DNA of 64,000 nt from Affinundibacterium nitidum (GTDB lineage: Bacteria > Pseudomonadota > Gammaproteobacteria > Burkholderiales > Burkholderiaceae_D), in the NCBI RefSeq assembly GCF_014284155.1, contig NZ_JACOFZ010000008.1, forward strand, positions 1 to 64,000, given 5' to 3'. The notes under the pieces were generated by a model. It searched no databases, was not told the origin of the DNA, and worked only from the letters and a program-made list of their open reading frames with translations. Each line of letters starts with the position of its first letter. The first letter of the stretch is position 1. The translations under genes were made by a program, and so were the position numbers. Of this stretch, positions 1 to 64,000 are shown piece by piece.

Positions 1-134
1 TCCACCTGACTAACAACCGACAATTTAAAGGCTAAGGTGTAATCTCTTTGACTCCTACGCTCTGTTGATTTCATTGACGTTCCTTTCGATCACAAAGAAA
101 ACTGTCAATCTATTTCAGGACGGGTCAGCTACAA

Positions 135-171
135 GAAAAAAGGCTCGTCGAATCATGGCGAGCCTTTTTTT
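135..171. terminator. Bidirectional intrinsic terminator
   Basis: An 8-bp GC-rich stem (AAGGCTCG / CGAGCCTT) with a 12-base loop is flanked by an A-run on the left and a T-run on the right. It lies just past the stop of the minus-strand haemoglobin gene and should end that operon; by symmetry it can also stop plus-strand transcription. Confidence 0.85.
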
Positions 172-220
172 GCAGCGAAACACTCGTTCTCTAGCCTTCA
201 CCAAACCCAAAAACCAACGT

Positions 221-670
221 TCAATGACTGGTAATTGGTCTTTGCATAGGCGCTAATTTAGCGACCAATTGATTCGCGACCGAACTTGGTACATTATTTT
301 TTTCCATCGCCAATTGCAAGTCTTCAGCTAAGGCATTGAAATGGGCATTACGTACGCCCATGCCGTCATGCGCTTCGTACATATCGCGACCATTGTATTT
401 GCAAGGTCCGCCAGCGAGTTCGCAAAATTGATCGACCAACATCGCCTTCAATTTGACTTGATCCGTCTTTTCAAAGAAACGATTGATACGGGTGTCTGCC
501 ATCACCAAAGGCATGAAGTCGTCAACGATCTTAGTCAAACCGGCTTTACCACCGAGTTCTACAAACAAGGCATCTTTCGTGTCGGCAGCAAAGGCGCTGC
601 TGGTGCATGACATGGCGCCACAGATGAGCATGAAGCTAAGGGCTGATAAATTCTTTTTCAGGAGTTTCAT
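221..670 (-). CDS. Exported group 1 truncated haemoglobin
   Basis: The 149-residue product has a signal peptide (about residues 1-29, ending SSAFAA) followed by a group 1 truncated globin fold of about 115 residues. The segment LAGGPCKYNGRDMYEAHDGM matches the family; by alignment with Mycobacterium GlbN the proximal haem histidine (F8) is His101. The distal B10 position, Tyr in NO-dioxygenating GlbN, appears to be Met53, so the ligand chemistry probably differs. Truncated globins usually lack a signal peptide; this one is predicted to act in the periplasm, perhaps in O2/NO handling or redox sensing. It lies 58 bases downstream of the DUF3034 gene and ahead of a strong terminator, so the two probably form an operon. 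Family assignment is firm, function is not. Confidence 0.88.
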   Translation of the reverse strand: MKLLKKNLSALSFMLICGAMSCTSSAFAADTKDALFVELGGKAGLTKIVDDFMPLVMADTRINRFFEKTDQVKLKAMLVDQFCELAGGPCKYNGRDMYEAHDGMGVRNAHFNALAEDLQLAMEKNNVPSSVANQLVAKLAPMQRPITSH

Positions 671-728
671 AGTAATTTCTTTCTACAACAAATTTTTTAA
701 GGGATCAAAAATGGGGTACTAAAGAGGC

Positions 729-1640
729 TTAGAAGCCAGTCTGTAAAGACAAGTACCAACCACGCTGATTTTTCGGATTAAAGATCGTGATATCACCAAG
801 CGTTGCATAGGCAGCGGTGATAGAAACATTCTTAGTTGGGAAGTAAGCGACGAAAGCATCGTAGTAATCTTTTTCTTTGTCGACACCAAGATTACGTGGC
901 TTCATACGATATTCAGCACCAACCACCCACTGGCGGTTAAGCAAGTAGGCAATCGATCCTTCGAGCTGCGCTTGATATTTGTCTTTTTGATCGCCACCAA
1001 AGCCCAACAAGCCCATTTGGTTTGCCTTGGTCAAACGCACTGTGCCATTGACCAATAAACTCTGCGCCAAATAAATCTTGGTTGCCGAAGCATAGTAATC
1101 CGTACCTTGATCATCTTTAGCGCCTAATTGCTTAACATTGGTCACCCCGAGTGCACCTAAACCACCAATGCGACTATCGCGCTTATACATGGCCCCGACT
1201 GCGACTTGTGGCATCCACCCGGTTTGATCGTAGACCGCTTCACCTGCAACGCGTACTTTTACGCCGAAAATGTCTTGCTGCAGATTGAGTAAATTCAAAG
1301 GAGCCAAACTGCCGGTGAATTCTTGTTTGGCGATGGAAAACTCCACGGTGTCGGCGATTCCGACCGCCGCACCATAAGTTTTCAATTGATAGTCTTGTGT
1401 CTTGACCTGTGTGTAGTGGGCGTTGGCGCCATAGCTATCACGTGTACCGTAACCAGTAATCAAAGCCCACGGCGTCAAACCGCCGCCACCTGCGCCTTCC
1501 AACTGACTAACACCACCTGTCGCCAACAGCTTACCCATGTCCGGTTTTAAACTATCTTGGGCGAAGGCTGGCAAAGCCACCGTTAGCGTAGCGCCGACCA
1601 AGGCCAAGCCTATGCAGCGTGAAATTTGTGTCAACTTCAT
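729..1640 (-). CDS. DUF3034 family outer-membrane-type protein
   Basis: The start chosen is the ATG at 1640, preceded by an AGGAG ribosome site; an upstream in-frame start would add 30 residues before the signal peptide. The 303-residue product has a signal peptide ending near LPAFAQ, a glycine-rich segment (GGGGLTPWALITGYGT) typical of DUF3034, and alternating polar/hydrophobic stretches ending in a C-terminal Phe (LSLQTGF). This suggests a small outer-membrane beta-barrel. The role of DUF3034 is unknown. It is followed by the exported truncated haemoglobin in the same orientation with no terminator between them, so the pair may act together at the envelope. Confidence 0.82.
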   Translation of the reverse strand: MKLTQISRCIGLALVGATLTVALPAFAQDSLKPDMGKLLATGGVSQLEGAGGGGLTPWALITGYGTRDSYGANAHYTQVKTQDYQLKTYGAAVGIADTVEFSIAKQEFTGSLAPLNLLNLQQDIFGVKVRVAGEAVYDQTGWMPQVAVGAMYKRDSRIGGLGALGVTNVKQLGAKDDQGTDYYASATKIYLAQSLLVNGTVRLTKANQMGLLGFGGDQKDKYQAQLEGSIAYLLNRQWVVGAEYRMKPRNLGVDKEKDYYDAFVAYFPTKNVSITAAYATLGDITIFNPKNQRGWYLSLQTGF

Positions 1641-1937
1641 TCGTATTCTCCTAAATCGGTTTTCTGGCTGATCACGGCCACTTAATGAAACATCGCCGCA
1701 ACAAAAAAAGATGGCTTTTGAAGCCCTCAAAGACTTTTACGTAGAACACAGCAAATCGGATTCAAACAAATGAAAAAAGAAGCGATTTATTTTTCAAGAA
1801 CTGAGAAGAGATAGCAATTACACAAGCGAAGACTAACAAAATTCGGAGAAGACTCAGTCCCAAGGTCGCACGACCATGCAGAGAAACGACTACCAACATG
1901 GCGTGCTATCGACGGCTATCAACTAAGGGAGTGAAAC
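1641..1937. other. Intergenic region upstream of the DUF3034 gene
   Basis: About 300 bases without a credible gene. It should hold the promoter of the DUF3034/haemoglobin operon (minus strand). A short hairpin is visible around 1709-1721 (GGCTT/AAGCC). No convincing consensus promoter or operator was found. Confidence 0.4.
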
Positions 1938-1965
1938 AAAAAACAAGTTCGCCGTCACGAACTTG
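1938..1965 (-). terminator. Terminator of the sigma/anti-sigma operon
   Basis: Read on the minus strand, an 8-bp perfect stem (CAAGTTCG / CGAACTTG) with a 6-base loop is followed by TTTTTTGTTT. It lies 30 bases past the stop of the anti-sigma gene. Confidence 0.85.
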
Positions 1966-1994
1966 CCTAGTCAAAAAGAAACACACCAAGAAAA

Positions 1995-2711
1995 TCACAC
2001 CTGTAGCCAAACACCTTTGAACAAGATAGGGCCGCTTGGTTTTTCAGGGTTACCTGAACCACCTTTCGGTTCCAAAGAAATTGCCAAGATATTAGTCGCC
2101 TCAGGCACCAAGAAATCTGGCAAGGCCAACTCGACCTCGCCATTGGCGGCGATCAAACCGAGCGAGCGAATCTTGCCGTCTTTGGCAATCGACCACAATT
2201 CCAAACTTTGATTCGCAGCGATCGCTTGGGCCTGCACCATACGCACAGTCATCTTACCTTTAGCACGATTACCCGAGATCAACACTTGTGTTTGCGCTTT
2301 TTCATCTGCAAGTGTTGCCACATAAGTTGGGCCAGTCGGCAAGCTCAATTCAGCACGTTGACTCAATAGCACGGAGACTAAGACTAAAGCAGCCGTGGTC
2401 GAAACCAGCCCAAGGCCACGCCAGAAACTCAAGTCCTGACGCAACTGACGCCAATATTCCCAACGATCATTCTTCTTAAGTAGACCTAATCGACGCTCTA
2501 CTGCCAACCATACTTCGGCAGACACTGGTTGCGAAGAGGCGAATTCCGCCATCGGTAACAAGTGCGCTTGCCATTCTCGGACTGCTTGCAAGACCTTAGG
2601 ATCTTGCTGCAATAGCGCATCAAAGCGGCGACGTGCGCCACCACGCAAAGTACCTAACACGTATTCAGCCGCCAATTTTTGTAGGAGTTGAGGATGTGCA
2701 GAGATTTTCAT
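1995..2711 (-). CDS. RskA-type anti-sigma factor
   Basis: A 238-residue protein whose ATG overlaps the stop of the preceding sigma gene (ATGA, 4 bases), which fixes the start and implies translational coupling. Residues 1-80 resemble the cytoplasmic sigma-binding anti-sigma domain (LAAEYVLGTLRGGARRRFDA, as in RskA/ChrR-like proteins). A single transmembrane segment follows near residues 100-118 (GLVSTTAALVLVSVLL). The C-terminal periplasmic part has the RskA features SLELWSIAKDGKIRSLGLI and ILAISLEPKGGSG. It should hold the ECF sigma factor at the membrane until a periplasmic signal leads to its release, by family analogy through proteolysis. The signal is unknown. Confidence 0.88.
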   Translation of the reverse strand: MKISAHPQLLQKLAAEYVLGTLRGGARRRFDALLQQDPKVLQAVREWQAHLLPMAEFASSQPVSAEVWLAVERRLGLLKKNDRWEYWRQLRQDLSFWRGLGLVSTTAALVLVSVLLSQRAELSLPTGPTYVATLADEKAQTQVLISGNRAKGKMTVRMVQAQAIAANQSLELWSIAKDGKIRSLGLIAANGEVELALPDFLVPEATNILAISLEPKGGSGNPEKPSGPILFKGVWLQV

Positions 2712-3295
2712 AGTGCGGGCACCTTCACCAAGCAATTACGTAATTTATCAAGTCCACGGCGTATCCATGTTTTCACTGTGCCGACCGGCATCGTCATATG
2801 TGCTGCTACTTCGCTATGCGATAGATCATGATAAAAAGCCAGCGCCATCGCTTGTCTCTGCATGGCTTCTAAGCGCGACATACATGCTGCCAACGCGACA
2901 GCATCTTGACTGAGCTCCATTTGCTGCAAGGGACTTAAGTCGCCACTCTCCATCGCTAATACGATTTGTGGATCAAACTCATCGGCGTCGATTTCCACAT
3001 CATGGTCCAATTTACGCAGTAAATCGACGGCACGATTACGGACTATCGTCATCATCCAAGTCATCGGTGCGGCTAAGCTACTTTGATAGCTCGCGGCATT
3101 ATTCCAAATATTGACGAAACTTTCTTGCAGTATTTCCTCAGCCAGCTCTCGCTTATTCAAGATGCGTAAAGCAAAGCCAAACAGCTTAGGAGAAGACGCT
3201 TGGTACAGCGCCTTAAAAGCGGCTGCATCTTTAGCGGCAACACCATTAAGCCATATATGTAGCTGTCCATTATCAATTCTGCTGGTGGTTTCCAA
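2708..3295 (-). CDS. ECF RNA polymerase sigma factor (SigK/RpoE-like)
   Basis: 195 residues with region sigma-2 (about 25-95; ELAEEILQESFVNIWNNA is the core-binding and -10 recognition stretch) and region sigma-4 (about 130-190; helix-turn-helix SHSEVAAHMTMPVGTVKTW). The start is TTG at 3295, with AAAGGAG just upstream. It overlaps the RskA-type anti-sigma gene by 4 bases, the normal arrangement for a membrane-tethered pair that autoregulates. Targets cannot be read from the gene. The ECF-like promoters near 19.6 and 20.8 kb are possible targets of this or another ECF factor; no copy of that motif was seen in front of this operon. Confidence 0.92.
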   Translation of the reverse strand: METTSRIDNGQLHIWLNGVAAKDAAAFKALYQASSPKLFGFALRILNKRELAEEILQESFVNIWNNAASYQSSLAAPMTWMMTIVRNRAVDLLRKLDHDVEIDADEFDPQIVLAMESGDLSPLQQMELSQDAVALAACMSRLEAMQRQAMALAFYHDLSHSEVAAHMTMPVGTVKTWIRRGLDKLRNCLVKVPAL

Positions 3296-3616
3296 AAGAG
3301 CTCCTTTTCATTTTCTCTGGCTGTGCTTTTTGCGAGCATTTGCATGCTCGGTCACTAAGCTCACTATCTTAACAAGCTGAAGTGAACAAACTTTGTTTTT
3401 ACTTGGGACAAATTTCGATTCATGCCACGCGACTACGTTAAAAGATCAGGACGAATTCAACATCTTGCCTGAACTTTTTTGGCATATTTCCAAATACTAT
3501 CCACTTCGATTAAATATACGGAAAACAAAGCCAAATGGATTCAAAAAACCTGCTTGCGAAGTTCAAATACTCAAATTTATTTACACTACGACCACACAAA
3601 CTTCAGAAACGGCGAT
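3296..3616. other. Intergenic region upstream of the sigma gene
   Basis: About 320 bases between the TonB receptor stop and the sigma factor start, all facing minus. It contains a small palindrome (GAGCATTTGCATGCTC, 3334-3349) and is AT-rich. Short reading frames cross it, but none has a ribosome site or a recognisable product. It presumably holds the sigma operon promoter. Confidence 0.4.
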
Positions 3617-6046
3617 TCAGAAACGACTACTCAGGCCCAAGAAAAACTGCCTAGGGGGAATTGGGAAGGTATTGTAAGTGCCACTGGCCGCGCCGACCAC
3701 GATAGTCGACGTCCCTTGTCGGTTGCTCAGATTACTGACATGAAAATGGAGATCAATAGCTTGGGTAGTTCCGTGAAGAGGCAAACGGTAACGAAGTCCC
3801 ATGCCAAATAAATGATAGGCAGGCACGTAGAGGTCATTAGTATAAGTGGCATAGCGCTTACCAACGTAGTCCGAGCTTAACAGCAATTCGAGATCTGTCC
3901 ATTGCAGCTTCAAATTAGTTTTGTTCGACCAAGTTGGGCTGCCCGGCACTTGTTTGCCTGAGCTTGCCACACGATTCGCGCCATTGAAGTAATCGTCTTG
4001 ATAGGTCGATCGATTATAGGAAAGCGCATTCGATAGGGAAAGACGTGATCCAAACTGCATTCCAACGCTGACATCAGCACCACGCGTGTTGACCGCACCG
4101 ACATTCGCCAAGATCGGATTGCCATTCACAATTGACGAAATCACCGGCGTCGGACTGATTTGTAATAAGCGATCATGAAAATTGACGAAATACACTGCGG
4201 CCTGTGCCTCTATCGCGCTCAAGCCAGGAATGAAGGTCGACCGTGAATCATATTGACGACGACTGCGAATGCCGCTTTCAACAGTGTCTGCCGTTTCCGG
4301 TTGTGCGGTGCGCTTAAATAAGTCGAAGGCACTTTGATTACTCAGACTCCAAGGCGAAGGACCAACCGCACCATAGGTGACGAATTGTCGTAAATTTCTC
4401 TGGAGATTTAGGTAGGCTTGATCCTCGCTCGACAAACGCCACAGCAAGCCCAATTGTGGCAAGAACCACTTTCTGGTGATGATATTGCCCTCAGGTAGTG
4501 CCGCTGAACCACCGCCATTTCCACCACTAATAGCACCCAATTTTGGTTGTACAGGAAAAGTACCACCCGCAAATTGCAAGCTCGATTTGAAGCCTGCCTG
4601 CAAAGCGAAAGACGGGTGTGGGCGCCATTCATCTTGCACTGAAATTTGTACGACTTGATTATCAATTTCACTTCCGTATTGCGTGATCAAAGGGTCACGT
4701 GGCACATCATAGGGGCTCAATGGCCGATTCACATCAAGTGCATACCAACGACGATAAGCACTAGAGCGATTCTGTTCGGTCCAGAACCCGAGTTGCCATT
4801 GATGTTCGCCGCTTCTTTGCTGCCATTGTGAGATCAGTCCCGAACGCTGAATTTGATACTCCGTCGTGCGAACAGCATAACCAGAACCACCAAAACTTTG
4901 CTTCAAGTCCTGTGTCGGAAAATAAACCTTAAACAAGGTCGGCAAACCGGCCACACCGATAGGCCCGGCCACCGCCCCTAAACCGCGATCAAAGTGCACG
5001 TAGACCTGATTGTTCCAGCTCGTATCATGATCAATTTCTTGATCTAATTTGAGGTAAGCAAGATGGTCACGCCTTTGAGCGACCCCAAAATAGTTTCTGT
5101 AATTATTCCCATCGCCTACTGGCGGTCTACCTTGTGCATTCACATATCTCAATGCCAATCCGAAATCAGGGTAAGTCATAGGACGTGTGTAGGGGACAAA
5201 ACTTTCACGAGCACTGCGCACCGTGCTGTCTTCATTCGGCTCGGCTTTGTCAGAAAAATTGTAATAAGCGGTCAACTTAGCCTTGGCGAAATACTTGACC
5301 CATTTCGCATTCAATTGTTCGCCGCCTTGCACCGCATTGAAATCCCAAGCACGTGCGCGTTGTCTCACTGCCGATAAATAAAATGAAGAAGACGCCGCAG
5401 ATTGATCATCGACGCCCAGCTCTCCACTGTCATAACGTACATAACTACGGCTTGCCCCGTAGCTGCCAACCGTTTGCGCAAACGTCCAACTCTGTTTGGC
5501 CATGGGGTCACTCGAATAATGTTCGATAGTGCCACCTAGATTACTCGTCGATGCCGTAGCCAAATCTCCAGCACCAGAACTCAACAACACATTACGGACA
5601 TTCTCACTGATCACAGCGCGTTGCGGCGAGAGCCCATTGTAATTACCGTATTGCTGGTCTCCTAAAGGAACACCATCCAAGGTGTAACCCAATTGCTGCG
5701 CACTAAAACCATGTACAAAAAGCGAAAAGTTCTGCTCGTTATTGCCCCAAGGGTCGGCTGATTGAAAAGTCACCCCTGCTAATTGATGTAATCCCTTTAA
5801 AGGATTCATACCTGGAAGTTGCTCTTGGAGTGCTCGACCCGAGAGGTTCAACACAGAGCGAGTTTTTTGCGCTTCAATCACAACGGTCGACGCTTCAGGT
5901 GAAGCGGGCTTTGATTCAGACTGAGTGTTGAATGCATTGCCTGCGGTTTGATCCGACTGTGCGATCGCTGCATTACTAAAGCATAAGACGAGACTCGCCG
6001 ATATTAGGGACCGCGACAGCCTTAGTTCATGTGATGGCAATGGCAT
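3617..6046 (-). CDS. TonB-dependent outer-membrane receptor
   Basis: 809 residues: signal peptide (to about residue 29, AAIAQ), a candidate TonB box (STVVIEAQ, about 53-60), a plug domain (about 65-190, with QNFSLFVHGFSAQQLGYTLD and SSNLGGTIEHYSSDP-like features) and a 22-strand-type beta barrel ending in the C-terminal Phe (FLGLSSRF). It should import a scarce ligand using the proton-motive force through TonB. It begins 6 bases after the stop of the periplasmic binding protein, so both are one transcript. The ligand is unknown; no Fur-like box was seen upstream, so iron is not implied. No ABC permease or ATPase gene is adjacent. Confidence 0.93.
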   Translation of the reverse strand: MPLPSHELRLSRSLISASLVLCFSNAAIAQSDQTAGNAFNTQSESKPASPEASTVVIEAQKTRSVLNLSGRALQEQLPGMNPLKGLHQLAGVTFQSADPWGNNEQNFSLFVHGFSAQQLGYTLDGVPLGDQQYGNYNGLSPQRAVISENVRNVLLSSGAGDLATASTSNLGGTIEHYSSDPMAKQSWTFAQTVGSYGASRSYVRYDSGELGVDDQSAASSSFYLSAVRQRARAWDFNAVQGGEQLNAKWVKYFAKAKLTAYYNFSDKAEPNEDSTVRSARESFVPYTRPMTYPDFGLALRYVNAQGRPPVGDGNNYRNYFGVAQRRDHLAYLKLDQEIDHDTSWNNQVYVHFDRGLGAVAGPIGVAGLPTLFKVYFPTQDLKQSFGGSGYAVRTTEYQIQRSGLISQWQQRSGEHQWQLGFWTEQNRSSAYRRWYALDVNRPLSPYDVPRDPLITQYGSEIDNQVVQISVQDEWRPHPSFALQAGFKSSLQFAGGTFPVQPKLGAISGGNGGGSAALPEGNIITRKWFLPQLGLLWRLSSEDQAYLNLQRNLRQFVTYGAVGPSPWSLSNQSAFDLFKRTAQPETADTVESGIRSRRQYDSRSTFIPGLSAIEAQAAVYFVNFHDRLLQISPTPVISSIVNGNPILANVGAVNTRGADVSVGMQFGSRLSLSNALSYNRSTYQDDYFNGANRVASSGKQVPGSPTWSNKTNLKLQWTDLELLLSSDYVGKRYATYTNDLYVPAYHLFGMGLRYRLPLHGTTQAIDLHFHVSNLSNRQGTSTIVVGAASGTYNTFPIPPRQFFLGLSSRF

Positions 6047-6052
6047 AGGGTC

Positions 6053-6949
6053 TCAGTTCAACTTGGGCCGATACCATAGGGAGGCATCGTTGAGCGGCGT
6101 CTCTTTTGGCAACAAGTGGTTAGTCATGTGGATGACACGGCGCTTCTTAAAATTGGCAGCTTCAATCGCTTTGCCATTGTATTTCCAGAAAATCGCATCG
6201 AAAGAACCATCTTTGATCATCTTCTGCAGACCTAGCGAAAGGCGCTTATGTAACTTGGTATTGGTTTTAGAAACGAAGAAATAATACGGCCAAGGGTAAT
6301 AGAGCAGCAAACTATCATCGACAACTAAATCAGGATTATGTGGAGACTCTTTCTCAAACTCGTTGAAGATCTCGTTAATGCCGCGAGGAAAAAAATCAAA
6401 GCGCTGGTAACTCAACATGCGAAATAAATTACTATATTTTGCTTCTATGACCTTCACTCCATTCGCTTCATACAATTTCACATCGTCCCAGCCAACTCCT
6501 TGACCAACGCTGAACTTCTTTAGATCGTCAAGCGACTTCACTCCCGTCAACAGCCCTTGCTTATCCTTATGAACCAACAAAATACGATAGCCTAAAATTC
6601 CTTTGCGCAAAGGAATGCGTATCGGTAGATAGTTGCGCTCCTTTTCAACTGTGGTCGAGCTCCAAACCACATTCAGATCATTCTCGCGAGCCAGATTACT
6701 AAGATAACGCAAGCCGTTGGTTTGCAGAGCAGAAGCACGAAGTTCATAGGGACCAAATTCAGCGACGGTCTTTTCTAGCGCCATCCGAAGAATTTCTTTG
6801 ACATCGTTGAAACGTGGATCACCCTTTTCCTCGTCGGCTGGATGAATCACTGTCATCACATCACTTGCCCTCACTGACGTAGGAAAGCATGCCAATAACA
6901 TTAGCAAAAAAGTACCAGCCACAGTGTGTGCATAAAGGAAACGCAGCAT
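6053..6949 (-). CDS. Periplasmic solute-binding protein (SBP family 3-like)
   Basis: 298 residues with a signal peptide (about 1-28, ending TSVRAS) and a two-lobed periplasmic binding fold recognisable from spaced motifs: RIPLRKGILGYRILLVHKD, then a lysine/glycine stretch (LKKFSVGQGVGWDD), then FDFFPRGINEIFNEFEKE. It lacks the tidy signature of amino acid transporters and resembles the orphan transporter-substrate-binding proteins common in Proteobacteria. The next gene, 6 bases downstream, is a TonB receptor, and no permease is nearby. It may therefore capture a ligand delivered by that receptor, or sense it. Alternative: a non-transport sensor protein. Confidence 0.8.
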   Translation of the reverse strand: MLRFLYAHTVAGTFLLMLLACFPTSVRASDVMTVIHPADEEKGDPRFNDVKEILRMALEKTVAEFGPYELRASALQTNGLRYLSNLARENDLNVVWSSTTVEKERNYLPIRIPLRKGILGYRILLVHKDKQGLLTGVKSLDDLKKFSVGQGVGWDDVKLYEANGVKVIEAKYSNLFRMLSYQRFDFFPRGINEIFNEFEKESPHNPDLVVDDSLLLYYPWPYYFFVSKTNTKLHKRLSLGLQKMIKDGSFDAIFWKYNGKAIEAANFKKRRVIHMTNHLLPKETPLNDASLWYRPKLN

Positions 6950-7336
6950 TATATTTTTATGTAAAGAACAACTGCCAAACTATGAAATCAGACCATGGTC
7001 CACCATAGTTTTTCTTGGGCAAGATTAAATGTAGCACAACTGCTTCTTCCCTTGAGAGCAAACTCGACAAGCAGATTTGCTATGTGCTCGAGTTGGCTAG
7101 GCAATGCTAGTAGCGGAGAGGCTCTACGCGGAGCTGTATGAATAAACAGTGACTAAAATCCGACATAATCAACATTGGAATCAAGACTTTTCTCTCGGGC
7201 TTTCACTCTTACTGGCCACCTTCTTTTTCAACATTTGCCGTTAGCCCTCGATGGCGAACAAGGCTATACTCGCACCCTAGCAATTCTGAATGCAAATTAA
7301 CAATATTCCAGCAGACCCGCTATCAAGGAGATTCAA
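6950..7336. other. Divergent intergenic region (binding protein / S46 peptidase)
   Basis: 387 bases separating two divergent transcription units, so it should contain both promoters. The plus side has a good ribosome site (AAGGAG, 7325-7330). No convincing -35/-10 pair, operator or small gene was identified. Confidence 0.4.
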
Positions 7337-9493
7337 TTGTTCAAAAGACTAGTTCTACCCGCTGCCCTCCTCGCCATCAGCGCACAGGTGCAAGCAGACG
7401 AAGGCCAATGGCAACCCTACCAACTGCCGCAACTGAAAGCCGAATTGAAGAAAATCGGCATCAGCATTCCAGCAGAAAAACTGGCGGATTTATCAAAGCA
7501 CCCGATGAGTGCGATTGTTTCTACTGGTGGTTGTTCCGCCTCTTTCGTTTCTAACGAAGGTTTGATCGTGACCAACCATCACTGCGCTTATGATGCGATT
7601 CAACGCAATTCCAGCGCCAAGAAAAATTATATCAATGATGGCTTCTTGGCTAAGACCCGTGCTGAAGAGTTGCCAGCTGGCGAGAGTACGCGCATCTACA
7701 TTACCGACAAAGTCGACAACGTCACTAAGGAAATCACTCAAGGCTTAGGCGCTAACTTGAGTGGTCGTGAACGTCGCGAACAAATTCAAAGTCGCATCAA
7801 AAAATTAATCGCAGACTGCGAGCAAGATAAAGCTTACCGCTGCTCTGTACCGAGCTTCCATCGCGGCTTGGAGTACTACCGCATTCGCCAAATGATGATC
7901 CGCGACGTGCGCTTGGTTTATGCACCGCCCGATATGATCGGTAACTACGGTGGCGACATCGACAATTTCGAATGGCCGCGCCACACCGGTGATTTCTCTT
8001 TCATACGTGCTTACGTCGGTAAAGATGGCCGCCCAGCAGATCCATCCCCTGATAACGTTCCTTACAAATCCAAGGACTTCTTAGTCGTGTCTGCGGAAGG
8101 TATCAAGAATGGTGATCCAATTTTGTTAGCCGGTTACCCAGGCCGCACTAGCCGCTACAAATTACCTTCTGAAATTCGCTTTGCTCGCGATACCGATTAC
8201 CCTGTACGTGCAGCAGAAATGTTGGCCGACATCGCCACGATTGAAGCTGCCACCAAGGGCAATGCTGATGATGAAGTGCGATATGCCAGCGTGGTCAAAG
8301 GCATCAATAATCGCTTGAAGAAAACGCAGGGCTTGATCGACGGCTTTGCACGTAAAGACATCGCTGCCATCAAAGATGGGCAAGATGCCGCCTTCCGCAA
8401 CTGGTTGATCGGTTCTAGCAAAACTCCAGCGGAAGCGAAAGGCCTGCTCGCTAAGCTTGACGCCATCATTGCAGAGGATATGGCTTTATCTCAAGAAGAG
8501 TTAGCTTACGGCGTTGCCACCAATAGCGATCTCTTCAACAGTGCTCGTGCTTTGTATCGTCTGGCAATCGAGAAAGAGAAGCCCAATGCACAACGTGAGT
8601 CTGGCTACCAAGAGCGTGATTTAGCCTTCATCAAGGGCCGTTTAAGCCGTCTCGAGCAATCGTTCGTGAGCAAAGTCGATCAAGCCCGCTTGCAAGCTGC
8701 ACTGCAGCGTTACGCCAAAATGGCTAAGCATCCGCAAGGCTTAGATGCGCTCTTACCAAGCGTTGAAGCAGCCGCAGACTTGTACCAAAAAACGCAGTTG
8801 ACCGATACGGCGAAACGTTTAGCCTGGATGGAAAAAGATCGCGCCGCTTTCCAACAATCAGATGATGCCTTCATTCAATTGGCATTGAAGTTACACGATA
8901 TCGGTATGTCTTTAGAAAACCGTCGTAAGGAAGTAGACGGCCAACTCGACTTCATCATTCCACAATACATGGAAGCCGTGATTGCATGGAAGAAGAGCGA
9001 AGGCAAGCCAGTCTATCCAGATGCCAACAGCACGCTACGCGTAACTTACGGCACAGTCGGTTCCTACTCACCACGCGATGGCGTCACTAAAGGCCCGTTC
9101 ACGACGGTAGAAGGCATCGCTGAAAAACACACAGGCAAAGATCCTTTCATCGCTCCATCTAACTTGTTAGCTGCGATTAGAGAACAACGTTATGGTGTGT
9201 TCAAAGATCCTATCCTCGGCACAGTACCTGTCGACTTCTTAACCAGCGCTGACACCACAGGTGGTAACTCTGGTTCGGCAGTGATGAACAAGCGCGGTGA
9301 ATTGATCGGTTTGAATTTCGATTCCACCTACGAATCCATCACCAAAGACTGGTACTTTGATCCGAAAATCACCCGTGCGATCCACATGGATATTCGCTAC
9401 ATGCTGTGGGTGATGAAGGAAGTCGATCATGCTGACAATATTTTGAAAGAGATGACGATTAAGTACCCTAGAGGTGTAAGCAATAAGAAGTAA
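7337..9493 (+). CDS. S46 family dipeptidyl-peptidase (DPP7/DPP11 type)
   Basis: 718 residues, the normal length for S46 exopeptidases, which remove dipeptides from the N-termini of peptides in the periplasm. The start is TTG at 7337 with AAGGAG six bases upstream. There is a signal peptide (about 1-20). The chymotrypsin-like catalytic residues are visible: His in TNHHCAYDAI (His82 probable), Asp in the block GGDIDNFEWPRHTGDFS, and Ser645 in TTGGNSGSAV. The S1 specificity position 18 residues after the catalytic Ser is Ser663 (GLNFDST), neither the Gly of DPP7 nor the Arg of DPP11. Specificity is therefore not predictable. It is monocistronic, ending at a strong terminator. Confidence 0.95.
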   Translation: MFKRLVLPAALLAISAQVQADEGQWQPYQLPQLKAELKKIGISIPAEKLADLSKHPMSAIVSTGGCSASFVSNEGLIVTNHHCAYDAIQRNSSAKKNYINDGFLAKTRAEELPAGESTRIYITDKVDNVTKEITQGLGANLSGRERREQIQSRIKKLIADCEQDKAYRCSVPSFHRGLEYYRIRQMMIRDVRLVYAPPDMIGNYGGDIDNFEWPRHTGDFSFIRAYVGKDGRPADPSPDNVPYKSKDFLVVSAEGIKNGDPILLAGYPGRTSRYKLPSEIRFARDTDYPVRAAEMLADIATIEAATKGNADDEVRYASVVKGINNRLKKTQGLIDGFARKDIAAIKDGQDAAFRNWLIGSSKTPAEAKGLLAKLDAIIAEDMALSQEELAYGVATNSDLFNSARALYRLAIEKEKPNAQRESGYQERDLAFIKGRLSRLEQSFVSKVDQARLQAALQRYAKMAKHPQGLDALLPSVEAAADLYQKTQLTDTAKRLAWMEKDRAAFQQSDDAFIQLALKLHDIGMSLENRRKEVDGQLDFIIPQYMEAVIAWKKSEGKPVYPDANSTLRVTYGTVGSYSPRDGVTKGPFTTVEGIAEKHTGKDPFIAPSNLLAAIREQRYGVFKDPILGTVPVDFLTSADTTGGNSGSAVMNKRGELIGLNFDSTYESITKDWYFDPKITRAIHMDIRYMLWVMKEVDHADNILKEMTIKYPRGVSNKK

Positions 9494-9512
9494 TCGCTGA
9501 AGTATGCGAAGG

Positions 9513-9551
9513 AAAACGGCGAAGTCACTGTTCTGTGACCTCGCCGTTTTT
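9513..9551 (+). terminator. Intrinsic terminator after the S46 peptidase
   Basis: Outer stem AAAACGGCGA / TCGCCGTTTT, one A/C mismatch, inner stem GTCAC / GTGAC with a 6-base loop, then T-run. It starts 20 bases after the peptidase stop. Confidence 0.9.
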
Positions 9552-9696
9552 GTGCTCGTGACCTTACAACTACCTTCTACTACAATATGTCGATTCGACC
9601 CAAAGCAAAGTCAATCAATCGTCATGCATCATATTTAGATCCGATAGTACTGACCGTTTGCTTAAATCATACACAGCTTTTATTGGAGCAATGCTG

Positions 9697-10731
9697 ATGA
9701 GTTTTATCGTCCAAGTCACTGACATAGCTTTACCTAGCGATGCCGCTCAACGCCAAAAGTTAGTTAGTAGAATAATCGAGGAATTTCATGCGAGCGATGG
9801 AGAGCCTAGCGCGAAGTTCGCTCAGCTTTATCAACAACTGGTTGCACAATATCCCTGCTTGTCTTCCTACAAAGATGGGACTGACGAATGTGTGTGGGGC
9901 GACGCGCCTTTGATCAACAATTTTGGTCAGCGCATTGCTATTCTCGATATTGTTCAAAACGAAGAGCAAGTACTAGCCTCGGTTTTAAAATTGGCTGGTG
10001 ATCTAGGTTTAAAAGTCATCGAGACACAATCAGATACCGTCTATTTTCCGAATACACCAGAGACACAATCCTTCATCGTTTCACATGAAAAACCAGTACT
10101 CAAAGAAGAGCCACTGACAGAAAGAAGTGTGTTGCATTTCATTGTTGAGCGTTTGATGCCAATTTTAGAGCCTGCTGGGTTTACTTGGAAAAACAGAGAA
10201 AAATGGGCCATTAGAACGGCTGATTACGGAACTCAATGTGTATGGCTTGGGGTTGAAAAAAAACGAGATATGTTCGTGCTCTATATTACGGCTAGGTTTG
10301 ATATCCCATCAGTGTGTGAAGTGGCAAAACTCATTACTGGTGATTCTTCGGAAACAGGTTGGATCGGCTGTAACTATTTATTTTTTACTGGCCAACATAC
10401 TCCTCCTAAAGTGTCTAGGTTGGAGGACTTGGTTCAGACAACTGAAATAATCGAAGTACTAGTAAAGGAAAAAATTCTCCCCTTTTTTGAAACAACATTA
10501 TCTATGATCACTTTGAACAGTTCTGTCAATAATTCAGAAAAGTGCAAATTCTATTTGAGTAATTTCCTTGTACAGGCAATGTCATTGGCATACTTGGCAC
10601 AACCGGCAAGAATTCAAGAAACAGCCGATATCTATCGTGGTTATGTCAAATTTAGAAACTACCCTGAAGAGAATATTATGAGAATCAATCAACTTGTGAA
10701 TAGACTTATTGATCTTAATCCCACACTTTAA
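9697..10731 (+). CDS. Hypothetical two-part cytoplasmic protein (DUF4304-like tail)
   Basis: 344 residues from the ATG at 9697, chosen because GGAG lies 8 bases upstream; in-frame starts at 9658 and 9691 fit worse. No signal peptide or membrane segment. The N-terminal half (to about 120) contains YPCL, a DECVWGDAPL stretch and LAGDLGLKVIETQSD, a layout I associate with uncharacterised immunity-like proteins. The C-terminal half (about 130-260; LMPILEPAGFTWKNREKWAI) weakly resembles DUF4304. The gene is visibly more AT-rich than its neighbours and stands alone between a terminator and a convergent gene, which suggests horizontal acquisition. No toxin gene is adjacent. Function unknown. Confidence 0.65.
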   Translation: MSFIVQVTDIALPSDAAQRQKLVSRIIEEFHASDGEPSAKFAQLYQQLVAQYPCLSSYKDGTDECVWGDAPLINNFGQRIAILDIVQNEEQVLASVLKLAGDLGLKVIETQSDTVYFPNTPETQSFIVSHEKPVLKEEPLTERSVLHFIVERLMPILEPAGFTWKNREKWAIRTADYGTQCVWLGVEKKRDMFVLYITARFDIPSVCEVAKLITGDSSETGWIGCNYLFFTGQHTPPKVSRLEDLVQTTEIIEVLVKEKILPFFETTLSMITLNSSVNNSEKCKFYLSNFLVQAMSLAYLAQPARIQETADIYRGYVKFRNYPEENIMRINQLVNRLIDLNPTL

Positions 10732-10884
10732 GCGTACGTAACTCGGACTAGCGCAAACGCCACCGGAGACAATTGATCAAAATGATAATGTTGAGATGTG
10801 CAGAGCGTGGCGCGATTCTTGGTACATCACAGTTAACGAACATAGTTTTGCCACCCACTCCGAGTGCGCTGTCGCTAATCGGAG

Positions 10885-11844
10885 CTACGTCTGTGCTCCT
10901 ATATTTTTTGCAGATGTGCGCGCCTTAGCCTTAGCCTGTAACTTCCCATTGATGATCGCTAGAGGCGCCGCCTGACTAATCGCCAGCACAGCCGGATGGG
11001 TAATCTTGCGTTGCACAGTAATCGCGTAAAAATGTTCTTTGATTTCTTCGGTGCTACCCACTAATTGCAAATCGTATTGACGCGTAATCATGTCGGCAAT
11101 GGCGCTGGGTTTGGCGAGGAAGCCGACACCTGCTTGGCCGAAGGCGCTCATCAAAGCGCTGTCATCGAATTCACCGGCAATACGTGGGCGCACCCCCTTT
11201 TGTTCGAACCATTGCAATAATCGAGAGCGTAGAGCGGAGTCTTCACCAGGTAGCAATACGGGCGCGCCATTGAGGCAAGCAGGAAAATTCTGCGGATGAA
11301 CCTCTCGCAGCGCTGCCGTCGCGAAGAAACTCAACCCGCATTCACCGAGTGGATGACTAAATCCTCGAACTTTGGTCGACGGAGGTAGCGGCGTATCGGT
11401 GATTACGATATCGAGTTTGTGGCGCGCTAAGTCACCCAATAAATCATCTAATTTTCCCTCGCGACAGTTGATGCGTAAGGTCTGCGGCAGGCTTAAAGCA
11501 GGCTCTAATAGTTTGTAGGCGACCGCTTTCGCTACGGCGTCTGAAACGCCGACGCGCAATTGCACGGTACGTTCCGTCGGATGGTGCTGTAGTACTTGTT
11601 CAAGCTCTTGGCCTAGCAGGAAAATCTCTTCGGCATAGGCAAAGACCAAGCGCCCCGCCTCGGTCAGTTCGAGGTTCCGTCCTGACTTCTCGAACAAAGC
11701 TTCGCCTTGGATGTCTTCAAACAGACTCAATTGCCCGCTGATGGTTTGTGGGGTTACATGCAACTGTTCGCTCGCCCGCGCGATGCTTCCACATTTGGCA
11801 ACCGTCCAGAAGTAATGCAAATGTTTGTAATTAAGGTTGGCCAT
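10885..11844 (-). CDS. nhaR: LysR-type transcriptional activator NhaR
   Basis: 319 residues. The N-terminal winged helix-turn-helix (MANLNYKHLHYFWTVAKCGS, then LHVTPQTISGQLSLFE, residues about 1-65) and the effector domain with SGRNLELTEAGRLVFAYAEE, ECGLSFFATA and GEFDDSALMSAFG match NhaR of Escherichia coli closely by recall. In E. coli NhaR responds to Na+/Li+ and activates the nhaA antiporter gene. Here there is no nhaA in the window, so the target is elsewhere or different. AAGGAT precedes the start. The gene is divergent from the BI-1 family gene across 319 bases, which a LysR protein might bind. Confidence 0.9.
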   Translation of the reverse strand: MANLNYKHLHYFWTVAKCGSIARASEQLHVTPQTISGQLSLFEDIQGEALFEKSGRNLELTEAGRLVFAYAEEIFLLGQELEQVLQHHPTERTVQLRVGVSDAVAKAVAYKLLEPALSLPQTLRINCREGKLDDLLGDLARHKLDIVITDTPLPPSTKVRGFSHPLGECGLSFFATAALREVHPQNFPACLNGAPVLLPGEDSALRSRLLQWFEQKGVRPRIAGEFDDSALMSAFGQAGVGFLAKPSAIADMITRQYDLQLVGSTEEIKEHFYAITVQRKITHPAVLAISQAAPLAIINGKLQAKAKARTSAKNIGAQT

Positions 11845-12163
11845 AGCAATCCTTGTGAATGAAAGTCGTTAGCTATTGCATGTCATTTCCGCTTAGGCGT
11901 GAATCTCGATAAGTAATATCAAACGACTCTAGATGCTTAGCTGTGTTGGCATGACTCTAATCATATGCCCCTAGCTAAAGCGGAGACATCGCCATACACA
12001 TCGAAAAAATCGATGTATATCACAATTATATTCGACTTTTATTGTTTATCGTGGCGACCTATACTGCCGAGACTCAAACAGAGTCTATTTGAATTTCGTT
12101 CAGCTTCGGATTCAAGTAGTGAATGTAAAAAAGCTTTTTCTTGCTTGTTTTCAGGAGAACATC
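11845..12163. other. Divergent intergenic region nhaR / BI-1 gene
   Basis: 319 bases holding the two divergent promoters. Short palindromes such as CGAAAAAATCG (12002-12012) are visible. No LysR T-N11-A box or promoter can be defined confidently. A longer in-frame start for the plus gene at 12089 lies here but has no ribosome site. Confidence 0.35.
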
Positions 12164-12850
12164 ATGAGTTTCTTAGACCGCCCTCTTAACCGCGACGCGC
12201 AAACCGTAGCTTATTCGGATAGCCGTAACATCGCTGGGCATAAAGTACTACGCAACACGTATATGTTGCTGTCTATGACTTTATTGTTTTCAGCGATCAC
12301 TGCTGGACTAAGCATCGCCTATTCATTGCCAAGTATGGGGATTATCGTCACCCTAGTTGGTTACTTTGGCCTCTTATTCTTGACCACTAAGTTGCGCAAT
12401 AGCGCATGGGGTATTTTGTCCGTATTTGCCTTAACTGGCTTCATGGGCTTAACCCTAGGCCCTATCATCACGCGTTACCTTGGCATGCCGGGTGGTAGTG
12501 GCATCGTCATGAATGCAATGGGTTTGACCGCCGTCATTTTCATGGGCTTGTCTGCTTATGTATTGGTTAGCAAACGTGACTTTAGTTTCATGGGTGGCTT
12601 CTTGGCGATTGGTGCTTTAGTGGCATTCGCTGCTGGCTTAGGTGCAATCTTCTTTGAGATCCCGGCTTTGTCTTTGGCAGTATCTGCTGCGTTTGTCTTG
12701 CTGATGTCCGGCATGATCTTGTTCGAAACTAGCAACATCATTCATGGTGGCGAAACCAACTACATCATGGCGACGGTTAGTTTGTACATCAGTATCTTTA
12801 ACTTGTTCACGAGCTTATTGCATTTGCTCGGTTTCGCGGACAAAGAGTAA
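12164..12850 (+). CDS. Bax inhibitor-1/YccA family membrane protein
   Basis: 228 residues from the ATG at 12164, which has TCAGGAG just upstream; the longer in-frame start at 12089 is rejected. After a polar N-terminus (about 35 residues) there are seven hydrophobic segments, as in the BI-1/YccA/YbhL family (TMBIM-like). Characteristic features are the conserved small-residue helices and the C-terminal segment FETSNIIHGGETNYIMATV with its acidic residues. Family members leak protons or Ca2+ or, like YccA, modulate FtsH proteolysis; the role here is unknown. Monocistronic, with a terminator directly downstream. Confidence 0.92.
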   Translation: MSFLDRPLNRDAQTVAYSDSRNIAGHKVLRNTYMLLSMTLLFSAITAGLSIAYSLPSMGIIVTLVGYFGLLFLTTKLRNSAWGILSVFALTGFMGLTLGPIITRYLGMPGGSGIVMNAMGLTAVIFMGLSAYVLVSKRDFSFMGGFLAIGALVAFAAGLGAIFFEIPALSLAVSAAFVLLMSGMILFETSNIIHGGETNYIMATVSLYISIFNLFTSLLHLLGFADKE

Positions 12851-12860
12851 GTTTGCTCAC

Positions 12861-12909
12861 CGGTGGTGGCCAGCTGACGGCTCTCAACCATGGTTGCCAC
12901 CGTTTTTTT
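12861..12909 (+). terminator. Probable intrinsic terminator after the BI-1 gene
   Basis: CGGTGG (12861-12866) pairs with CCACCG (12897-12902), followed immediately by seven T. The loop is long and can pair internally (GGTTG / CAACC). Confidence 0.7.
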
Positions 12910-12948
12910 ATTCTAGAAGTAAGTGGTTGTCTCGATTGGCAGTAAAGC

Positions 12949-13035
12949 TTGTTATTCCTGCGAAGGCCTGAGTCTAAGGCGATGGCTCGACACAAAGTCG
13001 AAAGCCACTAGATTCCCGCCTACGCGGGAATGACG
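12949..13035. repeat. Extragenic palindromic element with ATTCCCGC hairpin
   Basis: A near-palindromic block. The right end contains ATTCCCGC-CTAC-GCGGGAAT (13012-13031), a perfect 8-bp hairpin. The left end (TTATTCCTGCGAAGGC, from about 12952) is a degenerate reverse complement of the right end, so the whole element can fold on itself. The core resembles the dispersed repeats containing GGATTCCCGCGTAGGCGGGAAT found between genes in many Beta- and Gammaproteobacteria. It is non-coding and probably one of many genomic copies. Confidence 0.7.
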
Positions 13036-13090
13036 GCACCCCCAATCGAAGTCGATTATTAATGACTCACAAAAATTTTTCACAAAATTC

Positions 13091-13193
13091 AAAGATTTAC
13101 GCAAGCCTGTTCCAACAAAGTCAATATGCGGGTACGCTAATGCAGCAAGGCAAGGCGAAGTAACAACGCTGGGGCTGGTTTACGTAAATCTTT
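13091..13193 (+). promoter_or_regulatory. Structured 5' leader of the terC gene
   Basis: AAAGATTTACG (13091-13101) pairs perfectly with CGTAAATCTTT (13183-13193), closing a domain of about 80 bases; AAGCC / GGCT extends the stem inside. The right arm ends just before the ribosome site (AAGGGAG) of terC, so folding could affect translation. TerC/Alx genes are often controlled by yybP-ykoY manganese riboswitches, but I could not match the conserved loops of that class. It may be another leader RNA or a small mobile inverted-repeat element. Confidence 0.5.
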
Positions 13194-13205
13194 TAAGGGA
13201 GTTAT

Positions 13206-14171
13206 ATGTTTGAATCTGTTGCTCAACCCTGGATGTGGGGCGCCTTCATCGCTTTCGTTTTAGCGATGTTAGCGCTCGACATCTTCGCACTCGGTGGTTC
13301 CAAGTCACATAAAGTTGGTGTGAAGGAAGCTGCTATTTGGTCTATCGTTTGGGTGTCATTGGCCCTGCTGTTTAACGTCGGCATGTATTTCTATTTGAAA
13401 GACATGGTGGGCGAAACCATCGCGATGACCAAGTCGATGGAATTCCTGACAGGTTACGTGATTGAGAAATCACTTTCTGTTGATAACGTTTTTGTGTTCT
13501 TACTGATTTTCGGTCACTTCGCGGTACCAGAGCAGTACCAACGTAAAGTTTTGTTGTACGGTGTACTCGGCGCGATCATCATGCGCGTGATCATGATTTT
13601 GGCTGGTAGTTGGGTTGTCTCGCAATTCTCGTGGGTCCTCTATTTATTCGGTATCTTCTTGGTTATTACTGGCTTGCGCATGTTGGTTGCGGCCGAAAAA
13701 GAGCCAGATTTAGAAGCTAACCCCGTGTTGAAATTTGCGAAGAAGATTTTGCCCTTTACTAAGGAATTTCACGAGGAAAAGTTCAGCATCATTGAAAACG
13801 GTAAGCGCGTCTTCACCCCTTTGTTATTGGTGCTGATCTTGATTGAGATATCTGACGTAGTGTTCGCGGTTGATTCAATTCCGGCGATTTTCGCAGTGAC
13901 GACAGACCCATTCATTGTGTTCACCTCGAATATTTTCGCAATTATGGGCTTACGTGCTTTGTATTTCTTGTTGGCTGATATGGCAAACCGCTTCCACTTA
14001 TTGAAGTTTGGCTTGGCTTTTGTATTGATGTTCGTTGGTATGAAAATGCTTGTGGTGAAATGGATGCACGTTCCCACTAATGTCTCTTTGATGGTGATCG
14101 GTGGTATTTTGACTGGTTCTATCGTGGCTAGCTTGATCGCAACGCGCAATCAAACACCAGAAAAGAAGTAA
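13206..14171 (+). CDS. TerC/Alx family integral membrane protein
   Basis: 321 residues with about nine hydrophobic segments. The TerC hallmarks are present: two repeats each carrying acidic residues inside membrane helices (EKSLSVDNVFVFLLIFGHF near 83-101 and ILIEISDVVFAVDSIPAIFA near 214-233). Alx and other TerC proteins are linked to Mn2+ export, to metalation of exported enzymes, and historically to tellurite resistance. The start has AAGGGAG six bases upstream. The gene is monocistronic, with a structured leader and an intrinsic terminator. Mn2+ homeostasis is the most likely role (inference from family). Confidence 0.93.
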   Translation: MFESVAQPWMWGAFIAFVLAMLALDIFALGGSKSHKVGVKEAAIWSIVWVSLALLFNVGMYFYLKDMVGETIAMTKSMEFLTGYVIEKSLSVDNVFVFLLIFGHFAVPEQYQRKVLLYGVLGAIIMRVIMILAGSWVVSQFSWVLYLFGIFLVITGLRMLVAAEKEPDLEANPVLKFAKKILPFTKEFHEEKFSIIENGKRVFTPLLLVLILIEISDVVFAVDSIPAIFAVTTDPFIVFTSNIFAIMGLRALYFLLADMANRFHLLKFGLAFVLMFVGMKMLVVKWMHVPTNVSLMVIGGILTGSIVASLIATRNQTPEKK

Positions 14172-14227
14172 GGACATCGTAACGAATTAAGCTGCACGCT
14201 TTCCCTTATGGAGTTCCCTCCATATTT

Positions 14228-14264
14228 TGGCGCCAATGCTCTCGGGCAAAGGCGCCATTTTTTT
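14228..14264 (+). terminator. Intrinsic terminator after terC
   Basis: Stem TGGCGCC / GGCGCCA with a 16-base loop followed by seven T. Confidence 0.92.
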
Positions 14265-14493
14265 GCCTCTTTCCCTAGGCTAAATCTCGCCTTCACCAGT
14301 TGCCGGCAGATCTTTTTTCTATTTACTAATACGACTTGCGCATAACAAAGCTGCGTTCAACATGTCTTTTACCTAGGAGACAGCTCACAAATTACCTATA
14401 AAACAATGGTTTCTCAACGCAAAAGTGGCCTTTTCCACCCTCACACTCAACACGGAATCCCAGCCAAGAGCAAAAAACGAGGACTTTTTGACG

Positions 14494-14632
14494 TATAATC
14501 TTATTTTTCCTGCGCCGATTTGAGACTCAGATTGCGGGCGCGTAATAAGTGCAGCTAAAAGGTAGTGAACATTTACCCATCGCACACTGATTACCCGATC
14601 CGCGCCTCTGCTCGATCGGGTTTTTGTTTTTA
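14494..14632 (+). promoter_or_regulatory. metH leader: promoter-like -10 and attenuator-like hairpin
   Basis: A consensus TATAAT (14494-14499) would start a transcript near 14506. About 85-110 bases later lies an intrinsic-terminator hairpin, ACCCGATC / GATCGGGT (14593-14600 / 14614-14621) followed by a T-rich run, ending 12 bases before the metH ATG. Upstream, GCGCC / GGCGC (14512-14516 / 14537-14541) can form another stem, and GGTA at 14561 can pair either with TACC at 14574 or with TACC at the base of the terminator. This looks like transcription attenuation, possibly by an unrecognised riboswitch. It is neither an obvious cobalamin nor SAH riboswitch. No good -35 is visible. Confidence 0.55.
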
Positions 14633-14643
14633 GCGAGCTACTT

Positions 14644-17600
14644 ATGTCTTCTACCTTATCGCCCTCCTCCACTGAAATTCGCCTGCGCGAATTGCTCAAG
14701 CAACGCATCTTGATCCTTGATGGTGCGATGGGTACGATGATCCAGCGCTATAAACTGACCGAGGCCGATTACCGCGGTGAGCGTTTCAAAGACTTCACAG
14801 GTCCTGAAGGCGTGCGCGAACTCTTCGTTAAAGGCAATAATGAATTACTGTCTTTGACCCAGCCTCATGTGATTGCGGAAATTCACGAGCAATACTTAGC
14901 TGCCGGTGCTGACCTCATTGAGACCAATACTTTCGGTGCTACCACGGTCGCGCAAGACGACTACCATATGGCACATTTAGCCTATGAGATGAACGTGGCC
15001 TCTGCCAAGATCGCTCGTGCTGCTTGCGACAAATATTCAACAGCCGACAAACCACGCTTCGTTGCCGGCGCACTGGGACCTACTCCGAAAACGGCGTCGA
15101 TCTCACCGGATGTGAACGACCCTGCAGCACGTAATGTCACGTTTGATCAATTGGTTGCGGCTTACCACGAACAAGTGCGTGGCTTAGTTGAAGGCGGCGC
15201 CGATGTGCTGTTAGTCGAAACCATTTTTGACACACTTAACTGTAAAGCAGCACTGTTTGCGATTGACCAATACTTCGAAGAAAGCGGAACCACTTTACCG
15301 ATCATGATTTCCGGCACAGTGACTGATGCTTCTGGACGCATTTTGTCGGGTCAAACGGTACCCGCATTTTGGAATTCGGTACGCCATGCCAAACCTTTGA
15401 CCATCGGCTTGAACTGCGCACTCGGTGCAGCTTTGATGCGCCCTTATGCTGAAGAATTATCGAAGATAGCCGACACCTTTGTCTGTATCTATCCAAACGC
15501 AGGTTTGCCTAACCCCATGAGCGATACTGGCTTTGATGAATTGCCAGCGGATACTTCTGCTTTGTTGAAAGAATTTGCCGAAGCAGGCTTTATCAATATC
15601 GCGGGCGGTTGCTGCGGTACGACGCCAGATCACATCAAAGCGATTGCCGATATTCTCAAAACACAAACACCACGCAGCGTATCCAAGGTAGAACCAGCGA
15701 TGCGCTTGTCTGGCTTAGAGCCATTCACGATTGATGCGCAGTCTTTGTTTGTGAACGTCGGTGAGCGCACCAACGTCACCGGTTCGAAAGCCTTCGCCCG
15801 TTTGATTTTGAATGAACAATACGACGAAGCTTTAGCGGTCGCACGTCAGCAAGTCGAAAACGGCGCGCAGATCATCGACATCAACATGGATGAAGCGATG
15901 CTCGATTCGCAAGCGGCGATGACACGCTTCTTGAACTTGATCGCCTCTGAACCCGATATTGCCCGCGTGCCTATCATGATCGACTCCTCAAAATGGAGTG
16001 TGATTGAAGCTGGTTTGAAGTGCGTGCAAGGTAAAGCCATCGTCAATTCAATTTCGATGAAAGAAGGCGAAGACGAATTCTTACGTCAAGCGCGCCTCTG
16101 CCGTCGTTACGGCGCAGCGGTGATTGTCATGGCCTTTGATGAAAAAGGTCAGGCGGATACTTTTGCGCGCAAAACCGAAATCTGTGAACGCGCGTATCGT
16201 CTCTTAGTCGACAAGGTTAACTTCGATCCACAAGACATTATTTTCGATCCCAACATCTTCGCAATCGCGACGGGTATCGAAGAACACAACAACTATGCCG
16301 TTGACTTCATCGAAGCCACACGTTGGATACACCAGAACCTACCGGGCGCAAAAATCAGCGGTGGTGTTTCAAATGTAAGCTTCTCCTTCCGGGGCAATGA
16401 TCCGGCACGTGAAGCAATTCACACCGTCTTCCTCTACCACGCGATTCAAGCGGGTATGACCATGGGTATCGTCAACGCCGGCATGATAGGTGTGTATAGC
16501 GAATTACCAGAAGAATTGCGCGAACGTGTGGAAGACGTTGTGCTCAATCGCCGTGATGATGCGACAGAGCGCATGATTGAATTCGCAGCAACCTTGAAAG
16601 CCGACGGCAAGAAAGAAGAAGCGACACTCGAATGGCGTAACGAACCCGTGCAAAAACGTTTAGCGCATGCGTTGGTGCACGGTATTACCAATTGGATTGT
16701 TGAAGATACCGAAGAAGCACGCTTGCAATTTGAACGTCCAATTCAAGTGATTGAAGGTCCTTTGATGGACGGCATGAATGTCGTCGGTGATTTATTCGGT
16801 CAAGGCAAAATGTTCTTGCCGCAGGTCGTCAAATCCGCCCGTGTGATGAAACAAGCGGTGGCACACTTGGTGCCCTTCATCGAAGAAGAAAAGAAACGTA
16901 GTGGTGACAATAAACCGAAAGGCAAAATCGTGATCGCCACGGTGAAAGGCGACGTCCATGACATTGGAAAAAACATTGTGACTGTGGTTTTGCAATGTAA
17001 TAACTTTGAAGTCGTGAACATGGGGGTGATGGTGCCGTGCTCTGAGATTTTGGCCAAAGCCAAAGCCGAAAATGCAGACATTATCGGTCTCTCCGGTTTG
17101 ATCACACCATCATTAGAAGAGATGGCTTACGTTGCTAAAGAAATGCAGCGTGACCCTCATTTCCGCATGATGAAGATTCCACTATTGATCGGCGGAGCCA
17201 CTACCAGTCGCGCACATACCGCGGTGAAGATTGCGCCAAATTACGAAGGCCCTGTGGTGTATGTTCCTGATGCATCTCGTTCGGTTTCTGTCGCCCAATC
17301 TTTGTTGACACCAGAAACACGCGAGCAATACATCAACGAACTCGCGACCGACTACGAACGCGTTCGCACCTTGCATGCGAACAAAAAAGCGACGCCTATG
17401 CTCAAGCTGGCACAAGCGCGCGCAAACAAAATGAAGCTCAGTTTTACTGGCAGCAATGCGCCAGTGAAGCCCAAGTTCATCGGCCGTCGCGTTTTCAAAA
17501 ATGTCGACCTCGCTAATATCGCTAACTATATCGACTGGGGTCCGTTCTTCCAGACTTGGGATCTCGCTGGCCCTTTCCCTGCTATTCTGAAAGATGAAGT

Positions 17601-18381
17601 CGTCGGTGAAGCTGCAAGCAAAGTCTATGCAGAAGGCCAAGCGATGCTGAAGAAGATCATCGAAGGCCGCTGGCTCACTGCCAATGGCGTCGTCGCTTTA
17701 TTGCCAGCGAATACGGTGAATGACGATGACATCGAAATCTACACCGATGATAGCCGCAGCAAAGTTGCTATCACTTACTTCGGTGCCCGCCAACAAACAG
17801 AAAAACCGATCATCGACGGTGTGCAAAAGCCGAACCAATGTTTAAGCGATTTCATCGCCCCTAAAGATAGCGGCATTAACGATTACATCGGCATGTTCGC
17901 CGTCACAACAGGCTTAGGGATAGAGAAGCACGAAAAACGTTTCGAAGACGCGCATGACGATTACAGCAGCATCATGTTGAAGTCTTTAGCAGATCGTTTG
18001 GCAGAAGCGTTTGCAGAATATCTGCATGAACGGGTACGTAAAGATTTGTGGGGTTATGCGGCTGATGAGTCTTTGAGTAATGAAGACCTGATCAAAGAAA
18101 ACTATTCCGGCATTCGCCCTGCACCAGGCTACCCAGCATGCCCTGAACATACGGTGAAAACTGAAATGTTCAAACAGATGCAATGCGAAGAAATCGATAT
18201 GTTCATCACAGAATCGTGGGCGATGATTCCAGGTGCTGCGGTATCGGGCTTCTACTTCGCGCATCCTGAAGCCAAGTACTTCAATGTGGGTAAGATTGGT
18301 GATGACCAGGTTACTGATATGGCGCTGCGGCGTGGAGTGGCGAAGGAAGATGTTGAGCGGTGGTTGGCGCCGAATTTGTGA
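14644..18381 (+). CDS. metH: Cobalamin-dependent methionine synthase
   Basis: 1245 residues, full length. It transfers a methyl group from 5-methyltetrahydrofolate through cobalamin to homocysteine, giving methionine. Four modules are visible: the homocysteine domain with zinc ligands in NCALGA (about 257) and GGCCGTTP (about 320); the pterin domain starting at [14 protein letters not shown] (about 369); the B12 domain with the cobalt-ligand motif DVHDIGKN (His about 770); and the reactivation domain with [13 protein letters not shown] (about 1157) for S-adenosylmethionine. A weak GAG ribosome site lies 6 bases before the ATG. The leader carries a terminator-like hairpin, so expression may be attenuated. 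Confidence 0.98.
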
Positions 18382-18463
18382 TTGTGCAAAGTCGCCAAAA
18401 TTTTAGCTTTATACCTAATTAATGGCGCTCTAGGAACAATCGTCACTTTAGCGCTGTAAACAA

Positions 18464-18724
18464 ATGAGTCAATTTCAATGCCCATGTTGCGACTATTTTT
18501 CTCTAAAGTGCCGTGCAGAGATCGATATCTGCAAGATATGTTTTTGGGAGGATGACGGCAATGATTTGACGAGTCTCGATGTCCACTCGGGACCAAATCA
18601 TATGACTTTGCGAGAAGCGAGAGAGAATTTTAAAGAATTTGGCGCATGCGATCTGGACATGAAGAGAAACGCTTTAAGTTTCGAGCAACGACAAAAGTAT
18701 CAATTTAAGGTGCGAGAGACTTAA
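18464..18724 (+). CDS. Small Cys-rich CPCC-type protein
   Basis: 86 residues with the N-terminal zinc-ribbon-like pattern CPCC...C..CFWEDDG (Cys6, 8, 9 and a second C-x2-C near residues 23-26), then GPNHMTLREARENFKEFGA, the signature of the Cys-rich CPCC family (PF14206). It is cytoplasmic, without signal peptide. Members are scattered singly in bacteria and are often found beside immunity-type genes; the function is unknown. It lies 82 bases after metH with no terminator seen, and may be read from the metH transcript. Confidence 0.8.
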   Translation: MSQFQCPCCDYFSLKCRAEIDICKICFWEDDGNDLTSLDVHSGPNHMTLREARENFKEFGACDLDMKRNALSFEQRQKYQFKVRET

Positions 18725-18931
18725 GGATCAGATCAAAACTTGCCACGCGAGAATTATAATTGGCTTTCACGATCATCGAAAGTTCACATATGAGAAAAGA
18801 TTCCCCTCAAAATGGAAAGTTCAAATTCCCTTGGTGAAAAGTTCGAGAGTGGGTTTAAGAGGGTTGCGATGTCACAAGAGATATCGGCAGTGGTGTATCC
18901 CATTTCCAATTGGAGAGACCAGGGAGAGTGT

Positions 18932-19543
18932 ATGCACAAGCAAGGCCTATCGTATTACGTACTCTGCTTTCTCGCTTTAGGAATCACCGGCTACTCAATA
19001 TTTGTCTATGGCTTCATGCCACTCGGTAGCGTCGTTCATCCTGACATGCGTGCGAATTTTCAAGCACATTCGAGTATCGTCTATGTGCATATATTTGCTT
19101 CCAGTGTCGCTTTACTGTGTGGTGCTTTACAGTTTTCAATTCAACTGAGAACGCTACATCCCCAAGTTCATCGATGGCTGGGTAGAATCTATCTTATGGT
19201 TGGAGTTCTGTCTGGTGGCCTTGCAGGTCGAGCCATGGCACAAACCGCTTACGGAGGCATGGTCTCTCGTTTGGGATTTAGTGGCCTCGCCCTTTTGTGG
19301 CTGTTTTCGGGTCTGCGCGCTTATCTAGCGATCTGTCGTGGTCATGTGAAAGAACATCAACAATGGATGCAACGCAACTACGCGTTGACATGCGCCGCCA
19401 TTACTTTGCGCATTTACCTGCCTGTGAGTATGGTGGGCGGTATTGCCTTCGACATCGCCTACCCTCTCATTGCTTGGCTGTGTTGGGTGCCCAATCTCAT
19501 CTTCGTTGAGTGGATCATTCGCCGTCAGCGAAACCTGATCTGA
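18932..19543 (+). CDS. DUF2306 family membrane protein
   Basis: 203 residues from the ATG at 18932, supported by AGGGAG seven bases upstream; an in-frame start at 18812 would add a polar stretch unlike the family. About six hydrophobic helices; conserved features are VHPDMRANFQAHSSIVYVHI near the first loop, LHRWLGRIY-like VHRWLGRIYLMVG, and EHQQWMQRNYALTCAA with His/Arg residues at the membrane face. These fit DUF2306, an uncharacterised family resembling cytochrome b561-like helices. No haem or cofactor claim can be made. Single gene. Confidence 0.8.
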   Translation: MHKQGLSYYVLCFLALGITGYSIFVYGFMPLGSVVHPDMRANFQAHSSIVYVHIFASSVALLCGALQFSIQLRTLHPQVHRWLGRIYLMVGVLSGGLAGRAMAQTAYGGMVSRLGFSGLALLWLFSGLRAYLAICRGHVKEHQQWMQRNYALTCAAITLRIYLPVSMVGGIAFDIAYPLIAWLCWVPNLIFVEWIIRRQRNLI

Positions 19544-19599
19544 CCACCACCTTTGAAGTAAGTGGAATATTTCATCGAAAAATAAGTTTTAAAAAATTT

Positions 19600-19627
19600 T
19601 GTAAGTTATCGCGTTCTCAAACGACTA
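19600..19627 (+). promoter_or_regulatory. ECF-sigma-like promoter of the Cys-Lys repeat gene
   Basis: TGTAAG (19600-19605), 16 bases, CGACTA (19622-19627). The same two hexamers with the same spacing occur upstream of the YHS gene (20803-20830), and the preceding bases AATTT are also shared. The pattern (GTAA-type -35, CGAC-type -10) resembles ECF sigma factor promoters. The start codon is 90 bases downstream. Confidence 0.65.
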
Positions 19628-19717
19628 AGTCCATGTAGCTGTCTCAATGGCAGTCATCTTGATGATGGCAAACCCCCTCTGCCCCGCTACAGGCTCACTT
19701 CCTCTTTGGAGAAATCG

Positions 19718-20005
19718 ATGAAAGCTAAATCTTTAAGTACAACCTTGAAAAGCGTAATGACTGCGTCTGTGATGGCTGCAAGTGCGATGGCGGCGATGCC
19801 TGCTCTTGCACAGTGTGCTGCTAAGCCAGCTACTGCAGCAAAAGCCTGTGCCGCAAAAAAAGGGTGTTGCGCAGCGAAGAAAGGCTGTTGTGCTGCTAAG
19901 AAGGGCTGCTGCGCAGCTAAGAAAGCTTGCTGTGCTGCGAAGAAAGCACATGCTAAGAAAGGATGCTGTGCTGCAAAGAAAGGCTGCTGCGCGGCGAAGA
20001 AATAA
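19718..20005 (+). CDS. Exported Cys/Lys-rich heptad-repeat protein
   Basis: 95 residues from the ATG at 19718 (GGAG eight bases upstream; an in-frame TTG at 19706 is rejected). Residues 1-31 are a clear signal peptide ending MPALAQ. The mature part is almost entirely repeats of A-A-K-K-G-C-C: six Cys-Cys pairs at about 50, 57, 64, 71, 83 and 90, with one spacer (AHAK) and two single Cys (33, 44). It should be a periplasmic thiol- and amine-rich peptide that could bind soft metals such as Cu(I) or trap electrophiles. It recalls bufferin-type metallophore precursors, but the DUF692/DUF2063 maturation genes are not in this window. An ECF-like promoter precedes it. Confidence 0.8.
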   Translation: MKAKSLSTTLKSVMTASVMAASAMAAMPALAQCAAKPATAAKACAAKKGCCAAKKGCCAAKKGCCAAKKACCAAKKAHAKKGCCAAKKGCCAAKK

Positions 20006-20021
20006 ATTTGTAGATTCAATC

Positions 20022-20049
20022 GATTGCTTCCTCGTGTGAGGAAGCAATC
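20022..20049 (+). terminator. Perfect 12-bp hairpin after the repeat gene
   Basis: GATTGCTTCCTC - GTGT - GAGGAAGCAATC, a perfect stem with a 4-base loop, 16 bases after the stop codon. No full T-run follows (TTACC), so it may act as a weak terminator or protect the short mRNA from 3' decay. Confidence 0.7.
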
Positions 20050-20091
20050 TTACCGTTGTAATCGTACTTTCTTATTGAGTGCCAAGCGAAT

Positions 20092-20793
20092 ATGCGCCTC
20101 CCTGTCCTCGTCAAACCACAATCTTTAGTCACGCAATCAACCACGCCAACAGAAAAAGCGCGCTTGTGGAAAGCGGCGAATGAGCTTGTGTCTCATCTGC
20201 ATCAACTGTCGGAAAAAGGTTCACAAGTAGTTCAGCAAGTGCTGGGAAAACATGCCTTTGTAGAATGGGATCACTATCCCGAAGATGATGTGCGTGACCA
20301 CCAACATCACTCTCAGTACTTCTATCATGCGCATCCTGGCCAACAACGTCCGTTCGTTGAACACGGCCATTTCCATTTGTTCGTGCACGCGCAAGAGCTA
20401 GGCCTTCGACCTGTGCGCGAGCTTTACAGTGAAGCACCCGCCCATTTAATCGCGGTGTCGATGGATGCCACTGGGATGCCAATCGGCTTTTTTGTTGTCA
20501 ACCGCTGGGTAACAAAGGGGCCATGGCTATCAAGTCAGCAGTGCGAAATTGCGTTAGATCATTTCGCCATTAAGGGCAAACAGGGGAACCGACAGGTTAA
20601 TACTATTTTGAGTTCGCTGGTACGACTATATCGACAGGCGATCCTCGATTTAATTGAGGAACGTGATAGAACAATGGTAAAAATAAGCAAAGGCCGTGAT
20701 CGGAGATCTGTTTTTGCGGATCAAACTATTGAAGTTATTTGCTATCGCCCTATTTCGCTCGCCGACGATATTCAATTATTAGAAGAAAACTAG
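20092..20793 (+). CDS. Conserved His-rich protein (DUF6969-like)
   Basis: 233 residues, no signal peptide or membrane helix. The central part (about 58-100) is dense in histidine: EWDHYPEDDVRDHQHHSQ, YFYHAHPGQ and EHGHFHLFVHA give ten His in some 40 residues, a probable metal site. The rest is mixed alpha/beta with a basic C-terminal helix (LVRLYRQAILDLIEERDR). It resembles proteins annotated DUF6969, from memory and tentative. It lies 87 bases after the Cys-Lys repeat gene, across a hairpin, and 69 bases before the YHS gene, whose ECF-like promoter begins just past its stop codon. A cytoplasmic partner in metal handling is an inference from context only. Confidence 0.72.
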   Translation: MRLPVLVKPQSLVTQSTTPTEKARLWKAANELVSHLHQLSEKGSQVVQQVLGKHAFVEWDHYPEDDVRDHQHHSQYFYHAHPGQQRPFVEHGHFHLFVHAQELGLRPVRELYSEAPAHLIAVSMDATGMPIGFFVVNRWVTKGPWLSSQQCEIALDHFAIKGKQGNRQVNTILSSLVRLYRQAILDLIEERDRTMVKISKGRDRRSVFADQTIEVICYRPISLADDIQLLEEN

Positions 20794-20802
20794 AAGAAAT
20801 TT

Positions 20803-20830
20803 TGTAAGCATCGCCCAATGAAACCGACTA
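20803..20830 (+). promoter_or_regulatory. ECF-sigma-like promoter of the YHS gene
   Basis: TGTAAG (20803-20808), 16 bases, CGACTA (20825-20830), identical in hexamers and spacing to the site at 19600-19627. The YHS start codon follows 31 bases later. Confidence 0.65.
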
Positions 20831-20861
20831 CTTGTAGTCTTTCATTCACTTGGAGTTTCGT

Positions 20862-21326
20862 ATGCGTATTTTTACTTTTTTCAAAACTAGTTTACTCACT
20901 TCGTTCATTCTTCTTAGCAGCCATGCCCTAGCCATTGATCCCATTTTTTCAACTAAGGCCGGTGCCATTCGCGGCTATGATCCGGTTGCTTACTTCACGG
21001 TCCATAAAGCGGTCAAAGGACAGAAAAATTTGAGTACTGAATGGCAAGGAGCGACATGGCATTTTAGTAGCCAAGCCAACCTCGATGCTTTCAAAGCCGA
21101 ACCTGAGAAGTATGCTCCTCAATATGGTGGCTACTGCGCCTATGGCGTCTCTCAAGGATACACACCAGAAATTGATCCACATGCTTTCCACGTTCAAGAT
21201 GGAAAGCTGTATCTCAACTTGAGTAAGGGTGTTCTGAAACGCTGGCGCGAAGATATTCCAACCTATGTACATGATGCCGACAAGAACTGGCCTGCTCTAA
21301 AAGCAGGTACCTATGTCGAGCAATAA
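20862..21326 (+). CDS. Exported YHS-domain protein
   Basis: 154 residues from the ATG at 20862 (GGAG eight bases upstream; an in-frame TTG at 20850 is rejected). Signal peptide about 1-24 (SSHALA), then IRGYDPVAYFTVHKAVKGQ, the typical start of exported YHS proteins, followed by TWHFSSQANLDAFKAEPEKY and YGGYCAYGVSQGY with a single Cys92. YHS domains are associated with copper and other metal transport or resistance proteins. It shares its promoter motif with the Cys-Lys repeat gene upstream, which suggests one regulon. Family assignment is good; the metal role is an inference. Confidence 0.85.
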   Translation: MRIFTFFKTSLLTSFILLSSHALAIDPIFSTKAGAIRGYDPVAYFTVHKAVKGQKNLSTEWQGATWHFSSQANLDAFKAEPEKYAPQYGGYCAYGVSQGYTPEIDPHAFHVQDGKLYLNLSKGVLKRWREDIPTYVHDADKNWPALKAGTYVEQ

Positions 21327-21589
21327 GTTGCGCCAATTTTGAAAGTATCGAAAACGATATCGAGAGAGTCTGCATTCACTAAAAAAGCGATCTTTCTCTC
21401 TCGATCCATTTTGATTTTTTTAAACATCAAGAGCAAGATTCTTCAACTCAGCGCAACACCGCCGCAAATCCATACCCATTTCCCGCAATTGATCGCAAAA
21501 TCAATGCAAAATCTGAAATTGCATTTACACTGATAGCTCAAATTATCACGGCAGAAGGTGTTTATCCGAAAAGTCAAAATGAGACCATC

Positions 21590-22048
21590 ATGCAATTAAT
21601 TTTTACAAAGAAAAATGGCAAATACGATCACCTATCGATCGTCAAAGGCGGTCAAGAAGTGGGAAATATCGATTGCCCAAAACAAGGCATCATTCCTCAC
21701 GACATGGTGCACTATGGGGTAGAGAATACCTTACGCAAGCGTGGTTTCATCAGCCGCATTCACGCCGGCAAGAAAGCGACACTGCAGATGCAAGCAGAAG
21801 CGGAGAGTGACGGAGTCGAAAGGCTAGTCGAGGTATTTCAAGCTGATGGATGGTCTGGATGGCAAACGCCTGCGGAAGACATGCTTGAACTTTACCAGGT
21901 CACTTGCGATGCCCGCCATTGTCCTGCTTTACAAGTCAAGCCTGAAGATGTGGAGTCGGTACGTTGTGAGTTACTACGCCTGAGCTCACTTTGGAGTGCA
22001 GTGGCTATTGGCGACAGCCTTACTCTAGGTTTTGACCTTCAAGCATAA
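21590..22048 (+). CDS. Conserved hypothetical protein
   Basis: 152 residues, soluble, no signal peptide. The N-terminal motif FTKKNGKYDHLSIVKGG and IDCPKQGIIPHDMVHYGVE recur in uncharacterised proteobacterial proteins that I recall only as hypothetical. The conserved H-D-x-V-H might be a metal or catalytic site. The protein has three Cys in the second half. Ribosome site is weak (GAGACC). It may be cotranscribed with the GFA gene 41 bases downstream. Function unknown. Confidence 0.72.
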   Translation: MQLIFTKKNGKYDHLSIVKGGQEVGNIDCPKQGIIPHDMVHYGVENTLRKRGFISRIHAGKKATLQMQAEAESDGVERLVEVFQADGWSGWQTPAEDMLELYQVTCDARHCPALQVKPEDVESVRCELLRLSSLWSAVAIGDSLTLGFDLQA

Positions 22049-22089
22049 TCGGTATTATCCAAATTTAATTCTCAATTTTTAGGTAGTCT

Positions 22090-22596
22090 ATGACTGAACA
22101 ATTTTCTCCGATCGAAGGTGGTTGCGATTGCAAAGCGGTACGTTATCGTTTACTCAGATCGCCGATGGTCGTCCATTGCTGCCATTGCCGATGGTGCCAA
22201 CGTGAATCTGGTGCGGCCTTCGCTTTAAATGCGATGCTCGAATCCGAATACGTCGAAGAGTTGGGCATCGCGCCCGAATTGGTAGCCACGCCATCAGCCA
22301 GTGGCGCAGGTCAACAAATCGCACGTTGCCCTCATTGCAAAATCGCCGTCTGGAGCCACTATGCTGGCGCTGGCCGCTTTTGCAAGTTCATACGGGTTGG
22401 CAGTCTCGATCAACCCGATCTCTTCCCGCCTGATGTGCATATCTTTACCGCATCAAAACAGCCATGGGTAGAGCTGAATGCAGATACGCCTCAATTCGTT
22501 GAGTACTACGAGAGAGGGAATGTATGGCCTGAAGAGAGCCTCCGCCGTCGAGCACTGCTGCAGGAAAAAATAGAGGCATCGAAAGCGAAGGCTTAA
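22090..22596 (+). CDS. GFA/CENP-V domain protein
   Basis: 168 residues with the zinc-binding pattern of the glutathione-dependent formaldehyde-activating (GFA) fold: GGCDCKAVRY (near 12-21), HCCHCRWCQRESGAAF (near 35-50) and RCPHCKIAVW (near 78-87). The C-terminal part has FIRVGSLDQPDLFPPDVHIF, typical of the family. Only some members act on S-hydroxymethylglutathione, so the substrate is open. It likely forms a two-gene unit with the preceding hypothetical gene, ended by a hairpin at 22608-22636. Confidence 0.88.
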   Translation: MTEQFSPIEGGCDCKAVRYRLLRSPMVVHCCHCRWCQRESGAAFALNAMLESEYVEELGIAPELVATPSASGAGQQIARCPHCKIAVWSHYAGAGRFCKFIRVGSLDQPDLFPPDVHIFTASKQPWVELNADTPQFVEYYERGNVWPEESLRRRALLQEKIEASKAKA

Positions 22597-22607
22597 GTCG
22601 TCAGCTG

Positions 22608-22636
22608 CCTAGACAGGCTCAATGGCACTGTCTAGG
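22608..22636. terminator. Hairpin between convergent GFA and SDR genes
   Basis: CCTAGACAG / CTGTCTAGG, a perfect 9-bp stem with an 11-base loop, located between two convergent genes. The T-tract after it is broken (TCTTTC), so it is a moderate terminator candidate. Confidence 0.6.
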
Positions 22637-22681
22637 TCTTTCAGTGTCAATTGACGTGCCTCTTTTCGAGCGCAAGATCGC

Positions 22682-23470
22682 TTAATTGCGCCCCGCCATC
22701 ACGCCACCATCAACATCCCACACAGCACCCGTTACCCAAGATGCTTTCTCACTCAATAAAAAGTCAATCGCGTTTGCGACGTCCGCAGCTTGCCCCACTC
22801 GCCCGATAGGATGAAAACTATTAAAACCTTCGAGCGCATTGTCCACTTGTTCCAACGGAATAAAACCTTGATAGATAGGCGTCTTGACGACTGCCGGAGA
22901 CACCGCATTGACGCGAATATTGTGCTCGGCTAATTCCATGGCCAGATGTTGTGTCAAAGCGTGTAAGCCTGCTTTAGCCATGGAGTAAGCTGATGAAGGT
23001 GTCGCCCTGATCGCCTGTTTGGCCCACATCGAACCAATATTCACGATGGCACCGCCGCCATGTTTCACCATATTTCTGACAACTGCTTGTGTGATAAAAA
23101 AGCTAGCTTGGTTTAAGGCCATATAGGATTGGTAATCGCTAGTTTGGTGTTCCAAAAATGCCAAAGGCTTAAATGTACCCGCTGCGTTCAATAAATAGTG
23201 AATTGGTGTGTCGCTGTGATCGAGATGTGCGATCAATGCACCCACTTCGGTCTGAGAATACAGATCGACTTGTTTCGTATCGACAAGAGCATCTGCCTTT
23301 GCCAGCAACAGACTTTCTTTCGCATGTTTCAATTTGTCCGCTTGTTTGCCAACCAAAATTACTTTGATATTACGTTGCACTAGACGCTCTGCTGTCGCTA
23401 GCCCCATTCCGCTCGAGCCACCGATAATCACTGCGGTTTCTTGCTTTGATGTTTGCATCATGTTGTTCAT
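22682..23470 (-). CDS. SDR family oxidoreductase
   Basis: 262 residues of classical short-chain dehydrogenase/reductase type: NAD(P) motif GGSSGMGLA (about 18-26), NAAG, catalytic Ser in NIGSMWA, and Tyr/Lys in SAYSMAKAG (Y-x3-K). The Rossmann fold fills the whole chain and ends with [12 protein letters not shown]. The basic-pocket residues do not clearly show NAD or NADP preference and the substrate is unknown. It is divergent from an HxlR regulator, a common pairing in which the regulator controls the oxidoreductase in response to electrophiles or quinones. Confidence 0.92.
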
Positions 23471-23557
23471 ACCTTTTCTCCAAACGAGTTAAACTTCAGG
23501 AAGCGCAGTATGGAGAGGGGAGAGCCTCTTGAAAAGTAAGCACAATTCGGTGCGATA

Positions 23558-23572
23558 GGTACTTTTTGGTAC
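23558..23572. promoter_or_regulatory. Candidate HxlR operator
   Basis: GGTAC-TTTTT-GGTAC, two GTAC tetrads six bases apart forming a partial dyad, in the 108-base gap between the divergent SDR and HxlR genes and only 7 bases before the HxlR start codon. HxlR-family proteins bind as dimers to short dyads of this kind. Confidence 0.45.
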
Positions 23573-23578
23573 ATCTTT

Positions 23579-23929
23579 ATGAATACAAACGAGAAAATTT
23601 TTTCCAGAAAATCAGCACCTGAACGCAGTGCACGTATGGTTGAAGCGATTTACGGCTGTAAATGGTCTCTGACTGTGTATCAATTGCTCCAAAACGGCAA
23701 ACATCGTCCGGGAGAAATGGTAAAGAGTGTAGAAGGCCTTAGCACCAAAGTGCTGAACGAATGTCTGCGTAAGAACGTCGAGTTTGGAATTTTGCAGAAG
23801 AACATTTATCCCGAAGTACCGCCTCGCGTGGAGTACGAGGTCACCGATTTTGGGCAGAAGTTCATTCGAATTCTGGATCAACTAGAACAGCTGCAAGATG
23901 AAATTGAGCGAGATAATCAAAGCAACTAA
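23579..23929 (+). CDS. HxlR family transcriptional regulator
   Basis: 116 residues: a winged helix-turn-helix with the HxlR hallmarks GCKWSLTVYQLLQNGKHRPG (about 27-46), GLSTKVLNECLRKNVEFGIL and VPPRVEYEVTDFG (wing, about 80-92), then a C-terminal dimerisation helix. A Cys near the N-terminus (Cys28) could be a redox sensor, as in YodB-type members, though this is speculative. It faces away from the SDR gene and probably represses it and itself. Confidence 0.92.
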   Translation: MNTNEKIFSRKSAPERSARMVEAIYGCKWSLTVYQLLQNGKHRPGEMVKSVEGLSTKVLNECLRKNVEFGILQKNIYPEVPPRVEYEVTDFGQKFIRILDQLEQLQDEIERDNQSN

Positions 23930-23949
23930 GACGTTGCGCTCAACAATGT

Positions 23950-24216
23950 TTAAACGAATACATCGACTTGAGTGCCAAGAAATGCACTTTTCAAACCCCA
24001 ACTCCTTTGCAGCTCGAGGAGCTCTTGACGTGTCATGGTTTGCTCCGTCTCCGGGACTTCTAACTCTTGTGTCGTCACCGTTCCAGCAGCTTCTTGCTCA
24101 GCACGTAACAACGCTCGTGCCTCTACTGCGGGGTTAGCCGGATCACCACGGGTTTTAATTTGCTGGTAGGCCTGTAAGCCTTGATTAGCGCTGGGTAGCG
24201 CTATACTGAGCGACAT
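23950..24216 (-). CDS. Small hypothetical protein
   Basis: 88 residues with a good ribosome site (GAGG seven bases before the ATG at 24216) and a position between two other transcription units, which argue that it is real. It begins MSLSIALPSANQGLQAYQQI, has an acidic, Ala/Gln-rich middle that is probably helical (ARALLRAEQEAAG), and a repeated TxQELxE motif. No signal peptide or membrane helix. Not recognised. Its 3' end meets the HxlR gene tail to tail. Confidence 0.55.
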   Translation of the reverse strand: MSLSIALPSANQGLQAYQQIKTRGDPANPAVEARALLRAEQEAAGTVTTQELEVPETEQTMTRQELLELQRSWGLKSAFLGTQVDVFV

Positions 24217-24287
24217 GCTGTTTCCTCACAAGTAATGAGCTACAGCATAAAGCCTTGCAAGAGGAATTGAAGAAGCGAATACAGGCT

Positions 24288-24319
24288 AAAAAAAGGGGCA
24301 AATTAGGCATTTGCCCCTT
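24288..24319 (-). terminator. Intrinsic terminator (minus strand)
   Basis: An 11-bp perfect stem AAGGGGCAAAT / ATTTGCCCCTT with a 5-base loop; on the minus strand it is followed by seven T. It ends the gene at 24345-25076. Confidence 0.92.
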
Positions 24320-24344
24320 CGTATAGATGCCATATAGATGCCGT

Positions 24345-25076
24345 TTACTTATCTAAGCTAATGGTTTTGACCGCTTTACCTGCCTCATCGAGCATTTCGA
24401 TCACAGGTTGACCTGCAGCGCTGACTGCCAAACGCAAACGTGGGCGGCCTTTGGCATCGTTCAAAAGCAAGGAGGAATCGCGCTTACCATTGGTGCCCAA
24501 ATAAACACGGTTCTGCGAAAACTTCCCTTGTTCAATCAAACTATTCCAATAGGCGTCCCGTTCTTTTTCATCTGCAATCGCGTTTGCTTTTTTCCAATAG
24601 ATGTCGAACGAGCCCAATGGTGCATCTTCATGGAAAGGCACGTCATTAATGAATACCCCAGCAGCGCTGCTCTTCTCACTATTCGTATGTTTTAACTGCA
24701 ATGCTTGATCTTGACGATAGCGATCGAAAGTCAGCGAGAGCCCCGCATTGATTTTGCCATTGGCGTCGCGACTGCCTTTTTGAATAAAGCCACCATTCTC
24801 ATTGCCCTCTTCATCGAGAAACAGCATGCCTGCAAAGCTACGACGATCTGGGCGTTCAATTTCTTTACCTTGCTCAAATGCACCAGGAAACTGGGCACGA
24901 TTCGAAATAATGAGGCGTTTCGTGCCATTCGGTTCGACGATATTGATACGTCCGACCGTAATCTCATCGAACTGCGCATGCGTTGGACCGTCCTTTGCAC
25001 CTGTGAGAGTTGCGACCGCGAAAATAGCGGCAGCCATTGTTGTACAGCCGGTAAGGAAGGTACGGATTTGTGACAT
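24345..25076 (-). CDS. Hypothetical exported or anchored protein
   Basis: 243 residues from the ATG at 25076, with AGGAG eight bases upstream; a longer in-frame start at 25124 is rejected. The N-terminus (about 8-30) is hydrophobic with Cys11 and ends GAKDG, so it is a signal peptide or anchor. The rest contains FDEITVGRINIVEPNGTKRL, FAGMLFLDEEGNENGGFIQ and VYLGTNGKRDSSLLLND, a beta-rich conserved pattern I recall only from uncharacterised proteins. Monocistronic with a strong terminator. Function unknown. Confidence 0.72.
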   Translation of the reverse strand: MSQIRTFLTGCTTMAAAIFAVATLTGAKDGPTHAQFDEITVGRINIVEPNGTKRLIISNRAQFPGAFEQGKEIERPDRRSFAGMLFLDEEGNENGGFIQKGSRDANGKINAGLSLTFDRYRQDQALQLKHTNSEKSSAAGVFINDVPFHEDAPLGSFDIYWKKANAIADEKERDAYWNSLIEQGKFSQNRVYLGTNGKRDSSLLLNDAKGRPRLRLAVSAAGQPVIEMLDEAGKAVKTISLDK

Positions 25077-25334
25077 GTTGAGCTCCTGAATAATTTTTGG
25101 ATTAAGTCCACAGACTGAACTCAAACTTCATTATTTTGAGTTACTGCTGGACTTACTCATCACTATTGCAAACCCCGTGCCAGAAAATTTACTTCAAAAA
25201 ATATCCTTTTAAAACATCGATTTACCATCAATCTGCATGTGACAGTTACTCGACTTTGATCAACTTGCATGTGCGCAACAGCACGAATCCTGAGCGATTT
25301 CGCACATCACTCCAAAACCACAGGACGAAAAAAA
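25077..25334. other. Intergenic region between two minus-strand genes
   Basis: About 260 bases (304 including the terminator that follows) between the hypothetical gene and the ClpP paralogue. It contains the ribosome site and presumably the promoter of the hypothetical gene. One plus-strand reading frame (25136-25384) crosses it but looks non-coding. Confidence 0.35.
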
Positions 25335-25350
25335 CGGGGCCAATGCCCCG
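25328..25350 (-). terminator. Intrinsic terminator of the ClpP-like gene
   Basis: CGGGGC - CAAT - GCCCCG; the minus-strand copy is followed by seven T. It lies 31 bases past the ClpP-like stop. Confidence 0.9.
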
Positions 25351-25380
25351 CTCTTCTTTTTCTGACTCATCTAGCTATGC

Positions 25381-25971
25381 TTAAGCATCCAACTCGCTTT
25401 GCTGCACGATGATGCGGGATACCAAACCGTATTCTTTAGCCTCTGTCGCGCTCATCCAGTAGTCACGTTCGATGTCTGCAGTAACTTTTTCCAACGTTTG
25501 ACCAGATTCCTTCGCGATCAAAGCAGCAATGCGTTCGCGGATCTTAACGATTTCACGTGCTTGAATCGCGATATCCGTTGCTTGACCACCTGCGCCACCG
25601 CTTGGTTGATGAATCAAGAAGCGTGTGTTTGGCAAACATACGCGGCGCTCTTTCGGTACTGACAAGAACACATTGACCGCAGCACTGCCAACCCAACCGG
25701 TACCGACTACGCGCACTGGCGCATTGATAAAACGAATCATGTCGTGAATGACGTCGCCAGATTCGACGTGTCCGCCTGGTGACGACACCAATAGGGTAAT
25801 TGGATCTGCAGACTCAGCAGACAAGGCGATCAATCGCTTGCTCACATCGGCAGCCAACTTGTCATTGATCGTACCAAACACCAACACCGTACGTGATTTG
25901 AAGGCTTTTTCTTCGAGGAAAGGGCTAGCTGCTTCTTTGTTTGTTTCTTTTTCTTGTCCCATGAATACCAT
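25381..25971 (-). CDS. ClpP-like serine protease paralogue
   Basis: 196 residues of the ClpP/crotonase fold. The catalytic triad is present: Ser96 in GWVGSAAVNVF, His121 in FLIHQPSGG, Asp170 in ERDYWMSATEAKEYG. The neighbourhood of the serine differs from housekeeping ClpP (normally ASMGA), and the N-terminus begins SRTVLVFGTI, as in the second ClpP-type protein found in many Proteobacteria. No clpX or clpA is adjacent, so it may pair with a distant unfoldase or act alone. AGGA stands 6 bases before the ATG at 25971. It is not called clpP because the housekeeping copy is normally next to tig and clpX. Confidence 0.88.
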   Translation of the reverse strand: MVFMGQEKETNKEAASPFLEEKAFKSRTVLVFGTINDKLAADVSKRLIALSAESADPITLLVSSPGGHVESGDVIHDMIRFINAPVRVVGTGWVGSAAVNVFLSVPKERRVCLPNTRFLIHQPSGGAGGQATDIAIQAREIVKIRERIAALIAKESGQTLEKVTADIERDYWMSATEAKEYGLVSRIIVQQSELDA

Positions 25972-26162
25972 AATCAGTCCTATACAAAATGAATGCCGAG
26001 CACGGAAGCGACTCCGCGAGAACCGACATGCTACTCGATTTTCCGCGATTTGACTGTAGTGCCTTTCCCTTCAATTGATGAGCTGAAAAGGGCGATGCGC
26101 AAAAAGCAGGCATGCTTTTATGACAATCCAGCTATACTATGCGCTGATTTTTGGAGGGAAGC

Positions 26163-27365
26163 ATGGATCAAAGTAAGAAAAAATTTCGTAAATCGATGCG
26201 TGTAGCAAACGCTATTGCACCAACTGTAGCAAAAGATGCCGTCAGCGAAACCGCGAGTTTGTTAAAACAAAGTGGCTCTCTGAGTTCGTTTTACATGCTT
26301 TGCGCGGTGATTTCATTATCACTCGCAATCCTATGTGCACTAGGCGTGCTGGCCTTTCATTATCCGCAGTATCTGACCACACCTGAATTACGCAAAGTAT
26401 ATTCGGTGGATACCATACGCCACATTCTGTTCACGGCAATGGTGATCTCCGGCACCTTAAGCCTAGTGAACTTGATACTCGGCCGCCATCGTGGCGTACA
26501 TAGCATCGCTGCCATCTTAATTGCGTTGTGCTGGCTTGGCGGTGGTTCACATGTGCCAGTCAACGATTTTCCTGATCACACACCCTACATCGGTCTCGAC
26601 TGGTTTATTCTGGACTTACTCGGTTCCACCTTAATCTTTGTGGCGATCGAAAAACTGTTCCCACTTTACAAAGGCCAGACGTTGTTTCGCCATGAATGGC
26701 AAACCGATCTGATCCACTTCGCTGTGAACCACTTCATCGTTGGCTTGATTTTGTTGACAGTGAACTTCTTGATTCACCGTTTGTTTGGTTGGTTAGCAAG
26801 TGACACCGTGCAAAATGCTGTACAAAATATTTGGTTCTTGCCACAGCTCTTGCTCTGCATTTTAGTCGCCGATTTGACCCAGTATTGGGCACATCGCGCT
26901 TACCACGAAGTTCCATTCTTATGGCGCTTCCACGCGGTACATCATTCAACCAAGACCATGGATTGGCTCGCTGGCTCACGTCAGCATATGCTGGAATTAG
27001 TGGTAACGCGTGTCTTGGTCTTGGGCGCTTTATTCGTGATGGGCTTTAGCAAGCAAGTCATGGATGTATACATTATTGTTGTGGGCTTCCAAGCGGTGTT
27101 CAACCATGCAAATGTTCATCTAAATTGGGGTCCATTGAAATATGTGATCGTCACACCCGACTTCCATCATTGGCACCATTCATCCGATGACGCGGCAATC
27201 GACAAGAACTATGCGGCACACTTCGCTTTCCTCGATTACCTGTTTGGCACAGCCGTGCGTGGTCAAGATGGCTTTCCAGAAAAATACGGCGTGCAAGGCG
27301 ACTACATGCCCGACGGCTTCGTGAAACAGCAGATGTTCCCTTTCCAGAAATTGGAAACGGATTAA
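26163..27365 (+). CDS. Sterol desaturase/fatty acid hydroxylase family membrane protein
   Basis: 400 residues from the ATG at 26163 (GGAGGG just upstream; in-frame TTG at 26151 rejected). About six to seven hydrophobic segments from residue 40 on. The di-iron histidine clusters of the superfamily are in the second half: HRAYHEVPFLWRFHAVHHS, then HANVH and FHHWHHSSDD. It should hydroxylate or desaturate a lipid in the inner membrane using O2. The substrate is not predictable. A hydrophobic N-terminal third (about 40-150) beyond the core domain is extra. Confidence 0.9.
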   Translation: MDQSKKKFRKSMRVANAIAPTVAKDAVSETASLLKQSGSLSSFYMLCAVISLSLAILCALGVLAFHYPQYLTTPELRKVYSVDTIRHILFTAMVISGTLSLVNLILGRHRGVHSIAAILIALCWLGGGSHVPVNDFPDHTPYIGLDWFILDLLGSTLIFVAIEKLFPLYKGQTLFRHEWQTDLIHFAVNHFIVGLILLTVNFLIHRLFGWLASDTVQNAVQNIWFLPQLLLCILVADLTQYWAHRAYHEVPFLWRFHAVHHSTKTMDWLAGSRQHMLELVVTRVLVLGALFVMGFSKQVMDVYIIVVGFQAVFNHANVHLNWGPLKYVIVTPDFHHWHHSSDDAAIDKNYAAHFAFLDYLFGTAVRGQDGFPEKYGVQGDYMPDGFVKQQMFPFQKLETD

Positions 27366-27393
27366 TCTAGAACGCCCCACAAAAAACACTGAG

Positions 27394-27846
27394 ATGACAG
27401 AAAACCCCTACCGCAGCCCCGACTCTGAATTCGTGCTGAAGCCAAGTAAAACGGTGGCAACAAATACAAAGAAAGTAAGTTTCCCTTTCCTCTTTGTATT
27501 GCGCTGGATTCTCGCGGCCTATTGCTGCATCGATGGCAGCATCCACATGTTCAATTTGGCTAGAAATTGGGAAATGATGGTTGATCGTTCGATCATTTCA
27601 GTGGGATATAGCCCGTATCCATGGCTATTCGCCGCAATCTCGATGGTGCTAATGGGTGTGTTGTTGGCTCGTCGTAGTCGCTGGGTATTTATTCCAACTC
27701 TCGCACATATTGCCATTTTCAATTGGGGATTCTTTGTTCTTCTAGGCGGTAGTTGGCTGTCGCCCACCATATTAATAAATTGGCTCGTTCAGTCGTTAAC
27801 TCTGACAATGGCGACTCTTATGTGGTCAAAGCGTATGTTGAAGTAA
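27394..27846 (+). CDS. Small membrane protein of unknown function
   Basis: 150 residues with an N-terminal cytoplasmic NPYRSPDSEF motif, seen in unrelated small membrane proteins, and four hydrophobic segments (about 32-52, 73-92, 98-118 and 124-142). It begins 28 bases after the hydroxylase stop and may be cotranscribed with it. No catalytic or binding motif is visible. Function unknown. Confidence 0.65.
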   Translation: MTENPYRSPDSEFVLKPSKTVATNTKKVSFPFLFVLRWILAAYCCIDGSIHMFNLARNWEMMVDRSIISVGYSPYPWLFAAISMVLMGVLLARRSRWVFIPTLAHIAIFNWGFFVLLGGSWLSPTILINWLVQSLTLTMATLMWSKRMLK

Positions 27847-27864
27847 TACGAAAGCTTTTTTACC

Positions 27865-28272
27865 ATGCAAAACCAAGCGATCTCCAATCTATCCCAACTA
27901 CTCCGCTCTATGCAGGCTGTATTGGAAGATGGCGTGTATGTCTATGTCAGCGTGCCACACAATGTAGACACGCGAAGTCTGCCCCACCTCGGCTTATTCC
28001 GCGAGCATGAGGGCATCACTTTGATCTTGCCGGAAGCGATCGCGGTTGCCCACGGTTTCGAGGTTTTATTTCGCTGTGCTTGGATTAGCTTATCGGTACA
28101 TTCCGATCTCGAGGCAGTTGGCTTCACGGCCGCCTTTTCATCCGCTTTAGGTGCACAGGGGATTAGTTGTAATGTCATCGCTGCCGCCTATCATGATCAT
28201 GTTTTCGTACCATATGACAAAGCGGAACAAGCACTCGCCTGTTTGCAGGCGCTTTCAGCGCAGTCGCCCTAG
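27865..28272 (+). CDS. ACT domain-containing protein (DUF2241-like)
   Basis: 135 residues. The first part contains VYVYVSVPHNVDTRSLPHLG and REHEGITLILPEAIA, the second WISLSVHSDLEAVGFTAAFS and ISCNVIAAAYHDHVFVPYDKAEQAL. This two-part ACT arrangement is typical of the small ACT_3/ACT_7 proteins that may bind amino acids. It ends 2 bases before the start of the GNAT gene, so the two are translationally linked. Confidence 0.85.
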   Translation: MQNQAISNLSQLLRSMQAVLEDGVYVYVSVPHNVDTRSLPHLGLFREHEGITLILPEAIAVAHGFEVLFRCAWISLSVHSDLEAVGFTAAFSSALGAQGISCNVIAAAYHDHVFVPYDKAEQALACLQALSAQSP

Positions 28273-28274
28273 CT

Positions 28275-28742
28275 ATGATCAAGATACGACTTGCTACACC
28301 AGAAGATGCGAATACGATTAGCGCCTTGGTACGCAGTCTATCTCCTTACTTTACGGTAGAACCCGATGGTAAAGGTGCTGAGCATTTTTTCGAATCAATT
28401 TCTAGCGAGGCGATTGAGGGTTATATTCATTCACCGAACTTTGCCTACTTCATCGCTAGCGATGAGGCTCGGTTGGTCGGTGTGGCTGCACTGCGAGACA
28501 CCAGCCACATTTATCACCTCTTTGTCGCATCAGAATTTCATGGTAAAGGCTACGGACGTGTGCTGTGGCAACACCTTTGTCAGCATGCGAAACAACTGGG
28601 GTCAGTAACACGCTTAACGGTGAATTCCTCGACCTATGCCGAAAAGATGTACCGCCATTTCGGCTTTGAACCGACTGCAGAGAAACAAGTCATGCATGGC
28701 TTGGCCTTTATACCGATGCAAATAACGCTCACCGAGACATAA
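28275..28742 (+). CDS. GNAT family N-acetyltransferase
   Basis: 155 residues with a complete GNAT fold: N-terminal IRLATPEDANTISALVRSL, acetyl-CoA pyrophosphate loop EFHGKGYGRVLW (about 96-107, Q/RxxGxG/A type) and the C-terminal VNSSTYAEKMYRHFGFEPT. The acceptor is unknown. It follows the ACT protein by 2 bases, which suggests a substrate related to amino acids (inference). Confidence 0.9.
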   Translation: MIKIRLATPEDANTISALVRSLSPYFTVEPDGKGAEHFFESISSEAIEGYIHSPNFAYFIASDEARLVGVAALRDTSHIYHLFVASEFHGKGYGRVLWQHLCQHAKQLGSVTRLTVNSSTYAEKMYRHFGFEPTAEKQVMHGLAFIPMQITLTET

Positions 28743-28879
28743 AAAATACAAATTTGCTACCGAAGCTCGCACCAAAACCTCAATTCGAGCTATCAAATTC
28801 GCGATTCATACCAACTCCTAGCGCAAACGCAGCGACTTAGTGCATGATGCCAGCAAGCGAAAATCAGATGAGTTAAATC

Positions 28880-29935
28880 ATGAATACCAAAAAGATGTGG
28901 GGCATTTACAGCCTAGCTTGGATCGTCTATGCGATTTTGATTGCCTTCGTCGTGCAGTTCGATGAATTGCATCAAGGCACATTTAAATATGGTGCAGCGT
29001 TTCGAACCGTGCTCACCACCCTACCGCAAACCTTTATCCTCGCCCTCATTTGGCCATTAAGCGCGGCATTGGTAAAGGCACATGTGAGCACCACGCGTCT
29101 CGTTTCTATCCACTTCGGTTGTACGTTCGCATTCGCCACTTTCTGGCATTTCTTTAGTATTGCCATGTATATAGTATTTATCGGTTATCCGCCGTCACGT
29201 AGCATTTCTTGGTATATCTGGCCCTTCCTGTATAGCATGATGATGTACGGTGTGATTGCCTCTATCTTCCACGGAATACGAGCGAGTGATGCGCGCCGAG
29301 CACAAGATTTGGCGTTCAGCCATGCACAGAAATTACTCGTTAGCGCAGAACTGAATGCTCTGCGCAATAAACTTAATCCGCACTTCTTATTCAATACTCT
29401 AAACTCTATCATCGCCTTGGTGCGCAAAGACGCGATCGCTGCGGAGGCCGCCTTGTTTCGCTTCTCCGATATGTTGCGTTACATTCTCAAGAGCGAGAAA
29501 AATGGCGATGATCGTGTCACCGTCGACGAAGAACTTGATTTCGTGCGCGACTATCTCAACCTCGAATCACTACGTTTAGGAAATCGACTACAAGTCGAGT
29601 GGGATATTGATCCGCTCACCACGGCGTTGAGTATACCGGCTCTGTGCATCCAGCCTTTGGTCGAAAACAGCATCAAACACTCATTCAACCCCCGCAGCCA
29701 ACCTGGAATCTTACGCATCAAGACAGAGATGGTGCATGCGGAAAACAGTTTGCGCGTGGTCGTGAGCGATGATGGCCCTGGCGCCGATTTAAGTAAAATC
29801 ACTGACGCCAGTGGTATGGGTGTCCGCACCATAGAGCGTCGTCTACAATTAGAGTATGGCAGTGCCGCGAAATTTATTATCGCCACTGCACCGGGCACTG
29901 GTTTCGCAGTCACACTTGGCATACCCTATCAATAG
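28880..29935 (+). CDS. LytS/AlgZ-type sensor histidine kinase
   Basis: 351 residues. Four hydrophobic segments (about 8-28, 46-66, 76-98 and 110-132) form a membrane input domain with no recognised ligand site. The kinase part is the His_kinase (PF06580) type: phospho-acceptor region LRNKLNPHFLFNTLNSIIAL (His about 168), then an ATPase domain with PALCIQPLVENSIKHSF (N-box) and DDGPGADL (G1). It precedes the LytTR response regulator by 14 bases and surely signals to it. The stimulus is unknown. Confidence 0.94.
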   Translation: MNTKKMWGIYSLAWIVYAILIAFVVQFDELHQGTFKYGAAFRTVLTTLPQTFILALIWPLSAALVKAHVSTTRLVSIHFGCTFAFATFWHFFSIAMYIVFIGYPPSRSISWYIWPFLYSMMMYGVIASIFHGIRASDARRAQDLAFSHAQKLLVSAELNALRNKLNPHFLFNTLNSIIALVRKDAIAAEAALFRFSDMLRYILKSEKNGDDRVTVDEELDFVRDYLNLESLRLGNRLQVEWDIDPLTTALSIPALCIQPLVENSIKHSFNPRSQPGILRIKTEMVHAENSLRVVVSDDGPGADLSKITDASGMGVRTIERRLQLEYGSAAKFIIATAPGTGFAVTLGIPYQ

Positions 29936-29949
29936 ATTTCTCTTATTCC

Positions 29950-30711
29950 ATGACCAGTAAAACAGCCTTTATTGCCGAAGACGAGCCGCTCGCAAGAGAA
30001 GCGCTGCGCGACTCGGTACAAATACGTTCCGAGCTCAAGCTCATTGGCGAGGCCGATAATGGGCGCAGTGCGTTAGAACAAATTAATCAGTTGCGACCTG
30101 ACGTCGTCTTCATGGATATCCAGATGCCCGAAATGACAGGGCTAGAAGTCATCAAGCGTCTCGATTATCAACCTCAAATTATCTTTACCACAGCCTACGA
30201 TCAATATGCGGTGACTGCATTTGAATTGAATGCCTTAGATTACCTCCTGAAACCTTTTTCGCGCGACCGCTTTGATGCTGCGATTGACCGCTTACTCGAA
30301 GAGAGCGACAAAGAGTCCGTACAGAATTCTCGTGTTGAACATTACAGCCAAGCGCTAGAGCAAGTAAACCCCGCACTGCCAACACGTTTAGACCGCATTC
30401 TAGTAAGAGATCGGGGACACATTTTCCCAGTCAATACCCAACAGATTGCTTACCTAAAATCCGATGCCAAATACACAGCCTTGTATGTCGATGGCAAGAC
30501 ATTTTTGGTGCGACTTGGTATCTCCGAGCTTGCAGAACGACTTGATCCTGCTCGCTTCATCCGCATTCATCGCTCGGTCTTGGTTAATCTCGACTTTGTC
30601 GATTCGATGAAGACCGATGAGCAATCTCAATTGCAACTGCAAATGCGAGACGGTACGGTTTTGGTGGCGAATCGCGACGCGTCGAAAATGTTAAGGGATA
30701 TGGCGATCTAA
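29950..30711 (+). CDS. LytTR-type response regulator
   Basis: 253 residues: receiver domain (about 5-125) with acidic pocket AEDEP and phospho-acceptor Asp in VVFMDIQMPEMTG (about 56), conserved Lys in LLKPFSRDRF, then a LytTR DNA-binding domain (about 150-250; ILVRDRGHIFPVNTQQIAYL and FIRIHRSVLVNLDFVD). LytTR proteins bind direct repeats and often control envelope or secreted functions. Paired with the kinase immediately upstream. Targets are not evident in the window. Confidence 0.95.
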   Translation: MTSKTAFIAEDEPLAREALRDSVQIRSELKLIGEADNGRSALEQINQLRPDVVFMDIQMPEMTGLEVIKRLDYQPQIIFTTAYDQYAVTAFELNALDYLLKPFSRDRFDAAIDRLLEESDKESVQNSRVEHYSQALEQVNPALPTRLDRILVRDRGHIFPVNTQQIAYLKSDAKYTALYVDGKTFLVRLGISELAERLDPARFIRIHRSVLVNLDFVDSMKTDEQSQLQLQMRDGTVLVANRDASKMLRDMAI

Positions 30712-30764
30712 GCAGCCAATTTCTGCGATAATCGATTACGAACCCTCGGTCGGCGTATGAGAAG

Positions 30765-31265
30765 ATGCCGACATTTTCACTGTATCGATTGCCCATGACA
30801 CTTCGACTCTCACTCAGCACTTTCATCAGCGGCATTGTCGCTCTGTTATTGTGCTTCAGTGCGCATGCACAAGTCCTTACTCAAACCAAACAAGACCTTG
30901 GCAACGGTTTCTATTTGCAAGAGTCCAAACAGATCAATGTCGCAGGACGCTGGCATAGCGACAAAACTTTCAAATTCTTGTACTTTGGCAAGCGACATGT
31001 CTGCCAATGTTCGAATATTAGTATTTCCCCCAACGGTAAATTCGCCCTCTTTCAAGACGCGACTAACTTGAACATTGCTAGTTTTAATCCCAACAAGAAT
31101 AGCGTCACTGTATTGAGCAAACTACCTGCGGGAAAACTGCACGAGGTGACTTGGGATAAGAAGGACGATAGAAAAGTCGAGGTCAGCGTCGACATCCAAC
31201 AGAATAAAGGGGCTGATGGTCACAGCGCACCAGAAATCAAAAAGACACGTCTACGTTTAAAGTGA
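30765..31265 (+). CDS. Hypothetical exported protein
   Basis: 166 residues if started at 30765; the start at 30795 (MTLRLSLS...) gives a more usual signal peptide (ending CFSAHAQ), and neither has a clear ribosome site. The mature part has a CQCSNISISPNGKFALFQ segment resembling a single beta-propeller blade and ends with a basic, charged tail. It lies 54 bases after the response regulator and 16 before the racemase. Function unknown. Confidence 0.6.
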   Translation: MPTFSLYRLPMTLRLSLSTFISGIVALLLCFSAHAQVLTQTKQDLGNGFYLQESKQINVAGRWHSDKTFKFLYFGKRHVCQCSNISISPNGKFALFQDATNLNIASFNPNKNSVTVLSKLPAGKLHEVTWDKKDDRKVEVSVDIQQNKGADGHSAPEIKKTRLRLK

Positions 31266-31281
31266 TTGACGAGGAATCGAT

Positions 31282-31983
31282 ATGAAAACCATAGGCATGA
31301 TAGGCGGCATGAGTTGGGAGTCAACCATTCCATATTACCGAATCATCAATCAAACGATTAAGCAACAGCTCGGTGGCTTACATTCAGCCAAGATCGTGCT
31401 TGTCAGTGTGGACTTTCATGAGATTGAAGTACTACAACGCGCAGGTGACTGGGAAACCTCAGGCCGAATCTTGGCTCAAGCAGCACACTCCCTTGAACTG
31501 GCCGGTGCAGATTTCGTTGTGCTGTGTACCAACACCATGCACAAAGTCGCTGGGGCGATCGAGAGTGCCGTTAAGATTCCCTTATTTCATATTGCTGATC
31601 CGACTGCAGAAGAAATTAAACAACATGGCTTCACGCGCATCGGTCTATTGGGTACGCGCTTCACCATGGAGCAAGATTTCTACAGGCAACGACTACAACA
31701 ACAGCATGGCTTAGAAGTAGTAGTACCAACATCCGACGATATGGATATCATCCATCGCATCATCTATCAAGAGTTGTGCTTAGGCAAAATCGAAGACACT
31801 TCGCGCGATGAATACAGACGTATTATGGCCAACCTAGTTGAACAAGGCGCACAAGCGATCATACTTGGTTGCACCGAAATTTCTTTGCTTGTCGGCGCTA
31901 ACGACGCAAGCGTGCCACTATTTGACACGACTGGACTGCACGCAGCAAAGGCAGCCGAGTTTGCATTGGGGCTATCGGCTTAA
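31282..31983 (+). CDS. Aspartate/glutamate racemase family protein (YgeA-like)
   Basis: 233 residues, cofactor-independent Asp/Glu racemase fold. GMIGGMSWESTIPYYRIINQ at the start and the two catalytic-region cysteines in LCTNTMHK (about 82) and LGCTEISLL (about 195) are all present. GAGGAA lies upstream of the ATG. It probably interconverts L- and D-amino acids, with broad specificity as in E. coli YgeA. First gene of a tight three-gene operon in which each next start lies 2 bases after the previous stop. Confidence 0.92.
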   Translation: MKTIGMIGGMSWESTIPYYRIINQTIKQQLGGLHSAKIVLVSVDFHEIEVLQRAGDWETSGRILAQAAHSLELAGADFVVLCTNTMHKVAGAIESAVKIPLFHIADPTAEEIKQHGFTRIGLLGTRFTMEQDFYRQRLQQQHGLEVVVPTSDDMDIIHRIIYQELCLGKIEDTSRDEYRRIMANLVEQGAQAIILGCTEISLLVGANDASVPLFDTTGLHAAKAAEFALGLSA

Positions 31984-31985
31984 AG

Positions 31986-32708
31986 ATGTCCGAATGTTTA
32001 CCTCTACTCGTTCTCTTGCCAGGGATGGATGGCACAGGCGAGCAATTTCAGGAGCTGCTGCAATTCTTCGATAAAGATATCGAAACGATGATCGTCGCTT
32101 ATCCGCGCGAACAGCAACTGAGCTACCTTCAGCTCGAAACTTTGGTTCGTGGGCATCTACCTCGAGACCGACGCTTCGTACTTTTAGGTGAATCATTTTC
32201 GGGACCCATTGCCATTAGCCTAGCCAGCCAGAAACCCCCACATCTTGCAGGGCTGATCTTGTGTGCGACTTTTTGTCGCAATCCTCAACCACTACTCAAA
32301 CATTTCTATGCTTGCGTTGATAGGATATCGCCACGACTTATTCCCCGATTCGTATTGGAACGCGTAATGTTTGGCAGTCACGGCAACGCTCAACAAAAGC
32401 AGAGTTTCTTTGACAGCTTATACAGCGTTAACCCTGCGGTAATTCAACATCGTTGCAAAGAAGTGCTTAAGCTCAACTACATCGACCAACTTAAGTCCAT
32501 CGAGACGCCGGTCTTATATCTCCAGGGAGAACATGACTATTTGGTCACGCGTCGGTACGGTAGCGAGCTGCAGCAACACCTTCAAGACTTCAGAATACAG
32601 GCATTCCCCACCGCCCATATGCTCTTGCAAACCCAGCCGCAAAGCGCGGCGCGAGCCATTTCACAGTTTATGAGAGAATCACTATATCGTATTCAAGAAA
32701 GGAATTAA
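31986..32708 (+). CDS. Alpha/beta hydrolase
   Basis: 240 residues with a compact alpha/beta-hydrolase fold: LLPGMDGTGEQF (oxyanion region), nucleophile Ser in LLGESFSGPIA (about 75), acid in EHDYLVTRR (about 188) and His in TAHMLLQTQP (about 215). It is an esterase, lipase or acyl-hydrolase of unknown substrate. It is placed between an amino acid racemase and an extradiol dioxygenase with 2-base gaps on each side. Confidence 0.88.
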   Translation: MSECLPLLVLLPGMDGTGEQFQELLQFFDKDIETMIVAYPREQQLSYLQLETLVRGHLPRDRRFVLLGESFSGPIAISLASQKPPHLAGLILCATFCRNPQPLLKHFYACVDRISPRLIPRFVLERVMFGSHGNAQQKQSFFDSLYSVNPAVIQHRCKEVLKLNYIDQLKSIETPVLYLQGEHDYLVTRRYGSELQQHLQDFRIQAFPTAHMLLQTQPQSAARAISQFMRESLYRIQERN

Positions 32709-32710
32709 GA

Positions 32711-33484
32711 ATGTCTCCCTCACGCATGCCTGCCATTTTTTTTGGCCATGGTAGCCCAATGAATGCGCTCGAAGATAACACCTTCACGCAAGCATGGGCC
32801 GAGATAGGTCGACGCTTTCCGACGCCAAAAGCGATACTGATGATCTCAGCACATTGGATGACCCATCAAGTCGCGGTCACGGCCATGCAGCAACCCAAAA
32901 CAATACATGATTTCGGTGGGTTTCCGCCGGCACTGTTTGCGATGCAATATCCAGCACCAGGCAGCCCCGAATTAGCTGAACGTATTACCCAACTATTAGC
33001 ACCAGTGAGGGTGGTTCAAGACCAAGCTTGGGGTTTAGATCATGGCACGTGGTCGGTACTAGCCAAGGTTTATCCGCAGGCACACATTCCGGTCGTACAA
33101 CTGAGTTTGAATATGAACGAAGAGCCTGCGTTTCATTATGAGCTAGGACGTCAACTCTCGGTTTTACGCGATGAAGGAGTGATGCTCATGGCCAGTGGTA
33201 ATGTGGTACACAATTTACGCCAGTTGAACCCTAGTTTACGTGCTTATGATTGGGCCGAACGCTTCGACACCTTAATACGCGACGCCATCGTCGCAGGCAA
33301 GTTCGAGCAAGCTGTGCAGTTCGATCAAATGGGTACGGACGCGCGCTTATCGATTCCCACCACCGAACATTTTTTACCCTTGCTGTATATCCTCGGTGCG
33401 AAACGCGATGATGATCAAACCGAAGTCTTTTGCAATGAATTGGCGATGGGTTCAATTAGCATGACCTCGTATCTATTTCATTAA
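32711..33484 (+). CDS. ygiD: 4,5-DOPA extradiol dioxygenase-like protein
   Basis: 257 residues of the LigB class III extradiol dioxygenase fold. Metal-ligand histidines are visible in FFGHGSPMNALED (about 14), ISAHWMTHQV (about 48-52), DHGTWSVL (about 115) and GNVVHNLRQL (about 177), as in E. coli YgiD, a DOPA 4,5-dioxygenase that needs Zn or Fe. Last gene of the racemase/hydrolase/dioxygenase operon, closed by a strong terminator. The symbol is assigned by similarity recall. Confidence 0.9.
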   Translation: MSPSRMPAIFFGHGSPMNALEDNTFTQAWAEIGRRFPTPKAILMISAHWMTHQVAVTAMQQPKTIHDFGGFPPALFAMQYPAPGSPELAERITQLLAPVRVVQDQAWGLDHGTWSVLAKVYPQAHIPVVQLSLNMNEEPAFHYELGRQLSVLRDEGVMLMASGNVVHNLRQLNPSLRAYDWAERFDTLIRDAIVAGKFEQAVQFDQMGTDARLSIPTTEHFLPLLYILGAKRDDDQTEVFCNELAMGSISMTSYLFH

Positions 33485-33500
33485 GACTTCAGTCTCATAA

Positions 33501-33537
33501 AAAATGCGGTGGAACTCTCGTTCTCACCGCATTTTTT
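33501..33537. terminator. Bidirectional terminator between convergent genes
   Basis: AAAATGCGGTG / CACCGCATTTT (33501-33511 / 33525-33535) with an inner GAAC / GTTC stem. A-run left and T-run right, so it serves the dioxygenase operon (+) and the M28 peptidase (-). Confidence 0.92.
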
Positions 33538-33556
33538 ACATTACAAAACGCTCAAA

Positions 33557-35161
33557 TTAACGTTTCGCTGGCTCTGGAGGCAAAGGCTTACGTGGAATAA
33601 GTTCATCACGGTTTGCCGTATGCGCAATAAAGCTCGCCATAATCATAGAAGCTTGCATCATGTCGCCTTTTTGTACTTTGTCGTAAACGTCAATATTCGT
33701 ATGATGAGTACGTGTGAAGTAGTCCATAGGCTCTTGGATAAATTGAAAGCCTGGCACACCAACCGCATCGAAGCTCACATGATCGGTGCTACCAGTTTTC
33801 TTCATCGTCGAAGTCTTGGCACCCAAATCATGGAATGGTGCTAACCATGTATCGAAGATCGCTTTTGCTGCAGCATTGTTCTCCGCGTAGATACCGCGAA
33901 TCTTGCCGCCACCATTGTCGAGATTGAAGTAAGCGGAAATCTTGCCGTGCAAAGGTTTATAGACCAAAGGATTCGTATTACGACGCATAAAGGACGGAAC
34001 GTCTTTATCTGCAGGATCATTTGACTCCGCACGCGAGGCGACGTATTTGTTGATGAAATGACGTGAGCCTAACAAGCCTTGCTCTTCACCACCCCACAAA
34101 GCGATACGAATCGTACGGCGTGGTTTGAAGCCAATCGCCTTCAACATACGCACCGCTTCCATCGCTACCGCAACACCAGCTGCGTTATCGGTAGCGCCTG
34201 TGCCAGCATGCCATGAATCCAAATGGCCGCCGAGCATCACCACTTCATCTTTTTTATCTGTGCCAGGAATCTCAGCAAACACGTTGATTGAGTTAGCGGG
34301 ATCTTCGTCACCAAAGTTCACAACGCTTTCGACTTCCAAAGTCACATCTTTCTTCTTCTCTAACAGACGATAGATACGGTTGTAGTGTTCTGCACTCATC
34401 ACGAATGCCGCTGGGCCTGTATCTTCACCTGCCTTGTACGAACCGCCGCCTTGGACGAAAATCGTACCATCATCACCACGTGAGGCATTCACGGTAGCGA
34501 TTACTTTTTCTTCGATCAAGAAAGGCAATAACTTTTTGCCGAATGCCTGACGCTTTGCAAAGGCTGCAGCATCAAATGGTGCACGTGCAGGACCGGATTC
34601 AAATTCCATGTTGGCGATGTCATTTAAATCTTGATCTGTGTAACGTTTCGCATCAGGCGTCATATGCAAAGCGGTTGCCACTGGCGTATCACGGAACAAA
34701 ATCACTCCGTTCAATTTGCCCTTCCATTTCGCCAAATCTTCTTCCGTTTCCAATTTGGCGTACACGGCTTTACCGCGTTTCACACCATCAGTACCTGGTG
34801 TCCAAGATTTAGGAATCGCGACAAGTTCCAAATTACCTGGTGCCACCATGCGCATACTGGCTTTTTCTAAAGTCCAGCTGCGACCGAACGGAGCGATACT
34901 TTCTACTTGGGCATTTTGCAAACCCCAGTCGGACAACTGTTTCTGCGTCCACTCGCCCGCTTTTCTCAGGGCAGGCGAACCCGTCAAACGAGGACCGATT
35001 TCATCCGTCAACACGCTCAGAGTTTCCATTACTTTGGAACGGCTGGTTCCCTCATCGCGAATTTTATTCACTAAAGCCAGATCGACTTTTTCGTCAGCAG
35101 CAAGTGCTGGCACACTAGAAGCAACCAGCAGTGAACTGACTAATAGACTTATTAAGCGCAT
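33557..35161 (-). CDS. M28 family zinc aminopeptidase
   Basis: 534 residues with signal peptide (about 1-21, PALAA), a protease-associated insertion in the first half, and the M28 catalytic domain: zinc ligands in GGHLDSWHAGTGATDNAAG, catalytic Glu in WGGEEQGLLGS, and a further His in GSTDHVSFDAVGVPG. It releases N-terminal amino acids from peptides in the periplasm or outside. Divergent from the S9 peptidase gene; together with the S46 enzyme they form a peptide-scavenging set. Confidence 0.95.
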   Translation of the reverse strand: MRLISLLVSSLLVASSVPALAADEKVDLALVNKIRDEGTSRSKVMETLSVLTDEIGPRLTGSPALRKAGEWTQKQLSDWGLQNAQVESIAPFGRSWTLEKASMRMVAPGNLELVAIPKSWTPGTDGVKRGKAVYAKLETEEDLAKWKGKLNGVILFRDTPVATALHMTPDAKRYTDQDLNDIANMEFESGPARAPFDAAAFAKRQAFGKKLLPFLIEEKVIATVNASRGDDGTIFVQGGGSYKAGEDTGPAAFVMSAEHYNRIYRLLEKKKDVTLEVESVVNFGDEDPANSINVFAEIPGTDKKDEVVMLGGHLDSWHAGTGATDNAAGVAVAMEAVRMLKAIGFKPRRTIRIALWGGEEQGLLGSRHFINKYVASRAESNDPADKDVPSFMRRNTNPLVYKPLHGKISAYFNLDNGGGKIRGIYAENNAAAKAIFDTWLAPFHDLGAKTSTMKKTGSTDHVSFDAVGVPGFQFIQEPMDYFTRTHHTNIDVYDKVQKGDMMQASMIMASFIAHTANRDELIPRKPLPPEPAKR

Positions 35162-35415
35162 TTCTTATTTTCCTTGTCTGTAAAGTGAAGCGTCTAAAAA
35201 GACACTATCTTTTTTGCTTTGCTCATCCTTCGCCCCTTTTGAAGGCGACGGTGTGTTGATCATCATTTCGCGTGCTTGGTTCCCGAGCAAAGAACATTTT
35301 TTTTGTATCAGACATGAAACCGCCTCTCAACCAGGCTTTTCACATAAATTTTTGACATCTATTTTGAAGCAGAGAATAATGCTATTTTTTTGATGACTTA
35401 CGATTAACACTATTT

Positions 35416-37371
35416 ATGATTCTTCGCTCAATCCTTCTCTCTGTTGCCATGTTGGTCGGCGTAAGCCAAACCAGCTATGCGAACGACAAGAAAATTCCAG
35501 TCGAAAACTTCGTTCTCGAAGATCAGTATTCTCAACCAAAACTGTCGCCTGATGGTAAGTATCTTGCCCTCACTGTCAGGATTCCGATCAAAGATCGATT
35601 TGTACCCACTATTGTTGTTTACTCATTACCTGAGATGAAGGAACAATGCGCTGTCCGCATGCCGGTATTTGAAGTACCTGGAAGACTAATGTGGGCATCA
35701 AATACTCGTTTGATTGTCACAAAAGCGAGAGAAGTTGGCTCGGCTGAGAGACCATATGCAACAGGCGAGATTTTTGCAATGGACTATAACGGGGAGCATC
35801 AAGACTATTTATTTGGTTACGACATCTTGACCAGCTATCGACATAGCCGTTACGACGACACGGGCTCGTACGGTTTTCTTTCCGGAACACCTAGCAAGAA
35901 GAATGGCCACATCTATGTGACAGCGCACACTTGGAAAGGTGAGAGTACTGTCTTCTACGATATGGATGCGAAAAGCGGTAACCGTAAGTTGATCGCAAAA
36001 ATCAATTTACCCGACGCCTCATTTGTATTACAGAACAATGGTATTGCACGTTTCGCTTATGGCTCTGATAAAGACAATCTTCAAACTCTATTCAAGTTTG
36101 ATGACGCTAAAGATGACTGGGTCAAAGTCGAACGGGAAGACAATGACGGTTTCTTAACACCATTCGGCTTTACGGATGACGACAAAGAGTTTTACGCTTT
36201 TTATCGAACCAGAGGTGAGCCCGCGAAGGTGATTCGCCAAAATTTGGAAACCGGATCACGTACAATACTTTTTGAAAGTAAAACTGGATCGCTTGATATT
36301 TCTATGGAAAGTCGTAGGTCAGACCTTCCATTTTTATGGGCAAGTAATGTCGGAATCCCGAAGCCATACTATCTTGATCCAAATTCCGTTGAAGCAAAAC
36401 AGCATCAATTACTGAGTTCTAAATTTCCAGGAAATTTCGTTGATTTTATTAACTATACGGACGATGGCAATAAGCTCTTATTTTCCGTCAACAGTGACCG
36501 TGAGCCTGGTGCTTATTTCATCTTCGACAAAACCAGTGGTCGCGCCTACCCGCTTTTTGCGAACCGCGAGGCACTTGACCCCGATCAGATGTCTGAACGC
36601 CGCCCGATCACTTATACGAGCCGCGATGGTCTCACAATTCACGGCTATTTGACGGTGCCTAGGTACCATAACCCATCAAAGAAGATGCCACTGATCGTGT
36701 TGCCGCATGGCGGCCCACATGGTCCATCCGATCACTGGTTCTTTGATACTGACGCACAATTCTTGGCAAGCCGCGGTTATGCCGTTCTACAGGTCAACTT
36801 CCGAGGCTCAGGAGGCAAAGGCCAAGCTTTCGAACGTTTAGGCTATCGTAAATGGGGCTCGGATATTCAAAACGATATTTTAGATGGCGTGCAATGGGCG
36901 ATCAGAGAAGCCAACGTCGACGGTGATCGCATGTGTACTTTCGGCGCGAGTTTCGGTGGTTACTCCGCTTTGATGCTGACCGTACGTGAACCGAATATGT
37001 TCAAATGTGCGGTTGGCTATGTAGGTGTGTATGACCTTAATTTGATGTTTACATCGGACGAAGCGAAAAGTTCGCGTTTTAGAGCGAGCATGACACGCTA
37101 TCTCGGCACAGACAAAGAGCAACTTGATGCGTTTTCACCAGCGAAACATGCAGAGAAAATTAAAGTTCCTGTATTCTTGGCACACGGGATGGATGACACT
37201 CGTGCGACGTTCAATCATGCAGAAGCAATGCGTGCTGCGTTGATTAAGGTTGGTCGCCCACCTGAATGGATGGCTGTACCCAATGAAGGTCATGGCTTTT
37301 ACAACACGAAGAATCGTAAAGAGTTTTATGAGCGTCTAGAGGCTTTCTTGGCTAAACATCTAGGCCAATAG
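35416..37371 (+). CDS. S9 family peptidase (acylaminoacyl-peptidase type)
   Basis: 651 residues with signal peptide (about 1-22, TSYAN), an N-terminal beta-propeller (about 30-390, repeated short WD-like blades) and a C-terminal alpha/beta-hydrolase domain. The triad is visible: Ser512 in FGASFGGYSALM, Asp about 594 in GMDDTRATF and His about 624 in NEGHGFY. It cleaves short peptides, the propeller excluding folded proteins. Single gene with a terminator-like palindrome downstream. Confidence 0.95.
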   Translation: MILRSILLSVAMLVGVSQTSYANDKKIPVENFVLEDQYSQPKLSPDGKYLALTVRIPIKDRFVPTIVVYSLPEMKEQCAVRMPVFEVPGRLMWASNTRLIVTKAREVGSAERPYATGEIFAMDYNGEHQDYLFGYDILTSYRHSRYDDTGSYGFLSGTPSKKNGHIYVTAHTWKGESTVFYDMDAKSGNRKLIAKINLPDASFVLQNNGIARFAYGSDKDNLQTLFKFDDAKDDWVKVEREDNDGFLTPFGFTDDDKEFYAFYRTRGEPAKVIRQNLETGSRTILFESKTGSLDISMESRRSDLPFLWASNVGIPKPYYLDPNSVEAKQHQLLSSKFPGNFVDFINYTDDGNKLLFSVNSDREPGAYFIFDKTSGRAYPLFANREALDPDQMSERRPITYTSRDGLTIHGYLTVPRYHNPSKKMPLIVLPHGGPHGPSDHWFFDTDAQFLASRGYAVLQVNFRGSGGKGQAFERLGYRKWGSDIQNDILDGVQWAIREANVDGDRMCTFGASFGGYSALMLTVREPNMFKCAVGYVGVYDLNLMFTSDEAKSSRFRASMTRYLGTDKEQLDAFSPAKHAEKIKVPVFLAHGMDDTRATFNHAEAMRAALIKVGRPPEWMAVPNEGHGFYNTKNRKEFYERLEAFLAKHLGQ

Positions 37372-37397
37372 ACTCAACGAAGAAACCTAGCAAAAAA

Positions 37398-37429
37398 AGA
37401 AGGGGGACACAAATTTGTGTCCCCCTTCT
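37398..37429. terminator. Perfect 32-bp palindrome, bidirectional terminator
   Basis: Sixteen bases followed directly by their exact reverse complement, with core GGGACACAAATTTGTGTCCC. Preceded by seven A, which gives the minus-strand siderophore receptor gene a T-tract terminator; it also lies after the convergent S9 gene. The core is of a type also seen in dispersed palindromic repeats. Confidence 0.88.
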
Positions 37430-37433
37430 GTCA

Positions 37434-39545
37434 TTAGAACTTAAAGTTCGCACTCACTCGAACGGCGCGTGGTGAGCCTGGCGTAATATTGTTATTGCTA
37501 TTGGCCGAAGCGTAGTAGGCCTTGTCTGCCAGATTCTCAACATTCAACTGCAAACGCACTTGGCTGTTGAGATTGTAGAATGCCGCTGCGTCTACACGTG
37601 TGAATGCAGGCAATACAACGGTATTGTCAGTAGAAGGATAGATCTCACCGCGATACACCACACCTAAACCAAGGCCCCAAGTGTTATTCAAGTCATAGCG
37701 ATTCCACAGCGAGGCACTATTTTTCGGCACCTGTGCCAAAGTCGCTCCTGCTAATACGGTTGCCGATTGTGTCTTAGTAATCTTCGCGTCTTGGTAAGCG
37801 TAGCCACCCATGATGCTCCATGCTGATGTAATCTTACCGGTGATAGAAAGCTCCACACCTTTAGCACGTTGTCCATCGACTAAAATAGTTTTGGTTGAAT
37901 CCGTAGGATCTGCGATCGCGACATTGCTACGATCAAGTTGATACACCGCAGCGCTCAAGCTTAAGTCTTTCATCGCATCCCATTTTGCGCCGATTTCGAT
38001 ATTTTTGAACTTCTCTGGATCGAAGGATTTATTCGTTGCCGTCAACGACGATAATTGATCACCTGCGCGTGGCACATAGGCGATGCTATAGCTTCCATAA
38101 ATGGAGATATCGTTGATCGGTTTAAACACCAAACCGACACGTGGTGATATAGGAGTGTCAGTGACATTGATCTTGTCATTAGTGCGACGATTCAAAAAGT
38201 CGACGGCGAAGCGATCACGACGTAGACCGACTATCGTTTGCCATTGCGAATTCCATTCAATTTGATCTTGTACATAGATACCACTGGTCTCCACTTCGCC
38301 GTAGTTGTTGGCATCGGTTGCACTTTGACGGAACACAACTTGATTGGTATATGGATTAGAAAGCGGTACCGTGATCGAGGTTGCATTGATGCCCACGCTT
38401 GGGAAGTAACCTGTATTACGAACGTTGTCTGTTTTTTGTTGACCGAGCTCGATGCCTGCTAAGAATTTGTGTTTAATGGTGCCAGTTGTTACATCAAACA
38501 CCAGATCCGTTTGGTTGAACAAGTTGGTTCGTTGGGTTGCATTGTTATACGCACTAATGGCAACAGATTGGCCATTGCTGGTCACCGCACCCGGATAAAT
38601 ATTCTGATAAAACTTATCGTAATTTGCATAACGTGTACGATTGCGCAAGCTCACGCCGTTGCCAAGGTCATGGTCGATATACGCTGTTAACGCGTCGACG
38701 GTAGACCAAGTTGGGCTCATCTCTGCGTTGCCAAAAAAGGTCGATGCGTCCACCGCCAAAGGCTTACCTTTATAAGACGGCACACCACGGTCTGCCGTAC
38801 GATCATCGCGGAAGTGCTCATAACCTAAGACGACACTCGTATTCTCGCCAGCACGAATCGCCAAAGTCGGATTAACACCTGAACGATTTAAAGTGTAACC
38901 AGTACGATAGCTTTCTGAGTTCTCCGCCATACCAGTCACACGGAAAGCAAAGTTTTGATCTAAAGCTCGACCCAAATCAACTGTTGCGCGACGGTTGTTC
39001 CAAGAACCGAGGCTCACAGACGCCTCCGTCACTGGCGTCCATTGCGCCTGCTTAGTCACGCGGTTAATGACGCCACCTGATCCACCTCGGCCAAAGATCA
39101 TTGCGTTGGAACCCTTCAAGGCCTCTACGCTTTCGATATTGTAAAAGTCTCGGTAGTACTGCACGTCATCACGAATACCATCGACAAAGAAGTCACCCGT
39201 CGAGCTATTGCCGCGGAAGACTGCGGTGTCACGATTACCTTCACCTTGTGCTGTCACCACGCCAGGTACGTAACGAATCACGTCGGCCATACTTTGCATC
39301 GCTTGATCACGGATCAATTCTTGTGAAACCACGGTGATGGCTTGTGGGGTGTCACGCAACAGAGTGTCGGTCTTAGTCGCGGTACTAGTTTGCTTTACAA
39401 GGTACTTCTGTTCCTTATCACTCGTCACCTGCACTTCCGGCAGCTTAGTGTCTTGCTTTTCTGCAGACTGCGCATGCACCGTTTGAAAGCTCATCGCGAT
39501 CAAGAAAGGCAAAGTTCGTAATACCAGGGTTTGAGGCTTATTCAT
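37434..39545 (-). CDS. TonB-dependent siderophore receptor
   Basis: 703 residues counted from the second of two adjacent ATGs (39545), better spaced from GTGAG than the first at 39548. Signal peptide (to about 26, TVHAQ), TonB-box-like stretch LPEVQVTSD, plug domain with DTPQAITVVSQELIRDQAM and VSQ/IRYVPGV plus GRGGSGGVINRVTKQ, all typical of catecholate/hydroxamate siderophore receptors (FhuE/Fiu-like), then the barrel ending VSANFKF. A Fur-box-like site lies 72 bases upstream. It imports ferric siderophores; the exact ligand is unknown. No siderophore synthesis or ABC gene is adjacent. Confidence 0.95.
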   Translation of the reverse strand: MNKPQTLVLRTLPFLIAMSFQTVHAQSAEKQDTKLPEVQVTSDKEQKYLVKQTSTATKTDTLLRDTPQAITVVSQELIRDQAMQSMADVIRYVPGVVTAQGEGNRDTAVFRGNSSTGDFFVDGIRDDVQYYRDFYNIESVEALKGSNAMIFGRGGSGGVINRVTKQAQWTPVTEASVSLGSWNNRRATVDLGRALDQNFAFRVTGMAENSESYRTGYTLNRSGVNPTLAIRAGENTSVVLGYEHFRDDRTADRGVPSYKGKPLAVDASTFFGNAEMSPTWSTVDALTAYIDHDLGNGVSLRNRTRYANYDKFYQNIYPGAVTSNGQSVAISAYNNATQRTNLFNQTDLVFDVTTGTIKHKFLAGIELGQQKTDNVRNTGYFPSVGINATSITVPLSNPYTNQVVFRQSATDANNYGEVETSGIYVQDQIEWNSQWQTIVGLRRDRFAVDFLNRRTNDKINVTDTPISPRVGLVFKPINDISIYGSYSIAYVPRAGDQLSSLTATNKSFDPEKFKNIEIGAKWDAMKDLSLSAAVYQLDRSNVAIADPTDSTKTILVDGQRAKGVELSITGKITSAWSIMGGYAYQDAKITKTQSATVLAGATLAQVPKNSASLWNRYDLNNTWGLGLGVVYRGEIYPSTDNTVVLPAFTRVDAAAFYNLNSQVRLQLNVENLADKAYYASANSNNNITPGSPRAVRVSANFKF

Positions 39546-39616
39546 CATGTTCTCACTTATTCAAATCAAATTCTGGATGGCAGAACAAGGCTGCCTAACA
39601 TAGATGAGATTATAAA

Positions 39617-39631
39617 TGAGAATAATTCGCA
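39617..39631 (-). promoter_or_regulatory. Fur-box-like operator of the siderophore receptor
   Basis: On the minus strand TGCGAAT-T-ATTCTCA fits the 7-1-7 Fur consensus TGATAAT-N-ATTATCA at 11 of 14 arm positions, upstream of the receptor start. This implies repression by Fe2+-Fur. Confidence 0.7.
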
Positions 39632-39756
39632 TTTGCAAATGGATTTTAATGGAGACTTGGTCTTGATCCCGTCATTCGGCTGAACTTGACCCACATTTCC
39701 TTCGCACACTCAAGAAGTAAGGGGAAAAGAAGGGCCTAAGTTGGACAAACATTTAT

Positions 39757-39800
39757 TTTTATACGGGTAATATTGACTTTTATTTTTACCCGTATAAAAT
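39757..39800 (+). promoter_or_regulatory. Inverted-repeat operator over the DUF2239 promoter
   Basis: A perfect 14-bp inverted repeat, TTTTATACGGGTAA (39757-39770) and TTACCCGTATAAAA (39786-39799), separated by 15 bases. A -35-like TTGACT (39773-39778) lies between the arms and a -10-like TAAAAT (39795-39800, 16-base spacer) overlaps the right arm. A dimeric repressor bound here would block transcription of the DUF2239 gene that starts 43 bases later. Confidence 0.7.
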
Positions 39801-39842
39801 ACACGCATTCGATGACGTTAATCGCACAATCACAAAAATCTT

Positions 39843-40469
39843 ATGAATACCATCCATCACCACACCAAAGCCATCGCCTTTTTAAATGCAAGCCAATTGC
39901 TTGCCAATGCTACGCTCAGTGAAGTTGCGTTACGCGTGAAACGGGCCTACGAACAAGATCATGATGCACAAATCTTGGTATTTGACGCCGTCAGCAGTCA
40001 TGTCATCGATCTCGATCTCCGCGGAACAGACGACGACATCCTAGCGCGCTTGCCACGAGAAACCACGATCGACTCGACCGAACCAAGCACAGAAACCAGC
40101 AACACGGGAAATACGTTGCGCAGCCGCGGTAGGCCCAAACTAGGCGTTGTGCCAAGAGAGATCACCCTACTTCCCCGTCACTGGGATTGGCTGAATCAAC
40201 AGCCAGGTGGCGCTTCCGTCGCGCTCCGCAAATTGGTCGAAGACGCGACACGCGGCAGCGAAGCTAAACATGAAGCTCGAGTAGCGATGGAAAGTGCTTA
40301 TCGTTTTATGGCGGGAATCGCTGGAGATCAACCCAACTATGAAGAGGCATCTCGCGCCTTATTTGCCAGTGACCGCGCAAATTTGCTCAGCAAAATCGAG
40401 AACTGGCCTGAAGATGTCAGAACACATCTAGTCCAACTCGCGGATCACGCATTCTCGATCTTCGCCTAG
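39843..40469 (+). CDS. DUF2239 family protein, possible RHH regulator
   Basis: 208 residues of the DUF2239 family. Residues 1-70 form a mixed alpha/beta domain (AEQDH-DAQILVFDAVS type); a flexible Ser/Thr-rich linker follows (about 75-95). Then RGRPKLGVVPREITLLPRHW and GGASVALRKLVEDA (about 95-136) look like a strand followed by two helices, as in ribbon-helix-helix DNA-binding proteins, with the basic GRPK patch in front. The C-terminal part is helical. Its promoter sits inside a perfect inverted repeat, so it may repress itself. Family assignment is good; the DNA-binding reading is my inference. Convergent with the next gene, 5 bases apart. Confidence 0.85.
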   Translation: MNTIHHHTKAIAFLNASQLLANATLSEVALRVKRAYEQDHDAQILVFDAVSSHVIDLDLRGTDDDILARLPRETTIDSTEPSTETSNTGNTLRSRGRPKLGVVPREITLLPRHWDWLNQQPGGASVALRKLVEDATRGSEAKHEARVAMESAYRFMAGIAGDQPNYEEASRALFASDRANLLSKIENWPEDVRTHLVQLADHAFSIFA

Positions 40470-40474
40470 TTCAA

Positions 40475-41038
40475 TTATTTAGATAAGCGACGCAAGGCTT
40501 CGACCGCCTCAGGTGTACCAAACTTGATTGCCGCAGCATGCGCATTGCGGCCAGTCTTGTCTTGATAAGTGGTACTCGCGCCATTTTTTACCAAGGCGTC
40601 GAGAATTGGCGTGTGAGGGTTAATTTCGGCCGCGATAATCAATGGCGTTTTGTCTTGAGTTCCGACCACAGAGTCGATTTCTGCACCGAGACGCACCAAT
40701 TCATCAATCACCGCTGGCGTTTGGCTGTATCCCGCAGCGGCGCTCAAGGGCGTTCCAGAGAAAATCGCATCACGTTCATTGACACTAGCGCCACGCGCAA
40801 CCAATGCAGAAATAATCGCAGGATCTTTGGTTGTCGTAGCCGCCCACATCAAAACGGGACCATTTTTATTGCCTGGTTTAAGAGCTTCTTCTGGAATACT
40901 CGTCACATCAGCAAGCGTCGCTGTCTCCCAAAAAGCCTGTTGACTATATTTTTTGTGAGGATTACTCACCTTCAAATAAATCGCGAAACCAATAGCGAAA
41001 ACCAATAAAAGAACAAGAATGGGACTGGGCTTCTTCAT
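40475..41038 (-). CDS. Membrane-anchored ankyrin repeat protein
   Basis: 187 residues: an N-terminal hydrophobic anchor (about 6-23, ILVLLLVFAIGFAIYL) and three to four ankyrin repeats (about 60-185), recognisable from GNKNGPVLMWAATTTKDPAI, GTPLSAAAGYSQTPAVIDEL, KTPLIIAAEINPHTPILDAL and TGRNAHAAAIKFGTPEAVEA. It should bind a protein in the periplasm. Its partner is unknown. The gene stands tail to tail with DUF2239. Confidence 0.85.
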   Translation of the reverse strand: MKKPSPILVLLLVFAIGFAIYLKVSNPHKKYSQQAFWETATLADVTSIPEEALKPGNKNGPVLMWAATTTKDPAIISALVARGASVNERDAIFSGTPLSAAAGYSQTPAVIDELVRLGAEIDSVVGTQDKTPLIIAAEINPHTPILDALVKNGASTTYQDKTGRNAHAAAIKFGTPEAVEALRRLSK

Positions 41039-41204
41039 ATCGAATTCATCCTATTTTTCAACGTTCGGTCAAGGTGCACAAGAAGACTGTCCAAGGCCCA
41101 TGTGCACTCTTCTCTTCAGGGCTCGTGTAAAATTTGGGGCGATTCCATTAGCGTCAACAAGATATCTACACGCCTGCCACTTTCTATCTGCGACGAAAGC
41201 AACT

Positions 41205-43265
41205 ATGCGCCCACAACTCAATTCCTTAAATCAGACAATAACAAATGCAAGCGCGAGTGTAGACTCTCACATTGAGAAAACACCTATCGGCGAGACACTC
41301 ACCCGTATTCTGCATCAAAACTCAGTCGAACTGGATACTAAAAATTTTCCGGCCAGTTTGTATTTAGAATCTTTGTTGTACATGCTGTATTGGTTTCATC
41401 GCTTACGCGCCCCTCAACGCAAAACGACCGCTAGCGAAAATATTAGTGCCTATCTCAATGTCGCACCAAATGCAGCGGTGGTTAAGGCCTTGCTCCAAGA
41501 TCAATCACTCAAAGTAGGTGCTAAGGACAGGGTTGAACAAGGCCTAGTGGTTCGAAAAACAGTCGATATTTTACTCATGCGAGATACTCCTCACGGTCGC
41601 GAATTTTTGACCATAGAGAGGGAATTTTTTCCAACTGGTTTAGCATTACCCGGCGGTCTTTTGATCGACGAAGACGAACATAATGACGCTGGCATTCCAC
41701 CGAATATCTATGCAGCGCTCCGCGTCACTGCGAGCAAGATCTTTAGAGCAACTCATGCGCAATTCGGCATTGCTGAAGAAGAGCAAAGAAAATACTATTT
41801 CGTGCGCAGCGAAGCACAAGCAGAAGCTCGCATCTACATGGATAGGACGATTTCTCATACCTACCGCGATCATCTCAAAGAAATCAGTATTCCGTCCGAC
41901 CCAAGACATTTAGTTGACACCTTGGGTTTTCTGGTTGAGATCGTATGCTGCACAGAAATCGCCGGGCATTGGTTGCCAGCCAGCGTCATCAACACGCCTT
42001 ACGCTAAAGAAGCGAACTTCGCGTTTGGACATCATAAACAGATAGCCGCGGCACTGATTGCGAAAAACTTCAACAAACAAAGCGGGGTTTCTCATCATGA
42101 GTGGATCCGAGAAATCGTCAACCATCCCTTGGAAAACTATCGAGCCCTACAACAGCGCTTTCACGATAACAAATTCCAAGTCAATACTTCTATCATCGAA
42201 TTGTTACCCGTGATCGACTATGTACGTCATCAACTATCGATGCCAGCCATCAATGAGAAATGCGAGCGGCACTCTGCCTTAGCGATCGCACGTGAACAAC
42301 TCCAACACAAACTTCATCACGTCACCATTCAGAACGGAACTGTTTGTCCCTATGAGGCAACGCTACGTGTGATCTTTGAATCATTGAATTTTTTTGATAC
42401 TGCGTGTCGAATCGAAAAAAAACTAAGCATACATTTTCAAAAGAAGTACTGGTATCGCTATGAAGAATTAATGCAAAGAATACCGCAGCTGATCATCATT
42501 CCCACCTTCGACAATATCTCAGCGACCGATCTGATGAAAATCCGTGGTATCCCTCTGTATTTTATTGGCGTATCGCCTGAACCGGTCTATGTCGATGAGT
42601 TTTGGCAATCACCGCTCGAATTTCTGATCCACGATCTCAATCACTCATGGAAAATGATGGACATGGATGACCGCTATTTTGCGCGCCATCCAGAACTAAG
42701 TCTGGATCAATTTCTGCAACAAGCAAACACGTTTGTTCACAAGTATCTACCTCGTATCGCCATTCAAAAGTCCGACACGCAGGAACAAAAGGAAATTAAG
42801 AAATTGAAGAAAATCATCCTGTTCGAGGTGGTACATGAAGACGCTAGACCGATTTTGCCTGAAATTATCTGTGAAGCTTTACTTGAAGATGAGGGCTACG
42901 AATTTCCAGATAGCATCATCCGCTACGACGAAAGTGGACAGCAAGCTTATTTAGAACAACGCACTATTCCTGGAATTACCGCCCTGTCCTACGTGCGCCA
43001 TAAACTACAACATGGATTCTTTGATCAAACCGACTCGCAAAATATTCAAATCGTCTCGCCACAATATCGTTCGGTCGATTGGATAGTTAAAGCCACTGTC
43101 GAGTTGCTGCACGAGCTGAATGCAAACATCCCTGAACAGATACAAAATGAAGGCTTAAGCGCCTATTTAACCCGACAAGCTTGTTCACGAGGCCCAACCA
43201 TACTACACGCGCCTGAGCGAGTTGATGTCGCGGTCAGCCAATATGGCGATGGCACAATTATCTAA
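41205..43265 (+). CDS. Orphan protein with degenerate Nudix-like domain
   Basis: 686 residues from the ATG at 41205; in-frame starts back to 41019 add only a Cys-rich, poorly conserved-looking leader overlapping the opposite gene. No signal peptide or membrane helix. Residues about 118-185 (VDILLMRDTPHGREFLTIER, LALPGGLLIDEDEH) have the shape of a Nudix domain, but the catalytic REUxEE is missing (AALRVTASK instead), so it is probably inactive. A second block around residue 475 (FLIHDLNHSWKMMDMDDRYF) has a clustered H-D-x2-N-H pattern, and a third has FEVVHEDARPILPEIICEAL. Both may be metal sites. I do not recognise the whole. The gene stands alone. Confidence 0.7.
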   Translation: MRPQLNSLNQTITNASASVDSHIEKTPIGETLTRILHQNSVELDTKNFPASLYLESLLYMLYWFHRLRAPQRKTTASENISAYLNVAPNAAVVKALLQDQSLKVGAKDRVEQGLVVRKTVDILLMRDTPHGREFLTIEREFFPTGLALPGGLLIDEDEHNDAGIPPNIYAALRVTASKIFRATHAQFGIAEEEQRKYYFVRSEAQAEARIYMDRTISHTYRDHLKEISIPSDPRHLVDTLGFLVEIVCCTEIAGHWLPASVINTPYAKEANFAFGHHKQIAAALIAKNFNKQSGVSHHEWIREIVNHPLENYRALQQRFHDNKFQVNTSIIELLPVIDYVRHQLSMPAINEKCERHSALAIAREQLQHKLHHVTIQNGTVCPYEATLRVIFESLNFFDTACRIEKKLSIHFQKKYWYRYEELMQRIPQLIIIPTFDNISATDLMKIRGIPLYFIGVSPEPVYVDEFWQSPLEFLIHDLNHSWKMMDMDDRYFARHPELSLDQFLQQANTFVHKYLPRIAIQKSDTQEQKEIKKLKKIILFEVVHEDARPILPEIICEALLEDEGYEFPDSIIRYDESGQQAYLEQRTIPGITALSYVRHKLQHGFFDQTDSQNIQIVSPQYRSVDWIVKATVELLHELNANIPEQIQNEGLSAYLTRQACSRGPTILHAPERVDVAVSQYGDGTII

Positions 43266-43364
43266 GCAGTGCAAATAGGGCAACATTTATCTTTTATCAA
43301 AAGAAGCAGCAATTTAGCCACACGTAAAACACGGTTGACGAAAAAAGCGTAGAATCATTTCACT

Positions 43365-43919
43365 ATGAAAACAATGATGAGACTACTACTTGCTGCTTTT
43401 TTGAGCATCCTAAGCATGAACGCTGCATGGGCAGAAATGCGTATGAGTATGGTTGCGGTCAGCCCTAAGCAGGTGCCTGACCTCAAACGAAGCCAACGCG
43501 CCCTTGAGCAAGTGCTCTTCAAAAGCAATGCCGCTAGTACGCTCAATATTGGCACCTCGTGGCATGCCATCCATTATTTGATTACGGGTAAGACATCAAG
43601 CCCCGTGCCTGGCGCGGGTGAAGTGATTTTCGGTGGTACTGAAATCGGTAACGATCTCGGTTTTGGCCCAGCTCATTTATTTTCTGCTGAAGAAGTAAAA
43701 ACGATTTCTGATGCGCTACAAGCGTTCCCGCTCAAAACCTTCACGGGTCGTTACGACGTCAAGCAAATGCAGGCCAGTAAAATTTACCCTGAAAATTGGC
43801 TCAAAGAAGGCGACATTGGTCGTGCCAGACTCTTAGATTACTTCCAACAAATTCTCAACTTCTACGCCAATGCGGCGAAAAACGGTCAAGCGATCGTTTT
43901 TGTCGTTCATCAAAAATAA
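43365..43919 (+). CDS. Exported DUF1877 (YfbM-like) protein
   Basis: 184 residues. A signal peptide (about 1-24, MNAAWA) precedes a domain that starts again with MRMSMVAVSPKQVPDL, as E. coli YfbM does at its own N-terminus; the family features LNIGTSWHAIHYLITG, IGNDLGFGPAHLFSAEEVK and WLKEGDIGRARLLDYFQQIL follow. YfbM proteins are normally cytoplasmic, so export here is unusual. The function of the family is unknown. Single gene. Confidence 0.88.
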   Translation: MKTMMRLLLAAFLSILSMNAAWAEMRMSMVAVSPKQVPDLKRSQRALEQVLFKSNAASTLNIGTSWHAIHYLITGKTSSPVPGAGEVIFGGTEIGNDLGFGPAHLFSAEEVKTISDALQAFPLKTFTGRYDVKQMQASKIYPENWLKEGDIGRARLLDYFQQILNFYANAAKNGQAIVFVVHQK

Positions 43920-43932
43920 GCGTATATAACGA

Positions 43933-43964
43933 GCGAGGGCAAGCAAGCTTGCTGCGCGCCTCGC
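43933..43964. terminator. Hairpin between convergent genes
   Basis: GCGAGG (43933-43938) pairs with CCTCGC (43959-43964) around an inner palindrome AGCAAGCTTGCT. No T-run follows on the plus strand, so it is only a possible terminator. Confidence 0.4.
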
Positions 43965-43974
43965 CACTCAGACT

Positions 43975-44796
43975 TTATTTTGCACGCCAAACGATTCTCT
44001 GCATGCCGCTCCAGCTACGCCCAGGTTCCAAAGCAACGGGGCGCATGATCGTTGCCGCTTCAACGCAAACCATGCGTTGGAAACCATCAACTTCAAGATC
44101 ACCGATTTGGGCGCCCTTTTCTGCTCCAGGATTCCACACCACGGCGTCTTGAAAGCCAGCTTGCGAAACCTCCACCGTTTGATGCGCTTGTTCAATCACT
44201 ACCGATTGAGCCACATTGGCATAAATCCGGTCGACCTCGCCTGAAATACGTAGAACTTCTTCTTCCTGACGACAGCCGTTTTGGCCAGTCACGGTATCTC
44301 GATAGCTCAATCCACCTAAACCATGTAACCGTGTTTCCTTAATATCTTCGATCTTGAAGTAAGTATGCAAAGCCGTAGTAAATTGGAACACCGTATCGCC
44401 AGTATTGGTCACACTAAAATCTAATTGCAGCGTGTCGCCCGCAAGTGTCACCGTATATTCAGCGCGGAATACATGCGGCCACAACATCAAACGTGCGATA
44501 TTTTCTTGCAGCTCAAACACGACTTGCCCTGCACCCTGCTCAGTTTGACCAGCGCTCAGCATTTTCCATAGTGCGTTGCGCGCAAAACCATGTTTAGGCA
44601 AGACACCCATACCGGAAAATTGAGGAAAAACGATAGGTACACCACCACGGATAGCCGCGCCCTCGGTGAACTCGGAACTGGAGCTCAAGAACAATTGCTC
44701 CGGCCCTCCTGCAGGAATCCAAGAGCACATATGTGCACCGTGGGTAACTAATTCGGCACGAGCGCCGTCCGCTGAACTAACGATAATTCTATCCAT
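43975..44796 (-). CDS. yeaD: D-hexose-6-phosphate mutarotase
   Basis: 273 residues with the aldose-1-epimerase-like fold of YeaD: GGVPIVFPQFSGMGVLPKHGFARNAL (split over about 52-77) supplies the sugar-binding Arg and His, and ALHTYFKIEDI supplies the catalytic His. The C-terminal acidic site is in WNPGAEKGAQIGDL. It interconverts alpha and beta forms of hexose 6-phosphates, supporting glycolysis. Monocistronic. Confidence 0.9.
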   Translation of the reverse strand: MDRIIVSSADGARAELVTHGAHMCSWIPAGGPEQLFLSSSSEFTEGAAIRGGVPIVFPQFSGMGVLPKHGFARNALWKMLSAGQTEQGAGQVVFELQENIARLMLWPHVFRAEYTVTLAGDTLQLDFSVTNTGDTVFQFTTALHTYFKIEDIKETRLHGLGGLSYRDTVTGQNGCRQEEEVLRISGEVDRIYANVAQSVVIEQAHQTVEVSQAGFQDAVVWNPGAEKGAQIGDLEVDGFQRMVCVEAATIMRPVALEPGRSWSGMQRIVWRAK

Positions 44797-45031
44797 GAAA
44801 CGAGAATCCTTTGAGCTTGAAACGAGCAGAATAAAGTGCAGCTAAACCAAAAACAGAGGCAAAAATACAATCCATCCGCATTTTAAAGCCTCGCCACCCT
44901 GATTTCGACCTTTGACACCGCGATTTTTGCATTCTGTCGCTAAGGCACTGCAATTGCCAACGGCTTACCGTAGACTTCACACTTAAGAAATCCAACACGA
45001 CGGGATTCCAATTTTTTATCAGGGGGCGGAT

Positions 45032-46291
45032 ATGTTTAAACGTTTAGCAATCACATCAGCAGTATTGGTAGCGCTAGGTGTAGCGGTGAGCGGCTGTGAA
45101 ATCAGCATCAATGACAACGGCATTAAGGGTAGCGGTAAAATCGTTAATGAAAAGCGCGATGCCAGTAACTTCGAAGCGATCAGTAATAATTCGCCATTCA
45201 ATGTGCTGTTAGTCGCTGATGGAAAAGAGGGTAAGAATACTGTTGAAGTGGAAGGTGACGACAATTTCGTTCGTGAAGTAGAGACCTCTGTTGAGAACGG
45301 TACACTGGTGATTCGCAACAAGCGTCGTGGCAGTGTGCACTTTTCTTGGGGTCATAATCCAACCACGATTACAGTCCACGTAGCCAACATCAGCAAAATT
45401 ACCAATTCAGGTAGCGGCGATGTCGAATTGCGCCAATTGCATAGCGATAAATTGGAAATTGTGAGCGAAGGACCGGGCGATCTGCAAGCAAGTGGTACAG
45501 CGAACGAACTGAATTTCCGCGCGACGGGTAGCGGCGATACCAATATGCGCCAACTCGTGGTTAAGAAGATGACTTTGGAAATGACAGGTCCTGGTGACAC
45601 CGAATTAGGCGAAGTTGCGCAAACAATGTCTGCACGTTTGAGTGGCAGCGGAGATTTGAATGTTGCCAAATTACGTAGTGAACAAACGCAATTAAGTATT
45701 AATGGTCCTGGTAGCATTAATTTGCGTGGTGTCACCAAGAACCTCGAAGTAGAGATGTCTGGTTCTGGTGATTTGTCCATCGACGAAATTCAAGCCGACA
45801 CGACCGATATCACAATGTCAGGCCCAGGCGAAGCCAACCTAGTCGGCGAAACTAAACAATTAAAACTGAAAGTCAGTGGATCGGGTAACGTTGATGCTAG
45901 TCGTCTCAAAGTCGGTAGTGCAGACATTCGCAACTCAGGCCCAGGTGATTTGAACTTCAAAGTATTGAAAGGTAATATCACCATCGATTTGAGTGGCTCT
46001 GGTGACTTCGATGCAGATTTGGCCGATGCCGACAAAGTCGATTTACATGCCGACGGCCCAGGCAGTGTGACTTTGCGTGGCGGTGCAAAAAAATTGAACG
46101 CGACCTTGAATGGCTCTGGTGACTTACATGCTTCTAGCCTTCTGCTGGAATTGGCATCGGTTAAAGTCAATGGCCCAGGCGAAGCGACCGTCAATGTCAA
46201 AGCAGCCAATGCGGCGGCAGCTGAACAGAGTTCAATCAAAAATGGATCTCGCTTGGTAACGATCGACCAAAACGGTGTGGTCAAACAATAA
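45032..46291 (+). CDS. Lipoprotein with alternating GSG/GPG repeats (DUF2807)
   Basis: 419 residues with a lipoprotein signal (VAVSGC, Cys22) and a DUF2807/head-GIN start (GSGKIVNEKRDASNFEAISN). From about residue 126 to 385 the chain is built of about fourteen turns of roughly 19 residues. Each turn has a corner motif that alternates strictly between GSG (SGSGD, TGSGD, NGSGD) and GPG (EGPGD, TGPGD, SGPGE). This predicts a long right-angled beta-solenoid with period two. It probably sits in the outer membrane facing the periplasm or outside, and may be an adhesin or scaffold. The tail (AANAAAAEQ...) is flexible. Confidence 0.88.
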   Translation: MFKRLAITSAVLVALGVAVSGCEISINDNGIKGSGKIVNEKRDASNFEAISNNSPFNVLLVADGKEGKNTVEVEGDDNFVREVETSVENGTLVIRNKRRGSVHFSWGHNPTTITVHVANISKITNSGSGDVELRQLHSDKLEIVSEGPGDLQASGTANELNFRATGSGDTNMRQLVVKKMTLEMTGPGDTELGEVAQTMSARLSGSGDLNVAKLRSEQTQLSINGPGSINLRGVTKNLEVEMSGSGDLSIDEIQADTTDITMSGPGEANLVGETKQLKLKVSGSGNVDASRLKVGSADIRNSGPGDLNFKVLKGNITIDLSGSGDFDADLADADKVDLHADGPGSVTLRGGAKKLNATLNGSGDLHASSLLLELASVKVNGPGEATVNVKAANAAAAEQSSIKNGSRLVTIDQNGVVKQ

Positions 46292-46311
46292 GCAGTCGTT
46301 CAAGCAAAACA

Positions 46312-46346
46312 AACGCCAGCACTTAAACAAGGCTGGCGTTTTTTTT
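46312..46346 (+). terminator. Intrinsic terminator after the DUF2807 gene
   Basis: AACGCCAGC / GCTGGCGTT with an 11-base loop, then a run of eight T. Very strong candidate. Confidence 0.93.
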
Positions 46347-46360
46347 ATGGTGAACTTAGT

Positions 46361-46852
46361 CTAATCTTTCAGGCCTAGCGCCAAGCGAATTTTGGCTTCA
46401 ATTTCTGCTTGGTCCTGTGCTTTAAACCCTTTATGCACATAGATCAATTTACCATCACGCCCGATCAAATAACTGCTTGGCATACCTTTGACTTCGTATT
46501 GGGTAGGCACGCTTCCTTCTGCATCAAACGCCAAAGTGAATTGCGTAGGATTTTTACTCAAAAATTTCTGAGCATCCTCGTTTGATTTATCGACATTAAT
46601 GGCAATAATGCGCAAACCGGCGCTACCATATTTCTTCTGCAGATCGTTCATGAAGGGAAACGATTGCTTGCATGGCCCGCACCATGAAGCCCAAAAATCA
46701 ACGTACACAACTTTACCGGCATGTTCACGCAAACTCACTTTGCCGCTCTGTCCGGGAAGTTCAAAGCCAAGTTGCTTGGGCTCTTGTGCAGCTACCAACT
46801 GCGTGAAACCAGCGATCGACAGTATCGCGGCATATTTCAATAAAGTTTTCAT
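46361..46852 (-). CDS. TlpA-type periplasmic thioredoxin-like protein
   Basis: 163 residues starting at the ATG at 46852 (GGAG eight bases upstream; adjacent GTG at 46855 rejected). Signal peptide about 1-22. The thioredoxin fold has the active site WASWCGPCKQSF (Cys58/Cys61) and cis-Pro in KGMPSSYLI. It reduces disulfides in the periplasm, as TlpA/ResA proteins do in cytochrome maturation or thiol repair. Its redox partner and substrate are not in the window. Confidence 0.93.
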   Translation of the reverse strand: MKTLLKYAAILSIAGFTQLVAAQEPKQLGFELPGQSGKVSLREHAGKVVYVDFWASWCGPCKQSFPFMNDLQKKYGSAGLRIIAINVDKSNEDAQKFLSKNPTQFTLAFDAEGSVPTQYEVKGMPSSYLIGRDGKLIYVHKGFKAQDQAEIEAKIRLALGLKD

Positions 46853-46949
46853 CACCAGGACTCCCTCCGCATCAATTGGACTTTAGTGCTAAGTACATGC
46901 TAGCACGAAAAATTGGGAAGAAGTTTGCGCTTACACTTTGAAACACCCT

Positions 46950-47351
46950 TTAGTAGTTGCGGTGTGCTCGATAGCTGTGTTTTAGTACCAAACGCGATGT
47001 CGCCACCAAGGTGTTTAAGCCTAATAGCAAAGGGGTCAAGGAAAATTGGGGGAGCAACCAAACTTGTCCCTTGGGCGGCTGAACTTGAGTGCAAGCCGTA
47101 ATCACTGGATGAACCCATTCGGCCTCAGGTGTGACTTCGAGCAAGACATCACCGTCCGAATTTGTATGAAAGTAAATTTCGCCGCCGTGCAAAAGGCGCA
47201 AACAAATACCCTGTCCTGAGGTCGGTTTATTCCCAAGCTGTTTTTGTAGCTCTTGGTTATTGAGCTCCATCCAGCCTTCAAGTTCAGTGATATTGTCAAA
47301 TGGGAGCCACGGGTATTCACGTGGCTCTTGGATCTCTTCAGAACTATTCAT
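46950..47351 (-). CDS. Small protein coupled to the TraB/GumN gene
   Basis: 133 residues. Its ATG overlaps the stop codon of the TraB/GumN gene (TAATG), so the two are translationally coupled. Acidic N-terminus, an aromatic segment (EYPWLPFDNITELEGWMEL), and a central part with LRLLHGGEIYFHTNSDGD and VTPEAEWVHPVIT. No signal peptide or membrane helix. Not recognised. As the partner shown to be exported, TraB, has a signal peptide and this protein does not, direct contact is doubtful. Confidence 0.65.
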   Translation of the reverse strand: MNSSEEIQEPREYPWLPFDNITELEGWMELNNQELQKQLGNKPTSGQGICLRLLHGGEIYFHTNSDGDVLLEVTPEAEWVHPVITACTQVQPPKGQVWLLPQFSLTPLLLGLNTLVATSRLVLKHSYRAHRNY

Positions 47352-48319
47352 TAGCGGATCTGCTTCACTTGCCAGGCCTGTTTTTGCATCAGATGCAGAA
47401 TACTATTGTCGCCTGCTAGATGTCCAGCACCAAGTACCACGAATAGTTTCTTACCTTCCGCGGCGAGCTTAGCGATTTTTTCAATCATCGGAGCATTTCG
47501 ATCGTCCATTAATCGTTTCATCAAGGCTTGCGACCCTGCATCACGGTTGCCAGCATCACGCAGAATTTGGCCTAATGCTGCTGCGTCACCTTGCGTCCAA
47601 GTTTCAGCGATTCGATTGAGCTCTTTTGGCGCTTCGCCTTTACGCACCGAATCTAAAGCTGCAGCCAACAGAGCATCCCCCTCGGCGTCGCTTAAATCAC
47701 CCAGTACATTGCCTTGAAAGCTCACGCCTTCAAGTTCGACTAATTGCTTTTTATCTTTGCGGCTCTGTAAGATGAAATGCAAATCAATTCCCTGCGCCGG
47801 TTCAAAACCTAATTGCTGACCAATACTAATGGTTAAACCCATCGCAACCATCACCGGCTTGAAGCGTTGAAACTGTTCAATATTCGGACCCGTCATCGAC
47901 TTCAATGACTCCCATGTTGCTGGGCTTAAGTGTTTTTCGAGCTTATCCGGTGATGCGTAACTGAGTTTCTCGACGATTTCACTGCTAGTCTCAGTGTTAG
48001 AGACGTCTGCCTCAACGACCACGGTGTCGGCTTGTTTATAAGCCTTCAAGACGGCAGGTGACATCGGATAAAAATCAGCCCGCGCGACATGAATTGATCC
48101 AAACAAGTAAACTTTCAACGCTCTTTTCTTGTCGCCTTCTTTCGCTGCGGTAGCGGGGATCTCAATTTCATACAGCAGTCCTTTCACTTTTGAGGGCGCT
48201 ACTGATTTAGTCTTATTTATTTTGGCATCCGTCTGTGCGTTAGCACTGGGTGCCAAATTCAATGAACTGAAGGCGAAGACTGCGGTGAGCATGGCCAAAC
48301 GCGGCGTGAGTGAAAACAT
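47351..48319 (-). CDS. Exported TraB/GumN family protein
   Basis: 322 residues with signal peptide (about 1-28, SANAQ). The TraB/GumN (Tiki-like) fold has GSIHVARADFYPMSPAVLKA (N-terminal GxxH), VVVEADVSNTE, ELEGVSFQ and the C-terminal VVLGAGHLAGDNS. The conserved His and acidic residues are the metal site expected for the Tiki-type metalloprotease fold. The natural substrate is not known in bacteria. First gene of a two-gene unit. Confidence 0.92.
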   Translation of the reverse strand: MFSLTPRLAMLTAVFAFSSLNLAPSANAQTDAKINKTKSVAPSKVKGLLYEIEIPATAAKEGDKKRALKVYLFGSIHVARADFYPMSPAVLKAYKQADTVVVEADVSNTETSSEIVEKLSYASPDKLEKHLSPATWESLKSMTGPNIEQFQRFKPVMVAMGLTISIGQQLGFEPAQGIDLHFILQSRKDKKQLVELEGVSFQGNVLGDLSDAEGDALLAAALDSVRKGEAPKELNRIAETWTQGDAAALGQILRDAGNRDAGSQALMKRLMDDRNAPMIEKIAKLAAEGKKLFVVLGAGHLAGDNSILHLMQKQAWQVKQIR

Positions 48320-48784
48320 AGCTTTACCTCTTTTTGAAGATTATCGTCTCATCATTTGCTAGTCCATAGACCAGTCATGTTTGGCGGCAATATACACCAA
48401 AAATTACTCGCCAGAGAAAGTAAAAGCCCAGTGGTCAGGCAACCGCCTATCAGGAAAATCAATAGCAAATTATTTGCTCAAATTAACTAAGAAAATTCAT
48501 ATGCTATTTCCACATGGAAAATCGAATGAACTATTTTCAAAATCGATGGACTAAGGGTCGCAATTAACGGCGAAAGCGATGCTGAGTGCGGAATACAACA
48601 AACCGTGACGATGCTGCTATGCAGTGCAGGATTTTTTTCATAAAAGGCGCTTTGAGCGTGTTTTCCTCTTTACTGTTTAGCTATAAATCGCGTATGTTAC
48701 GCTGTTTGTCAAAATAGATCCTAGACGACTTTTGTCGCGAAGGAATAAGAAATCCAAAATTTGAATTTGCCTTAAGGAAACACT
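48320..48784. other. Divergent intergenic region (TraB / amino acid permease)
   Basis: 465 bases, the largest gap. It contains a partial palindrome TTTCCA-CA-TGGAAA (48507-48520), a candidate operator of unknown protein, and AT-rich stretches. No gene or RNA family was recognised; the length before the permease would allow a leader RNA. Confidence 0.35.
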
Positions 48785-50338
48785 ATGCTTTTTGATCGCA
48801 TTAAATCACTAGACGAAATCTTGGCAACAGCCGAGAAAAAGTCTCTGCATCGCTCTTTAGGTGCATTCCAACTAACCATGTTGGGTATTGGTGCCATTAT
48901 CGGTACAGGTATTTTCGTTTTGACAGCGGCAGCGGCACAAAAAGCCGGCCCTGGCATGATGTACTCATTTATTATCGCTGGCTTCGTCTGTGCAGTTGCT
49001 GCACTTTGCTACTCTGAACTGGTTGCCATGGCACCTGTTTCCGGTTCTGCTTACACCTACACCTATGCGGTGATGGGTGAGCTAATGGCTTGGACCGTGG
49101 GCTGGGCACTAGTGCTCGAATATGCAGTTGCCGCCGCCGCGGTCTGCGTCGGCTGGTCTGGCTATGTCATGGGCTTGGTTCAGAAAGCAACCGGCTTCGC
49201 TTTACCTGAGCTTCTCAGCCGTGGCCCATCATGGTCTATGAATGGTTTCATGCCAGTGATCGATTTCACACACGGCATCGTTAACGTACCGGCTATCATT
49301 GTGGCTTTGGTCATCACCACTTTGCTGGTAAAAGGCACAAGCGAAAGTGCAAAAGTAAATGCGATTTTGGTGGCGGTTAAAGTCACTGCATTGTCTGCAT
49401 TTATCGTCATCACGTTGCCACTGATCAGCGGCGATAACTTCGCACCAATGTTGCCAAATGGCTGGGTTGGTTCACAAGGTAGCGGTGTTGGTGTAGTCGG
49501 TGCCGCGGCTTCTATCTTCTTTGCCTACGTTGGTTTCGATGCAGTATCAACAGCAGCAGAAGAAACAAAAAATCCACAACGGAATGTACCAATTGGTTTG
49601 ATCGGTTCCTTAGGTATCTGTACCGTGTTCTACATGTTGGTTGCTGCTGGTGTTGTAGGTTCAGTTGGCGCACAACCAATCACTTCCTTGACAGGCGCAG
49701 TATTGTCTCCTGACTCTGCGGAATTCGTTGCACGTTGCGCACAATTAGCTTCCGAAGGAAGTTCACCGATCGTATGTTCACATGAAGCATTGGCTGAAGT
49801 TTTGAGCAAATTACACTACGAGCAAGTTTCCAAATTGGTCGGTTTGGCAGCAAGTATCGCGTTGCCAAGCGTTATTTTGATGATGATTTTCGGTCAAACA
49901 CGTATCTTCTTCGTGATGGCACGTGACGGTCTCTTGCCAGAAAAATTGGCTGACATTCATCCGAAATGGAAAACGCCTTGGTTGATGACTATCGTGACAG
50001 GTATCTTCGTTGCGATCGCAGCTGCCTTCTTCCCAGTTGGTCAGTTGGCGGATATCTCTAACTCCGGTACATTGTTCGCATTCTTCATGGTGTCAATCGC
50101 TGTATTGATCTTGCGTAAGACAGATCCAGATCGTCATCGTCCATTCAAAACACCATTGATTTGGGTGGTAGCACCAGTTGCTGCTGCAGGAACTTTGTTC
50201 TTGTTCTTCAGCTTACCAACCATCGCCCAGTTAGTATTGCCAATCTGGGGTAGCGTGGGCTTGGCCATCTACTTCCTGTATAGCCGCAAACACTCACATG
50301 TGGGCAAAGCACTGGCAGAAAAAGCAGCTGGTAAATAA
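48785..50338 (+). CDS. APC-family amino acid permease (cationic type)
   Basis: 517 residues, twelve to fourteen hydrophobic helices. N-terminal GIGAIIGTGIFVLTAAAA is the substrate-binding unwound helix of APC transporters, and SGSAYTYTYAVMGELMAW and FDAVSTAAEETKNPQRNVP are the hallmarks of the CAT/YfnA subfamily (cationic amino acids and amino acid exchangers). It sits in the inner membrane and uses the proton gradient. Strong ribosome site (AAGGAA) and terminator, so it is monocistronic. Confidence 0.95.
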   Translation: MLFDRIKSLDEILATAEKKSLHRSLGAFQLTMLGIGAIIGTGIFVLTAAAAQKAGPGMMYSFIIAGFVCAVAALCYSELVAMAPVSGSAYTYTYAVMGELMAWTVGWALVLEYAVAAAAVCVGWSGYVMGLVQKATGFALPELLSRGPSWSMNGFMPVIDFTHGIVNVPAIIVALVITTLLVKGTSESAKVNAILVAVKVTALSAFIVITLPLISGDNFAPMLPNGWVGSQGSGVGVVGAAASIFFAYVGFDAVSTAAEETKNPQRNVPIGLIGSLGICTVFYMLVAAGVVGSVGAQPITSLTGAVLSPDSAEFVARCAQLASEGSSPIVCSHEALAEVLSKLHYEQVSKLVGLAASIALPSVILMMIFGQTRIFFVMARDGLLPEKLADIHPKWKTPWLMTIVTGIFVAIAAAFFPVGQLADISNSGTLFAFFMVSIAVLILRKTDPDRHRPFKTPLIWVVAPVAAAGTLFLFFSLPTIAQLVLPIWGSVGLAIYFLYSRKHSHVGKALAEKAAGK

Positions 50339-50360
50339 GCTGAATCTTTCGGTACAAATA

Positions 50361-50390
50361 AAAAAGCGACTCTTAGAGTCGCTTTTTTTT
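50361..50390. terminator. Bidirectional intrinsic terminator
   Basis: AGCGACTC - TTA - GAGTCGCT, flanked by A-run and an eight-T run, between the convergent permease and GNAT genes. Confidence 0.93.
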
Positions 50391-50407
50391 ACCTTGTGCT
50401 TATGAAA

Positions 50408-50941
50408 TCAATGGCTGTGGCGTTCGAAATGAACTGTATCAAACCACTGCCCATGCAATTCAAAGCTACGTTTTGAATATCCGTACTGCACAAATCCATT
50501 GGCCAACAAAACATGAACCGAGGCTTGATTCTCGGGCCTTGCGCACGCCTCGACTCGTTGCAACTCGTGCGTTTCAAACGCTTTTTGTAGCGCCAAACTA
50601 ACCGCTTGTTTAGCGTAACCTTTGCCATTGAAACGCTCGCCTATGCGATAACCCAAACTCGCCGAATGAAAATGCTGACGGCGCACTTGGCTTAAATTCA
50701 CGCGCCCGACGAGCTCGCCCTCAACTCGAATCAAATATTGATAAGCCTGATCCTGCCTCGCTTGATGCATCGCTGTTTGGATCGCACTATCGACACCAGC
50801 ACGTGAGTAAAACTCTGACGGTCTTGCATTAATGCGCTCTTCGAAGAATGCGCGATTGAGCAATTCAAATTCAAGTAATTCCTCTGCCATGGCAGGAGTA
50901 ACAACCGACAACTGCAAGAAATTTGTCGCGGATTCAGACAT
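50408..50941 (-). CDS. GNAT family acetyltransferase (RimJ/RimL-like)
   Basis: 177 residues. GNAT fold of the RimJ type: GRVNLSQVRRQHFHSASLGY, acetyl-CoA loop RIGERFNGKGYAKQAVSLAL and the C-terminal NQASVHVLLANGFVQYGYSK. It probably acetylates an N-terminal or side-chain amine. Its start overlaps the EthD-like gene by 8 bases, and it is the last gene of the DesKR-side cluster. Confidence 0.9.
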   Translation of the reverse strand: MSESATNFLQLSVVTPAMAEELLEFELLNRAFFEERINARPSEFYSRAGVDSAIQTAMHQARQDQAYQYLIRVEGELVGRVNLSQVRRQHFHSASLGYRIGERFNGKGYAKQAVSLALQKAFETHELQRVEACARPENQASVHVLLANGFVQYGYSKRSFELHGQWFDTVHFERHSH

Positions 50942-51251
50942 GCGAACTGACCTTGCTTAAACGAATTTCCGGTTTAAGATTTGTGTAATTGGGAACATCC
51001 GCCATCAGTGCCCCACCCGCAGTCGCAAGAGCGGTCTGTGCCGTTTGTAGATCAGGGAAATAGGCATGAGTCGTCGCTACGATTTCGCCAATAGTAGGCG
51101 CTGTCGGTGACAGAAACTGATCGCTTTCTAGGCGCAACAAACCTAGGCTACTCAGTGCCTCTTTGCTTATTCGCCCATGTTCGGAATTGAAGTAAGCATG
51201 ATCAAAATGGGCACCTTCGGCCCAACGATAAAAACCTGTAACTCGAATCAT
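50934..51251 (-). CDS. EthD family protein
   Basis: 105 residues from the ATG at 51251 (AGGG upstream; a longer in-frame TTG start is rejected). The small ferredoxin-like fold is suggested by MIRVTGFYRWAEGAHFDHAY (HFDHAYF is the EthD signature) and the Asp/Ala-rich helix DLQTAQTALATAGG. EthD proteins support monooxygenase-dependent degradation or act as small stress-response barrels; the substrate is unknown. Overlaps the GNAT gene by 8 bases. Confidence 0.8.
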   Translation of the reverse strand: MIRVTGFYRWAEGAHFDHAYFNSEHGRISKEALSSLGLLRLESDQFLSPTAPTIGEIVATTHAYFPDLQTAQTALATAGGALMADVPNYTNLKPEIRLSKVSSHV

Positions 51252-51277
51252 TACTACACCCTTTCCTATCAAATCAA

Positions 51278-51883
51278 CTACAACCAGCCTTCATCGCGAG
51301 CCATTCGGAACGCTTCAACACGATTTTTCGCGTTGAGTTTGCTAATTGCTTCTGACAAATAATTGCGTACCGTCCCTTCCGACAAATGCATGATCTTGGC
51401 GATTTCATTACTTGTCGAACCGGTTCCTGCCAAACGCAATACCTGACGCTCACGTTCACTCAAAGGATCTTGTGGTCCGCCCCAGCTCTCCATTGCTAAC
51501 TCTGGTGCAATCGCTTTACCACCGCCATGTACTGTACGAATCGCTTTCGCCAAGTCTTCTGCTGGGGCGTCTTTCAACATGTAACCACGCACGCCACTTG
51601 CCATTGCTCGTTTCAGAAATCCAGCACGGGCGAAGGTCGTAAGAACAACCACTTTGATGGGCAATTTCCGCTCGACGATTTCCGCTGCGAGCTCCAGCCC
51701 CGTCATTATCGGCATTTCAATATCCGTGACGAGCACATCGGGTTGTAATTGCTTGCAGAGCTCTAGTGCTTCTTTGCCGTTCTTGGCTTGGCCTAAAACT
51801 TCGATATCGCCTTCCAATTTCAAAAGAGCAACGAGAGCACCTGAAACCATCACCTGATCTTCTGCCAAAATAATTTTTATCAT
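51278..51883 (-). CDS. NarL/DesR-type response regulator
   Basis: 201 residues: receiver domain with acidic pair AEDQ (about 8-10), phospho-acceptor Asp54 in VLVTDIEMPIMTG and conserved Lys in YMLKDAPAEDL; then a LuxR/NarL helix-turn-helix (about 140-196; LSERERQVLRLAGTGSTSNE). It pairs with the DesK-type kinase whose gene ends 9 bases upstream. Targets are unknown. Confidence 0.95.
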   Translation of the reverse strand: MIKIILAEDQVMVSGALVALLKLEGDIEVLGQAKNGKEALELCKQLQPDVLVTDIEMPIMTGLELAAEIVERKLPIKVVVLTTFARAGFLKRAMASGVRGYMLKDAPAEDLAKAIRTVHGGGKAIAPELAMESWGGPQDPLSERERQVLRLAGTGSTSNEIAKIMHLSEGTVRNYLSEAISKLNAKNRVEAFRMARDEGWL

Positions 51884-51892
51884 TCTTAATCC

Positions 51893-53017
51893 TTATGCTG
51901 CGCTCGCTAGATGCAGCGGTAGGCTAAATCGTATCGTCAATCCGTCTTTGCATTCAACCTGTAGATCGCCGTCTAAAGCACGTACCCTTTCGCTCATGCC
52001 GATCAAACCATTACCCTTCTTAATTTCTTCACCCTTTTCTGTACCAATCGAGCCATCGTCTGCGATCTTAACTTGCACCGACGCGCCCTTTCCGACGACG
52101 GAAAAATGGCAATGCTTGGCGTCGGAATGACGAATGATGTTGGTCACGGCTTCACGCAAAGCTAAGGCTATAATATTCTCGACGGCTGCTGGCAAAACAG
52201 TGTCATCGACTTCACTTTCAAACTGAACGCCAGCGGATTCCAACGCATTCTGCGCACCACGTAGCTCATGTGCTAAACCTGTATCGCGATAACCCAAGAC
52301 CGCTTCGCGCACTTCACTCAAGGCTTGTCTCGCAGTCTGCTCAATATCAGCGATCTCTTTCTTACATGCTTCGGCATCGCGATCATACAATTTACGGGCT
52401 AACTCCGCCTTCAAGGTAATTACCGATAAAGTATGGCCCAACAAATCATGCAAGTCGCGCGCAATACGTTCACGTTCGGCCAAGGAAGCGAGGTGTTCGA
52501 TCTCTTCCTGTTTGCGAAACAGCTTGCTATTGGCCCTTTGTAAACGCTCTCCAATGATGGCGCCTAAAGCGCTCGGAATACTAAAGATGACGGCAGGGAT
52601 CCAGAAATAGGTTTGCAATTTGAGGAAGTAACTAATGATCGCAGTGCCTGCCAATACGCAAAACAAGCTCAAATACGCATGACGCTTTTCTTCAAAGCGC
52701 GAAGACATGGTCGCTGCGAAAATCACGAAACTAGAGCCGCCGAAATTATACGGAGCCCAGGCAATACCGAGCCCGGCAACGGCGGCGATACACAGCGCAA
52801 CCCGCCAGCCCTTGCCCCAAAAACTATAAATATACAAGGGTAGAAATACTAGGATACTAAGCCCGACCATCAATAGCTCGGTCGCACTTGGTAGCTTATA
52901 AAAATAAGGCCATGCAAAAATGCCGAAGGAGAGCATCCAAAAAAACGGTGCCTTGCCGTATTGTGGTGGAATCCAAGGGCCAGACCATAGAGCTTGAATT
53001 TTGCTAAACGCAGACAT
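51893..53017 (-). CDS. DesK-type sensor histidine kinase
   Basis: 374 residues from the ATG at 53017 (AAGGA seven bases upstream; an in-frame start at 53110 would add 31 polar residues and is rejected). Five or six hydrophobic segments (about 25-155), the number typical of DesK. The HisKA_3 region ERERIARDLHDLLGHTLSVI holds the phospho-acceptor His190; the ATPase domain has REAVTNIIRHSDAKHC and GLIGMSERVRALDG. In Bacillus DesK senses membrane fluidity; the signal here is unknown. Partner is the DesR-like gene next door. Confidence 0.93.
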   Translation of the reverse strand: MSAFSKIQALWSGPWIPPQYGKAPFFWMLSFGIFAWPYFYKLPSATELLMVGLSILVFLPLYIYSFWGKGWRVALCIAAVAGLGIAWAPYNFGGSSFVIFAATMSSRFEEKRHAYLSLFCVLAGTAIISYFLKLQTYFWIPAVIFSIPSALGAIIGERLQRANSKLFRKQEEIEHLASLAERERIARDLHDLLGHTLSVITLKAELARKLYDRDAEACKKEIADIEQTARQALSEVREAVLGYRDTGLAHELRGAQNALESAGVQFESEVDDTVLPAAVENIIALALREAVTNIIRHSDAKHCHFSVVGKGASVQVKIADDGSIGTEKGEEIKKGNGLIGMSERVRALDGDLQVECKDGLTIRFSLPLHLASAA

Positions 53018-53115
53018 CAGATCATCCTTATTCTTAAAACGCTCAAGCGAGATGTCATCCATATCTCGCTTAAGCTTGCATTCGCTTGGTACTATCTTGG
53101 CGGCCAACAAAAAGA

Positions 53116-54918
53116 CTATTCTTTCACCAAACGTACATCGACAATGTCAAAAGCATAGTTACCTGTTTCAGGCCCGGCATTAAAAGCTAGCATGGTAACG
53201 ATCGTCGCATCCATGCCCTTAAAGCGGCTAAAAGGCAAACTCACTTCTGTCCATTCTGCTGGTGCAATAAAAACCACCGTGACTGGAATGAAACTGCCTT
53301 GCATTGTAAAGCCGACCGTGTAGTTTTTACCATCGCCTTTGACTTTAAATTTCAAAGTATTTGCTGCACTCAAATCAACAGCTTGCATCGGTTGTGTGGA
53401 AGGGAAGAAAGCAACGCCTGCCCAAGGAAATGCAAACCCAGGGTTGACTGTTGCGTCGATATGCAAAGCATTCTGGGCCAATTCGGGAACGACATTCACT
53501 TTCAATTGCGCAGTCGACTTACCTCCCATCGGTGCGTCATTCGATGGCACCCAACCAAAGCCAAAAGGGCTAGCCAGTTTTTCATTACTGAACAAGCTAA
53601 TACGACCATCGCTTGGCAACTGCACCGCTGTCGTTTTGATGGCTTTCTCTTTAGCCACTTGCGCTAGTTTCTCTGCACGCAGCGGAGAGATAATTTCACC
53701 GTCTTTCCATACTTCGACAATACGACGCGTCGCCGTGATATCGGTCGTCGGATCACCCTCGACTAACATCAAATCCGCTTTGTAGCCATTCAAAATGTAT
53801 CCACGGTCTTTCAAACGGAAAGCCTTAGCTGGCGCTGATGTTGCTGCTTGCAGTGCGGCGCTTGGACTCAAACCAGCATTGACCAAAGAGGCCAATTCAT
53901 GGTGCAAGCTTATTCCGTATTGAGTCCCCGTATTGCCTGCATCTGTACCTGCTAGCACCGGAATCTTCGCTGCATGTAAGGCTGCTGTCAGAGTATTTGG
54001 TGCCGTCATCCATTGCTGATTTTCTTGTTTGCCATAAGAGGAATTCAAGGGGATCACCTGTGTTTTACTGAGCAAATTCGTCATGCTCGTATCATTTAAC
54101 AGGTCTTGGGACTTCATCCCTGCCATGCTCTCCAACACACTAAATGTGGGAATGACAAAACTACCGTTCTTCTTCGCTAGAGCGATGATTTCTTTGCTTT
54201 GCGCCTCGCTAATGCTGCTACCGATATACAGATGGACCAGACCATCTGCGCCCGCAGCCAAGGCTGCTTTCGCATCTTCAAAGGTACCGATATGGACGAC
54301 CGCTAACTTTTTACGTGCATGACTTGCTTTAATTAAGGCTTGCACCGTCTCGACATCAAGCGAATTGAATTTGAAACCAGCGCCGCCATGCTCCATCACA
54401 ATTTTAATGAAATGAGATCCTTCAGCGATACGTCGATCAACCCATGCTTGCGCTTGTTCTGGCTTGGTCAAAGTATCAACCTGCATACCGTATTCCGTAC
54501 CATGACCGCCTGGTGCAGTCGCTAATACGCCAGCGGAAATCAGATCTGCGTTACGCGTGTTTTTACCGGCTGCCATACGTTGATTCATGTCCTGCATCAA
54601 AGGAACGGCGGTGAACATATCGATTTGTGTGGTGACACCGTACAACAATGGCAAATCTTGGTCTTGATAGGCATGCACATGAGAGTCGATCAATCCTGGC
54701 AACAAAGTGCGGCCTCTACCATCAACTAATTTCATGTCAGCACTGATCTTTGCCTTGAAATCAGCGTTGATGATCTTGCCGTTATCGATCAACACATTGC
54801 GTACGCCGAGATTTTTTTCGCCATCAAAAACGCGTACGTTTTGAATCAGCGTGGAAGCTTGTGCACTGATCATCAGGCCAGCACTGGCTAATGCGAATAC
54901 TAAGTGAGTGAGTTTCAT
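53116..54918 (-). CDS. Exported amidohydrolase with CIA30-like C-terminal domain
   Basis: 600 residues from the ATG at 54918 (GGAG upstream; an in-frame start at 54930 is rejected). Signal peptide (about 1-21). Imidazolonepropionase-like amidohydrolase: GLIDSHVHAYQDQ (metal His pair), a lysine-bearing region HFIKIVMEHGGAG, AVVHIGTFEDA, and Asp in LAGTDAGNTG. The last 170 residues (about 430-600) look like a CIA30/CBM11-type beta sandwich (ANTLKFKVKGDGKNYTVGF, PAEWTEVSLPFSRFKG). It hydrolyses an unknown amide or peptide-like compound. About 100 bases before the DesKR pair, same strand. Confidence 0.88.
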   Translation of the reverse strand: MKLTHLVFALASAGLMISAQASTLIQNVRVFDGEKNLGVRNVLIDNGKIINADFKAKISADMKLVDGRGRTLLPGLIDSHVHAYQDQDLPLLYGVTTQIDMFTAVPLMQDMNQRMAAGKNTRNADLISAGVLATAPGGHGTEYGMQVDTLTKPEQAQAWVDRRIAEGSHFIKIVMEHGGAGFKFNSLDVETVQALIKASHARKKLAVVHIGTFEDAKAALAAGADGLVHLYIGSSISEAQSKEIIALAKKNGSFVIPTFSVLESMAGMKSQDLLNDTSMTNLLSKTQVIPLNSSYGKQENQQWMTAPNTLTAALHAAKIPVLAGTDAGNTGTQYGISLHHELASLVNAGLSPSAALQAATSAPAKAFRLKDRGYILNGYKADLMLVEGDPTTDITATRRIVEVWKDGEIISPLRAEKLAQVAKEKAIKTTAVQLPSDGRISLFSNEKLASPFGFGWVPSNDAPMGGKSTAQLKVNVVPELAQNALHIDATVNPGFAFPWAGVAFFPSTQPMQAVDLSAANTLKFKVKGDGKNYTVGFTMQGSFIPVTVVFIAPAEWTEVSLPFSRFKGMDATIVTMLAFNAGPETGNYAFDIVDVRLVKE

Positions 54919-55043
54919 TTGAGTCTCCATCTATCCGTTAAATAACTAAGGAACTGCGATGGAGAGAGTATGGAGAACTTCAAACAGAAAAATTAGAGCA
55001 AATTGCCACCACTTTTAGATGACATTTGTCATGTGTACTCGAT

Positions 55044-55757
55044 TTACGCCAAATCAAGGTCGAGCGCGTGTCTAACACGTGCACACATTTCCTGCGGTGT
55101 GCGTGAGATGATCGCCTCTGGAATCTCAAATTTTTGAGTTAAACGTTGGTGGTCTTCAAAACCATATGAAACCACAAATGGGTGTAGGCCAGCAGTTAAG
55201 GCGGAAGCATAGTCCTTATGCTCGTCGCCACAGGCAAAGCCGCGCGCAGGGTTAATATGGAATTGATTACGCGCCTCTTGGAAAAATCGCGCTTTGGTGT
55301 CGCGCATCGGGACATGGGCGAAGTAATCGAATTGGGCAAGATCAATGTCATACCGTGCGAATAGGCGCGCCATGGTAATTTCTGGCTCATGGCTGACGTT
55401 ACGCGTGACCAGCCCAAGACGAATGCCCTCCGTGGCCATCAACTGTTTAATCAGATCCGCCACGCCTTCATACAAGCAAGCTTCTTCACGGTAGACCTCA
55501 GTCAAGGTCGTGATAATTTTTTGGCGACTCTTTTTGCCTAGCTGCTTTTTGATATTGACCGGGAATTCTTTCAGGCCGCCGACATACTTAAACAACTTAC
55601 GACGTTTCTGAAAGGCCTCTAGCTCACCAATATCCATATCATGCAGAGCAAAGGTCGCTTCAATGGCGCTGAAGGCATCAATGATGGTGCCATCAGCATC
55701 AAAAATCATGAGCTTGTCGCGATTAGGAAAAATAGTGGTTGCGGATGTCTGTTCCAT
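55044..55757 (-). CDS. HAD superfamily phosphatase
   Basis: 237 residues from the ATG at 55757 (AAGGCG six bases upstream; the longer in-frame start at 55916 overlaps DUF3999 and is rejected). HAD motifs: DADGTIIDA (nucleophile Asp, motif I), LVTRNVSHEPE (motif II), and CGDEHKDYASALTAG (motifs III/IV). Phosphoglycolate-phosphatase-like organisation; the cap is helical. The substrate is unknown. Confidence 0.9.
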   Translation of the reverse strand: MEQTSATTIFPNRDKLMIFDADGTIIDAFSAIEATFALHDMDIGELEAFQKRRKLFKYVGGLKEFPVNIKKQLGKKSRQKIITTLTEVYREEACLYEGVADLIKQLMATEGIRLGLVTRNVSHEPEITMARLFARYDIDLAQFDYFAHVPMRDTKARFFQEARNQFHINPARGFACGDEHKDYASALTAGLHPFVVSYGFEDHQRLTQKFEIPEAIISRTPQEMCARVRHALDLDLA

Positions 55758-55813
55758 AGCGCCTTTAGCATAGACCACTATTTTTACAGCAGCATGACAG
55801 CCGCGCTTGTCAT

Positions 55814-57355
55814 TTAGCTTTGGTTCTTGTTTTCTTGATCTATCTTCGCTAACGACGACCACACCATCCATCCGAGCAAAGCTACCGCACACAATAATGC
55901 AAGCCACAGCCACCACTTGCCCTGGGCTCCCACTTTATTCTCTTGCGGCTTGGTAGGCATTGCAGAAGCAGCGCTCGCTGCGGTTTCCGGAATGGGGGCA
56001 ACTTGCACCGTGGCACCACTACTAAAGCCCATCGCATCGGCTTGCTTAGGCATCAGCATCGCCATGTCAATGGCGGCACCTTGCTGCGCTTCCTGACCCC
56101 ATTCGAGACGATATGGCCCAGCGCCTCTCGCTAGAAGCACGATATGGCGCGCCATGCTCGCAATTTCGATTTCAGGTGCCGCATTAGCCAAATTACTCGA
56201 TTCACTACGCAAACGTAGTTTTAAATAGCTTAAGCCATTGACGGGGATTACATCGTTCACGACTTCTTTGCCGTCTAACTGCAGACGATACGCCTGAAAA
56301 TGACGCAGATAATGATCGTCCTCCGTACTCTGCTTACTATTGTTTTTCTGATGGCGTAAGACGTAGAGCGGATTGAGGCTATGTCTTAAATGATGATGAT
56401 CGATTGACACGGTTTCCAATACGCCGCTCAGCGTTAGTTTTTCAACGCTGTTTAGTTGCGCTAATTTGACGCGCACACTGTCAACTGGCAGATTACGTGG
56501 CACCAAGTACTCGCAGGTCTTACCATCACATTGGCTTGCTTTGATTGGCGATGTCCATAACAAACTGGGCAAGGTCCAATTTTGTCGTTGCGCATCTAAC
56601 TGCACGCCTAAAATACGCGGTGCAGTCGCGGCCTGGTCCCAGCGCAAACGCAAATACTTCGCCTGCAGCGCTGGCAGGCTGAACTCCAATTGCGCCAAAC
56701 TCTGATTTTGATGGCGCAACTGCAAAACTTGCTGATGTTGGGATGCGCTTTGCCAATGCAATAAATCATCGCTGGTTTCTAAACTAAAGCCTGCCACACC
56801 TTGAAAAGATTCCGGCACGGTTACTCGCGCTTGTATCAAGTAACTCTGGGTATGCTCGTTCTTTGCTTGACGATACAAAGCACTGGCATCGATCAGCCAA
56901 GCACTGACAAGCGACGTGTCATTAGCCTTTGTCACAGCATTAATCTGCGAACGCCAGCGCACGCTACCATCGCTACTTTGCTCGATCTCGATCAAGGAAT
57001 TTGAGCCTTGATCTTGGGTCGTCGCTTGCAAAGGGAAAATCGGTACCGACAAACTTTGCAAAGACAATTGTTGATTCCCTGCAGTCGAAGACGAGAGCCA
57101 GGCATAACTGAGGTACTCACCGGCAGCATTACGTACGCGCAAATCACTCAACTGGCTGTCCTTGGCACTCGCATAGATTGCCAAGGGCAAAGCAACGCTG
57201 TGATAGGGCGAACTATTGGTCGTAGTCGTTGTACTTGGCAGCTGTATCGTCGCTTGTTGCACGCCAGCCCAAGCATAGCCGGCACATACGCAACTGATAG
57301 CAGCCGCTGTCGTCACTTTCTGTGCCAAGCTGATGTTACGTCGAAGTTGACTCAT
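55814..57355 (-). CDS. DUF3999 family membrane-anchored protein
   Basis: 513 residues: signal peptide (about 1-31, GYAWAG), a long beta-rich periplasmic part resembling a discoidin-like fold (VAGFSLETSDDLLHWQSASQ; LRLRWDQAATAPRILGVQLD), and a C-terminal membrane helix (WWLWLALLCAVALLGWMVW). Its ATG overlaps the stop of the DUF2339 gene by 4 bases. The two families co-occur widely, which suggests a functional membrane complex of unknown role. Confidence 0.9.
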   Translation of the reverse strand: MSQLRRNISLAQKVTTAAAISCVCAGYAWAGVQQATIQLPSTTTTTNSSPYHSVALPLAIYASAKDSQLSDLRVRNAAGEYLSYAWLSSSTAGNQQLSLQSLSVPIFPLQATTQDQGSNSLIEIEQSSDGSVRWRSQINAVTKANDTSLVSAWLIDASALYRQAKNEHTQSYLIQARVTVPESFQGVAGFSLETSDDLLHWQSASQHQQVLQLRHQNQSLAQLEFSLPALQAKYLRLRWDQAATAPRILGVQLDAQRQNWTLPSLLWTSPIKASQCDGKTCEYLVPRNLPVDSVRVKLAQLNSVEKLTLSGVLETVSIDHHHLRHSLNPLYVLRHQKNNSKQSTEDDHYLRHFQAYRLQLDGKEVVNDVIPVNGLSYLKLRLRSESSNLANAAPEIEIASMARHIVLLARGAGPYRLEWGQEAQQGAAIDMAMLMPKQADAMGFSSGATVQVAPIPETAASAASAMPTKPQENKVGAQGKWWLWLALLCAVALLGWMVWSSLAKIDQENKNQS

Positions 57356-60300
57356 ACCCCCTCCTCGCGCGAATTTGGATCAACAGCCGGTTCGCCTTCT
57401 TGCACCGTATCGGGCTTTTTGACCGGTACTGGCGCGAAATAACCGACGACTAAGAAGGCCAAGCCGACACCGATAAACGAGACAATGCGATACAGGCCAC
57501 CACGGTCTGCCAGTTCGATTAAGAACAGTTTGGCAACCACGATGGCTAACAAAGCTGCACCGGCGATCCATACCACACGCGATGCGCGGCGATTACCCAA
57601 GATCATCAAGCTCACACCACTCACCGCCCAAGTAATTGAGACAGCGGCCTGCGCTAATCGTGAATCAAATAGGGTGTCAGCATTCCATGCCACACCGGCA
57701 TAGTGATGCACGACTCGTAAGACGCCAGCCGTTAATAATGCAAAGCCACTGATAGCAAAGACTGCCGCTGTAGCACGATCAGGCAGGCGTACTGCTGCTG
57801 TTTTCGGTAAATGGCGCCACCAGATGAATAAGGAGAACAAGACCAAACAAATACCAAGTTCAAGCGGGTTCAATAACGGTAAATAGGGTAAAGGACTCGC
57901 GTCGCCAGCGGAACCCATATTCGCGCCCCAACACCACCACAGTAGAAGCGCCGCGATCGGTGCGGCCATCGACTCCGCATAAACTGAGCGATGGGTCAGC
58001 ATAGGCCAGGCTTTTGCTCCCCAGTTTCGACCTAGTCCAAACAGAAGCAAGGCCGGTGCAGCAACCGTCGCCAACATCACCCAAGCTTCACCGATACCGT
58101 TCATGTTCAACATATGAGAGCGCAACTCAGCCGCAATCAGGAACAAAAATAACCAAGCACCAAGCACATGTTGAAGACTCAAAAGCTTATGAGGCAAGCC
58201 AAAATAAGCTTCTTGATTGCGCAAAACGAAGTAGAAACTGAAGGCTGATAAAGGCCAAACGAACCATCCCCAATGCAATGATGGCGTGAAGATCACTGGC
58301 CCATCGAACCACGCGTAGGCGGTCGCCAACAAATACAAAGGTAGACTGACTGCACTCAATTTAGCGACTTGTGGCCAACGACGCCAAGCGGCAATCGCGA
58401 TCAACAACAAGGCACTGACCGTCGCCAGCATCACCTCCGCCATCGGGATCGTATGACGCTCGCCTGCGCGGTTCAAGGCCATACTGTTCTCGAAACCCCA
58501 AGAGATTAACCACCAGATCAAAGCCCAAACCAAGGGCAGCCATTGAATCAGCGCTTGATTGCACCAAGGATTCAACCACGCTCTTTGTTGTGTGCTTTGT
58601 CCTGCGGGTGTCGACAATTCACGTAAAGCCGCAGCAAAACGCTGGGCTTCATGACGTAACCGATCTGCACTCAAGAACGCCGCTAGGGCCAAGCTGATTT
58701 GGGTAGCGAAATTCCAATTCAAGTAAAGATCCGCTGCGCTGGACTGGTGGCTTTGCAAATAAACGAGCCCTGATACTGCTTGCAGAGCCAGCGCAAACAC
58801 GGCCAGTGGCGTCTGCGCCATATACAAAGCACCGACTAAGACCAAAAAGGAAGTGATCGGCCAAATCGCTGCAACCTGATACAAATCTAGGGCGAACAAC
58901 ATGGCGAGATGCAATAGCGCGAAACCAGTAATCGAAGCTAAACCATCAAAAGCTGTCCACGATGGCGGCAAGCCTTGCGCTTCCGCTTCGCGTTTAATCG
59001 CCAACATGCGACGGCCTGCATTCAACAAAATACTGAATGCGATAATGATTGCGGGGACCATGCCGCGCCAACCGTCTTGCAAGTAAGCTTGTGATTGCGA
59101 GCTGGTATCGACATGGAGTCCGGCAAGGAAACTGAGAACTGAAGCCACCTGTATGCTTGCCGCAATCGGGCGCCATTCAGGCAAGACGCGACGTCGACCA
59201 ATCTCGCCAACGACCAACGCAAATACTGCACAGGCAGCGGATGCGAATGAAGGCAGTAGCAACATCCAAGGCAAAATCGTATAGGCAGCGAAACCCAACC
59301 ATGGCAATGCGCGGCTCGCTGGCAGTTCCCACGACGCCAAGCTTTCACTTTCGCGACGACGATGCAAGAACCACATCACGAGTGCGCTGCTGCCGAGTAA
59401 GACCGGTCCTAACAATGAACCCTGCAAGAGTGGCTGCAATGCCCCCGTATTAATGCTGATGGCATTCAGGAGTTTATAGGTCGCACCCGCCATCACCACG
59501 TAAGCAAAAGCTCGCGCATATGGTCTTTGTTGACGGCAACCCAACCAATACATACCAGCGCCTTCGACTGCCCAGGCCGCACTAGTCCATGTGCCTTCTA
59601 GGCCTAAAGGTATCGCCAAAGTCGCGAAAATAGCCGCAACAATGACATAGGCCTCAGCCAGCAAGGCCAAGCCATGTTTTTCTTTGGAGAAGATAAAGCG
59701 TGCTAAAAACAAATAGAAGGCGGCAATCGCTAAAGCAGAGAAGGCTGCGCCATATTCTGTATGTTTCACCAACAAATATTGCAGACCGAAAGCAGTCAAA
59801 GGATTACCAAATACGAGAGCGCTATCAACACGCCCGACGAGCTTGATGCCCATCAGCGGGTTCGCTTCACCAGATCGACTTGCCTCATCGAGGGTGGCAG
59901 CATAACGGGCCTCAAGCAAAGTTCTGCGAGCGAACAAAACACCAATCACTGCAAACAAAACAAAGAAGAAAATCAAGAAGGGTTGCACCAATCCATAATC
60001 AGCAGGTGTGTAAAACTTATTGGCCCAACCTAGACTCAAGGTGAAGGTGCCGACGAAGGCGATCACATTTAAGACGCGCCAAGCATTGAACCACGCAACC
60101 AAGAAAATACCGACATCGAGTACCGCTAAGTAGGTCATCAGTCCTAGGGGGCGATTGGCTCCTGTCGAGGTCAACACTGGGGCAGCGAAACCTTCGAGCG
60201 CAGCGATAATGGCTAACACCGGTGCCTTTTGTAGAACCGCAAGTGCGGCACTCATTACTGAGACGACGAACAAAAAGGCAAAACCCGTTTCCGGCGTGAT

Positions 60301-61269
60301 CAGCTGATGCACCTTCACCGCGGATAGCCCTGCCAAGTAGAACACGCCAATTGCCATCCCTTGCAAGCTCAAGCCGTAGTCACGCCGTTTCTCACGTAAG
60401 CGCCAACCCAAGGCTAACAACACTAAACCTGTTCCGAGTACGCCGGCATACCGCAATTCGATCGGTACCGTGACGCGTTCCGCCGCATAGCGAAGCAAGA
60501 AGGCCAGGCCGAGGAAGAGAATCAAAACACCGACTTTCACCAGTAAATTGCCACCGAAAATGAAATTCGCGATCGGCTCAGGCAAACGTTCACGTAAAGG
60601 TTTTGACGGAGGGGGCGGAGCCGGCAAGCGTGCACGCTTACGGACCGGTGCTGGCGCTTCGATTTCAGGTGTGACGATGGTATGCAGGCTGGTTGGTACG
60701 GGCACCGAAACATTCGCCACCGTTTGCTCAGCTTTGATACTCAGTGCCGTTTGGGTATTCTTTTCTAGCTGTGGCAAGTCCAAATTGACTAAAGGCACAT
60801 TCGGTGCCAGGGCCTGTTGACTATCAACACCCTCTTCGGCGTCGAGTTGCATCAATGGTTCAAGTGCCATCGGCTCTGTTTCAGGCGCTGTCGTTAAGAC
60901 ACTGGTCGCGGTAGCATTTGTGGCCTGCATTGATGCCGCGACGACTGTCTTCATCGATTTGGCAGGATCGACGTCTGCAAGCGGCACGTGATCCGAGACG
61001 CTTTTCGCTGCCCGCACTGCTTGCAATTCAGCTTCGAGCGATTTGATCTTGGCTTCTAAGCGCGCGATCGTGGCCCTCACCTCATTCATCGCCGCGGCTG
61101 CCTGTTCGTGCAGCGCCATATTTGCTTTTTTGAGCGCGGAAAACTGAGAATCTAGGCTAATCTTGGCCAATAAGCCGAAGACACCGCCAAATACGGTATA
61201 CCAAATAGCCGAACCATAATGACTTGCCAATCCTAGGGCTAAGCCGATGAGAGCTCCTATCCACCACAT
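57352..61269 (-). CDS. DUF2339 family giant membrane protein
   Basis: 1305 residues from the ATG at 61269 (GGAG six bases upstream); earlier in-frame starts are rejected. A short N-terminal helix pair, a coiled-coil (about 40-90, ALHEQAAAAMNEVRATIARL), a Pro-rich linker (PAPVRKRARLPAPPPPSKP), then some 30 hydrophobic segments up to the C-terminus. DUF2339 proteins are unusually long multi-pass proteins of unknown function. Operon with DUF3999, overlapping 4 bases. Confidence 0.92.
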   Translation of the reverse strand: MWWIGALIGLALGLASHYGSAIWYTVFGGVFGLLAKISLDSQFSALKKANMALHEQAAAAMNEVRATIARLEAKIKSLEAELQAVRAAKSVSDHVPLADVDPAKSMKTVVAASMQATNATATSVLTTAPETEPMALEPLMQLDAEEGVDSQQALAPNVPLVNLDLPQLEKNTQTALSIKAEQTVANVSVPVPTSLHTIVTPEIEAPAPVRKRARLPAPPPPSKPLRERLPEPIANFIFGGNLLVKVGVLILFLGLAFLLRYAAERVTVPIELRYAGVLGTGLVLLALGWRLREKRRDYGLSLQGMAIGVFYLAGLSAVKVHQLITPETGFAFLFVVSVMSAALAVLQKAPVLAIIAALEGFAAPVLTSTGANRPLGLMTYLAVLDVGIFLVAWFNAWRVLNVIAFVGTFTLSLGWANKFYTPADYGLVQPFLIFFFVLFAVIGVLFARRTLLEARYAATLDEASRSGEANPLMGIKLVGRVDSALVFGNPLTAFGLQYLLVKHTEYGAAFSALAIAAFYLFLARFIFSKEKHGLALLAEAYVIVAAIFATLAIPLGLEGTWTSAAWAVEGAGMYWLGCRQQRPYARAFAYVVMAGATYKLLNAISINTGALQPLLQGSLLGPVLLGSSALVMWFLHRRRESESLASWELPASRALPWLGFAAYTILPWMLLLPSFASAACAVFALVVGEIGRRRVLPEWRPIAASIQVASVLSFLAGLHVDTSSQSQAYLQDGWRGMVPAIIIAFSILLNAGRRMLAIKREAEAQGLPPSWTAFDGLASITGFALLHLAMLFALDLYQVAAIWPITSFLVLVGALYMAQTPLAVFALALQAVSGLVYLQSHQSSAADLYLNWNFATQISLALAAFLSADRLRHEAQRFAAALRELSTPAGQSTQQRAWLNPWCNQALIQWLPLVWALIWWLISWGFENSMALNRAGERHTIPMAEVMLATVSALLLIAIAAWRRWPQVAKLSAVSLPLYLLATAYAWFDGPVIFTPSLHWGWFVWPLSAFSFYFVLRNQEAYFGLPHKLLSLQHVLGAWLFLFLIAAELRSHMLNMNGIGEAWVMLATVAAPALLLFGLGRNWGAKAWPMLTHRSVYAESMAAPIAALLLWWCWGANMGSAGDASPLPYLPLLNPLELGICLVLFSLFIWWRHLPKTAAVRLPDRATAAVFAISGFALLTAGVLRVVHHYAGVAWNADTLFDSRLAQAAVSITWAVSGVSLMILGNRRASRVVWIAGAALLAIVVAKLFLIELADRGGLYRIVSFIGVGLAFLVVGYFAPVPVKKPDTVQEGEPAVDPNSREEGV

Positions 61270-61554
61270 TCTCAACTCCATTTCACTCAATGAAAGCACT
61301 GCAAACCCGCGTCGCCGTTCATCTAAGATGGATCAGACTAAGTAGGTCTGCAACAAACAGCACGTAATATTTTGTATCGTTGGCAACTGTAAGGAGAAAG
61401 CGTGTAATTGACAAGAAAAACCCGACGAGTAGCAGGTTTTGTACTTAATCGGTAGAAGCACACAACACCTTGCAAAACGCATTCTGGGTTTTCTCTTGGC
61501 AGACACTTGATTTCAGGTAGACTTAAAAAATCTAATCCCTGAGCTAGGTCAGCC

Positions 61555-62145
61555 ATGCAAGATGCGAGTACTTTTCCCGAATTACGCAGTGAGCGATTTC
61601 TGCTGCGCCAAATTCAACAAAGCGATTTGGCCGCTATCTTTTTCGGTTTGTCTCACCCCAAGGTGATTGCCCATTATGGTATTTGGTATGAGAGTGAAAT
61701 CGCGACACAAGAACAAATAGACTGGTATCGCTGTTTAGAAAAGGAGGGTTCAGGTATGTGGTGGGCCATTTGTCCACTAAATCACCCTGAACAATTAATC
61801 GGTGCTTGCGGTGTGTATGAGCTCGATAACTATAATCGCAATGCCGATATCGGCTACTGGCTATTACCTGCGTATTGGGGACAAGGTGTGATGTTGGAAT
61901 GCCTGAAAGAAGTCTTGTTGTATGCCTTCGATACGATGGAACTACATCGCGTCGAAGCCGAAGTGGAGATTGATAATATTGGCAGCAGCAAGCTATTAAA
62001 AAAATTAGGCTTCGAACATGAAGGCCGCCGACGCCAGGTGTCATGGAAACGCGATCGCTTCGTTGATCTAGACTATTACGGCATACTTAATACGCATTTC
62101 CGCAAGCTAGATATCTTCGCACACGTAAAAGAACTGGAATGTTGA
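61555..62145 (+). CDS. GNAT family acetyltransferase
   Basis: 196 residues, RimJ/RimL-like: LRSERFLLRQIQQSDLAAIF at the start, LIGACGVYELDNYNRNADIG, acetyl-CoA loop LLPAYWGQGVMLECLKEVLL and ELHRVEAEVEIDNIGSSKLL followed by LKKLGFEHEGRRRQ. Acceptor unknown. Tail to tail with the VOC gene, 2 bases apart. Confidence 0.92.
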   Translation: MQDASTFPELRSERFLLRQIQQSDLAAIFFGLSHPKVIAHYGIWYESEIATQEQIDWYRCLEKEGSGMWWAICPLNHPEQLIGACGVYELDNYNRNADIGYWLLPAYWGQGVMLECLKEVLLYAFDTMELHRVEAEVEIDNIGSSKLLKKLGFEHEGRRRQVSWKRDRFVDLDYYGILNTHFRKLDIFAHVKELEC

Positions 62146-62147
62146 GA

Positions 62148-63002
62148 CTATTGGTGTTGACGTAGCTGAAAAATATTCCCTTCAGGGTCTAAGCCATTGC
62201 AATATCGATAGCCGGGCGCTTCCCACACTTGTTCCGCAATACTTCCACCCCACTCCACCGCCACGTCACGGGCATGACTTAAATCACGCACGCTGAAGAA
62301 AAATTTGAGGGCGCTGTCTTCACGCGGCACCGGTGGTGATTGGATTTCAATATCAACCGCATATGCACTAGGTATGGCGTGAATGACGACTTGTAATCCA
62401 GCTCCTTGCAAGACAAGCAAACCGTGCTCTGGTTGAGACTGTTCGGGACATTCAGTTAATTGCAAAACAGCCGCATAAAACTGTACGAGACACTGCGCAT
62501 CTTTGGCATAAATCATGACGCCTGCGTTCACGACAGCAGCGTGACTTGGTATCGACGGCACAAATTCCACACTTTCTGACATCTTACCGACACGCAAAAA
62601 ACAAGCGTAAGTAAGCGCAGCTGCACGACGTAGTTCTTCCCACAACGCCTCTGCTTGAATCAATTCTAAACTAGGCAGTGGCTGCGGCAAGCGAGGATGC
62701 AACCCAGACCAAACTGTTTGAAATTTTTCAATCGCCTGCAATTCGTCTGTCGAGAAAACCGGCGCTTTGAAACTCTCGCGCCAATCGGGTCCAACCCAAT
62801 CAGCCCATTGCTCAATGATCTCGGTCGGCACCTGAAGCTGAGGCGATTTCGCTTGATATCGACGTTGCTCAGCGAAAGAGGAGGCCACTTCCAAATAATC
62901 GATCAACTGATTACGTACACGCTGCAATAAAACTTGCTCACTCGGGCGTATATGCGTGGTATTCATCATTGAGAAAAGCGCGGTAGCAAGTACCAACGGC
63001 AA
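62148..63002 (-). CDS. VOC-domain protein with extra N-terminal helical domain
   Basis: Up to 284 residues from a TTG at 63002; internal ATGs at 62969 and 62966 (MNTTHIRPS) are plausible starts and no ribosome site decides. The first half (about 20-150) is helical and unrecognised (LLQRVRNQLIDYLEVASSFA; QALWEELRRAAALTYACFLR). The second half is a vicinal-oxygen-chelate (glyoxalase-like) domain: VMIYAKDAQCLVQFYAAVLQ and YRYCNGLDPEGNIFQLRQH. Metal ligands cannot be identified firmly. Substrate unknown. Confidence 0.75.
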   Translation of the reverse strand: MPLVLATALFSMMNTTHIRPSEQVLLQRVRNQLIDYLEVASSFAEQRRYQAKSPQLQVPTEIIEQWADWVGPDWRESFKAPVFSTDELQAIEKFQTVWSGLHPRLPQPLPSLELIQAEALWEELRRAAALTYACFLRVGKMSESVEFVPSIPSHAAVVNAGVMIYAKDAQCLVQFYAAVLQLTECPEQSQPEHGLLVLQGAGLQVVIHAIPSAYAVDIEIQSPPVPREDSALKFFFSVRDLSHARDVAVEWGGSIAEQVWEAPGYRYCNGLDPEGNIFQLRQHQ

Positions 63003-63008
63003 AAGAGA

Positions 63009-63347
63009 TTATTTAGAAGGAGCGCCAGCCCAGCTGTTAACCAAGTCATTATGCTGCGGCGGGATGTCGGAAATTTTCATACCAACGCGGTACTCGCTAC
63101 CGCTTAAGATGCAGTATAAAGCCATTCCCTTACAAACTACCTGTGTACGACGCGAAGCATCACGACGATCAGGTATCTCAATCATCATTTGAAAGGTGCC
63201 ACGTTCGGCCACGATTTGGGGGCAAAGAAATTGCACGCCACTTGACGAGAAATTAACTATTTTAATCGCAATGATCTTGCCTTGGCTGACTTGAATAGCG
63301 CCACGCCAAGTTACATTGATACGGGGAGCTGAACGAGCGTCACTCAT
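63009..63347 (-). CDS. PilZ domain protein
   Basis: 112 residues forming a single PilZ domain. The c-di-GMP motif RxxxR is only partly matched at the start (RSAPRINVTWRG), while N-x-S-x-x-G is present (VNFSSSGVQFL). It may bind c-di-GMP weakly or act as a partner protein. It is 6 bases upstream of the VOC gene, same strand. Confidence 0.85.
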   Translation of the reverse strand: MSDARSAPRINVTWRGAIQVSQGKIIAIKIVNFSSSGVQFLCPQIVAERGTFQMMIEIPDRRDASRRTQVVCKGMALYCILSGSEYRVGMKISDIPPQHNDLVNSWAGAPSK

Positions 63348-63485
63348 ATAAAAACCGATTAAATTCTGCTAAGTAAATAAGTCTGAGACAAAGGGCAACC
63401 TGCCCATGTCGTCATTATGCCAAATTTTATCGGGAGTAGCGGGCTAGTACTCGCCAAATTGCCCCAATGAAACAATCTTCAACAC

Positions 63486-63923
63486 TTAATCTGCACTTGA
63501 ACCGCAAATGGCGTCTCGAACCTCAAACGAAAAATCGACATGACAGGCCAGATAATCAAGCGAAATCGCATGCAGATCATTCTTTAAGGCGTTTTCACTG
63601 ACATAGTCAGACTGTAGAAAAGCCTCGTAATCCTTTTTGTTCGCTATGCAGGCTTTGACTGCCTGTACATAAAATTCATGGGCAACAATGGCATTGAACT
63701 GAATCAGCATATCTTCAACATCCGCTAAAAAATTGCCGTTCATGTTATAGAAAAACTGGGCAAAGCCCCCTTGCCGCAGGTCATGATCAAAACGCGCCGC
63801 CAACAGCAAAAATAATTCTTTACCCGATTTTTCTAGAAATACCTCGCAATCAAAGCCTTTGCTCTGCTCGAACAATTCTTGCAAACGCTTCTTGCTTTCA
63901 TCAAGGATGATGTCAATTGGCAT
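63486..63923 (-). CDS. DUF4375-like protein
   Basis: 145 residues from the ATG at 63923; a longer in-frame start at 63974 runs towards the window edge and is not favoured. The motif RQGGFAQFFYNMNGNFLADV fits the DMP19/DUF4375 family, and the rest is helical. Cytoplasmic; no signal peptide. Function unknown. The gene upstream lies outside the window. Confidence 0.75.
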   Translation of the reverse strand: MPIDIILDESKKRLQELFEQSKGFDCEVFLEKSGKELFLLLAARFDHDLRQGGFAQFFYNMNGNFLADVEDMLIQFNAIVAHEFYVQAVKACIANKKDYEAFLQSDYVSENALKNDLHAISLDYLACHVDFSFEVRDAICGSSAD

Positions 63924-64000
63924 GGCAAACCTGTGTATCGTTGCTATTTGAATGCGTTGGGCTTCCCACGCCAATCTTCCTTACTTCACCGATGGAGATT

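Follow-up and report, generated by a model that had tools for sequence, protein, structure and literature searches.

The closest described systems are regulons of ECF sigma factors, and what is said of them here follows excerpts of the papers cited. The sigmaE-MseR system of Neisseria meningitidis uses promoters of the form GTMAGBWTT, 12-13 nt, CGTCTAAH, which corresponds to GTAAG-N16/17-CGTCTA (PMC2893595). It has a ZAS anti-sigma factor, among its targets are msrA/msrB and the sigmaE operon (PMC2893595, PMC3240639), and three hypothetical genes and a DoxX gene are counted to the neisserial regulon (PMC7907618). In the RpoE2-HrsE system of Haemophilus influenzae, a hypochlorite-linked ECF factor with a 67-aa anti-sigma factor, RpoE2 governs msrAB together with clustered DoxX, DUF2063 and COG3220 genes, and autoregulation is very limited (PMC7907618). 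The ECF16 system SigF-NrsF of Caulobacter controls buf operons and a yedY gene (PMC3511200), and BcrS-AbcS of Brucella, also ECF16, controls MsrP/MsrQ-like genes (PMC8315932); the promoters are given as GTAACC-N16-CGAA and TGTAAC/CGAA (PMC3511200, PMC8315932). As to the peptides, bufferins and the Buf_EGKCG/oxazolin group are signal-bearing, Cys-rich precursors, some of them with repeats, encoded beside partner proteins; in sizeable proportions, precursor genes are found apart from enzyme genes (PMC12452194).

The DNA analysed here, called the window, is a stretch of 64 kb, in which a preliminary description had noticed TGTAAG-N16-CGACTA twice. Both sites match exactly on the plus strand. In P1 (19600-19627) the -35 hexamer TGTAAG occupies 19600-19605 and the -10 hexamer CGACTA 19622-19627, in P2 (20803-20830) the same hexamers occupy 20803-20808 and 20825-20830, and 16 nt separate them in each case. 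A longer sequence claimed to be common to the two sites, AATTTTGTAAG, is likewise present in each. P1 ends 90 bp before the ATG (19718) of a gene for a Cys-Lys repeat protein, and P2 31 bp before the ATG (20862) of a gene for a YHS-domain protein. A perfect palindrome, GACTACTTGTAGTC, at 20826-20839 overlaps the -10 hexamer of P2; a similar but imperfect arrangement follows the -10 hexamer of bufA in the same genome. We consider it probable (about 85 %) that a TIGR02943-type ECF factor, encoded on another contig (C76) and held by a ZAS anti-sigma factor, reads P1 and P2 as its promoters, and that the two belong to a regulon of buf, msr, Cys-Lys and YHS genes in which a Cys-repeat protein and a DUF6969 protein would take part in buffering.

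The Cys-Lys repeat protein (19718-20005, plus strand) has 95 aa with KKGCCAA repeats and 14 Cys. Its N-terminus is signal-like, as is that of the YHS protein, both calls being made by eye. It has no match in Pfam or NCBIfam, and no Pfam match was obtained with the scanned Cys-Lys proteins, relatives included. DUF2306 and DUF6969 genes are its neighbours, one on each side. The DUF6969 protein (20092-20793, plus strand; 233 aa) matches Pfam PF22308 with E 5.3e-59. The YHS protein (20862-21326, plus strand; 154 aa) contains PF04945 and matches the NCBIfam model NF041384, YHS (seleno)protein, with 164.6 bits against a cut-off of 70; the Cys of its GG(Y/F)CA motif is conserved in an alignment of four sequences. 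In sequence searches of the PDB, DUF6969 had no relative even at E values up to 1, and the YHS protein had four matches, all with E > 0.3. Just 3' of the Cys-Lys gene there is a perfect 12-bp hairpin (20022-20049, plus strand), a possible terminator with no T run, which is absent from the output of the terminator scan; because of its position, P1 may serve mainly the Cys-Lys gene. The 5' UTR of the same gene holds a 14-nt block, GCCCCGCTACAGGC (19681-19694, plus strand), similar in five genomes; its consensus GCCyynCwACrGGC is common to all five with a Cys-Lys gene (the window, L225, L226, L082 and L124). A leader peptide was considered for this block and rejected, since the frame in which it stands to the main gene, judged by eye, varies among genomes.

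The order P1, Cys-Lys gene, DUF6969, P2, YHS was found again in L225 and L226 and in G001, a genome of another genus. Relatives of the Cys-Lys protein are present in these three and in G044, where the Cys-Lys gene is separate from DUF6969 and YHS. The closest YHS relatives on named contigs, among the best 80 of 568, are those of two MAGs labelled Undibacterium (L225, L226). The seven other species sampled from the same genus as the window matched neither the YHS nor the Cys-Lys query, which makes the distribution of the cluster patchy. When the loci of these best 80 of 568 YHS relatives were screened with the set of query genes, eight had any match, namely DUF6969 in L225 and L226, msrP in L240 and L289, and msrA or msrB in four, and none of the 80 matched the buf, doxX or sigma queries. 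In L240 and L289, which are Rhodospirillales MAGs with distant YHS relatives, the YHS gene stands directly before msrP. In G118, a YHS relative (44 %) is flanked by a 46 % sigma relative on one side and bufB-bufC-doxX on the other.

The pairing of a Cys-repeat gene with DUF6969 is found beyond the YHS cluster as well. When 399 genomes of the order were searched with a profile built from five Cys-Lys proteins, one relative came from another family (G459). There the genes run bufA-bufB-bufC-doxX-Cys-repeat-DUF6969, and an ECF gene (41 % identical) and a ZAS gene follow at a distance of a few kb. At L309, bufABC-doxX, Cys-repeat, DUF6969 and sigma-ZAS genes are found within one locus, the Cys-repeat gene following bufB-bufC-doxX. 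L307 and L308, which matched the Cys-Lys alignment, were discarded because no Cys-Lys protein is present there. DUF6969 occurs in 25 of the 399 genomes at 27 places, one of which is a fragment and was left out; the other 26 loci carry 11 family labels. A gene for a Cys-repeat protein, signal-bearing as judged by eye, lies at most 1.3 kb upstream of DUF6969 at 25 of these 26. An automatic rule found a Cys-repeat reading frame within that distance at 22 of the 26, with 21 of the frames ending at most 330 bp from the DUF6969 match, and three more were recognised by eye: L335, L320, and L310/L337, where a further gene intervenes. The remaining locus is L311. Applied to control loci, the same rule, which was composed after the positives had been seen, gave 0/29 for msrP, 0/30 for sigma and 0/71 for distant YHS loci, 0/130 in total.

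The motif, with at most one mismatch, precedes the pair at some of the loci only: it is exact in the window and at L313, and is found at L316 and L331-L333. In three genomes of f42, the motif (one mismatch), Cys-repeat, DUF6969 and ECF sigma genes are consecutive, at L343 an ECF gene stands just before the pair, and at L340 buf genes lie within 8 kb of it. At L338 (G274) the motif (one mismatch), thioredoxin-like, CcdA-like and DUF6969 genes are consecutive, with no Cys-repeat gene. Among 167 plasmid records with a DUF6969 match, three were considered. The Burkholderia glumae plasmid carries thioredoxin, CcdA, ECF, zf-HC2, MFS, Cys-repeat (WP_012732788.1) and DUF6969 (WP_012732787.1) genes, with TGTAAA-N16-CGACTA before the Cys-repeat gene and an ECF factor 44 % identical to that of our genome. 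In Sinorhizobium meliloti pSymB a frame with PCAAG-type repeats stands just before DUF6969. The Skermanella record (L359) has no Cys-repeat frame before DUF6969, and a nearby sigma gene there has a neighbour annotated as NrsF. At the plasmid locus L357 (NZ_CP100267.1), ECF, zf-HC2, Cys-repeat and DUF6969 genes are accompanied by genes for methylthioadenosine phosphorylase and an arsenosugar-type glycosyltransferase. No description of the Cys-repeat/DUF6969 pair was found in the literature searched, where the term DUF6969 does not occur, and the pairing is apparently both widespread and undescribed.

We propose that the pair consists of a metal- or oxidant-buffering protein and a metal-dependent partner or maturase. 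One reading, to which we give a little less than an even chance, is that the Cys-repeat protein buffers simply through its unmodified thiols and that DUF6969 serves as a metal-trafficking or other partner, not as a maturase. The repeats vary widely between families (KKGCCAA, NPCAAK, KCAPK, NPCGP, and also KCGAK among the loci), which fits a loose function driven by composition, and at L311/L338 DUF6969 follows, by eye, thioredoxin- and CcdA-looking genes instead of a Cys-repeat gene. Against this, the gene arrangement is tight across 11 family labels and five His are invariant, which together point to a specific partner containing a metal site. When 30 DUF6969 sequences were aligned, each taken from the frame of its profile match, H79, H81, H93, H95 and H118 were present in 30/30, H61, D66 and D69 in 29/30, E90 in 26/30 and H91 in 25/30. 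More tentatively, the exported Cys-repeat proteins could be a large, so far unrecognised class whose members DUF6969 either modifies, as a metal-dependent enzyme, or loads or guards, as a dedicated partner. The pair, which carries 11 family labels of the order and also occurs on Burkholderia and Sinorhizobium plasmids (one of each examined), would then form a second precursor-plus-enzyme system for metal or oxidant buffering beside the bufferins, under a similar ECF factor. At L312, L314, L315 and L337, proteins near DUF6969 have a cytochrome-c-like CxxCH stretch with NPCAAK-type Cys repeats on either side.

Beyond the window, the same genome contains further occurrences of the motif. On contig C11, an operon bufA-bufB-bufC-doxX has an exact motif before bufA (DUF2282) and another before doxX; the latter is of the N17 form and overlaps the last part of bufC. 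BufB scores above the NCBIfam cut-off for bufferin maturases, and BufA and BufC are matched by the BufA2 and HvfC models only below cut-off. One-mismatch sites precede msrA, msrB and msrP-msrQ, and the four Msr proteins exceed their NCBIfam cut-offs. At this level of motifs, the predicted targets thus include the msr genes and bufABC-doxX. Seven further sites, two exact and five with one mismatch, were examined more closely: four lie inside frames of at least 241 codons, and the remaining three are L031, L033 and L034. L033 (C43:249538-249565) reads TGTAAG-N16-CGACAA just before a signal-like start codon and may mark another regulon member. The other one-mismatch sites of the genome were inspected as sequence only.

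The genome has 13 Sigma70_r2 matches. The candidate sigma factor is an ECF protein at C76:153479-154051, which matches NF009173 with 288.7 bits (cut-off 255) and TIGR02943 with 242 (cut-off 162.2). Directly after it comes a gene for a 64-aa ZAS-type anti-sigma factor with a zf-HC2 domain (NF052368, 68.4 bits, cut-off 50), and the signature H-x3-C-x2-C follows the sigma gene in 27/27 parsed relative loci (30 given). The neisserial sigmaE we take to be of the same TIGR02943/PRK12520 kind. In order to relate the motif to this gene, 94 family bufA loci were examined, of which 88, from 77 genomes, were parsed and six were not; genomes were counted as ECF-positive when they had a sigma gene of at least 53 % identity (40 genomes, a few of them with a partial or interrupted match) or a 45-46 % relative (4 genomes). 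The bufA motif, with at most one mismatch, was present in 32/44 ECF-positive and 0/33 ECF-negative genomes (Fisher 4.7e-12, relatedness ignored), this co-occurrence having been tested for the TIGR02943-type sigma alone among the genome's ECF factors. It was exact in 26 ECF-positive genomes, and three ECF-negative genomes had a bufA site within two mismatches. The msrP promoters behaved alike, with the motif in 11/17 ECF-positive and 0/13 negative genomes (Fisher 3.2e-4, relatedness ignored; best 30 loci of 128 genomes with a match). G063 and G104, of the window's genus, are without the sigma gene; their bufA sites have two and three mismatches, and no site under four mismatches was found in their msrP regions. 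Twelve of the 44 ECF-positive genomes lack the bufA motif: three have a SigF-like promoter, two have two-mismatch sites and seven have neither. Three of the 32 motif-bearing genomes, which are three of the four genomes of that class, have only the 45-46 % sigma relative, so more than one sigma factor may read the motif. The sigma gene's own upstream region yielded no match with one mismatch or fewer in the 27 parsed loci; the best, at L053, has two.

The preliminary description had suggested as driver an ECF factor like that encoded at 2708-3295. An ECF gene is indeed located within the same window, and the genome has further ECF-like genes, so that P1 and P2 might be read by one of these. We regard this as improbable. 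Positions 1995-3295 encode a SigK-like ECF factor and an RskA-type anti-sigma factor, and the former is only 21 % identical to the TIGR02943-type factor on C76, which makes it an unlikely cognate sigma. Moreover, the presence of the motif follows the TIGR02943-type gene, and a sigma gene of that kind adjoins the same Cys-repeat/DUF6969 gene pair in other families.

That P1 and P2 are chance matches is more improbable still, even if the genome-wide counts of the motif are at control level: the exact motif with N15-17 gave six matches against three for the reversed control, and the N16 motif with at most one mismatch gave 22 against 28. The counts were therefore dropped as evidence. Four of the six exact matches stand before genes (P1, P2, bufA and doxX) and two lie inside long reading frames. 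As raw counts say little, the evidence for P1 and P2 is their position and conservation. Computed over the genomes, both sites keep their position in other species: P1 is found at the equivalent place in L225 and L226 (one mismatch each) and in G001 and G044 (two mismatches each), and P2 in L225, L226 and G001 (one mismatch each, N17 in G001). Both thus recur in three further cluster-bearing genomes with one or two mismatches, in one of them with N17. In addition, a matrix built from 31 bufA promoters of other genomes, which stand upstream of another gene than the targets of P1 and P2, ranked P1 first (23.0 bits) and P2 second (20.9 bits) in the 64-kb window, with the next site at 13.3 and a top score of 17.8 across 20 simulated Markov-1 64-kb sequences; since the 31 foreign sites were picked by likeness to the consensus, this test has some circularity as regards the hexamers, but none as regards which gene was chosen. 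A sigma-70 consensus scan of 18700-21600 found no match, nor did an Rfam scan of the window at gathering scores. The computations agree with the preliminary description in the ECF-type layout of the promoters and in the placing of the two genes in one regulon.

Least probable of all is a SigF-NrsF (ECF16) system like that of Caulobacter, where SigF governs buf operons and a yedY gene according to the excerpt available (PMC3511200); a promoter type resembling that of SigF, TGTAAC-N16/17-CGAATT within one mismatch, stands at 12 of the 88 scored family bufA loci. The SigF-NrsF reading was rejected because NrsF (PF06532) has no match in our genome, the Caulobacter control being found, and further because P1 and P2 have TGTAAG and CGACTA in place of TGTAAC and CGAA, and no scored bufA locus has both promoter types within one mismatch. 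The twelve loci are L095, L102, L104, L106, L107, L109, L112, L176, L186, L191, L193 and L194.

For the regulon under the TIGR02943-type factor, we infer transcription, inducer and chemistry as follows. The small zinc-finger (ZAS) anti-sigma factor would hold the sigma factor until oxidant or metal stress in the envelope frees it. The sigma factor would then transcribe bufA-bufB-bufC-doxX, a copper-binding peptide system, and msrA, msrB and msrP-msrQ for the repair of methionine sulfoxide. It would also transcribe the Cys-Lys gene via P1, perhaps with weak read-on into DUF6969, and the YHS gene via P2. The Cys-repeat protein might be exported as a dense thiol array that binds a copper-like metal or absorbs oxidant, the DUF6969 protein, putatively metal-dependent, might use it as a substrate or work alongside it, and the YHS protein may be a periplasmic metal or redox protein. 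Two short DNA repeats have in this way led to a map of a regulon with a candidate sigma factor, and they offer an experimental entry to the Cys-repeat/DUF6969 pair. If the pair were a peptide and its maturase, it would represent a new class of bacterial copper- or oxidant-buffering peptides, and the DUF6969 family would be given a function.

An undescribed periplasmic metal or thiol-stress system had been suggested for the two genes. The envelope theme of metal, thiol and oxidant holds; however, the regulon is not wholly undescribed, as neisserial sigmaE and Haemophilus RpoE2 share its core targets, and the earlier outline included neither the bufferin and msr genes nor the conserved pairing of Cys-repeat genes with DUF6969. 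Compared by their descriptions, which are available in excerpts, the neisserial sigmaE-MseR system is similar in its ECF factor, small ZAS anti-sigma factor, and msr and DoxX-cluster targets. Its -35 element and spacing agree with P1 and P2, whereas the third base of the -10 element is A here and T there. The sigma gene and the buf operon are on separate contigs here (C76 and C11), unlike the neisserial sigma gene, which is in one operon with DoxX-cluster targets; at L309 the sigma gene is a few kb from the buf genes. Our system adds msrP-msrQ, the Cys-repeat gene and the YHS gene, none of which is among the neisserial sigmaE targets seen in those excerpts. With Haemophilus RpoE2, as far as its description was available, the core targets are the same, and the word YHS, which names a member of our regulon, is absent from that text (PMC7907618), whose excerpts give no promoter sequence. 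The ECF16 systems of Caulobacter and Brucella are, in the excerpts, like our regulon in their buf or msrP-type targets but unlike it in their promoters. The nearest peptide analogues of the Cys-repeat proteins are, on the excerpted account, the bufferin and oxazolin precursors. The Cys-Lys protein is not a DUF2282 protein, having no Pfam or NCBIfam match, and the one DUF2282 match of the genome is elsewhere; from Buf_EGKCG/oxazolin precursors it differs in its repeats, KKGCCAA and not EGKCG, and in its neighbour, DUF6969 and not an MNIO enzyme. The regulation thus looks to be of a known sort, and the novelty looks to lie in the cargo, the Cys-repeat/DUF6969 pair.
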